Source: Chloroflexota bacterium | Lineage (GTDB): Bacteria > Chloroflexota > Anaerolineae > Aggregatilineales > J027 | Length of the DNA stretch: 36,293 nt | Assembly: GCA_022616515.1 (NCBI GenBank) | Contig: JAKEEQ010000100.1 | Location: forward strand, 1-36,293 | Direction of reading: 5' to 3' | Notes under the pieces: model-generated | The model's database searches: none | What the model was told of the DNA's origin: nothing | The model's input: only the letters and a program-made list of their open reading frames with translations | Part shown: positions 1-36,293 of the stretch, piece by piece | Layout of the letters: every line of letters starts with the position of its first letter | Numbering within the stretch: the first letter of the stretch is position 1 | Translations under genes and position numbers: made by a program

Positions 1-1047
1 CAGCAGTTGTTGCCCCACGATGACAGCCCGGAGAACATCGTTGGCATGGCACTCGCCCACGAGCGCAATGGTGATTTTCAGGCAGTTATTGACACGTTGC
101 AGGGGCTGGAAACCTATCCCCCGGCGGCCATTCTCCTCGGCAAGGTCTACTATCTATTGCAGCGTCCCGATGAAGCACTCCATGCCTACCAGCAGGTCCC
201 GGACCATCCACTGGCACGGCTTGGGATGGGCATGGTCACCCGCGACGAAGGGCTTATGCAAGACGTACTTGCCACTGCTCGCCGCCGCAACGAACCTGAC
301 ATCATTCTTCAAGCTCTGTTCGCACTGGCCGGTTACTATCGAGAAGAAGTCCGCCATGCCGCAGCACTCCAACTCAATCAAGAGGCATTTGAATTCGTCA
401 ACAACCGCTACATGGAAGGGCGATTATTAAGCCAGCGGGCCTTGCTGCTGGCTGACATTGGTCAGTTCGAGACCGCTCTCCAACTGCATGAAGGGGCGCT
501 TGAAGCGCTGACTTATTTACGGGGTGAATACTGGGGTAAACTGTTTATGGCCCGCCGTAATGAGGTCCTCAAAGCGATTGGGGAACCCGTGAAGGCCGAT
601 TACCCACGTCCTTTGCCGCTGGATGTACAGCTTGAACAGGCAAAAGGTGACCTGACTCGGCTCCAGCAGTTGTTGGATAAGGACATTCTGTTAATAAATC
701 ACCGCGCACTCGTCTACCGGGGATTGCTGCTGCTGCGACGCGGGCAGGTTCATGAAGCCATGTTCACCTTCGAGCAGGCACTGGTTGCCGCCGACCAGGT
801 TCTCGACCGGACGCCCGGTTATTTTCGCGCCCGTTATACACGCGGTCTGGCACTGGCCGGGATGGCTTTGCGCACAATGGACAATGACCGCATGACGGCG
901 ATTGTTCATGCCCAGGACGCCTATCAGGACGCTTTCCAATCCTGCTCTGCCGCCGGAATCATCGAGCAGGAGACGCAGCTAATTGCTGCACTGGCCCCCC
1001 TTGACGAATCTGAACTACTGGAGCCACTTCTGCGTATTATTGCCTGA
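1..1047 (+). CDS. TPR-repeat protein (5' end probably truncated by the window edge)
   Basis: 346-aa ORF starting with TTG at nt 7; the frame stays open to nt 1. Helical TPR-like repeats such as 'AILLGKVYYLLQRPDEALHAYQQV' and 'ALVYRGLLLLRRGQVHEAMFTFEQAL'. Confidence 0.75.
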   Translation, partial: QQLLPHDDSPENIVGMALAHERNGDFQAVIDTLQGLETYPPAAILLGKVYYLLQRPDEALHAYQQVPDHPLARLGMGMVTRDEGLMQDVLATARRRNEPDIILQALFALAGYYREEVRHAAALQLNQEAFEFVNNRYMEGRLLSQRALLLADIGQFETALQLHEGALEALTYLRGEYWGKLFMARRNEVLKAIGEPVKADYPRPLPLDVQLEQAKGDLTRLQQLLDKDILLINHRALVYRGLLLLRRGQVHEAMFTFEQALVAADQVLDRTPGYFRARYTRGLALAGMALRTMDNDRMTAIVHAQDAYQDAFQSCSAAGIIEQETQLIAALAPLDESELLEPLLRIIA

Positions 1048-1069
1048 CAAAAGTGTTGTAGAATTGAAA

Positions 1070-1183
1070 AGTGGTGACATATTGACCGATGAGAGAATGT
1101 CGGATAGCCATAAATCCCGTAGGGACGCCATAGATGGCGTCCGCTAGCTCAACCGCCGTATCATCGGTCAAAGTGTTACCATC
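1070..1183. mobile_element. MITE-like element with imperfect terminal inverted repeats and a REP-like hairpin core
   Basis: Left end AGTGGTGACATATTGACCGATGAGA (1070-1094) matches the reverse complement of the right end (1159-1183, GATGGTAACACTTTGACCGATGATA) at 19/25 positions, including an 11-nt exact core. The hairpin GGACGCCA-TAGA-TGGCGTCC lies inside. Confidence 0.6.
1119..1142 (+). repeat. REP-like hairpin GTAG-GGACGCCATAGATGGCGTCC
   Basis: 8-bp perfect stem with 4-nt loop, preceded by GTAG. Confidence 0.7.
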
Positions 1184-1217
1184 ACCTAAAATTGACGGTG
1201 AATTAGGGGAACCTACA

Positions 1218-1640
1218 ATGGGTAAATTGATCTTAAAAATTTTCATGGTTATATACGTTGGTTTGTATCGTCTGACCAGCGGTCGTATCGGTGGTCGTCT
1301 GATGGGAAACGACGTTTTATTGATAACCACCATTGGACGTAAGAGCGGCAAAAAACGCACCACGCCTGTCATGTATCTGCGTGATGGCGAGCGTTATCTC
1401 GTTACGGCCAGTGCCGGGGGCGGCGATAAGCATCCCGGTTGGTACTGGAATGCTGCTAAGGGCAGCCATCCCGTGCAGATTGAGGTCAAAAAACAAAAAA
1501 TGACTGTTAACGTTGAAGAACCCGAACGCGAAGAACGAGATAAATATTACGAACGCTTCAAGGAATCCAATCCCGGTTTCGCTACATACGAGACCAAAAC
1601 ACATCGTGTCATCCCGGTATTGGTTCTCACGCCGCAATAA
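1218..1640 (+). CDS. DUF385 / deazaflavin-dependent nitroreductase family protein
   Basis: MGKLILKIFMVIYVGLYRLTSGRIGGRLMGNDVLLITTIGRKSGKKRTTPVMYLRDGERYLVTASAGGGDKHPGWYWNAAK is typical of this family. ATG at 1218 follows a purine-rich AGGGGA; the longer ORF start at 1134 lies inside the MITE-like repeat. Confidence 0.85.
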   Translation: MGKLILKIFMVIYVGLYRLTSGRIGGRLMGNDVLLITTIGRKSGKKRTTPVMYLRDGERYLVTASAGGGDKHPGWYWNAAKGSHPVQIEVKKQKMTVNVEEPEREERDKYYERFKESNPGFATYETKTHRVIPVLVLTPQ

Positions 1641-1669
1641 TCCATGCAAAACAGGCTCTCACTGAGAGC

Positions 1670-2131
1670 CTACTCCATATATTTGCCCAGCATCCCGCGT
1701 GTTTGCTTCTGCACGGCTTTCTGGAAAAACGGCGTCCATCCCAACAGTAACCCCGGCATCCCCAACGCCTGTCGCGACCACCGCCAGAAACTGAAATGGT
1801 CAACATGCTCAATAATCTTGCCGTCTTGAAAATGGAAGCTGGCATCAATGATATTGTGGACCGTGCGCCCCGTCCTTGAAAAAGTATAGGTCGCTTCCCA
1901 GTGAGCTTTCCCCTTGAGGTCATCCGCCCACACGTTGTTGAAGGTAATCTCAAGGTCCTTGCCGCGCTCGGTCAACATGCGCCACATGGCTCCCGCCTGC
2001 TCCCCTTTCAATCCCACAAACACCGGATCCGAAAACGTAATATCCGGGTGATAACAGGCCGCCATTGCCGCCCCGTCTTTATTCTGAAACGCGGTGTAAA
2101 AGTCGTGAATTAACTGCTCGTTCGCGTTCAT
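1670..2131 (-). CDS. SnoaL/NTF2-like domain protein
   Basis: MNANEQLIHDFYTAFQNKDGAAMAACYHPDITFSDPVF...FHFQDGKIIEHVDHFSFWRW: SnoaL-like fold signature. ATG at 2131, 7 nt after the FHA gene. Confidence 0.8.
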   Translation of the reverse strand: MNANEQLIHDFYTAFQNKDGAAMAACYHPDITFSDPVFVGLKGEQAGAMWRMLTERGKDLEITFNNVWADDLKGKAHWEATYTFSRTGRTVHNIIDASFHFQDGKIIEHVDHFSFWRWSRQALGMPGLLLGWTPFFQKAVQKQTRGMLGKYME

Positions 2132-2138
2132 GATAGGC

Positions 2139-3083
2139 TTATGCCAGTTTGATAGTCGCCGGATTTTCAACCAGGCGTTTGACGTGTGGCAGAATCTTCT
2201 CGACATACGGCGCAATCTCATCCGCTGCGTTCGTCTTGAGGCACTCCTTGAGGACTTCGTGCGCTAAAATGTCGGCATCACGATGCTGTGTCAGATGCTT
2301 CACCACATAATCAATCGTATATTTACCGCGATCCAGCGTCATTTCAATCTTGAGGTCAGGACCGGGTGCGACTCGAATGCTTTCCACCGAGATTTCGGTG
2401 CAGGGCTTGCCCCGCGCCTGATCGACCACGCAGTTAATTTCGCTCAGCGAAGCAAGGACCGGAGTCACGACTTGCTGGAGGATTTTAGCTGTTAAGAAGC
2501 TGGCTGTTGGATGCAAAAGTTCGATACGCACGGTCTGTGACGCTTCGGAATCAACCCGATAGTAGATCCACGACATCAAACTGCCGAGTTCGATCTGGTC
2601 ACTGGATTGAATGGCATACTGCTGGTAGGAGGCCAGCGGCGAACCATTCAGGCGAGTGCCGTTGGCGCTGCCCAGATCTTCAACATAAAATGTATCACCC
2701 GTACGCGTGACCTTGGCATGATTGCGCGAGACTCCGAGAATGTATGCCTGATAGGGTTGCAGATCAATGGTCGGTATTTTGTTGTTCGTGGTTTGACGCC
2801 CCAGAATAATCTCGCGGGCATCCCGCACCACAATCGGTTCCTCATAGCCATCTAGATAGAAGTAAAGCGCGTTTTTATTAAGTTTGGCGAGATCAACCTG
2901 TGGGGCTTGTGCCGTCTTTTCAATCTGTTCTAACGCGATTGTTTTTTCGGCAATGACGGTCGTAAAGCGCACATTACGCCCGGAAAAGTCCAACCCACAA
3001 TTCCCACATTTTACCGCTTCGATTTCGTTCTGTGTCTCGCATCGTGGACATACTTTTTTAACTTGATAAGATGACATGTCCAT
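2139..3083 (-). CDS. Zinc-ribbon + FHA-domain protein
   Basis: N-terminal CPRCETQNEIEAVKCGNCG zinc ribbon; FHA core 'IILGRQTTNNKIPTIDLQPYQAYILGVSRNHAKVTRTGDTFYVEDLGSANGTRLNG'. Confidence 0.9.
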   Translation of the reverse strand: MDMSSYQVKKVCPRCETQNEIEAVKCGNCGLDFSGRNVRFTTVIAEKTIALEQIEKTAQAPQVDLAKLNKNALYFYLDGYEEPIVVRDAREIILGRQTTNNKIPTIDLQPYQAYILGVSRNHAKVTRTGDTFYVEDLGSANGTRLNGSPLASYQQYAIQSSDQIELGSLMSWIYYRVDSEASQTVRIELLHPTASFLTAKILQQVVTPVLASLSEINCVVDQARGKPCTEISVESIRVAPGPDLKIEMTLDRGKYTIDYVVKHLTQHRDADILAHEVLKECLKTNAADEIAPYVEKILPHVKRLVENPATIKLA

Positions 3084-3089
3084 TATCTC

Positions 3090-5630
3090 CTAATTTTGTA
3101 GGAAGTCTTTACAAGTGAGGTCTCCAGACAGCCCGGATTCGATGTAGGGTTGTAACGCCTCATAAACCTCTGTCTCTGATGCAGCACGGAAATCTTGAAA
3201 GGCTCCCGCCGTATCTCCCTGTCTGCCGCGCACCTCAGCCCGCATCAAATACAGGATCGCAAAGTCAGGATCAATCTCAAGACCCTGCGTATATGACTCC
3301 TCGGCATCGGCGTTATGCCCAAGACTGCATTCAGCCACACCCTTTAGGAGATAGAGATCCGATAGTTCAGGGGCGATTTCAATTGCCTGGCTCACATCCT
3401 CAATAGTAGCATTATACTGCCCGATCACGAAGTTACCATACGCCGATAAAGTATAGGTATAAAGGCTAAGTTCGGTTCTCTGCTCACCATAGGTTGATAC
3501 CAGAATACGTGTCGTCAATTCAGGGTCAGAGAATTTTTCGACGGCAGTTGCAAAGTAACTCCGGGCCACATCAACTTCGCCAAAGCGTACTGTTACCTGT
3601 GCCTGTGTAATATATGGCAAATTATACTGCGGATCTCTGTCGATAGATTGTTGAAAGTCTGCCTGTGCCGCCTCGAAGTCCCGCTCCAGAAAATACATGT
3701 TCCCACGTATCCACCAGATAAACCAGTCATCGGGGTTCTTATCAATGACATTACTGATCAATTCGATGCCGCGTTCTGGTTCTTGCTCTGTCAGTGCATT
3801 TGCCGCCCGGACAATGTCTGATGCATACCAGGCACCACTGCTCACTCGCCCTGCGGTCTCAAGGTCCTGATCGGCCTTTTCAAGGTCACCCGCCTGCTGG
3901 TAGGCAAGGCCACGGAAGTGATAGAGAATAGGATTCAGGGAATCCAGTTGGATGGCACGGTCTATAGCAGCTACCGCTTCAAGAGGGGCATCGAAGTAGT
4001 TGTCAAAATAACTATGCAGGGCGGTTGCTACACTCTGATCCAGTTCTACACCCTGTGATGAATGCCCAACCTCTGAAAGCGCGAGAAAGGCCGCCCCGGA
4101 GTCAAAGGTGTTGCCATTGGCACCATGTAACACGGCTAGCATCGCAATGACATGCTGAGACACATTAAAATGTTCCGTATCGCTAGGAAAACGAAACTGG
4201 AGATTAACCGCATTGGCAACATTTTCAATGGGGATCTTGATTCCCGTGAAATCATCAACATAACCCAGTTCGACGGATATATTGACATCAGCATCCGTGT
4301 AATTTCCCCACACGATGATAGGGGCTTGATTGAAGTTTGCCACTTCCTGTGCCTGCCGTCTTGATGTGACCACACCTGGATAAACCCGTATCTCGCTGTT
4401 CAGGTACGGGACCGAGCGCTCAAACGTCCGGCGCAGGTCATCCACCACAAAACGGGTCACTGTACGATCTTCGGTGTCCACCGGCTCAAAATCTGCCACC
4501 AGAATCATCAGTTCATCTTCCCCAACGGGATCAACCGCAACGATTTCTTGCAGTTCGTCATCGCTTGCCCCGCCATTGTTGGTGTCATTATCGAGGCCAC
4601 CATAGATGAAGATTCCGGCGGCCATGATCGCAATGGCAATAAATGCGCCGATGAGTATCTGAGATACCTGACGCGATGGAGTGCTAGGCTGTGCAACCGG
4701 AATACTCCCGGTGTTCGTGCTGGTAAATGAAGAGCCGACAGGTGGTGGTGTAATCGTCTTAAAGCGCGATTCGCTTAACTGTGTAATCGGAATGCTCGCG
4801 GTCGGGGTGTAGAGAATGCGGATAATATTCTCCAGTTCCGCACCGACCAGCCGCATGCTACCCACCCGCTGATTGGGATCGCGCTTCATCATGAACTCAA
4901 TGAGATGTACCAATTGCACCGGCGCATCCGGGCGCATCTCCAGCGCATTCGGAATTGGCTTGTTCATGACGGCATTCACTACCGCACCGGGGCTGTCCCC
5001 TTCGAACGGCGTTTGCCCGGTCAACATTTCATACATTGTTACGCCGAGTGACCAGATGTCGGAGCGATGGTCCACCGATTTGCCGGAGCAAGCCTCTGGA
5101 CTCAAATAATGATAGGAGCCAAGTACATCACCGGCCTGAGTAAGGCGGGTCTCTTCGTCAAGCCGGGCAATGCCGAAATCCGACAAGTGTGGTGTGCCAT
5201 CTGCGCCGAAAATAATGTTGCTTGGTTTAATATCCCGGTGAATGATGTTCTTGCGGTGGGCACGGGTCAATGCATCCGAAACATCGATGCTAACTTCCAG
5301 CAGACGGGGGATTTCTACCGAACCCTTCTCCTTGAGCAGGTCCCGCAGGGTCCCACCCGCCAGATATTCCATCACAATATAGTGCTGCCCGTTTTCCTCA
5401 CCGGACGAGATGGCCCGCACAATGTTGGGATGATCCAATTCGCTGAGGACCTGTGCTTCGCGCTGGAAACGCGTGATAATGCTGGGATCGCTCTTGACCA
5501 CCTCGGTACGCAGGACTTTGATGGCAACCGGTTTCTGGGTTTCCTTATCAAACGCGCGATATACAGCACCCAGCCCGCCATGTCCAATAACTTCAACAAC
5601 CTCGAATCGATTGGCATATAATGTTGTCAT
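3090..5630 (-). CDS. Membrane Ser/Thr protein kinase (PknB-type) with extracytoplasmic TPR region
   Basis: G-loop IGHGGLGAVY, HRDIKPSNIIF, DFGIA and SPEA motifs; TM segment ILIGAFIAIAIMAAGIFIYGG; C-terminal TPRs. ATG at 5630 overlaps the upstream stop as ATGA. Confidence 0.93.
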   Translation of the reverse strand: MTTLYANRFEVVEVIGHGGLGAVYRAFDKETQKPVAIKVLRTEVVKSDPSIITRFQREAQVLSELDHPNIVRAISSGEENGQHYIVMEYLAGGTLRDLLKEKGSVEIPRLLEVSIDVSDALTRAHRKNIIHRDIKPSNIIFGADGTPHLSDFGIARLDEETRLTQAGDVLGSYHYLSPEACSGKSVDHRSDIWSLGVTMYEMLTGQTPFEGDSPGAVVNAVMNKPIPNALEMRPDAPVQLVHLIEFMMKRDPNQRVGSMRLVGAELENIIRILYTPTASIPITQLSESRFKTITPPPVGSSFTSTNTGSIPVAQPSTPSRQVSQILIGAFIAIAIMAAGIFIYGGLDNDTNNGGASDDELQEIVAVDPVGEDELMILVADFEPVDTEDRTVTRFVVDDLRRTFERSVPYLNSEIRVYPGVVTSRRQAQEVANFNQAPIIVWGNYTDADVNISVELGYVDDFTGIKIPIENVANAVNLQFRFPSDTEHFNVSQHVIAMLAVLHGANGNTFDSGAAFLALSEVGHSSQGVELDQSVATALHSYFDNYFDAPLEAVAAIDRAIQLDSLNPILYHFRGLAYQQAGDLEKADQDLETAGRVSSGAWYASDIVRAANALTEQEPERGIELISNVIDKNPDDWFIWWIRGNMYFLERDFEAAQADFQQSIDRDPQYNLPYITQAQVTVRFGEVDVARSYFATAVEKFSDPELTTRILVSTYGEQRTELSLYTYTLSAYGNFVIGQYNATIEDVSQAIEIAPELSDLYLLKGVAECSLGHNADAEESYTQGLEIDPDFAILYLMRAEVRGRQGDTAGAFQDFRAASETEVYEALQPYIESGLSGDLTCKDFLQN

Positions 5631-6586
5631 AAGCGATCCTTTAGATAGTTTTTGTAATAGGGTGATTGTCTCAGGAGCCACCATTTGACAATCCCCGGCA
5701 GCTTGCTTGCCAGTGTCCGCCGGATACCCAGACGGCGCATCAATTCTTCAATAAACTCGTCAAAAGTATAGCGTTGATATTGGAGCAGCGCCTGACTTTC
5801 TGCCGTGTCCATCCAATCTGTATGGAATCGCATTGTCGTGAAGGCTTGCGCCGGAAGTCTGCCCACGCCCATCGCATCAAATATCTTGCCCATGTAATCA
5901 TCATAAACCATCTGGTTAGCTTTGCCACCCGCAATTAATAACGTCTTGTACCAGATTTCATCATGCCCGACACCGTTGGCAATTGCCAGTCCAGCATCAC
6001 GGGTGTCAAGAAACTCAATGCGTTGATCCAGTGGTACTTCAAACATCAGCGGATCGACATTGCCCAGATGAAGTGGTTGAACCGCCGAAAACCGAAAGAT
6101 GGACCAGACAACATCCGAGTCACGGATCATCTGCTCACATTGAATTTTATGCTCGGTGTATAAATCCGTCGGTGTCTGAGGATCGGTTGCCCGGCGCGGC
6201 GGTGGTACATCGTGCATATCCCCATACGTTGCCACCGATGACGCAAAAATAAGTTTCGCCCCGTTGAGATTGTCAAGGATATTGCGCGTTCCCCCAACAT
6301 TCACCGCTTCGGCAAGGTCAGGATTGCGGTCCACGTGGGGCGGGATGATAAACGCGATGTGTGCCACCACATCACACCCATTCACTGCCTTCGCTACATC
6401 TTCGTTGTTGCGCAAATCGCCCCAGACAGTTTCAAAGTTGGCTTCCCGCGCCAGACGAGCCGCCACTTGCCGGTTGCGGCGGGTCGGCACATCAAAACAT
6501 CGTAACTTGTAACCTTTGCGGGCGATCTCAACAACAGCGTTTGAACCTATGTTACCAAATGCACCTGTCAATAAAACTTTCAACAC
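5627..6586 (-). CDS. NAD-dependent epimerase/dehydratase (extended SDR)
   Basis: Rossmann motif VLLTGAFGNIGSNAVVEIARKGYKLRCFDVP, then VAHIAFIIPP, SSVATYGD. A GTG start at 6586 is proposed; the in-frame ORF extends to 6688, so the start is uncertain. Confidence 0.85.
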   Translation of the reverse strand: MLKVLLTGAFGNIGSNAVVEIARKGYKLRCFDVPTRRNRQVAARLAREANFETVWGDLRNNEDVAKAVNGCDVVAHIAFIIPPHVDRNPDLAEAVNVGGTRNILDNLNGAKLIFASSVATYGDMHDVPPPRRATDPQTPTDLYTEHKIQCEQMIRDSDVVWSIFRFSAVQPLHLGNVDPLMFEVPLDQRIEFLDTRDAGLAIANGVGHDEIWYKTLLIAGGKANQMVYDDYMGKIFDAMGVGRLPAQAFTTMRFHTDWMDTAESQALLQYQRYTFDEFIEELMRRLGIRRTLASKLPGIVKWWLLRQSPYYKNYLKDRL

Positions 6587-6705
6587 ACCATCCTGACTGG
6601 AACCAACAAAAACTCCTACTATTATACCCACTTTTCCTAACACCATCGTTTTAGTTGAGTTTGTACAACCTGCCCTACGTCCACCCACCGCGCAGATAAC
6701 GAAGT

Positions 6706-6734
6706 TGACCGGGTATGGCCTACATGCTACAATC
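6706..6734 (+). promoter_or_regulatory. Sigma70-type promoter TTGACC-N17-TACAAT
   Basis: -35 at 6706-6711 and -10 at 6729-6734 with a 17-nt spacer, about 40 nt upstream of the ATG at 6775. Confidence 0.55.
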
Positions 6735-6774
6735 GCCGCGCAAGCTTACGGCATTATGCAAGGACATTGTATAC

Positions 6775-8481
6775 ATGAAGAAAATATTGGTTTTGGTGCT
6801 CCTGCTTATTGTACTGGCCGTGCCGATGGTGTTGTACAACGCGAACAACCCCGCCGCCGCGCAGGGCACTAACCTGATTCAGAACGGCGCTATGAGTGCG
6901 AACTGGGCCGGTCTTCCAAATAATAAGGGACAGGTACCGCAGCCCTGGCGTGTCTGGGCTGTTGGCGAAGCCCCGATAAGCGACATTCATCAATTTGTCG
7001 AAGAGTACCGGTCTGCCCCGGCTTCCTGGGTGTTCCACTGTGACTATCTGACCTGCCACGCAGGCGGCTATCAGCAGGTCAATGGCACTGCTGTTGGTAC
7101 GACTTATCGGTTCACCATTCACGCCTTTCTCTGGACCTGTAACGATAACGTCAATTCCTGTCGCGACGCGAATGGTCGCTATGCAGATGAAGAATCAAAT
7201 GCGCGAGTTCGCGTGGGAATTGATCCGACTGGTGGTGCAGATGCCAGCAGTCCAAATATTGTATGGAGTGCCTACTCAAAACCGTGGATGAATTTTGAAG
7301 CTCCGCTGACCGTGGATGCTGTGGCGACGGCTGGTTCGATCACTGTGTTCACCGAATGGAGGCAAGATGTCGCGATGTTCAAGAATGAAGTCTACTGGGA
7401 CGATGCCTCACTGGCTGAGTGTACAGCAGCGATGAACTGTAATCCCCTTAATCCGGGAGCCGCCACCACTGACGACGATGATGACGATAGCACCGATCCC
7501 GTCGTTGAACCACCGCAGACAGTTCCATTTGTGCAGCCCCAATCCGCCCGCCCTGACGGTAGTGTGGTCCACGTCGTTGGTGAGGGTGACACCTTCCTGA
7601 GTATTGCCGTTGCCTATCGTCATGTAGCCACCCGCGATGAAATTCTCGCCATCAATGAGTGGGAAGCACCGCCCGGCATTATTACCATCGGGCAGGAGAT
7701 AAAAATCTTGCCACCCGGCTCAGTCGATCCCGATACAGGACGACTGTTAAATCAGCCGGGGCAACAGGCGACAACCGCGCCCACACCGCCGCCACCACCT
7801 TCCGGGGATGCGACCCAGGTTCCAACACCACCGCCGCCCCCTCCAAGTGACAACGGCGAGCCAAGTGCTACCGGAGTGGGACCAAGTACACCGCGCATTG
7901 ATCCAGACGTTGAAAAGGGGGGTAGCCTCATTCCGAAAGAAGGGGCACCCTCCAATTTTTTTGCCTTTAGCAAACGTCGTGTGACTATCACCACCGTCCA
8001 TCAAGGTAATGGCAGTGGCACGGTTTGTGTCAAATTCTTTGAAGACCTCGATTCGGATTTATTACACACCAACACCGAAAGCATCATCTCTGGCGGTTCC
8101 TTCACACTGGACAAAACCAGCTATGACGTGAATGATCTCACCTGTATTGACAATGTACAGGCTGGACGTCAGACACTTACAGCATCCGCCCCCAGCGGTT
8201 ATGGCTTTATCAGCAGTCCGGAGTTGGAGGTGCGCGTGTTCCCCAACCGCGACGTTCTGGTCGAATTCAGCCTGCAACAGGGCGCAGCCATCCCCGACAG
8301 CGCCCCCGCTGTTGAGGAAGAACCCCTTGTGTCAACCGACATCGCGACGGTGGTTGTCGAGGAAGATAAAGATAGCGACATCTCCCAATTCTTGAGCGAC
8401 TACGCCTCTTATATCATGTTTGCGGTGGCTGGTTTGGTTGGCCTTGTCAGCATGATCATTGTATGGTCCTATCGTCGTTGA
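6775..8481 (+). CDS. Secreted/membrane-anchored LysM-domain protein with Pro-rich linkers and C-terminal TM
   Basis: Signal peptide MKKILVLVLLLIVLAVPMVLYNANNPAAAQ; LysM HVVGEGDTFLSIAVAYRHVATRDEILAINEW...IGQEIKIL; C-terminal TM YIMFAVAGLVGLVSMIIVWSYRR. Confidence 0.88.
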   Translation: MKKILVLVLLLIVLAVPMVLYNANNPAAAQGTNLIQNGAMSANWAGLPNNKGQVPQPWRVWAVGEAPISDIHQFVEEYRSAPASWVFHCDYLTCHAGGYQQVNGTAVGTTYRFTIHAFLWTCNDNVNSCRDANGRYADEESNARVRVGIDPTGGADASSPNIVWSAYSKPWMNFEAPLTVDAVATAGSITVFTEWRQDVAMFKNEVYWDDASLAECTAAMNCNPLNPGAATTDDDDDDSTDPVVEPPQTVPFVQPQSARPDGSVVHVVGEGDTFLSIAVAYRHVATRDEILAINEWEAPPGIITIGQEIKILPPGSVDPDTGRLLNQPGQQATTAPTPPPPPSGDATQVPTPPPPPPSDNGEPSATGVGPSTPRIDPDVEKGGSLIPKEGAPSNFFAFSKRRVTITTVHQGNGSGTVCVKFFEDLDSDLLHTNTESIISGGSFTLDKTSYDVNDLTCIDNVQAGRQTLTASAPSGYGFISSPELEVRVFPNRDVLVEFSLQQGAAIPDSAPAVEEEPLVSTDIATVVVEEDKDSDISQFLSDYASYIMFAVAGLVGLVSMIIVWSYRR

Positions 8482-8553
8482 GGGAATATTAATCTTTTTC
8501 CCGTATTATGGTGACGTGAAATCGAGATGCCTGAGTATTCCCAGGAAGACTCC

Positions 8554-9996
8554 ATGACAAAATCTGTAATCCTGCTAGCCATTCTCATAGCACTTTTCAT
8601 CGCCGCCTGTGGTCAGGAGCCAACGCCAATCATTGTGTATGTTACAGCAACGCCGGATAGTTCTGTTTCCAATGATGTGCTGCCACCTCCGCCCACCAGC
8701 GAGGACATCACCCGGCTGGCGGCTGCACCCCGTCGCACCCCGACGGTTACGCCAGCGGTAACACAGCCGCCCCCGGCAACCAACACACCACCGCCGACCG
8801 CCACACCACCCTTTACGCCGACGCAGCCGCCCAGCAATACGCCTGCGCCAAGCCATACCCCCTTCTTCCCGGATGTGCCGCCTGCCGAAGAATTGCCCGT
8901 CATTGATGTCAGCAAGTTTGGTATACAGGTCCACCCGTTTACCACGCACCAGGAGTGGACGTATATCCTTGGTAATGTGGGCCAGATCAATGCCTTTAGT
9001 TGGATTAAGATTCAACTTGATTGGAGCCAGTTGGAACCTGATCGAGGACGCTACTCTGAACTATTCAAGACCTATGCCCTTCGTGTTCAGGGGGCAAATT
9101 ATGAGGGTAACCGTCCATACAAGGTTCTGTTGAGCGTCGCCAAAGCCCCGAAGTGGGCACGTCCCGATGGAGCCAACCTGTCGCTGGATGGACCGCCTGC
9201 TGATCCGCAGCTTCTCGCCAAGTTTATCACCGACTTTATCCGCGAAACCAAGCCCGAAGATAACCGCATCGGGGCCATTGAAGTCTGGAACGAGCCAAAC
9301 CTCGAACGCGAGTGGAACGGTGTGGACATGAGCGGGCAAACCTACATGGAGTATTTCGGTGTTGTGTACGACGCCATTAAGGATATTGCCCCCAATATTC
9401 AGGTCGTGACGGCTGGATTAGCCCCCACCTGCGGCATCCCCGGCACTGTGTGTGACCGCCAGTTTTTCCAGCAAATGTATGCCGGTGGTCTCGCTAACTA
9501 TCAGGACATTAAAATCGGCATCCATCCCTATGGCTGGGCCAATCCACCGGAAGAACGCTGTTGCAGTGATGTTCGCGGCTGGGCCGATAACCCAGTCTTC
9601 TTCTTCCTCGATACGCTGGAAGATTACATGGACATTATGAATCGCAACAATCATAACGTTCCGTTGTGGATAACCGAATTCGGCTGGGGTACTTATCAGA
9701 ATATTCTGTTTAATGGTGGAGACGCCCCGGCTCCCCCCGTTGCCCCCCAATTTGATCTGGTAACACCCGAACAACAGGCCGAATACACCATTCGGGCAAT
9801 GGATATGCTTCAACAGCCACCCTTAAGTGACCGGGTGGAGGTGGCGATTCTGTGGAATCTCAATTTTGCGACGATTAGGGATGCGGTGGCGAATGGGCAG
9901 GAACAGGCTGGCTATAGTTTATTGAACGCGGGAGGACAGCCGCGCCTTGTCTATCGCTATCTGGAAGTGGCCCGCAAAATCATCCCGGAATTTTAG
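8554..9996 (+). CDS. Lipoprotein with GH-A clan glycoside hydrolase-like domain
   Basis: Lipobox-like LFIAAC; T/P-rich linker; 'IEVWNEPNLEREW' (acid/base-type NEP) and 'PLWITEFGWG' (nucleophile-type E). Confidence 0.8.
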   Translation: MTKSVILLAILIALFIAACGQEPTPIIVYVTATPDSSVSNDVLPPPPTSEDITRLAAAPRRTPTVTPAVTQPPPATNTPPPTATPPFTPTQPPSNTPAPSHTPFFPDVPPAEELPVIDVSKFGIQVHPFTTHQEWTYILGNVGQINAFSWIKIQLDWSQLEPDRGRYSELFKTYALRVQGANYEGNRPYKVLLSVAKAPKWARPDGANLSLDGPPADPQLLAKFITDFIRETKPEDNRIGAIEVWNEPNLEREWNGVDMSGQTYMEYFGVVYDAIKDIAPNIQVVTAGLAPTCGIPGTVCDRQFFQQMYAGGLANYQDIKIGIHPYGWANPPEERCCSDVRGWADNPVFFFLDTLEDYMDIMNRNNHNVPLWITEFGWGTYQNILFNGGDAPAPPVAPQFDLVTPEQQAEYTIRAMDMLQQPPLSDRVEVAILWNLNFATIRDAVANGQEQAGYSLLNAGGQPRLVYRYLEVARKIIPEF

Positions 9997-10027
9997 GCTT
10001 GAAATGTCGCTACAGATCGGAGGATAG

Positions 10028-10576
10028 ATGAAAGTGATCCTTTGGACATCACCGACCCTGCACAGCGCAGAATACTTCACCCTGACTTCGAAAGAGGACA
10101 GTGCTCAACTCAAGGGCACGATCAATCTCTGGCTTGAAGGCCAGCCGACACAGGTTATCTATACCATCGACTGTGACCTCAACTGGATAACGCGGCGGAT
10201 CACCTTAAAACAGCGACGACCTGACGGCGAAACACATCTGGTGCTGACAGTGGATGAGGCATTGAACTGGTACGATGATGGTACACTGCTTCCGTGGGCC
10301 GCTGGCTTAACCGACATTGATCTGAGTATCACCCCTTCAACAAACATGCTGCCGCTTTGCAAGCACAACCTGCAAATCGGTGAGTCGCTTGATGTGAACT
10401 GCGTCTGGGTACAGCCGCCCAGCTTGTCTCTCTCGACTCTGCCCCAGCATTATACCCGAATCGATGCTCAGCACTACGATTACGCCGCGCCATCACTCGA
10501 TTATAGGGCAGTGCTGTCGGTCGACGAGGACAACATCGTCCTCCAGTACGGCGACCTGTGGAACCAACTGGCGTAA
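10028..10576 (+). CDS. Putative glycolipid-binding family protein (PF06475-like)
   Basis: Pattern 'VIYTIDCDLNWITRRITL...DIDLSITPSTNMLPL...HYTRIDAQHYDYAAPSLDYRAVLSVDEDNIVLQYGDLWNQL' recalls this family. Confidence 0.7.
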   Translation: MKVILWTSPTLHSAEYFTLTSKEDSAQLKGTINLWLEGQPTQVIYTIDCDLNWITRRITLKQRRPDGETHLVLTVDEALNWYDDGTLLPWAAGLTDIDLSITPSTNMLPLCKHNLQIGESLDVNCVWVQPPSLSLSTLPQHYTRIDAQHYDYAAPSLDYRAVLSVDEDNIVLQYGDLWNQLA

Positions 10577-10614
10577 ATGAAGCGGAAATATCAAATCAGA
10601 AAGTGGAGAATTTG

Positions 10615-10947
10615 ATGACACGTGTCATCGAGATTCGCTCACTGAACTTGAAGCCAGGAGCACGCGCAGCCTTTCATGATCTGTACGTCAGAGAATCCGT
10701 GCCGCTCTTAAATCGCTGGAACTTTGATGTCGTGGCTTATGGCCCATCCCTTCATGACGACGATTCCTACTATGTCATCCGAAGTTTTGCCAATATAGAG
10801 GAGCGCCAGCAACTCGAAGATGTCTTTTACGGGAGTGATGATTGGCGCAAAGGCCCGCGCGAAGCCTTGCTGGGGATGATAGACAGTTACACAGACACCG
10901 TTTTTGAAGTTGATGAGATTGTACTACGGGGTTTGCGCCGACAGTAA
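10615..10947 (+). CDS. NIPSNAP family protein
   Basis: MTRVIEIRSLNLKPGARAAFHDLYVRESVPLLNRWNFDVVAYGPSLHDDDSYYVIRSF typical of the NIPSNAP fold. Confidence 0.75.
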   Translation: MTRVIEIRSLNLKPGARAAFHDLYVRESVPLLNRWNFDVVAYGPSLHDDDSYYVIRSFANIEERQQLEDVFYGSDDWRKGPREALLGMIDSYTDTVFEVDEIVLRGLRRQ

Positions 10948-11062
10948 GGCGCGATGATTGGTACAGTCGCTCAGAAATGAACAATTCTCTAACATTAAAA
11001 CGTGTAAGATGCCTCGCATCTTTGCAATATAACTATACGAGACATGCAATTTCAGGAGAAAT

Positions 11063-12100
11063 TTGATGAAAACAAGGCTATTATCTCTATTTACGATGTT
11101 GCTGATTGTGACGATGGTGCTACCCGCCTTCCAATCCAACACAGCTTATGCACAGGGTGATGGTGAATCCATACCGCTGATAGTGACCGAAGTTGAAGGT
11201 TATGTTCAGTATATTGGCGCAGATTTCATTGTCGTCGATGGTTTTGTAATCTATCCCAACGGTAGCTTCGACCTGACTACCCTCACCGTTGATGATTACG
11301 TCTTCGTCGTGGGCACTTTGAGCGAAGACGGCTCGGTTGAGGCTATCAGCCTTGAGTATCTGGACCCGCCCGAAGATGATGGTGAAGAAAGCGACGAAAT
11401 CACTATCGTCGGTCTGGTTGAAATAATAGGCGACAACATCGTCATAGGCGGCTGGATCATCGCCCCGGCCAGTGCTTTTAATCTATCCATTCTCACCGTT
11501 GGTGATCTCGTAATCTTGACAGGCATACAACTCAATGACACCACTGTACAGGCCACCAGTCTGTCCATTCTCATCTTTATTATTGACGATTGCACGGAAG
11601 ATACCGACAACGACGGCGACGGCGACATTGACGATGATGATTGCCCGGAAGATGAGGACGAGGATGAGGACGATTGTGATGAAGACGATGATGACGACGA
11701 GGATGAGGACGATTGTGATGAAGACGACGAGGACGATGATGATGATGAAGATCAACGTGGCGTCTGCACCAATCTGAATCCCGTCGGTCAATCGCTGGCC
11801 GCTCAGTTCGAGGTTGATGAAGACACGATTCTCGAATGGCGCTGCGAGGGCTTTGGCTACGGCGAAATCACCCGTGCTCTAAGCTACGCCGAGCGACTTG
11901 ATCTGGATGTTGAAGACATCCTTGATATGCGCCGCGATGGCATGGGTTGGGGCAACATCCGCAAGGAACTCAACGCCAATGACGATGAAGAAGCCGTAAC
12001 CCTGCGTAACGGTCGTGGCAACAACGGCAATGGCAACGGTAACGGTAACGGCAGAGGCAACAAAAAGAATAAGAACAAGAGCAAAAACAAAAAGAAGTAA
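11063..12100 (+). CDS. Secreted protein: two DUF5666-like repeats, hyperacidic Asp/Glu/Cys region, Gly/Asn/Lys-rich basic tail
   Basis: Signal peptide ending AYAQ; duplicated ~65-aa beta-rich units; 'DTDNDGDGDIDDDDCPEDEDEDEDDCDEDD'; C-terminus GRGNNGNGNGNGNGRGNKKNKNKSKNKKK. Confidence 0.75.
   Translation: MMKTRLLSLFTMLLIVTMVLPAFQSNTAYAQGDGESIPLIVTEVEGYVQYIGADFIVVDGFVIYPNGSFDLTTLTVDDYVFVVGTLSEDGSVEAISLEYLDPPEDDGEESDEITIVGLVEIIGDNIVIGGWIIAPASAFNLSILTVGDLVILTGIQLNDTTVQATSLSILIFIIDDCTEDTDNDGDGDIDDDDCPEDEDEDEDDCDEDDDDDEDEDDCDEDDEDDDDDEDQRGVCTNLNPVGQSLAAQFEVDEDTILEWRCEGFGYGEITRALSYAERLDLDVEDILDMRRDGMGWGNIRKELNANDDEEAVTLRNGRGNNGNGNGNGNGRGNKKNKNKSKNKKK
11657..11727 (+). repeat. 39-bp-period tandem duplication in the acidic coding region
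   Basis: 32-nt exact repeat GACGAGGATGAGGACGATTGTGATGAAGACGA at 11657-11688 and 11696-11727. Confidence 0.85.
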
Positions 12101-12131
12101 CCGCCATAATTTTGCATATTTCCACCCATCC

Positions 12132-12159
12132 AAAGCCCTGCTCTCGTAGCGGGGCTTTT
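12132..12159 (+). terminator. Rho-independent terminator-like hairpin
   Basis: AAAGCCCTGCT-CTCGT-AGCGGGGCTTTT just downstream of the 12100 stop. Confidence 0.65.
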
Positions 12160-12224
12160 GCATGATGAAAATAAAAGTCCTCCGCACTATAATTTTCACG
12201 GATTAATTTGAAACCAGTCGGCAA

Positions 12225-12896
12225 TTACCCGGCGATATTGACCAGTTTTTCAAGATTAACGATGGCAATCTGCCGCCCACTGCGGCGGATGATGCCTTCC
12301 ATGTCCCAATCCTTGAGCATGTGATCGACAACATCGCGATCAATGGCGGTGGTCCGGGCCAGTTGAGCCACACTCACCTCTCCCTCAATGTCGCCAGTCT
12401 GTTCCCGCGCCAGCATCAACAGGGCAGTCGCTACCCGCGCTGCTACATTGCCGATAGCTTGTTCACGGACCCGCAGATTGAGTTGGTACAGGCGCTGCCC
12501 TAGAATGGTAATCGCCTGCACCGCGATCTCCGGCATGGCCTCACAAATGCTTATGATTGCATCGCGGCTCAGTTTCACGAGATCACAATCGGATACAGCG
12601 ACAACCGCACCGGTTCGCGGAAGATTTGCCAGCATCGACAGTTCACCGATGACATAGTACGGGTTTTCCGTAGCAAGAATGACATCATAACCATCAGGAT
12701 ATTGGCGAATGATGTGGATTTGCCCTTCCACCAGGAAGTACATGGCGTCCGATGGCGAATCCTGTTCAAAGAGCGTCTCACCAGCGTTGAGGTCCATTGG
12801 TGTGCAGTGTTTGCCCACCTGCTGAAGCACCTCGTTGCTGACATCCTTAAAGAGCAGCGAATTACGAAGAATGGTCTGGTCAATTACAGTGGTCAT
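12225..12896 (-). CDS. Crp/Fnr-type cyclic-nucleotide-binding transcriptional regulator
   Basis: cNMP-fold LLFKDVSNEVLQQVGKHCTPMDLNAGETLFEQDSPSDAMYFLVEGQIHI and C-terminal HTH VSVAQLARTTAIDRDVVDHMLKDW. Confidence 0.85.
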   Translation of the reverse strand: MTTVIDQTILRNSLLFKDVSNEVLQQVGKHCTPMDLNAGETLFEQDSPSDAMYFLVEGQIHIIRQYPDGYDVILATENPYYVIGELSMLANLPRTGAVVAVSDCDLVKLSRDAIISICEAMPEIAVQAITILGQRLYQLNLRVREQAIGNVAARVATALLMLAREQTGDIEGEVSVAQLARTTAIDRDVVDHMLKDWDMEGIIRRSGRQIAIVNLEKLVNIAG

Positions 12897-12984
12897 TTTG
12901 ATCCTCTCTGGCTTCTCATTGACGCTCGACATCCTTTACGGTTTTCCCACCCTCTTTATATCCGATTAACCACCACAGCGCAAG

Positions 12985-13338
12985 CTATTGCGCCTGTTCC
13001 GCCCGCAGCAGATCGAGCGTTTCCACCGCGTGACGCAGATGGGGGATCACGATACTGCCACCGACGATCAGCGCCACATTAAACGCCTCATACAGTTCCT
13101 CATCCTCCCAACCTTCGTCCACACACTGCAAGATGTGATAATCGATGCAGTCGTTACAGCGCAGGACCATCGAGGCCACCAGCCCCAGCAGTTCCTTCGT
13201 TTTACTATCCAGTACACCCTCTGTGTAGGCAGCGGTATCGAGGTTGAAGAAGCGCTTGATGCCGAGATGATCAATCTCAAAGATGCGGTCATTCATGCGC
13301 TGGCGATAGCTGCGAAATTCATCCAATCGGGTCGTCAT
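12985..13338 (-). CDS. Carboxymuconolactone decarboxylase / AhpD-like protein
   Basis: MVLRCNDCIDYHI CxxC-xxxH motif and the overall CMD pattern. Confidence 0.85.
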   Translation of the reverse strand: MTTRLDEFRSYRQRMNDRIFEIDHLGIKRFFNLDTAAYTEGVLDSKTKELLGLVASMVLRCNDCIDYHILQCVDEGWEDEELYEAFNVALIVGGSIVIPHLRHAVETLDLLRAEQAQ

Positions 13339-13401
13339 AGGGTTCAGGCTCCTTGTGTACGCGCTTAAACTTACCCGCCCACCACGAGATTTGAAAAGGG
13401 C

Positions 13402-13432
13402 GAATTAATTTATAAAGTTAGTAAATTAATTC
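13402..13432. repeat. AT-rich palindromic repeat, copy 1
   Basis: GAATTAATTTATAAAGTTAGTAAATTAATTC; 29/31 identical to 13568-13598. Confidence 0.7.
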
Positions 13433-13458
13433 AAAGGTATTGGTGATGCAGTTTTAAC

Positions 13459-13482
13459 GGACAGCATGTATGCTGTCCCTAC
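13459..13482 (-). repeat. REP-like hairpin (GGACAGCATGTATGCTGTCC followed by CTAC)
   Basis: 9-bp perfect stem with 2-nt loop; the reverse strand reads GTAG-GGACAGCATACATGCTGTCC. Confidence 0.7.
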
Positions 13483-13499
13483 AATCAACCACGAATCCC

Positions 13500-13523
13500 G
13501 TAGGGACGCCATATATAGCGTCC
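13500..13523 (+). repeat. REP-like hairpin GTAG-GGACGCCATATATAGCGTCC
   Basis: GGACGC/GCGTCC stem with GTAG leader; flanks similar to the 1119-1142 copy. Confidence 0.7.
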
Positions 13524-13567
13524 GCCAGCCAATCCACCATATCAGTCAAAGCATTACCACCGCCGGT

Positions 13568-13598
13568 GAATTAATTTATAAAGTTAATTAATTAATTC
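13568..13598. repeat. AT-rich palindromic repeat, copy 2
   Basis: GAATTAATTTATAAAGTTAATTAATTAATTC. Confidence 0.7.
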
Positions 13599-13604
13599 AA
13601 AAAT

Positions 13605-13632
13605 CCCGCCCAAACGCTATCATCTGAGCGGG
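13605..13632 (-). terminator. Terminator-like hairpin downstream of the TIR-FGE gene
   Basis: CCCGCCCA...TGAGCGGG; on the minus strand the non-Watson-Crick position is a G-U wobble. Sequence related to 15014-15041. Confidence 0.5.
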
Positions 13633-13655
13633 CTTTAATTAACTTCGGAAATTAA

Positions 13656-14888
13656 TTATGCTTGAACCGAGCGGATAATCCGAAAGCCAAGTCCGTCATT
13701 TCTGCCATCCGGCGGGTTCTGAAGGCGATCCGTAACGCGGAAATCGCCCTGACTGACTTCATACCACGAACCACCGCGCACCACACGGCGACTGGTCGCA
13801 TCCTCCACATCTAGTTCCTGTTCAACCCCATAAACCGAGTTAGTCCATTCCCAGACATTACCTGCCATATCAATCACGCCAAATGGACTGTCGCCCAGAC
13901 CTTCATGCAGCGTTACCGGCGATGTCGTGTTGCCAGATTTCTTTTTCTTTTCCCAGTTGGGGCCAGCAACGGCATTATTGCATCTGGAACCATCCCACTC
14001 ATTGCCCCACGGAAATTTCCGACCGTCGTCGCCCTGGGCGGCCCGCTGCCACTGCTGCTCGGTGGGTAGCTGGATGTTTTCGTCAGTCCGTTCACTGAGC
14101 CAGCGAGTAAACGCATAGGCTTCAAACCACGAAACCCCAATGACGGGATGGTCGGCCTTCCACTGCCACGCTGGATCATCCCATGAATGCGGTGCGCTGT
14201 ATCCATGTTCGTGCAACCATGCCCAGCCACTCTTGCTCCACCAGCGTTCAGTAGTATAGCCGCCGTCTTTCATGAAGACTTCGTATTGTCCTACCGTCAC
14301 AGGATATTTGGCGATACTGAAAGCGACAACTTTAAAGGTTCCGTGCTCGTTTTCTAACGTTACCGGCCCGGTGGGAATGCCAATCCACTTAAACGGCGGC
14401 GGCAAGATTTCCAGCGAGGTTGGTTGCGCAAAATAGTGACGAATGCCTTCGGCCAGCCGTGTGCAGTCATGATCAAGATCGGGCTTACGCCGAATCGTAG
14501 CCGATTGCAGCCATTGCAATGGTGCAATGCTTGGCGGCAAATCCGCAAAATCTGGCATCTGGGCTTCCATCACGAGCACGGGAACCAGCAGTTTACCCTG
14601 ATCAAGCGCACTCTCGATTTCGATGCGCACGAAATCGTTTGGCAGGCTGGCCCGCTCCTGCATCATACGTGCCCAATCCGGACCGATAATCACCACAACA
14701 GCATCATTCTCCGACACCTGATCGGCAAGAAATTCCCGGAAATCAACGCCAAAGGGGATACTCTGCACGTCAAGAAATACATTCTCCTCACCAAAATGGC
14801 GGATGAGATGGTCGTGTACGCTGTCGGTTACATATTGGCTGTCGTCACGGCGGTACGAGATGAAGATTTTGATGTCTTGTTTAATCAT
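13656..14888 (-). CDS. TIR domain - formylglycine-generating enzyme (SUMF1/FGE)-like fusion protein
   Basis: N-terminal IKIFISYRRDDSQYVTDSVHDHLIRHFGEENVFLDVQSIPFGVDFREFL...VVVIIGPDW (TIR); C-terminal FSIAKYPVTVGQYEVFM...GVSWFEAYAFTRWLSE...LPTEQQWQRAAQG...FPWGNEWDGSRCNN...GVIDMAGNVWEWTNS...RRVVRGGSWY...GLGFRIIRS (FGE). Confidence 0.93.
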   Translation of the reverse strand: MIKQDIKIFISYRRDDSQYVTDSVHDHLIRHFGEENVFLDVQSIPFGVDFREFLADQVSENDAVVVIIGPDWARMMQERASLPNDFVRIEIESALDQGKLLVPVLVMEAQMPDFADLPPSIAPLQWLQSATIRRKPDLDHDCTRLAEGIRHYFAQPTSLEILPPPFKWIGIPTGPVTLENEHGTFKVVAFSIAKYPVTVGQYEVFMKDGGYTTERWWSKSGWAWLHEHGYSAPHSWDDPAWQWKADHPVIGVSWFEAYAFTRWLSERTDENIQLPTEQQWQRAAQGDDGRKFPWGNEWDGSRCNNAVAGPNWEKKKKSGNTTSPVTLHEGLGDSPFGVIDMAGNVWEWTNSVYGVEQELDVEDATSRRVVRGGSWYEVSQGDFRVTDRLQNPPDGRNDGLGFRIIRSVQA

Positions 14889-15013
14889 GTCTTTGTTGTA
14901 AACGGTCTATTGATATAAATGATTATGCGACGGGTTTTCGCGGGAATCAAATGGATTTAAGGTTGAGATAGCGAAATTTACAATTGCTGTCGATGACACT
15001 ATAGGCCCAAAAA

Positions 15014-15041
15014 CCCGCTCAAACACGATCATTTGAGCGGG
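15014..15041 (-). terminator. Terminator-like hairpin downstream of the permease gene
   Basis: CCCGCTCAAA-CACGATCA-TTTGAGCGGG, 10-bp perfect stem. Confidence 0.55.
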
Positions 15042-15067
15042 AATTAATTAACTTTGTAAATTAATTC
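15041..15067. repeat. AT-rich palindromic repeat, copy 3 (inverted)
   Basis: GAATTAATTAACTTTGTAAATTAATTC; its reverse complement is near-identical to the 13568 copy with a 4-nt deletion. Confidence 0.65.
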
Positions 15068-15101
15068 GCGGTTTGGTCCAGTTTAAATGAGCGATAACCA
15101 G

Positions 15102-16370
15102 TCAGTCGATACGACGCCGACTTAACACATGCCAGCCCAACCCTAGCACCGCCAGCCCAACCGCCACCAACCAGATTGATGATTCGACCCAGAAGGCGAG
15201 GAACACGCAGCCAATCAAACCCGCCACACTAATCCAACGCGGGTAGAGGCGTTCATCGGGAGTCAGTCTAAGGGCGGCGAGGTTGGTGATGGAGTAGTAA
15301 AGCAGCACATTGAAGGCGCTGAACGACCATGTTGTCTTCACATTGCCGATAAGCACTAATCCGCCGATGATAATGCCGACCACCATCACCGCAATAAACG
15401 GTGTGGTTTCGGCGGCATTTAACCGGGCGACGGAAGCAGGCATATCGCGGCGGCGGCCCATTGCCAGCAGCACCCGTGATAAGCCCAGAATCAAGTTGAG
15501 CAGAACGCCCAGCATGGCGGTTACGGCTCCGATGGCGACAATTGGCTGCGTGGCGGCAATTTCAAAGGATGTGGCGGCGGCTTCAAGCGGCGCAGCGGTG
15601 GTGTCGGCGGCATCACTCAAAGCACCTGCCCCGACCGTTCCGACGGCAATCAACGCCACCACAATATACAGCGCCATTGTCACAATGAGGGTCACAATAA
15701 TGGCACGGGGAATGATGCGCTGCGGGTCACGGACCTCCTCACCAAGGGTGGCAATCCGTCCGTAGCCGGTATAGGCCACGAACATCAGGGCGCTGGCCTC
15801 CAGAAAGCCCGGCGTGTTCTCGAAAAATGGCGACAGGTTACCGGCATCAAAGGAAGGCATGCCCGTGATGGCAAAGAACAGCAGCGCAAACAGGGTAATA
15901 CTCACGATGGTGATGTTGACTTCGTTGCTGCGGCGAATTCCGGCCAGCACGATTCCGGTCAGGGCAATAACCGCGACCAGTCCCAGCGGCACGAGCAAAT
16001 CGCGATTTTCTTCGTTGAGGAGGTTGAGGAAGTACCCGGCGAAACCCAGCGCAGCCGTCGCAGCGGAGGCGCTTTTGGCAAGTATGAAAAACCAGCCCGC
16101 CATAAATCCAAATACCGGGCTTAGATAGCGATAGCCGTATTCATAGGTCCCGCCGCTGACCGGATGATTGGCGGCAAGCTGAGCACTACTCAAGGCGTTA
16201 AAAGTAGCAACAAAGGCCGCGACGGCGATTGCCAGCACGACCGATGCTCCGGTTACACCTGCCGCAATCCCGATACTGACAAACACTCCGGTGCCAATGA
16301 TGGAACCGAGACCCATCATGACAGCACCCGCTAATCCCAATTCTCTTTTTAACATTTTCACCATTGACAC
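15102..16370 (-). CDS. APC-family amino acid permease
   Basis: Start LKRELGLAGAVMMGLGSIIGTGVFVSIGIAAGVTG, PVSGGTYEYGYRYLSPVFGFMAGW, ~12 TM segments. Starts at 16370/16364/16355 are all possible. Confidence 0.9.
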   Translation of the reverse strand: MSMVKMLKRELGLAGAVMMGLGSIIGTGVFVSIGIAAGVTGASVVLAIAVAAFVATFNALSSAQLAANHPVSGGTYEYGYRYLSPVFGFMAGWFFILAKSASAATAALGFAGYFLNLLNEENRDLLVPLGLVAVIALTGIVLAGIRRSNEVNITIVSITLFALLFFAITGMPSFDAGNLSPFFENTPGFLEASALMFVAYTGYGRIATLGEEVRDPQRIIPRAIIVTLIVTMALYIVVALIAVGTVGAGALSDAADTTAAPLEAAATSFEIAATQPIVAIGAVTAMLGVLLNLILGLSRVLLAMGRRRDMPASVARLNAAETTPFIAVMVVGIIIGGLVLIGNVKTTWSFSAFNVLLYYSITNLAALRLTPDERLYPRWISVAGLIGCVFLAFWVESSIWLVAVGLAVLGLGWHVLSRRRID

Positions 16371-16392
16371 ATTATTAACGAAAACGTGTTAT
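16364..16392 (+). promoter_or_regulatory. Sigma70-type promoter TTGACA-N17-TGTTAT
   Basis: -35 at 16364-16369, 17-nt spacer, -10 at 16387-16392, upstream of the ATG at 16429. Confidence 0.45.
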
Positions 16393-16428
16393 TCTTAATC
16401 CGACTTTATTGTGTGAAAGGATTTCGCA

Positions 16429-18615
16429 ATGAGACGAACGCTTTGCGGGCTAATACTTATAGTCACCCTCATTCTACTCGGTATTGCGCAGGCGGACACC
16501 AACGCGCAGGGCGAAAATATCCTGCGGGTAGGCTACGCCGGACAGCCGGACGATGATATGGCACGTGGCATGACATTGGCCGCTCAACAGGTGAACAGCG
16601 CTGGTGGTGTCACGGCCCCCGATGACAGAGATTATACCTATGAAATTCTCTATCCTGAAACACCAATTACCGATCCAGCGGACATTGGTGGTGTCCTGAC
16701 TTCGCTTGCCAACAGCGGCGCGATTGCGATTTTCGGCCCAAACGATCCAGAACTGGTCAATCCCGTTATACCCGTCCTGACCAACGCTCAAGTTCCCGTC
16801 CTTACGGGAGTGACCAATGACGCATTGTTCAGTCAGGATGAAAATAACAACATTTTCCGGGCAGTTCCACCGGAGCGGTTGTATGGCCTCGCGATGGTTG
16901 ATTATCTGGCAAATCAGGGGGCACAGTCGCTGGTTATCGTGCGGCAGGGTGTAGCGTGGAACGATGCCGTAACCGGACTGCGCTTCACGCTCCAGGATTA
17001 TCAATTAACGACTGAATTCATTATTGAAGTTGAAGAAATCGAAGATGCACTACTGCGTGTCAGTGAAATCGGGGCGCTCGAAGTCGATGCTGTCATCATG
17101 TACAGCTCTTCTGCGGAAGACAGCGCATCATTTTTTGGCGCTTTGCGCGGAATTGGCTGGACCGGGATATTCGTCCACCGGACCGCACAAGAATTACTGA
17201 GCGGGACTATTACCAATGGCTCAACTGAGGGCATCATTGGCGCGGCAACATGGACCTACGGTGCGGAAGATACCCTTAGCCGCACCTTTGTGGCGCAATA
17301 CGTGGCCGAATTTGGCAATGTTCCGGGGCCACTGGCAGCGGCAGGTTATGACATGTTCTTTGCGTTGAACCGGGTGATTCGTGACAATGGGCCAGAGGTG
17401 GCGGCGGTCAGAACCGGGCTGGCAGGATTGAGCGGGCTTACCCTGGTGCGCGGCGAAATCAATCCCGCCGGTGGTCCAGAAAGCGATATGAGCCGCACAG
17501 TTTACATTTATGCCCTGACCGGCAAAGGGGGGGCCAGAGCCGTCGCCGTTTACAGCAACGGCATTCTTGTTGAGGAAGGGGAAGAGCCGGTGGCGGGTGA
17601 TCCAACCAGCACGCCTTCGCCAACTGCAACCGAAGAAGTCGTTGGGCCAACCGCAACCCCGCAGAACGTCACCATTACGGTAGATGTACCCACACTCAAT
17701 GTCCGCAGCGGACCCGGTACTGAATTCCCGGTGATTACCCAGATTAATGAAGGGGAACAGTATCCGGTGGCCGGACGCAGTCAGGACTTTTTATGGTATC
17801 TCATTCAGGTAGAAGGCCGCCTTGGCTGGGTGAGTGCTGATCTGGTGACGGTGTTTGATCCCGGTGGACTACTGGCACTGTTACCCATTATCAGCGCGGC
17901 AACGCCGACGGTGGGTGTAACCGCTGCACCGCAATCTGCCGACCTCATCATTAACAACGTCACTTTAAACCCCGCCGTGCCACAGCCGGGCTGCCAGTTC
18001 ACCGCGACGGTGACGGTGCTCAATCAGGGGGCCAGCGCGGCTGGTTTCTTTGGGGTAGCGACAACATTCATTCCGGGCAATCAAGCGACCTTCACCGGAA
18101 CCAATCTTCAGGGTTTGGGTCCGAATGCCACCATTACCGCCCAATTGACGCAAACCATCAACCAGTCGGCCTATGTTCCAGGTCTGGCTTATGTGGTAGA
18201 CATCAACAACGAAGTCAATGAAGGTCAGAATGGTGAGGCAAACAATACCTTCAACGCGCCATTTAAGATTGATAAGCCGGTACTTCAGACGGCCACCGCG
18301 ACGGTAAATGCAAATACGCCTTTCGATTTCTTCGGTGGCACACCAGATATGAATTGGAATACCAGTAACAGTAATCTGGAAATGCAAGGCGGCGGACAAA
18401 TTGGACTCGTTTCAAACACACCTTACGAGAACGTACATTACGATCAGGTTGCCAGTACGACCAAGGACAATTCGCATTTCAATCCACAGGTCAATCAGGT
18501 ACTTGTCTTCACTACAGCCGAGGGTAATCGGGGTGTGATGAAGATTGATGCGATTAACCCCGGCACTTCAATGACTATCACCTATCGCGTCTATAACGAC
18601 AGTTCGACCTGTTAA
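16429..18615 (+). CDS. Secreted receptor-family ligand-binding (PBP type 1) protein with SH3b and CARDB-like domains
   Basis: Signal peptide; LRVGYAGQPDDDMARGMTLAAQQVNSAGGVT (branched-chain aa receptor-like); SH3b 'TLNVRSGPGTEFPVITQINEGEQYPV...GWVSADLVTV'; CARDB-like 'DLIINNVTLNPAVPQPGCQFTATVTVLNQG'. Confidence 0.88.
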   Translation: MRRTLCGLILIVTLILLGIAQADTNAQGENILRVGYAGQPDDDMARGMTLAAQQVNSAGGVTAPDDRDYTYEILYPETPITDPADIGGVLTSLANSGAIAIFGPNDPELVNPVIPVLTNAQVPVLTGVTNDALFSQDENNNIFRAVPPERLYGLAMVDYLANQGAQSLVIVRQGVAWNDAVTGLRFTLQDYQLTTEFIIEVEEIEDALLRVSEIGALEVDAVIMYSSSAEDSASFFGALRGIGWTGIFVHRTAQELLSGTITNGSTEGIIGAATWTYGAEDTLSRTFVAQYVAEFGNVPGPLAAAGYDMFFALNRVIRDNGPEVAAVRTGLAGLSGLTLVRGEINPAGGPESDMSRTVYIYALTGKGGARAVAVYSNGILVEEGEEPVAGDPTSTPSPTATEEVVGPTATPQNVTITVDVPTLNVRSGPGTEFPVITQINEGEQYPVAGRSQDFLWYLIQVEGRLGWVSADLVTVFDPGGLLALLPIISAATPTVGVTAAPQSADLIINNVTLNPAVPQPGCQFTATVTVLNQGASAAGFFGVATTFIPGNQATFTGTNLQGLGPNATITAQLTQTINQSAYVPGLAYVVDINNEVNEGQNGEANNTFNAPFKIDKPVLQTATATVNANTPFDFFGGTPDMNWNTSNSNLEMQGGGQIGLVSNTPYENVHYDQVASTTKDNSHFNPQVNQVLVFTTAEGNRGVMKIDAINPGTSMTITYRVYNDSSTC

Positions 18616-18640
18616 CTCGTCATGTGCGGAACGAATGAAG

Positions 18641-18670
18641 GCCCCCGACAGCAACTGCCGGGGGTTTTTT
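18641..18670 (+). terminator. Rho-independent terminator
   Basis: GCCCCCGACAGCAACTGCCGGGGGTTTTTT directly after the 18615 stop. Confidence 0.85.
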
Positions 18671-18899
18671 GTTAGTCAGTACCAGCGGGTGCGAGTTGGA
18701 TGGCTTGCTGCTTCTGGACTTGGAGGAAGGGCATTACAAAGCCTACTGACGACAGCAGCGCTAAACCTGCGCCGGGGAACCGGATTGGCCTCCACTGAAT
18801 CCATGATAATGCCTGCCATCAATGACCGGGACTTCCTCGAAAATAACAAGTGGCTCAGGTATAGTCTGTCCAACCAGACTGAATCAGGGAATGCAGAGG

Positions 18900-19568
18900 A
18901 TGTCGTCAATCAAGATTCGTATCAGGTCAGTTATCTACTTTGAAGGCATCACCGACGATGAACTTGAGTACATTATTGAAAATAGTATCCTGCAAACATT
19001 TTCCGCTGGCGAAGTAATTTTTCTGGAAGGGAATCCAGCGGAAGGATTATGGATTGTCGAAGCGGGGCGGGTGAAAATATTTAAGCTCAACCCTGAAGGC
19101 ACCGAACATATCTTGCATCTGCTGGGACCGGGAAAAACATTCAATGACATCGGCGCTCTGGATGGTGGAAACAACCCGGCCAATGCCACTGCGTTAAGTG
19201 CTGAGGTACGTGTCTGGCTGGTGCCGTCTGATATCATCACACAGGTGTTGACTCAAAATCCACAGGTGGCACTCAACGTTATCCGGCTGCTGGCAATGCG
19301 GGTGCGTTCCCTCGTTAGTCAGATTGAAGACCTTGCCCTGTACTCAGTGATTGTCCGGCTGGCTCGCTTTCTACTCAAACAGGTTGATGATCCCAGTTTG
19401 AGCGGGCCGGGCGTGACCCGCACGGCAATTGCCGCTTATTTGAACACCACACCACAGACTATCAGTGTTGCGCTGCGTGAGTTGGAAGCGGTGGGAGCGA
19501 TTGAATTCGACCGCCACCAGATTGCTATCATTGACGAAGACAAATTACAATCCATTGCCCTGCTGTGA
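18900..19568 (+). CDS. Crp/Fnr-family transcriptional regulator
   Basis: cNMP-binding fold 'ILQTFSAGEVIFLEGNPAEGLWIVEAGRVKIFKLNPEGTEHILHLLGPGKTFND' and HTH 'TRTAIAAYLNTTPQTISVALRELEAVGAIEF'. Start 18891 also possible. Confidence 0.88.
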   Translation: MSSIKIRIRSVIYFEGITDDELEYIIENSILQTFSAGEVIFLEGNPAEGLWIVEAGRVKIFKLNPEGTEHILHLLGPGKTFNDIGALDGGNNPANATALSAEVRVWLVPSDIITQVLTQNPQVALNVIRLLAMRVRSLVSQIEDLALYSVIVRLARFLLKQVDDPSLSGPGVTRTAIAAYLNTTPQTISVALRELEAVGAIEFDRHQIAIIDEDKLQSIALL

Positions 19569-19579
19569 CAAATGTCACG
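19564..19579. promoter_or_regulatory. Crp/Fnr-type operator 1: TGTGA-CAAATG-TCACG
   Basis: Near-perfect TGTGA-N6-TCACA palindrome overlapping the regulator stop codon. Confidence 0.55.
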
Positions 19580-19585
19580 TCATTT

Positions 19586-19601
19586 TGTGACAAAAATCAC
19601 A
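19586..19601. promoter_or_regulatory. Crp/Fnr-type operator 2: TGTGA-CAAAAA-TCACA
   Basis: Perfect TGTGA-N6-TCACA palindrome, 22 bp centre-to-centre from operator 1. Confidence 0.65.
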
Positions 19602-19673
19602 CATTCTCCCCTTTTTAAGCCAGCTTAAATACAACCTGCCATCTTGCCCTTAAGCTCAGAGTAAATCGAACAG

Positions 19674-19919
19674 ATGAAGAGCGATTCAATGGCAAATCGG
19701 GAAAACTGGCTTCCTCGCATCAATCAAGACTTATGCAATGGCTGTGGTGACTGCATCCTTCACTGTCCGACAGGTGCGCTGGGCTGGCAGGATGGCAAAG
19801 CTGCCCTGCTGTTTCCAGAACGGTGTGAGTACTGCTCTATATGCGAAGACATTTGCCCGGTCAATGCTATTGAACTGCCTTTTCTCATTCTCAAAAAACC
19901 CGCACAAAAAGGAAGGTAA
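19674..19919 (+). CDS. 2[4Fe-4S] ferredoxin-type protein
   Basis: CNGCGDCILHCPTGALGW and CEYCSICEDICPVNAI. Start 19689 also possible. Confidence 0.9.
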   Translation: MKSDSMANRENWLPRINQDLCNGCGDCILHCPTGALGWQDGKAALLFPERCEYCSICEDICPVNAIELPFLILKKPAQKGR

Positions 19920-19921
19920 TC

Positions 19922-21433
19922 ATGAATACAAAACCGAACCCTAATTTTGGAGCGCTCATCTTCGTCGGTCTACTGGTCCTGATTTTGCTGGCACTGCCAA
20001 GTAATATCCAAATATCCGTTGGAGGAGTGACAGCTCAGGAAACGCCTGCCGGAGACGATACCGCGATTGTTGCTCAAGCAGAAGCGAATGTGGTTGAATT
20101 CACACTGCGAACGCAACTGGGTGGCGATCCCGCAATGGCATTTCTGGGCGTGGGTGGTGATATTGACGACCTGACGAACCCGACATTGGACGTCAACGCA
20201 GGCGATACGGTTCGCCTGACGGTCATTAATGGCGACCCGATGTTACACGATCTTCGGATCGACGAATTTGGTGTCCACACTGGCGAAATGGTGGAAGATG
20301 AACAGACGGTAACGGTTGAGTTTGTGGCTAATCAGGCCGGAGAGTTCAACTATTATTGTTCCGTGCCGGGGCATCGCGATGTCGGTATGCAAGGATTGAT
20401 AAAGGTAACCGGAACCGTGACAGTTAGCAATGAGGCTGCGCAGGTTGACACCGGGAATAACGATGAAATCGTGACGACGGCCCCGGCAATGGAAGATGCC
20501 GTGTCGATTGTGCGCAATCCAGCAGACGTTCCCGAACCTATCGGTGATCGAGCGGCAACGACCCTGCGCGTTGACATGAACACGGTTGAGGTCAACGGTA
20601 TATTAGCGGATGGAACGACCTACCGTTACATGACGTTTGATGGACAGGTGCCGGGTCCAATGCTGCGGATGCGCGTGGGCGATACGATGGAAGTGCATCT
20701 CCACAACGAGATAGAAAGTCTATTATCCCACTCGATTGACCTGCATGCCGTGACTGGTCCGGGTGGTGGTGCGGTATTCACCCAGACGGTCGCCGGGGAA
20801 GAGACGGTGTTCACCTTCCAGGCACTGCAAGCGGGATTATACGTCTATCACTGTGCAACCGCCAGCATCGGTCATCATATCTCCAGCGGGATGTACGGCC
20901 TTATTCTGGTCGAGCCGGTCGGCGGTTTGCCTGCTGTTGATCATGAGTTCTATGTCATGCAGGGCGAAATCTACACAGCGCAGCCCTTCGGAACTAAGGG
21001 CCATCTGGACTTCAGCCATGAAAAGATGCTGGATGAAGACGCCGAATACTTTGTTTTCAACGGTTCGGCAGGCGCGTTGACTCTCGACGAAAACGCGATG
21101 TACGCAAATGTTGGTGACACGGTACGCATTTATTTCGGTGTTGGCGGGCCAAATGCCACATCGTCCGTCCACGTCATCGGCGAGATTTTCGACCGCGTAT
21201 ATGATCAGGCATCGCTCACCGCGCCGCCGCTGACCGATGTACAAACGACAGTGGTGCCGCCCGGTGGAGCGACAGTGGTCGAGTTTACACTGGATGTGCC
21301 GGGACGCTACATTTTAGTCGATCATGCACTCAGCCGGTTGGAACGCGGGTTGGTCGGGTTCCTGTATGCCGAAGGTGATGATAATCCTGCTGTCTTTAGC
21401 GGGGAAAACGTGTCTGAAGATTCAGGACACTAA
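19922..21433 (+). CDS. nirK: Copper-containing nitrite reductase (AniA-like NirK) with N-terminal cupredoxin domain
   Basis: N-terminal cupredoxin NYYCSVPGHRDVGMQG; NirK core SHSIDLHAVTGPGGGAVFTQTVAGEETVFTFQALQAGLYVYHCATASIGHHISSGMYGLILVEP, VMQGEIYT, VGDTVRIYFGVGGPNATSSVHVIGEIFDRVY, VPGRYILVDHALSRLERGLVGFL. Confidence 0.9.
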   Translation: MNTKPNPNFGALIFVGLLVLILLALPSNIQISVGGVTAQETPAGDDTAIVAQAEANVVEFTLRTQLGGDPAMAFLGVGGDIDDLTNPTLDVNAGDTVRLTVINGDPMLHDLRIDEFGVHTGEMVEDEQTVTVEFVANQAGEFNYYCSVPGHRDVGMQGLIKVTGTVTVSNEAAQVDTGNNDEIVTTAPAMEDAVSIVRNPADVPEPIGDRAATTLRVDMNTVEVNGILADGTTYRYMTFDGQVPGPMLRMRVGDTMEVHLHNEIESLLSHSIDLHAVTGPGGGAVFTQTVAGEETVFTFQALQAGLYVYHCATASIGHHISSGMYGLILVEPVGGLPAVDHEFYVMQGEIYTAQPFGTKGHLDFSHEKMLDEDAEYFVFNGSAGALTLDENAMYANVGDTVRIYFGVGGPNATSSVHVIGEIFDRVYDQASLTAPPLTDVQTTVVPPGGATVVEFTLDVPGRYILVDHALSRLERGLVGFLYAEGDDNPAVFSGENVSEDSGH

Positions 21434-21541
21434 CATTTTCCGGATCCGGTGAAGTCGTTTTTCTCACCGGCCCATCAATGGTCTGACCAGTTTTGAAAGT
21501 GCCGCCGACTCCCAGGCATCCAGACAGACTGGCCGGACCTT

Positions 21542-22423
21542 TTATCTGCGCTGACTCTTGAATTCAGGGCGGTCTTTTTCGCCACCTGTCTTCTCATCGT
21601 CGAAAAGTTTCTGGATGTAGGTAGTGATTGTGCCGTCCAACGTAGTTGGATATTCAAAGCCGAGATATTTGGCTGTCTCCGAGGCAATGCGCCGGAACAG
21701 AATCATCGCACCAAACAGCGACTGCCAGCTTTCCACCGGGTCAAAGTGCGCAAATACTTTGTGAAGGGCACGCCACGTTTCATCGTCCGTCCACTCGCGC
21801 AAGAAATTGCCGCCATACCAGGTATCTTTTCGGGAGATGACCTGCGACTGCCATTCAATCATTTGGAATAGATGCCCGGTGAGCTGCCAGTTTGTGGTTT
21901 TGACAACCCACATATTGCGACGGCGAATTTGCTTGGCAACGGCAACGGCGTTGTGCCAGAAATAGTTGACAGTGCTCATAAATTCTTCGGCTGACGGCTT
22001 TTCAAAGGTTGGCTTTGAGAAAATTTGAGGCGGGAGAAACTTGGCAAGATTATCTTTGTCAATCAACACACGATAGCCACGCTGCTGGCTCTCCATAAGC
22101 GCCTGTTTCTCAACCTGTTCGCGGAGAAAGTCCAACGGAAAGAACGTGAAGTCAACCTTTGCGCCGCCTTCATACAGGACCCAGAATAGCGGATCGCCGT
22201 CGTTGGTCTGGTGGAGCTGCTTCAGCCACACCGTCCCGAATTCGTCAGCAAAAGTGCCACTTGCGAAATAATCGTCAAACTCGGTGACGTAAATATCAAT
22301 GTCCAGATCGGACCACTGGTCAGCCGGGCGGTCCTGCCGGGCCTGCGAACCAGTGACAAGAATGGTCCGAATTTTAGGGCGAACGATGCCCCATGCGGTA
22401 ACTTTATCTTCATACTGCTTCAT
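21542..22423 (-). CDS. ANT(6)/AadE-like aminoglycoside 6-adenylyltransferase-family nucleotidyltransferase
   Basis: ILVTGSQARQDRPADQWSDLDIDIYVTEFDDY (GS-x-DxD nucleotidyltransferase) and VDFTFFPLDFLREQV; overall pattern of PF04439. Confidence 0.82.
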   Translation of the reverse strand: MKQYEDKVTAWGIVRPKIRTILVTGSQARQDRPADQWSDLDIDIYVTEFDDYFASGTFADEFGTVWLKQLHQTNDGDPLFWVLYEGGAKVDFTFFPLDFLREQVEKQALMESQQRGYRVLIDKDNLAKFLPPQIFSKPTFEKPSAEEFMSTVNYFWHNAVAVAKQIRRRNMWVVKTTNWQLTGHLFQMIEWQSQVISRKDTWYGGNFLREWTDDETWRALHKVFAHFDPVESWQSLFGAMILFRRIASETAKYLGFEYPTTLDGTITTYIQKLFDDEKTGGEKDRPEFKSQRR

Positions 22424-22442
22424 TGGAAGCTTGGCGCGGAAA

Positions 22443-22462
22443 CCCCGTTGCTGGCAACGGGG
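22443..22462 (-). terminator. Perfect hairpin downstream of iscB (terminator or element end)
   Basis: CCCCGTTGC-TG-GCAACGGGG, 9-bp perfect stem, followed by TTT on the minus strand. Confidence 0.55.
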
Positions 22463-22479
22463 CAGAGCGCCTATCCTTT

Positions 22480-23412
22480 CTAAATATGGTAAGCATATCC
22501 ATCACAATGATGCATGATACGGCAATCTCTGTAACTAATTCCCTGCGCAGTGTCATTCACGGTTTTGATGTCGAAAAACCCGGATGCGCGAACCGCCACC
22601 CGTCCGGTGTAAGTGCCTGCTTTCTTGCCGCTGGTGACTACTGCTCTGACCATATCGCCTGTTTGAAAACCCTTGACTGTGCGCTGTTGTTTCGCTCTGG
22701 TGCGCGGGAAACCGTACTTGTCCACCCGGCACATCTGGCGCGATTGTCGTCCGGTGGCAGTGATGATTAAGGGTCGCATTGTTGCGGGGACAAAGACCTG
22801 CTCACCACTGTCTCCCACACAGACGGCATCCAGCCAGTGGGTTTTGGGATAGCCCTGCCGGATGCGATTGTATTTGGTGCGTGCCCCAGTTCCGATTTCA
22901 AGGGGTAATCCGGTTGCCTTCAACTGCTTGTATAACTCCCAACGAGTAGCATTGACCGCCGCCGCATCTTTCAAGGGTTGTTTAGCCCTGGCTCCAATCT
23001 CAGGATAGCCGAATTCGGCGGCCGTCTGGTTGCCTTTTTCCCGATTACAGTCTTCACAGGCGATGGTAAGATTGCTCACCCGCTGGCTGCCGCCGCGTGC
23101 TTTGGGGACAATATGTTCAACTTCGAGCGGCATATCCGTCACCCCACAATATGCACAGTGGTGTTCCCATTTTTCCAGAAGATGCAGAATCCTGAAATCA
23201 GCGACAATGGCGATGCCCGTCGTTTTCGATCCGGGATCAATCTTGACCTGGATCTCTTGCGTTTTACCACCGTCACGCTCAAGCAAGATGATGGTGAAGG
23301 GCTGCTGGCGCAACACCGCTGCTTTGGCACTGCTCAACAGTTGCCGCGCCCGTGCCGGATGACACGGCATCAACGGATTTTTATGTTTGTCTACCACCAA
23401 GACACGTTGCAT
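22480..23412 (-). CDS. iscB: IscB-family RNA-guided nuclease homologue (PLMP + RuvC-I + HNH + RuvC-III + C-terminal domain), apparently lacking bridge helix and RuvC-II
   Basis: MQRVLVVDKHKNPLMPCHPARARQLLSSAKAAVLRQQPFTI (PLMP), KIDPGSKTTGIAIV (RuvC-I), CAYCG...LEVEHIVPKARGGSQRVSNLTIACEDCNREKGNQ (HNH), GYPKTHWLDAVCVG (RuvC-III), GFQTGDMVRAVVTSGKKAGTYTGRVAVRASGFFDI (C-terminal). GIAIVAD runs directly into FRILHLLEKW-HHCAYCG. Confidence 0.92.
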   Translation of the reverse strand: MQRVLVVDKHKNPLMPCHPARARQLLSSAKAAVLRQQPFTIILLERDGGKTQEIQVKIDPGSKTTGIAIVADFRILHLLEKWEHHCAYCGVTDMPLEVEHIVPKARGGSQRVSNLTIACEDCNREKGNQTAAEFGYPEIGARAKQPLKDAAAVNATRWELYKQLKATGLPLEIGTGARTKYNRIRQGYPKTHWLDAVCVGDSGEQVFVPATMRPLIITATGRQSRQMCRVDKYGFPRTRAKQQRTVKGFQTGDMVRAVVTSGKKAGTYTGRVAVRASGFFDIKTVNDTAQGISYRDCRIMHHCDGYAYHI

Positions 23413-23625
23413 TGAAAGTTACCTTTCGGTTCTCTGCTTGCGCAGGTAATGTCCTCCTCGCCCATGTTATGCGATGGTTTTATATCCGCATGACACTGAT
23501 TTAGACCCTCAATCTGTTTAATCGTGCGGCGCAGAGTACGGGGCTGGAGCGTCACCCCGTAGTGCCTATATATTCACCGCTAACGTAGCCGCTGCCTCTC
23601 GGCGTGGCTAGGGCTGGTCAACATG
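23413..23625 (-). ncRNA. Putative omega-RNA upstream of iscB
   Basis: Consecutive hairpins on the minus strand: TAGCCacGCC-GAGA-GGCagcGGCTA (23586-23610), TACGGGG...CCCCGTA (23537-23561), CTGC-GCAA-GCAG (23434-23445), ACC-GAAA-GGT (23421-23430), three of them with GNRA loops, in the position expected for an IscB omega-RNA. Confidence 0.55.
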
Positions 23626-23658
23626 AGCATGTATCACATGCTCCGCAGGTTGCTGCGG
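23625..23658. repeat. Two adjacent hairpins at the distal end of the iscB leader
   Basis: GAGCATGT-ATC-ACATGCTC (23625-23643) and CCGCAG-GTTG-CTGCGG (23643-23658). Confidence 0.6.
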
Positions 23659-23803
23659 GGTCGTTGACACTGCTTCATGGTAGTGTTTTCCCAGCGCGAT
23701 CATCAGCAAAACAGTGTGCAAGCGATTGCTTGCCGTCATGTACGCGATGCAATACAATGCTATACAAATATTAAGCAATTTGCTAATTGAAAGAAGGGGA
23801 AAT

Positions 23804-24397
23804 ATGCGGCTTCGCTCACTAATTATTGTAAGTTTAACCATCGTGATCCTGTTTGGTGGGATGACTTTTCCGAGCAATAAAGCGGCGGCACAATCGACCT
23901 GTGCGCAGACTCACACTGTCGCAGCGGGGCAAAATCTATTCCGTATCGGCTTGCTGTATGGTGTGCGTTTTGATACGCTTCAGGCATGGAATAACATCCC
24001 AAATGCCAACCTCATCTACGTTGGTCAAGTGTTGTGTGTATCCGGTCCGTGGAGTGGCGGCGCTCCAGCACCGAGTCCAATACCAACTGCCCGCATCATC
24101 TATCCGGGCAACCCATTTGGCCCAACCGTCGATCCGCGTATTTACTTCCCACAGGCCACCATTGGCGAGAGTTTCCAACTGCGCGGCTACAACTTCCCGG
24201 CAGGACGCACAGCTACGATTTCTATTGCACCACTGAGCAATGCCTATGTGCCCTATTACACGGCTACAGTAGACGCTACCGGGCAATTCTTTGTACAGGT
24301 AAACTTGCCACCAGAACTGAGAGGATCAGGGACGATTGCCGTTCTGGTAACGACATCGGGAGGCTATTTCGCCAAGAATTGGTATTACAACCGCTAA
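23804..24397 (+). CDS. Secreted LysM-domain protein
   Basis: Signal peptide MRLRSLIIVSLTIVILFGGMTFPSNKAAAQ; LysM CAQTHTVAAGQNLFRIGLLYGVRFDTLQAWNNIPNANLIYVGQVLCV. ATG 23804 follows AAGAAGGGG. Confidence 0.85.
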   Translation: MRLRSLIIVSLTIVILFGGMTFPSNKAAAQSTCAQTHTVAAGQNLFRIGLLYGVRFDTLQAWNNIPNANLIYVGQVLCVSGPWSGGAPAPSPIPTARIIYPGNPFGPTVDPRIYFPQATIGESFQLRGYNFPAGRTATISIAPLSNAYVPYYTATVDATGQFFVQVNLPPELRGSGTIAVLVTTSGGYFAKNWYYNR

Positions 24398-24448
24398 GCC
24401 AACCTTACCATGAGTCATCCCGAATTTTGCGACAGAAAAAAGGCGGGT

Positions 24449-24500
24449 AGTGGTGACATATTGACTGATGAGAGAATGTCGGACAGTATGGATGCTGTCC
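24449..24500 (+). repeat. MITE-like left end plus REP-like hairpin
   Basis: 24449-24486 is 36/38 identical to 1070-1107; hairpin GGACAGTATGGATGCTGTCC at 24481-24500. Confidence 0.7.
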
Positions 24501-24570
24501 GATGTGTGAAAGTTAAGCACCAGATGGCTCTACTGCAAAACACGCCAGTGCTGTTGAGACAGGTCGCGTG

Positions 24571-24625
24571 TTGCCCGGTCAGCCGTCCTGCCGGTCACAC
24601 CCGATTCAAATTGGGTGCTGGGCAA
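24571..24625. other. Candidate structured RNA / branched hairpin element
   Basis: TTGCCC (24571-24576) pairs with GGGCAA (24620-24625) and encloses CACCCGATT-CA-AATTGGGTG (24598-24617). Confidence 0.35.
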
Positions 24626-24695
24626 GGCTAAATCCACTTATGTAACTTGACAAAGTAAACCGGTAAAAGTTGATGAGTCCGGTGCATTGGCTGGC

Positions 24696-24715
24696 GGACG
24701 CTCCGTTGGGCGTCC
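24696..24715. repeat. REP-like hairpin GGACGCTCCGTTGGGCGTCC
   Basis: GGACGC/GCGTCC stem extended by CC/GG; the downstream flank resembles the flank of the 24481 copy. Confidence 0.6.
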
Positions 24716-24874
24716 CATGCGTGTAAACTTAAGCCTACGATGGCTTCTGAAGCCGGAAAGCGGCGACGGTCCGGTTCCCTCGCCATTCATGGGGAGGGTC
24801 AGGGTGGGGTTGTTGGCGCTATACGGATGTCTCCATAACGCCCGTCCGCCTATCCCCCTCTGCCGCTAGCGCGA

Positions 24875-24902
24875 CATCTCCCCCCATAAATGGGGGGAGA
24901 TG
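24875..24902. repeat. 28-nt perfect inverted repeat
   Basis: CATCTCCCCCCAT-AA-ATGGGGGGAGATG, 13-bp stem with 2-nt loop. Confidence 0.85.
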
Positions 24903-24989
24903 CTTGACGACGCCATTTCGAGGGAGACTTCCCTTATCTTTACACCTATGGGATGCCCAACGGGGCGTCGCCTTTAAACGAGCGGCTCC

Positions 24990-25014
24990 GTAGGGACACG
25001 GCAGTGCCGTGTCC
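24990..25014 (+). repeat. REP-like hairpin GTAG-GGACACGGCAGTGCCGTGTCC
   Basis: 10-bp perfect stem with a single central nucleotide and a GTAG leader; a related imperfect copy GGATGCCCAACGGGGCGTC lies at 24951-24969. Confidence 0.7.
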
Positions 25015-25221
25015 ACCCGTCTTCCAGCACCACGACTCATCTCCATTGACGAAAAAGTGTACCCCCGCCAACCAAACATGGGGGAGACCTGACTCGGACC
25101 TGCTACCATCAGGCTCCCAACGCGGTCATAAGGATTCATTTGTCGGCATATATCTCACATAGAGCCTATCATATAAACGCTTTTAGGAAGCACAGCCACA
25201 ATAAGCGGCGGAAACTTAGTG

Positions 25222-25908
25222 TTAAATCGCTAATCGATACCCGACTCCTGCCTCGGTAATCAGAATTTTCGGCAGTGAGGGATTATCCTCAATTTTTTGC
25301 CGCAGTTGCGCAAAGTAGACCCGTAAATAATGCGTTTCTTTGACATATTCTGGTCCCCATACCTCGCGGAGAATCTGGTGATGGGTCAGCACCTTACCCG
25401 CATGCTGGATCATCAGTCGCAGCAAGGCGTATTCGGTTGGCGACAATTTGACCGGTTCGCCATGTACCGTCACAATCCTCCGTGTTAAATCAACTGTCAA
25501 CGGACCCGTCGTGAATATTTCATTCTCATTACCCTCCGGCAGCGCATGACGCTGGGCGACTCGTATCCGTGCCAGCAGTTCATCAACACTGAAAGGTTTC
25601 GTCAAATAATCATCGGCACCAGCATCAAGCGCTGACACCTTATCTTGATCCGTTTCGCGGACGGAAAGAATTATGACGGGTGTCTTCGTCCATTCGCGCA
25701 GGTGTTGCAGCACCGTTAAGCCATCCATATCCGGCAATCCCATATCCAGAATGATTAAATCGGGGCGGAGCTGAGCAGCCTTTGTGAGCGCCGCATCACC
25801 GGTTTCGGTGGCATAGACCCGATAGCCATTGGCTTCAAGTGTGATCTGAAGAATACGCCGTATCTGAATCTCGTCATCGACAATTAAGATAACCGCGCCG
25901 TCACTCAT
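25222..25908 (-). CDS. kdpE: KdpE response regulator
   Basis: OmpR/KdpE family: ILIVDDEIQIRRILQITLEANGYRV, LILDMGLPDMDGL, winged-helix LSPTEYALLRLMIQHAGKVLTHHQILREVWGPEY; ATGA overlap with kdpD. Confidence 0.92.
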   Translation of the reverse strand: MSDGAVILIVDDEIQIRRILQITLEANGYRVYATETGDAALTKAAQLRPDLIILDMGLPDMDGLTVLQHLREWTKTPVIILSVRETDQDKVSALDAGADDYLTKPFSVDELLARIRVAQRHALPEGNENEIFTTGPLTVDLTRRIVTVHGEPVKLSPTEYALLRLMIQHAGKVLTHHQILREVWGPEYVKETHYLRVYFAQLRQKIEDNPSLPKILITEAGVGYRLAI

Positions 25909-28601
25909 AGATGGGCCTCCTGAACGGGCGGTGGTGGTGCATCGAGGGGTAACTGTACCACAAAGCGAAGGCCGCCTTCTGGAATGTTTTGGGCAGTGAG
26001 TTTGCCACCATGGGCCTCAACCAACCCGCGACAGATGGATAAGCCCAGTCCGGTGCCTCCTGTTGCTGTGCCCGGCACACGATAGAATTTGTTAAATATA
26101 CGCTCTAAATCGTCTGGCGGGATGCCCGGACCTGTGTCACTGATGACAATATGCAGCGAATCCTTTGCCATGAAAGCTTCAACAATCACTTCAGTTCCCG
26201 GCGCGGTATAGTTGCAGGCGTTATCTAACAAGTTGACGATCACCTGTTCAATCAACACAAAGTCTGCCCTGATCAGCGGCAGATCAGAGGGTACGTGAAT
26301 ATGCAATGGGCGTTCCTCAAAGCACTTCCACATGCGTTGAACCGCAACCCCTATAATATCACCGGCATCACACCAGTCACGCTTTAGCTCTAACCGCCCA
26401 CTCTCCAAACGGGACATGTCCAGCAGGTTTTCGACCAGCCGGTTGAGACGCCCGGCAGCCGCTTGAATATCTTCAACCAACTCATGACGTGATATTTCGT
26501 TCGTAATCGTTCGCGAATCGAGCAAACTACTGGCCGCGCCGGTGATCGCCGCAATCGGTGTACGCAGTTCATGAGAGATGGAGTTCAGCAACGTCGTATA
26601 CAATCGTTCAGATTCGTGCAGCATGGCGGACTGCGCGGCAGCCTCATCCAACATCTCACGTTCAATCACAAGCGCGACCTGACTGATAAATGTTTGGAGA
26701 AGGACTTCCTGCTCAAATGTTAGCCGTGTCTTATCACGAGTGCGAATGCCTATCACTCCGACCGTCCGATCCGGCGTAAGCAGCGGAAAGTATTGAGCCG
26801 AAGCCAGCGGTAAGGTATCGGTGAACAGGCCAGCCGATTTACGATTGTGATACGTCCACAAAGCCACCGCATAATCCTTTTCATCAATCTGAAGCGTACT
26901 ACACCGATGGGATTGGCGGGCCAGTTCAAGTCCGTCGGTCAGTATTACCGTTACCTGAGCATCAAAAATTCGCCCAATCTGCGTAACCGTCGTTTGCAGG
27001 ACATCCTCCATCGTCACGGCGGACGCTGTATCATGGGCAAGCGTATAAAGAGCCATTGTACGCTCCGCATGAGCACGAGCCTGCCGCTCTTGACGACGAA
27101 TGCGGGCGGTCAGATTGCCAGTAAAAAGCGCAATGGCAAAATATAGGATGAGCACAATAGTATCCTGAACCTGAGACACTTCAAAGGTCAGCCGCGGTTC
27201 GATGAACAGAAAGTTCCACGAGATAGCACTGGCAGCAGCGGCCAGAAGTGCCGGGCCGCGCCCCAGATACACAGCAATGAGCAGCACCGCCAGCAGTTCC
27301 GTCAAGCCGACGGCTTGATAACCGACCCACGGCCATATGGTTCCAGCCAGCAGGTCAAGGCCAGTGACAATGCCAACAATCAGGAGTGCCATCGCATATT
27401 GAGGCCACGTGGAGTGTCGTTCGGCACTGGTGAGCATTCTGTCAGGAGATTGTTCAGACTCCGGTTTATCACCCGTCACCACATAAATATCAATATCGCC
27501 GCTGGTACGGATCAGGCGGTCAACCATTGAACTGCCCGGAAAAAAGCGCTGCAACGAATTCTGACGGGGTTTGCCGATGACAATCTGCGTCACATTACGT
27601 TGTTTGGCTGCATGCAGCAGTGAGTCAACAATATTCTCACCGGCGGCGGTCACTATTTCTCCACCCAGACTGCGGACCAAATCAAGATTATGCGCCAACC
27701 TTTCCCGTGCAGCAGGTGTCAGAACCTGTTGTGTTTCTACATAAACCCCGATCCAGGGGGCTTCAAGATTATAGGCCATGCGTCTGGTCCAGCGAATCAA
27801 TTGTTCGGAGAAGGGGCTGGGACCAACCGCCACCATCAACCGTTCCCGCGATTTCCACGGCCCGGCAATATGTTTGAGCTGCATGTAATCCTGTAGCTTA
27901 TGGTCCACATGTTCAGCCGTCAGGCGCAGTGCCATCTCACGCAGAGCTGTCAGATTGCCGGTGCGAAAGAAGTTATTCGCCGCGACTTCAACCCGTTCCG
28001 GGGTATACACCTTTCCTTCTGCCAGCCGCTTGCGTAAATCTTCCGGCGACAGGTCAATCAGTTCAATTTCGTCAGCCAGGTCAAGAATCGAGTCGGGTAC
28101 CCGCTCGTGAACGGTGATGCCTGTAATTTGCCTGACCGCATCAGCCCGGCTCTCAAAGTGCTGAACATTGACCGTCGTCCAGACATCAATATCTGCTTCC
28201 AGTAATTCGATAATATCTTGAAATCGTTTGGCATGGCGCACCCCCGGCGCATTGGTATGGGCCAGTTCATCGACCAGCACCAGTTCTGGATGTCGCGCCA
28301 GCACAGCATCCAGATCCATCTCCTCTAATTGTGTACCCCGATAGCTAAGGGTCTGGCGTGGGATGACTTCCAACCCGGCTAACAGTCCTTCGGTTTCTTC
28401 ACGTCCATGTGTTTCGATATAGCCCACCACCACATCTACACCTTCAGCCTGCCGCTCACGAGCAGTTTCCAGCATGGCGTAGGTTTTTCCCACGCCCGCT
28501 GCCATGCCAAAGAAAATCTTGAGTTTGCCGCGCTGCTGGCGTGCCGCGTCCTTCTGGACGGCTGCCAGCAGGCTGTCAGGATCAGGCCGGTACTCGTTCA
28601 T
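25905..28601 (-). CDS. kdpD: KdpD sensor histidine kinase (KdpD-N, USP, DUF4118, GAF-like, HisKA, HATPase)
   Basis: GKLKIFFGMAAGVGKTYAMLETARERQAEGVDVVVGYIETHGR, LVDELAHTNAPGVRHAKRFQDI, SHELRTPIAAITGAASSLL, HATPase motifs. Confidence 0.96.
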   Translation of the reverse strand: MNEYRPDPDSLLAAVQKDAARQQRGKLKIFFGMAAGVGKTYAMLETARERQAEGVDVVVGYIETHGREETEGLLAGLEVIPRQTLSYRGTQLEEMDLDAVLARHPELVLVDELAHTNAPGVRHAKRFQDIIELLEADIDVWTTVNVQHFESRADAVRQITGITVHERVPDSILDLADEIELIDLSPEDLRKRLAEGKVYTPERVEVAANNFFRTGNLTALREMALRLTAEHVDHKLQDYMQLKHIAGPWKSRERLMVAVGPSPFSEQLIRWTRRMAYNLEAPWIGVYVETQQVLTPAARERLAHNLDLVRSLGGEIVTAAGENIVDSLLHAAKQRNVTQIVIGKPRQNSLQRFFPGSSMVDRLIRTSGDIDIYVVTGDKPESEQSPDRMLTSAERHSTWPQYAMALLIVGIVTGLDLLAGTIWPWVGYQAVGLTELLAVLLIAVYLGRGPALLAAAASAISWNFLFIEPRLTFEVSQVQDTIVLILYFAIALFTGNLTARIRRQERQARAHAERTMALYTLAHDTASAVTMEDVLQTTVTQIGRIFDAQVTVILTDGLELARQSHRCSTLQIDEKDYAVALWTYHNRKSAGLFTDTLPLASAQYFPLLTPDRTVGVIGIRTRDKTRLTFEQEVLLQTFISQVALVIEREMLDEAAAQSAMLHESERLYTTLLNSISHELRTPIAAITGAASSLLDSRTITNEISRHELVEDIQAAAGRLNRLVENLLDMSRLESGRLELKRDWCDAGDIIGVAVQRMWKCFEERPLHIHVPSDLPLIRADFVLIEQVIVNLLDNACNYTAPGTEVIVEAFMAKDSLHIVISDTGPGIPPDDLERIFNKFYRVPGTATGGTGLGLSICRGLVEAHGGKLTAQNIPEGGLRFVVQLPLDAPPPPVQEAHL

Positions 28602-28604
28602 GGT

Positions 28605-29195
28605 TTATTCCAGTGCATCCAGTGCTATATTCAAGCGCAACACATTCACACGCGGCTCACCCAGAAAGCCCAACTGAGGCTTCTCCACATAACGCTCCAC
28701 CAGATCGGCCACCTGCTCTCTATCCAGATCACGCGCTTCTGCAACGCGGTCAATTTGCAGACGCGCTGCCGCTGGACTGATGTGCGGGTCCAGTCCGCTG
28801 CCGGATGCGAATAACATCTCAGCGGGCACGTCAACTGAATCTGGTAGGTCATTAGCATCAACAAAAGCTGTTTGTCTTTCAGTCACCAGTGTATCGAGCG
28901 TCTCATTGGTTACGCCATAATTGGTTGCACCGGATGATCCCAATGCTTCCAGATTTGACCCCTGCATATAATCCACTGCCGACGGACGCCACCAGAAATA
29001 CCGGGGATCATCACTCTGCTGTCCGACCAGCTCCGAACCAACGATGATGCCGTCAACCTCGATTAAACTTCCATTCGCCTCGCGAGCGAAAAAGACCTGT
29101 CCGCCTACCGTAACCAACAGCGGGTAAATTACCCCGACCAGCAGCGTCAATACAATTAATGCCCGTACAGCAGGTAAGATTGCTTTGACCATCAT
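28605..29195 (-). CDS. kdpC: K+-transporting ATPase subunit C
   Basis: LVGVIYPLLVTVGGQVFFAREANGSLIEVDGIIVGSELVGQ... GSGLDPHISPAAARLQIDRVAEAR. Confidence 0.96.
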   Translation of the reverse strand: MMVKAILPAVRALIVLTLLVGVIYPLLVTVGGQVFFAREANGSLIEVDGIIVGSELVGQQSDDPRYFWWRPSAVDYMQGSNLEALGSSGATNYGVTNETLDTLVTERQTAFVDANDLPDSVDVPAEMLFASGSGLDPHISPAAARLQIDRVAEARDLDREQVADLVERYVEKPQLGFLGEPRVNVLRLNIALDALE

Positions 29196-29207
29196 GGTTT
29201 CTCCTTT

Positions 29208-31322
29208 CTATGCTAACCCAAGTAGACTAACCAGTACATCAATGAGCTTGATACCCACGAACGGCACAATCAAACCACCCAGTCCAAAAATCAGCAGATT
29301 GCGGCGCAGGACAGCCGCTGCTCCCATCGCCTGATAACCAACCCCACGCAGGGCTAAAGGAATGAGCGCAATGATCACCAGCGCATTAAAGATAATGGCG
29401 CTAAGAATGGCACTCTGGGGCGATGACAACTGCATGATGTTTAAGTCGGCGAGTGGCCCTGACTCGTTCGAGTTAAGTGCATAAAGGCTGGCAAACAGGG
29501 CAGGCAGAATAGCGAAATATTTGGCGACATCGTTGGCGACACTGAAGGTGGTCAATGCCCCGCGTGTCATTAACAACTGCTTGCCGATTTCCACTACTTC
29601 GATGAGTTTGGTCGGGTCGCTGTCCAGGTCAACCATATTACCAGCTTCACGGGCAGCCTGGGTTCCGGTGTTCATGGCAACGCCCACATCAGACTGCGCC
29701 AGTGCCGGAGCATCATTGGTTCCATCGCCTGTCATGGCGACCAGATGCCCGTTAGCCTGCTCCTTGCGGATGCGTTTCAACTTATCTTCGGGGGTGGCCT
29801 CTGCCATAAAGTCATCAACGCCCGCTTCAGCAGCAATTGCGGCAGCGGTCAGCGGGTTGTCTCCTGTGATCATGATGGTGCGGATGCCCATGGCCCGTAG
29901 CTGCGCAAAGCGCTCTTTAATGCCGCCTTTCACGATGTCTTTCAGTTCAATGACGCCTAACACCCGGTCATTTTCAGCCACGACCAGCGGTGTACCACCG
30001 GTGCGGGCAATTTTATCCACGATACTGTGAACACTATCTGGAAAGCGTCCACCCTGTTCCCCAACATAGCGCTGGATGGCATCGGCTGCCCCCTTACGGA
30101 TCTGGTGAGTCGGGCCACCATTGGCACCGGGGAAATTCACCCCGCTCATGCGAGTCTGAGCGCTGAAGGGCACAAACTCGGCCTGAAGATGGGTCATATC
30201 CCGTTCACGAATGTTAAACTGCTTCTTAGCGAGGACGACAATAGAGCGACCTTCCGGTGTCTCGTCGGCCAGTGAGGACAGTTGCGCCGCATCGGCGAGA
30301 CGCTCTAACCCTACACCATCGGCGCTGATAAACGAGGTTGCCATCCGGTTTCCCAATGTGATGGTCCCGGTTTTATCCAGCAACAGCACATCAACATCGC
30401 CTGCCGCTTCAACAGCCCGACCACTGGTTGCCAGCACATTACGCTGGATCATCCGGTCCATCCCACTGATACCTATGGCACTCAGCAGCCCGCCGATAGT
30501 GGTCGGGATGAGACACACCAGCAGGGCAATCAGAATCGGGATGGTGGCTGCCGTTTCGCCGACCTGACCAGCTTCGGCCTCGCTGTACTGGACAAAAGCT
30601 CGCAGTGAGACGACCACCAGTAGAAAAATGATCGTCAAACCGGACAACAAAATGGTCAGAGCAATCTCATTCGGCGTCTTCTGGCGCTGTGCACCTTCCA
30701 CCAGTGCAATCATGCGGTCCAGAAAGGTATTGCCCTGCTCGGAAGTAATTCGTACCACAATGCGATCACTGAGGACGCGCGTACCGCCTGTCACTGCGCT
30801 GCGATCACCACCGCTCTCACGAATCACGGGAGCCGACTCGCCGGTAATGGCCGACTCATCGACACTTGCCACACCCTCTACAACCTCACCGTCGCCGGGG
30901 ATTTGGTCCCCAGCCTCACACACAACCAGATCACCCGGTTTGAGTTGGGTGGCCGGGATTTGTTCTTCCTTTCCGTCAATCCGGCCAATGAGTTTGCGGG
31001 CCATCATTTGGGTGCGTGTCTTGCGCAGTGCGTCAGCCTGAGCCTTGCCGCGCCCTTCGGCCATTGCCTCGGCAAAATTTGCAAATGCCACCGTAAACCA
31101 CAGCCAGAGCGCAATTTGCAGGTTAAAACTCAGGTCATCAGTTGGGCCGGAGATGAGATTGTCGATGACAATGACCGTCGTCATCGCTGCGCCGACTTCC
31201 ACCACAAACATGACCGGATTCTTCAACATGGTGCGTGGGTCAAGTTTCCACAATGCCTCGACCACAGCCCGGCGCACAATTGGTCCATCAAATAGCGGAC
31301 GTGCTTTTGTTTCCATCGCCAT
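29208..31322 (-). CDS. kdpB: K+-transporting ATPase subunit B
   Basis: P-type ATPase [49 protein letters not shown]; KdpB-specific start. Confidence 0.97.
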
Positions 31323-31330
31323 CTAGCTCC

Positions 31331-33022
31331 TTAAAATGTCTGTCCAGCGTCCATCAACAGATGTTCCACAATCGGTCCCAGACTCAACGCCGGGAAGAAG
31401 GTCAACGCACCAACAATCAAAATCACACTGATGAGCAGGATAATAAAGAGCGGTGTGTCCGTCGGGAAAGTGCCCGGCGATGGCGGTGCTACTCGTTTTT
31501 TGACCATACTCCCCGCAATTGCCAGTGCTGGTAAAATGATGCCGAAGCGCCCTATCCAGATGGCAATGCCGATCAAGATCGTGTAGAAGGGTGTGCTGGC
31601 GTCCAGACCGGCAAAGGCACTACCGTTATTGCCCGCCCCGGAGGAAAAGCCATACAGGATTTCTGTTAGGCCATGAGGTCCCATATTCGTGCGGCTGTCC
31701 AGCCCGGCATCTGTTACTGAAGCCAGTGCCGAAAACAGCAGAATAGAGGCACTCGGCAGCAAGATAGCCGTAATCGCCAGTTTCACCTCGCGTGCTTCAA
31801 TTTTCTTGCCCAGATATTCGGGGGTACGCCCCACCATCAAACCCGCCAGAAATACTGTCAATATCACGAAGATCAACATACCGTATAATCCGGCCCCGAC
31901 TCCGCCGAAAATGATCTCACCCAGCATGATATTCAACAGAGCTATACCGCCGGTGAGCGGTGCAAAACTGCTGTGCATGGCATTAACCGAGCCATTTGAG
32001 GCAGCGGTCGTGGCGGCTCCCCACAACATACTGTTGGTGATACCATGCCGGGTTTCCTTACCCTCCATGACGCCCGTCACATCGTAAACAGAGTTATGCT
32101 GGTACTCGCTGACCAGCATGATTGACAGGCCAACGATGAACAGGATAAGCATCGCGGCGAAGATCACCCAACCCTGTCGCACCGATCCCACCATTTTGCC
32201 GTAGGTGTAGGTCAACGCGGCGGGAATGAGCAAAATAGCAAACATTTCCAGAAAATTGCTTAGCGGGGTGGGATTTTCATAAGGGTGGGTGCTGTTGGTG
32301 TTAAAGAACCCACCGCCGTTGGTGCCAAGCTGTTTGATGGCAATCTGTGAGGCGGCTGGCCCCTGCGGCAGCAGTTGGCTTTCCCCGGAAAGCGTGGTCG
32401 CCGGAACATAATCGTCAAAATTCTGGACCACTCCCTGACTTACCAGAAGAACGGCCAGAATCAGGCTTAATGGCAGCAGAATATAGAGTGTGCTGCGTAC
32501 CAGATCGACCCAGAAGTTGCCGATTGTCTCGCCACTTCGTCTTGCCAGCCCCCGTGTCATCGCAATGACGACAGCAATGCCGGTAGCGGCGCTGACAAAG
32601 TTTTGCACATTTAACCCCATCATCTGGGTGAGATAGCTTACCGTTGTTTCACCGCCATACGCCTGCCAGTTGGTGTTGGTCATAAAACTGGTGGCAGTAT
32701 TGAACGCCAGCAAGGGTTCCACAGATGGCAGTTTTGCCGGGTTCAGCGGCAATACTCCCTGAAACAGTTGCAGCAAAAACAGGATAATGAAGCCCAGAAT
32801 GTTAAACGCTAGCAGCGCAAAAGTATACTGCTGCCAGTTTTGTTCGTCGTTGGGATTAGTTCCAATGAGGCGATACAATCCATTTTCCAATGGACGTATG
32901 ATGGGTGTCAGCAGAGTTTTATCGCCCACAAACACCTTCGCCATGTATCCACCCAGCAGCGGGACACATAAAATGAGCAGCACCAGATAGACACCTATCT
33001 GCACGAATTCAAGCGTACCCAT
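31331..33022 (-). CDS. kdpA: K+-transporting ATPase subunit A
   Basis: QQYTFALLAFNILGF, LPLNPAKLPSVEPLLAFNTATSFMTNTNWQAYGGE, KQLGTNGGGFFNTNSTHPYENPTPLSNF. Confidence 0.97.
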   Translation of the reverse strand: MGTLEFVQIGVYLVLLILCVPLLGGYMAKVFVGDKTLLTPIIRPLENGLYRLIGTNPNDEQNWQQYTFALLAFNILGFIILFLLQLFQGVLPLNPAKLPSVEPLLAFNTATSFMTNTNWQAYGGETTVSYLTQMMGLNVQNFVSAATGIAVVIAMTRGLARRSGETIGNFWVDLVRSTLYILLPLSLILAVLLVSQGVVQNFDDYVPATTLSGESQLLPQGPAASQIAIKQLGTNGGGFFNTNSTHPYENPTPLSNFLEMFAILLIPAALTYTYGKMVGSVRQGWVIFAAMLILFIVGLSIMLVSEYQHNSVYDVTGVMEGKETRHGITNSMLWGAATTAASNGSVNAMHSSFAPLTGGIALLNIMLGEIIFGGVGAGLYGMLIFVILTVFLAGLMVGRTPEYLGKKIEAREVKLAITAILLPSASILLFSALASVTDAGLDSRTNMGPHGLTEILYGFSSGAGNNGSAFAGLDASTPFYTILIGIAIWIGRFGIILPALAIAGSMVKKRVAPPSPGTFPTDTPLFIILLISVILIVGALTFFPALSLGPIVEHLLMDAGQTF

Positions 33023-33024
33023 TT

Positions 33025-33108
33025 TCAGAACCTCTCTGGATAGATCAATGAATACACCAGATAAATCAAAAGCCCCAGCGCAATGAGACCGGTAATGATT
33101 AAACTCAT
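33025..33108 (-). CDS. kdpF: K+-transporting ATPase small subunit F (27 aa, missing from the ORF track)
   Basis: Minus strand ATGAGTTTAATC...GAGAGGTTCTGA gives MSLIITGLIALGLLIYLVYSLIYPERF*, a single TM with the KdpF-like YPERF end, 2 nt before the kdpA ATG. Confidence 0.9.
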   Translation of the reverse strand: MSLIITGLIALGLLIYLVYSLIYPERF

Positions 33109-33222
33109 AACTTATACTCCGTGATTACTTCACTGTACTCACCATTATTCCGAAGAAAAGGTCAAAACTGGCTCAAAGAATGGCTTCAGGGCGTAAGGAA
33201 AGTATCAAAATCATGGAGAGTG

Positions 33223-34617
33223 ATGACGGTGCGATATACAATAGGGTTGAATGTGGCTGAAGGATTCATCGTCTTGCGAAAGTATATAACGGTCGGCATT
33301 AGTTTAATTGGGATTACACTGCTGGCATGGGTGCTGCGTGATAGGCTGACGCTGGCAAACTTTGCCATGATCTATATCCTCGTTGTACTGCTGATCGCCA
33401 TCCGGTTGGGAACGATTGCAGCGATGAGCGCGGCCTTTATCAGCTTTCTGTCCATCAATTTCTTCCTGACACAGCCGTATTACACGTTTATCGTCGCCGA
33501 TTCGCGGGATGTCATTGAGCTGATTGTCTTCATTGTGGTAGCAGCGCTATCGGGCCAGCTCGGTGCACGGGCACGCCAGCAGACGCAAGAAGCACAGCAG
33601 CGTGCCTATGAGCAGGAAATTCTGTATCGCCTGACGGGTTCGATGAATCAGGCTACCGATTTTGAGGCTGTATACAAGGCGTTAACGCAGGTTATGCGCA
33701 AAGACCTGCATGCGCGTCAGGCTTATATTCTTCCTTATGCCAGCGAACCTCGACGCACGGATGAAACCGTTCTTTTTTTACTCTTGCAGGCCCGTGATCG
33801 AATCTATGGGACACTGTGTGTTGCTTTTGACACAGCGCTTTCGACTCAACAACTTCGTTTGCTGCGTACCTGTGCGGCACAGGCTGCCATGGCCTTACAG
33901 CGTATTGAACTCGCCGAAAAGGCACGGGTGAGCCAGCAGTACGAGGAAGCCGACCGGCTGAAGACTGCCATACTGCGTGCGGTTTCCCATGATTTGCGTA
34001 CCCCGATTACCATCATTAAAACGTCTGCCAGCAATCTCCGAACATTAGGCGAGCGTCTTCAAGTAACAGAGCGTGAGGAACTAGCCGCGACTATTGAGAC
34101 TGAAGCCGATCACCTGAACAAACTGATTGGTAACTTGCTCGATTTGTCACGACTTCAGGCCGGGGCGCTGACCCTGAACAGTGAACTCAATTCCCTTGAA
34201 GAGGTTGCGGGTGATGTCGCGGCTCGTATCTGGCAAACAACAGGTCGTGAGCGTATCCAGATAACTTTTCCAGATGATATGCCGCTGGTTGTGTTTGATT
34301 ACGGGTTGATCTTGCAGGCACTGAGCAATTTGATGGACAACGCCCTGCGCTATGAACCTGCCGACTCGCAGATTGAAATTCAGGGCTGCGTCAATCAATC
34401 TGAGGTTCAGCTTAGAGTAATCAATCATGGTGAAGGGATTGCACCGGAAGATCGTGAACACCTCATGGAACCGTTTTATCATGGCGGTGACGGACACATC
34501 GGTCTAGGGCTTCCTATCGCCAAAGGGATCATTGAGGCGCATCATGGATCGCTTTGGCTAGAAGATACACCCGGTGGCGGTGTGACACTGGTTATGGCAT
34601 TGCCACTTGATAGCTGA
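33223..34617 (+). CDS. DUF4118-containing sensor histidine kinase (KdpD C-terminal-like)
   Basis: LANFAMIYILVVLLIAIRLGTIAAMSAAFISFLSINFFLTQPYYTFIVADSRDVIELIVFIVVAALSGQL (DUF4118), SHDLRTPITIIKTSASNL (HisKA), HATPase GHIGLGLPIAKGIIEAHHG. The ORF opens at 33121; the start is uncertain. Confidence 0.9.
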   Translation: MTVRYTIGLNVAEGFIVLRKYITVGISLIGITLLAWVLRDRLTLANFAMIYILVVLLIAIRLGTIAAMSAAFISFLSINFFLTQPYYTFIVADSRDVIELIVFIVVAALSGQLGARARQQTQEAQQRAYEQEILYRLTGSMNQATDFEAVYKALTQVMRKDLHARQAYILPYASEPRRTDETVLFLLLQARDRIYGTLCVAFDTALSTQQLRLLRTCAAQAAMALQRIELAEKARVSQQYEEADRLKTAILRAVSHDLRTPITIIKTSASNLRTLGERLQVTEREELAATIETEADHLNKLIGNLLDLSRLQAGALTLNSELNSLEEVAGDVAARIWQTTGRERIQITFPDDMPLVVFDYGLILQALSNLMDNALRYEPADSQIEIQGCVNQSEVQLRVINHGEGIAPEDREHLMEPFYHGGDGHIGLGLPIAKGIIEAHHGSLWLEDTPGGGVTLVMALPLDS

Positions 34618-34690
34618 GAGGGTGACATTTTTGCACGACACTGCTACATCATGGTCCGCACTGGCCGATGGTTTCGGTTACTTTCCCGCA

Positions 34691-34714
34691 GGACGCCCCG
34701 TTGGGCGTCCCTAC
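34691..34714 (-). repeat. REP-like hairpin GGACGCCCCGTTGGGCGTCC-CTAC
   Basis: The reverse strand reads GTAG-GGACGCCCAACGGGGCGTCC. Confidence 0.7.
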
Positions 34715-34733
34715 GAAATAGCGCGATCCGCGT

Positions 34734-34757
34734 GTAGGGATGTGCAACGGCACGTCC
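34734..34757 (+). repeat. REP-like hairpin GTAG-GGATGTGCAACGGCACGTCC
   Basis: 8-bp stem including one G-U, AACG loop, GTAG leader; inverted relative to 34691-34714. Confidence 0.7.
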
Positions 34758-34858
34758 TCCGCTTGATTGTCACGGGATTTATGATCAGGTTGGTAGTCAT
34801 TATCATCCGCACAGCTTAAAACTGTCACCCATCAACATTTGATAGGAGATGTTCAGGG

Positions 34859-35566
34859 ATGAAATTGAAAATACTGGTCGTTGATGATGAGCCACAGATA
34901 CGCAAACAACTGAAGATTGGTTTGGAGGGTTATGGTTATGATGTGCTCACCACATCCACTGGAGAAGATGCGATTATCCAGACCGCCCAGCAAAAACCAG
35001 ATATGATTATTCTTGATATTTCGCTGGGTTCTGAACCGGATGGCATTGAAGTCTGTCGCCGTCTGCGAGAATGGTCAAAGATCCCCATTATTGTCCTGTC
35101 TGTTCACGGCGAAGACAGGACGAAAGTCGATGCGCTCCATACCGGGGCGGATGACTATTTAACAAAACCATTTAGTATGGTGGAACTTGAAGCACGTATT
35201 CAAGCAGTGTTACGGCGGGTTGCGATAGAGCCGACGACCAACCCGCAGGCCGAAATTCGGGTCGGTGAATTGTATATTAATTTAGCTAACCGTGTTGTGC
35301 AGGTGGGTGGTGAGGATATTCATCTCACACCCACAGAATATGACCTGCTGCGCCTGCTGGCAACCCATCCCGGCAAAGTCCTGACCCATCGCACCATTCT
35401 GCACGAAGTCTGGGGAGGCGAATACAGTGAGATGGCTCATTATGTGCGGGTATACGTCAATCAGCTTCGCAAAAAACTGCGTGAGAATCCATCGCGCAAT
35501 ATTCGTTATATTCTGAACGAACCGGGTGTGGGCTACCGGTTTATCAGTTCCGAAACCGTTCCCTGA
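34859..35566 (+). CDS. OmpR/KdpE-family response regulator
   Basis: ILVVDDEPQIRKQLKIGLEGYGYDV, LDISLGSEPDGIEVCRRLREW, winged helix LTPTEYDLLRLLATHPGKVLTHRTILHEVWGGEY. Confidence 0.93.
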   Translation: MKLKILVVDDEPQIRKQLKIGLEGYGYDVLTTSTGEDAIIQTAQQKPDMIILDISLGSEPDGIEVCRRLREWSKIPIIVLSVHGEDRTKVDALHTGADDYLTKPFSMVELEARIQAVLRRVAIEPTTNPQAEIRVGELYINLANRVVQVGGEDIHLTPTEYDLLRLLATHPGKVLTHRTILHEVWGGEYSEMAHYVRVYVNQLRKKLRENPSRNIRYILNEPGVGYRFISSETVP

Positions 35567-35659
35567 TAAAATTTTTACGCCGATTCGTTAAACCATTGTC
35601 CCGTTCTTGATACCTCAAGATGTACGCTGAAAATAAATGAGTGAACTTGAGGACCCATC

Positions 35660-36163
35660 ATGAAGACCATTATCGTTCATATGTCAGATGAAGCGTGGAC
35701 TCTGGAAGCTATGCATCTTGCCAGTGCACTGGCAAGAAATATCAATGGCAAAATTGTCTTATTGCGGCTGGTGTTAGCCAACAACCCCGGCTTGTTAGGG
35801 TGGGGTGTCGCACCACCGACAACGGTTGAACAACGCCAGATTAAAGACTACGCCGCTGTCGCTGAAGACTACGGCGTGGAATTCTGGGTACAACCAATGC
35901 AGTTCATCACGCTGGAAGGTGCTCTGGTGCAGGCAGCAGCGGCACTCGATGCTACTTTCCTCTTTGCCCACATTGCCCATCGTCAGGTTTCCTGGTGGCG
36001 GCGTTTTCGCGTATGGAATCTGAAACGCCAGCTTCATAACTGTTGTTTATACACATTGTATGAGGACCAGCCCCTTAGCGTCAATGTGCCAATGTCCCCG
36101 GCAGAATGGGAACAGCAGCATGATCATGCGGAAGTCGCCTCAACAATGTCGTACAAATCGTAA
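35660..36163 (+). CDS. Universal-stress-protein-like protein
   Basis: MKTIIVHMSDEAWTLEAMHLASALARNINGKIVLLRLVLANNPG resembles a USP N-terminal beta-alpha unit; the rest is divergent. Confidence 0.55.
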   Translation: MKTIIVHMSDEAWTLEAMHLASALARNINGKIVLLRLVLANNPGLLGWGVAPPTTVEQRQIKDYAAVAEDYGVEFWVQPMQFITLEGALVQAAAALDATFLFAHIAHRQVSWWRRFRVWNLKRQLHNCCLYTLYEDQPLSVNVPMSPAEWEQQHDHAEVASTMSYKS

Positions 36164-36169
36164 GACCAG

Positions 36170-36293
36170 TTAGCTTTCGCCATCCAGACTTGCAGAAGTA
36201 AACGGAGCAAAGGCGTCTGTTGGTTCTTCGGCTTCCAGTGCTGCATCGGCGGACCCATTCTTGCGTCGAATCTGGTAGGGGACGCTGGTGACG
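36170..36293 (-). CDS. C-terminal end of a protein of unknown function (truncated by the window)
   Basis: Minus strand frame VTSVPYQIRRKNGSADAALEAEEPTDAFAPFTSASLDGES* is open to the window edge; stop at 36170-36172. Confidence 0.5.
   Translation of the reverse strand, partial: VTSVPYQIRRKNGSADAALEAEEPTDAFAPFTSASLDGES

What the first reader, a model, noticed from the sequence alone, without database searches (positions are those of the whole stretch)
22480..23412. Deletion-form IscB: PLMP, RuvC-I, HNH, RuvC-III and C-terminal domain kept, bridge helix and RuvC-II gone
Seen directly: the 310-aa ORF is uninterrupted and runs IDPGSKTTGIAIVAD|FRILHLLEKWEHHCAYCG, so RuvC-I is joined almost directly to the helix before HNH (junction near nt 23190-23200). 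From established knowledge of IscB (canonical proteins about 400 aa or longer), the Arg-rich bridge helix and the RuvC-II Glu segment lie in exactly this interval. IsrB lacks HNH and IshB lacks RuvC; this layout matches neither. Inference: the RuvC site is probably dead while HNH stays intact, giving either a natural HNH-only nickase or binder, or a recently deleted but still in-frame relic.
Basis: partly seen in the sequence, partly recalled or inferred. Interest (0 to 1): 0.82.

Follow-up and report, generated by a model that had tools for sequence, protein, structure and literature searches.

The report
Broken IscB gene in mobile element
One copy of a common RNA-guided DNA-cutting gene (IscB, the ancestor of Cas9) has lost its middle third through a copying error that also flipped 25 bases, and is most likely a non-functional but still readable copy of a mobile element whose intact sisters sit elsewhere in the same genome.

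Summary
Observation confirmed. The 310-aa ORF at 22480-23412(-) is an IscB (NCBIfam 246.8 bits, cut-off 175) preceded by a complete HEARO omega-RNA (23446-23668, 134 bits). [quoted passage not shown] New here: the junction is not a simple deletion. Twenty-five bases at the seam (23178-23202) are the reverse complement of the QKMQNPEIS segment that follows RuvC-II in the sisters, with 9-10 bases of homology at the first switch. This is the signature of a replication template switch. An assembly fault is unlikely: contig breaks show k of about 101, while the switch homologies are 10 bases or less. The junction occurs nowhere else searched. The genome also carries at least 12 ORF-less 351-375-bp mini-elements with the same omega-RNA and right end, so this family spreads without its own ORF. 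AlphaFold predicts that HNH and the C-terminal domain still fold, while the PLMP/RuvC core collapses. Best reading: a recent, defective, in-frame derivative; RuvC dead, RNA-guided activity probably lost. A natural HNH-only nickase or binder is not excluded but lacks support.

The parts
22480..23412 (-). internally deleted iscB ORF, 310 aa
23197..23412 (-). PLMP domain plus RuvC-I (D59 of IDPGSK), residues 1-72; the rest of the RuvC-I sheet is missing
   Evidence: Pfam RRXRR 1-75 of 174; alignment
23178..23202 (-). inverted 25-base segment at the seam: reverse complement of the QKMQNPEIS coding segment that follows RuvC-II in sisters; the first 10 bases (GCTGATTTCA) are the switch homology
23005..23175 (-). 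HNH domain, residues 80-136, two CxxC pairs and catalytic His (EVEHIVP) kept
22804..23004 (-). RuvC-III segment (KTHWLDA, H and D kept), residues 137-203
22480..22803 (-). C-terminal WED/TAM-interacting region, residues 204-310 and stop
23446..23668 (-). HEARO / omega-RNA scaffold, complete (model 1-211 of 211), 134.3 bits
23669..23688 (-). left flank that would serve as the omega-RNA guide (AAACACTACCATGAAGCAGT)
   Evidence: guide role by analogy with IscB
22424..22479 (-). right end of the element (...CCCCGTTGCCAGCAACGGGGTTTCCGCGCCAAGCTTCCA), shared with sisters and mini-elements
22420..22423 (-). ATGA abutting the right end: TAM-like, also the start codon of the neighbouring ANT(6)-like gene

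Best explanation
The ORF is a defective copy of a mobile omega-RNA/IscB (HEARO, OMEGA) element. A full-length iscB suffered one replication error. The polymerase reached the VADF codons, switched at CTGATTTCA to the opposite strand of the PEIS codons about 310 bases on, copied about 25 bases backwards, then switched back at the LLEKW codons. This removed 113 aa and left an inverted stub, by luck in frame. The protein keeps HNH and the DNA-end (TAM-reading) domain but has no RuvC site, no bridge helix to hold the guide seed and a broken PLMP/RuvC core, so RNA-guided cutting is very probably lost. The element can still persist and perhaps move, because full-length sisters and a transposase in the same genome could act in trans, as they presumably do for the ORF-less mini-elements. 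Shown: anatomy, inverted seam, sisters, mini-elements. Inferred: template switching, loss of activity, help in trans.
For: Seven full-length sisters of ~423 aa in the same genome with the lost interval intact. Inverted seam: 25 of 28 bases against sister C69 inverted, versus 18 of 28 direct and a maximum of 20 in 2000 shuffles; blastn finds the same minus-strand piece at E 1.4e-5. Switch homology CTGATTTCA, 9 bases, in C69. Unique junction: 0 of 395 other genomes of the class, 0 in IMG/VR; all intact relatives measured have 139-141 aa between IDPG and CxYC, against 28 here. AlphaFold: pLDDT 35-58 for residues 31-80 here versus 86-92 for the same part in a full-length relative; pTM 0.32 versus 0.64; best PDB TM 0.32 versus 0.61. 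The bridge helix anchors guide nucleotides -8 to -1, and loss of the REC linker alone abolished editing (PMC9640706). 32 HEARO hits, most without an iscB; mini-elements 351-375 bp with the same ends.
Against: No stop or frameshift in 310 codons; retained parts show pairwise dN/dS 0.10-0.17, like sisters among themselves, and no significant excess of private amino-acid changes (13N:3S versus 32N:15S, Fisher p 0.52). If the deletion covered the whole terminal branch (0.12 substitutions per site), neutral survival of the ORF would be only 2.7%, so either the event is recent or some constraint remains. AlphaFold used 16 sequences and a forced gap, without RNA.
Confidence: 0.8

Rival explanations
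1. A functional HNH-only OMEGA protein: bridge-helix-less IscB that, with its omega-RNA, nicks the target strand or binds DNA/RNA as a repressor or as a competitor of full-length sisters.
For: Open frame, HNH catalytic and zinc residues and C-terminal domain intact, HNH and C-terminal blocks predicted at pLDDT about 75-89, complete high-scoring omega-RNA, dN/dS like that of sisters.
Against: Singleton; no guide-seed anchor; PLMP/RuvC core predicted to collapse; the seam is a chance in-frame stub, and two of the three frames through it are open anyway.
Confidence: 0.08
2. Physical or assembly artefact: the locus holds a full-length iscB and the seam was made by a chimeric read or a collapsed repeat.
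For: Draft assembly (564 contigs, 80.6% complete) in which other iscB copies break contigs (C520, C521); inverted microhomology joints are also typical of amplification chimeras.
Against: Contig ends overlap by exactly 101 bases in two pairs, so graph paths need about 100 shared bases, while the two switches share 10 or fewer; the contig runs unbroken for 36 kb; the copy is clearly diverged from every sister (DNA about 71-83% identical), not a mosaic of them.
Confidence: 0.09
3. An older deletion form kept by purifying selection for an unknown, non-RNA-guided role of the HNH/C-terminal half.
For: Low dN/dS in HNH and C-terminal parts.
Against: The inverted stub still matches all 16 invariant positions of its source, which mildly favours a recent event; no orthologue with the junction.
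Confidence: 0.03

Closest known systems
IscB / HEARO OMEGA nuclease (NF040563; OgeuIscB, KraIscB)
   Same: PLMP, RuvC-I start, HNH, RuvC-III, C-terminal domain, upstream omega-RNA, insertion beside a TAM-like ATGA
   Different: lacks bridge helix, REC linker, RuvC-II Glu and part of the RuvC sheet; 310 instead of ~423 aa
IsrB
   Same: PLMP and RuvC-I start; similar size (~350 aa)
   Different: IsrB keeps the complete RuvC and bridge helix and lacks HNH (PMC9581776); here the reverse
IshB (from own knowledge: PLMP plus HNH without RuvC)
   Same: HNH without a working RuvC
   Different: this ORF keeps RuvC-I and RuvC-III stubs and the C-terminal domain, and is plainly a derivative of full-length IscB sisters
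Standalone omega-RNA loci used in trans by IscB (cited in PMC9581776)
   Same: omega-RNA element without an intact own nuclease, in a genome with full-length IscB
   Different: this copy still carries about three quarters of the ORF
Short-range replication template-switch mutations (e.g. PMC7954356, PMC8604942)
   Same: inverted short segment flanked by inverted microhomology
   Different: here combined with a ~340-base net deletion inside iscB

Membership tests
IscB | Sequence-family score above the curated NCBIfam cut-off | tested here: met
   246.8 bits versus 175
IscB | N-terminal PLMP domain | tested here: met
   NPLMP at residues 12-16, aligned in full
IscB | Split RuvC with D (I), E (II), H and D (III) | tested here: not met
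   RuvC-I D59 and RuvC-III H192/D195 kept; RuvC-II Glu absent
IscB | Arg-rich bridge helix | tested here: not met
   whole segment missing
IscB | HNH domain between RuvC-II and RuvC-III | tested here: met
   Pfam HNH 1.9e-12, catalytic His and CxxC pairs kept; RuvC-II itself is gone
IscB | Upstream omega-RNA (HEARO) | tested here: met
   RF02033, 134.3 bits, full length, same strand
IscB | RNA-guided DNA cleavage | not testable with these tools
   needs an RNP assay
IsrB | No HNH, complete RuvC plus bridge helix | tested here: not met
   HNH present, RuvC incomplete
IshB | PLMP plus HNH, no RuvC motifs | tested here: not met
   RuvC-I and RuvC-III stubs present; IshB definition from own knowledge, no IshB sequence compared
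Template-switch mutation | Inverted copy of nearby sequence at the seam with microhomology at the switch points | tested here: met
   25-base inverted segment, 9-10 base homology at the first switch; second switch only about 4-7 bases and not certain

The most novel reading that the evidence does not exclude
A naturally arisen minimal OMEGA protein that dispenses with bridge helix and RuvC-II yet still works with its omega-RNA, as an HNH-only target-strand nickase or as a binder that competes with the full-length sisters.
Probability: 0.06. Interest if true: 0.75.

Novelty: new member of a known kind. Interest (0 to 1): 0.3.

Why it matters
As it most likely stands, it is a clean natural example of how a template switch breaks an RNA-guided nuclease gene in one step while leaving it readable, inside a genome that holds the whole series from full-length (about 1.6 kb) through deleted (1245 bp) to ORF-less (about 0.36 kb) omega-RNA elements. 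If the protein were active, it would show that the bridge helix is dispensable in an OMEGA effector, which would change ideas on the minimal guide-holding unit of the Cas9 lineage.

Tried and rejected
Simple-deletion model of the seam: rejected, the seam bases match no sister in direct orientation better than chance but match inverted. Search for the same junction in 395 other genomes of the class and in IMG/VR: none. Search of 249 class genomes for a single continuous match 1-310: none but the window; a 314-aa frame in G174 (L118) is cut by a contig end, a 266-aa one (L116) runs into sequence that looks like a group II intron end. Plasmid tblastn: the 20 listed records all match in two pieces spaced as in full-length genes. 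Paper search found no report of this architecture in the open-access library. One automated end-finding (C80, length 731) was a false pattern match and is ignored; the first stub-conservation count was misaligned by one base and is replaced.

Full report
OBSERVATION. Pfam gives RRXRR (residues 4-77, profile 1-75 of 174 only) and HNH; NCBIfam gives guided_IscB at 246.8 bits, cut-off 175, in two separate stretches. Directly 5' of it on the same strand lies a complete HEARO RNA (RF02033, 23446-23668, 134.3 bits), the known omega-RNA of IscB.

SISTER COPIES. The window's own genome (6.8 Mb, 564 contigs, 80.6% complete) holds seven full-length relatives of about 423 aa (contigs C57, C69, C80, C107, C306, C345, C426) and two more cut by contig ends (C520, C521). 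In the alignment the window protein is colinear with them except for one gap of 113 aa between VADF and LLEKW. The gap removes the third RuvC-I strand, the Arg-rich bridge helix (...LLKRRQQRRTRRSRKTRYR...), the helix after it and the RuvC-II strand with its Glu (LAMEL), up to the helix before HNH. RuvC-I Asp59, the HNH His100 and zinc Cys pairs, RuvC-III His192/Asp195 and the C-terminal domain remain. All intact relatives measured in other genomes have 139-141 aa between IDPG and CxYC; here there are 28.

THE SEAM. The seam is not a plain joint. The 25 bases GCTGATTTCAGGATTCTGCATCTTC (window 23202-23178, coding strand) are the reverse complement of the bases coding QKMQNPEIS, which follow RuvC-II in the sisters. 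The 28-base seam matches sister C69 inverted at 25 of 28 positions, directly at 18; 2000 shuffles reach 20 at most. Blastn reports the same minus-strand piece independently (E 1.4e-5). At the left switch the sister C69 has CTGATTTCA both in the VADF codons and, inverted, in the PEIS codons (9 bases, about 310 bases apart); at the right switch the homology is short (about 4-7 bases) and less certain. The simplest cause is a polymerase that switched to the other strand, copied about 25 bases backwards and switched back (inference; such events are described, e.g. PMC7954356, PMC8604942).

IS IT AN ASSEMBLY FAULT? Reads are not available. Two pairs of contig ends in this genome share exactly 101 identical bases (C22/C390 and C520/C521), which points to a de Bruijn graph with k near 101. 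Neither switch point shares more than about 10 bases, far below any k in common use, and the contig runs 36 kb. A physical chimera in the library stays possible but would have to dominate the depth.

AGE AND SELECTION. Pairwise dN/dS of the retained parts against sisters is 0.10-0.17, as among the sisters. Private changes are 13 nonsynonymous to 3 synonymous versus 32 to 15 in the four nearest full-length sisters (Fisher p 0.52). The stub matches all 16 invariant positions of its source, and a neutral ORF of this length would survive the whole terminal branch (0.12) with probability 0.027 but a recent 0.02 with 0.49. The data therefore fit a recent event followed by little evolution; they do not show selection for the short form. 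In-frame survival of the event itself is a chance of roughly one in three, and two of three frames through the stub are open.

STRUCTURE. AlphaFold with 16 sequences gives the short protein pLDDT 67.9 and pTM 0.32; the same sequences give a full-length relative (L033) 79.5 and 0.64. Residues 31-80 fall to 35-58, versus 86-92 in the relative, while HNH and most C-terminal blocks stay near 75-89. Foldseek still recognises IscB/IsrB for both, but the best query TM-score is 0.32 versus 0.61. The forced gap and shallow alignment limit this evidence. In solved OgeuIscB the bridge helix anchors guide nucleotides -8 to -1 and helps hold the nexus pseudoknot, and replacing only the REC linker reduced RNP integrity and abolished editing (PMC9640706). 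Loss of all of these makes RNA-guided activity improbable.

THE ELEMENT. Comparison of flanks defines an element of 1245 bp (22424-23668) with the omega-RNA at its left end and a shared right end, abutting ATGA; full-length sisters measure 1596-1613 bp. The genome has 32 HEARO matches; of the 30 inspected only 8 have an iscB of this family nearby. At least 12 of the others are mini-elements of 351-375 bp with the same omega-RNA and the same right end, without any ORF. Such standalone omega-RNAs can work with IscB in trans (cited in PMC9581776). One strong Y1 transposase is present in the genome (C552), but its link with these elements was not tested. So an element with a dead iscB need not be a dead element.

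HOW IT MOST LIKELY WORKS. It most likely does not cut DNA: it is a defective, internally deleted derivative, with its omega-RNA possibly used by full-length sisters. Shown: anatomy, inverted seam, sisters, mini-elements, uniqueness in what was searched. Inferred: mechanism of origin, loss of activity, help in trans.

COMPARISON AND NOVELTY. By descent and score it belongs to IscB; by defining parts it fails two (RuvC-II Glu, bridge helix), so it should be filed as a deleted derivative of IscB, not as an IscB nuclease. It is not IsrB (HNH present, RuvC broken) and not IshB as generally defined. No report of this layout was found in the open-access library. As a singleton, probably inactive copy it is a new member of a known kind, with modest interest.

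Noticed in passing
own genome, loci L084, L086, L087, L089, L092, L093, L095, L096, L099, L101, L102, L107 (also L094): ORF-less mini-HEARO elements of 351-375 bp with the same omega-RNA scaffold and right end as the iscB-bearing elements, carrying a shared ~75-base hairpin-rich middle in place of the ORF: a non-autonomous omega-RNA family.
   Followed up: partly
right flanks of the HEARO elements; in the window 22423: Elements end exactly before ATGA/GTGA that is often a start codon: 9 of 19 are followed by an ORF of 100 or more codons from that ATG, against 15% for control ATGAs (binomial p 0.0008). In the window it is the start of an ANT(6)-like adenylyltransferase gene.
   Followed up: partly
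22414-22423 and 23669-23678: The 10-mer ATGAAGCAGT (minus strand) lies directly on both sides of the window element, like a target duplication; not seen at the other copies looked at.
   Followed up: no
L116 (G174:C712, minus strand, contig end): An iscB relative whose 5' part is replaced by sequence resembling the 3' end of a group II intron (GAGCCGTGTGCGGGGAAACTCGCACGCACGGTTC).
   Followed up: no
own genome C397, C426 (1-6000), C136: Further subfamilies: another IscB of 401 aa and two proteins of 357 and 386 aa that match only the N-terminal half of the IscB model (IsrB-like), so several OMEGA lineages share this genome.
   Followed up: partly
window 21542-22423, minus strand: ANT(6)-like nucleotidyltransferase (NCBIfam AadS 129 bits, far below the 450 cut-off), so a relative and not a proven resistance gene.
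   Followed up: no
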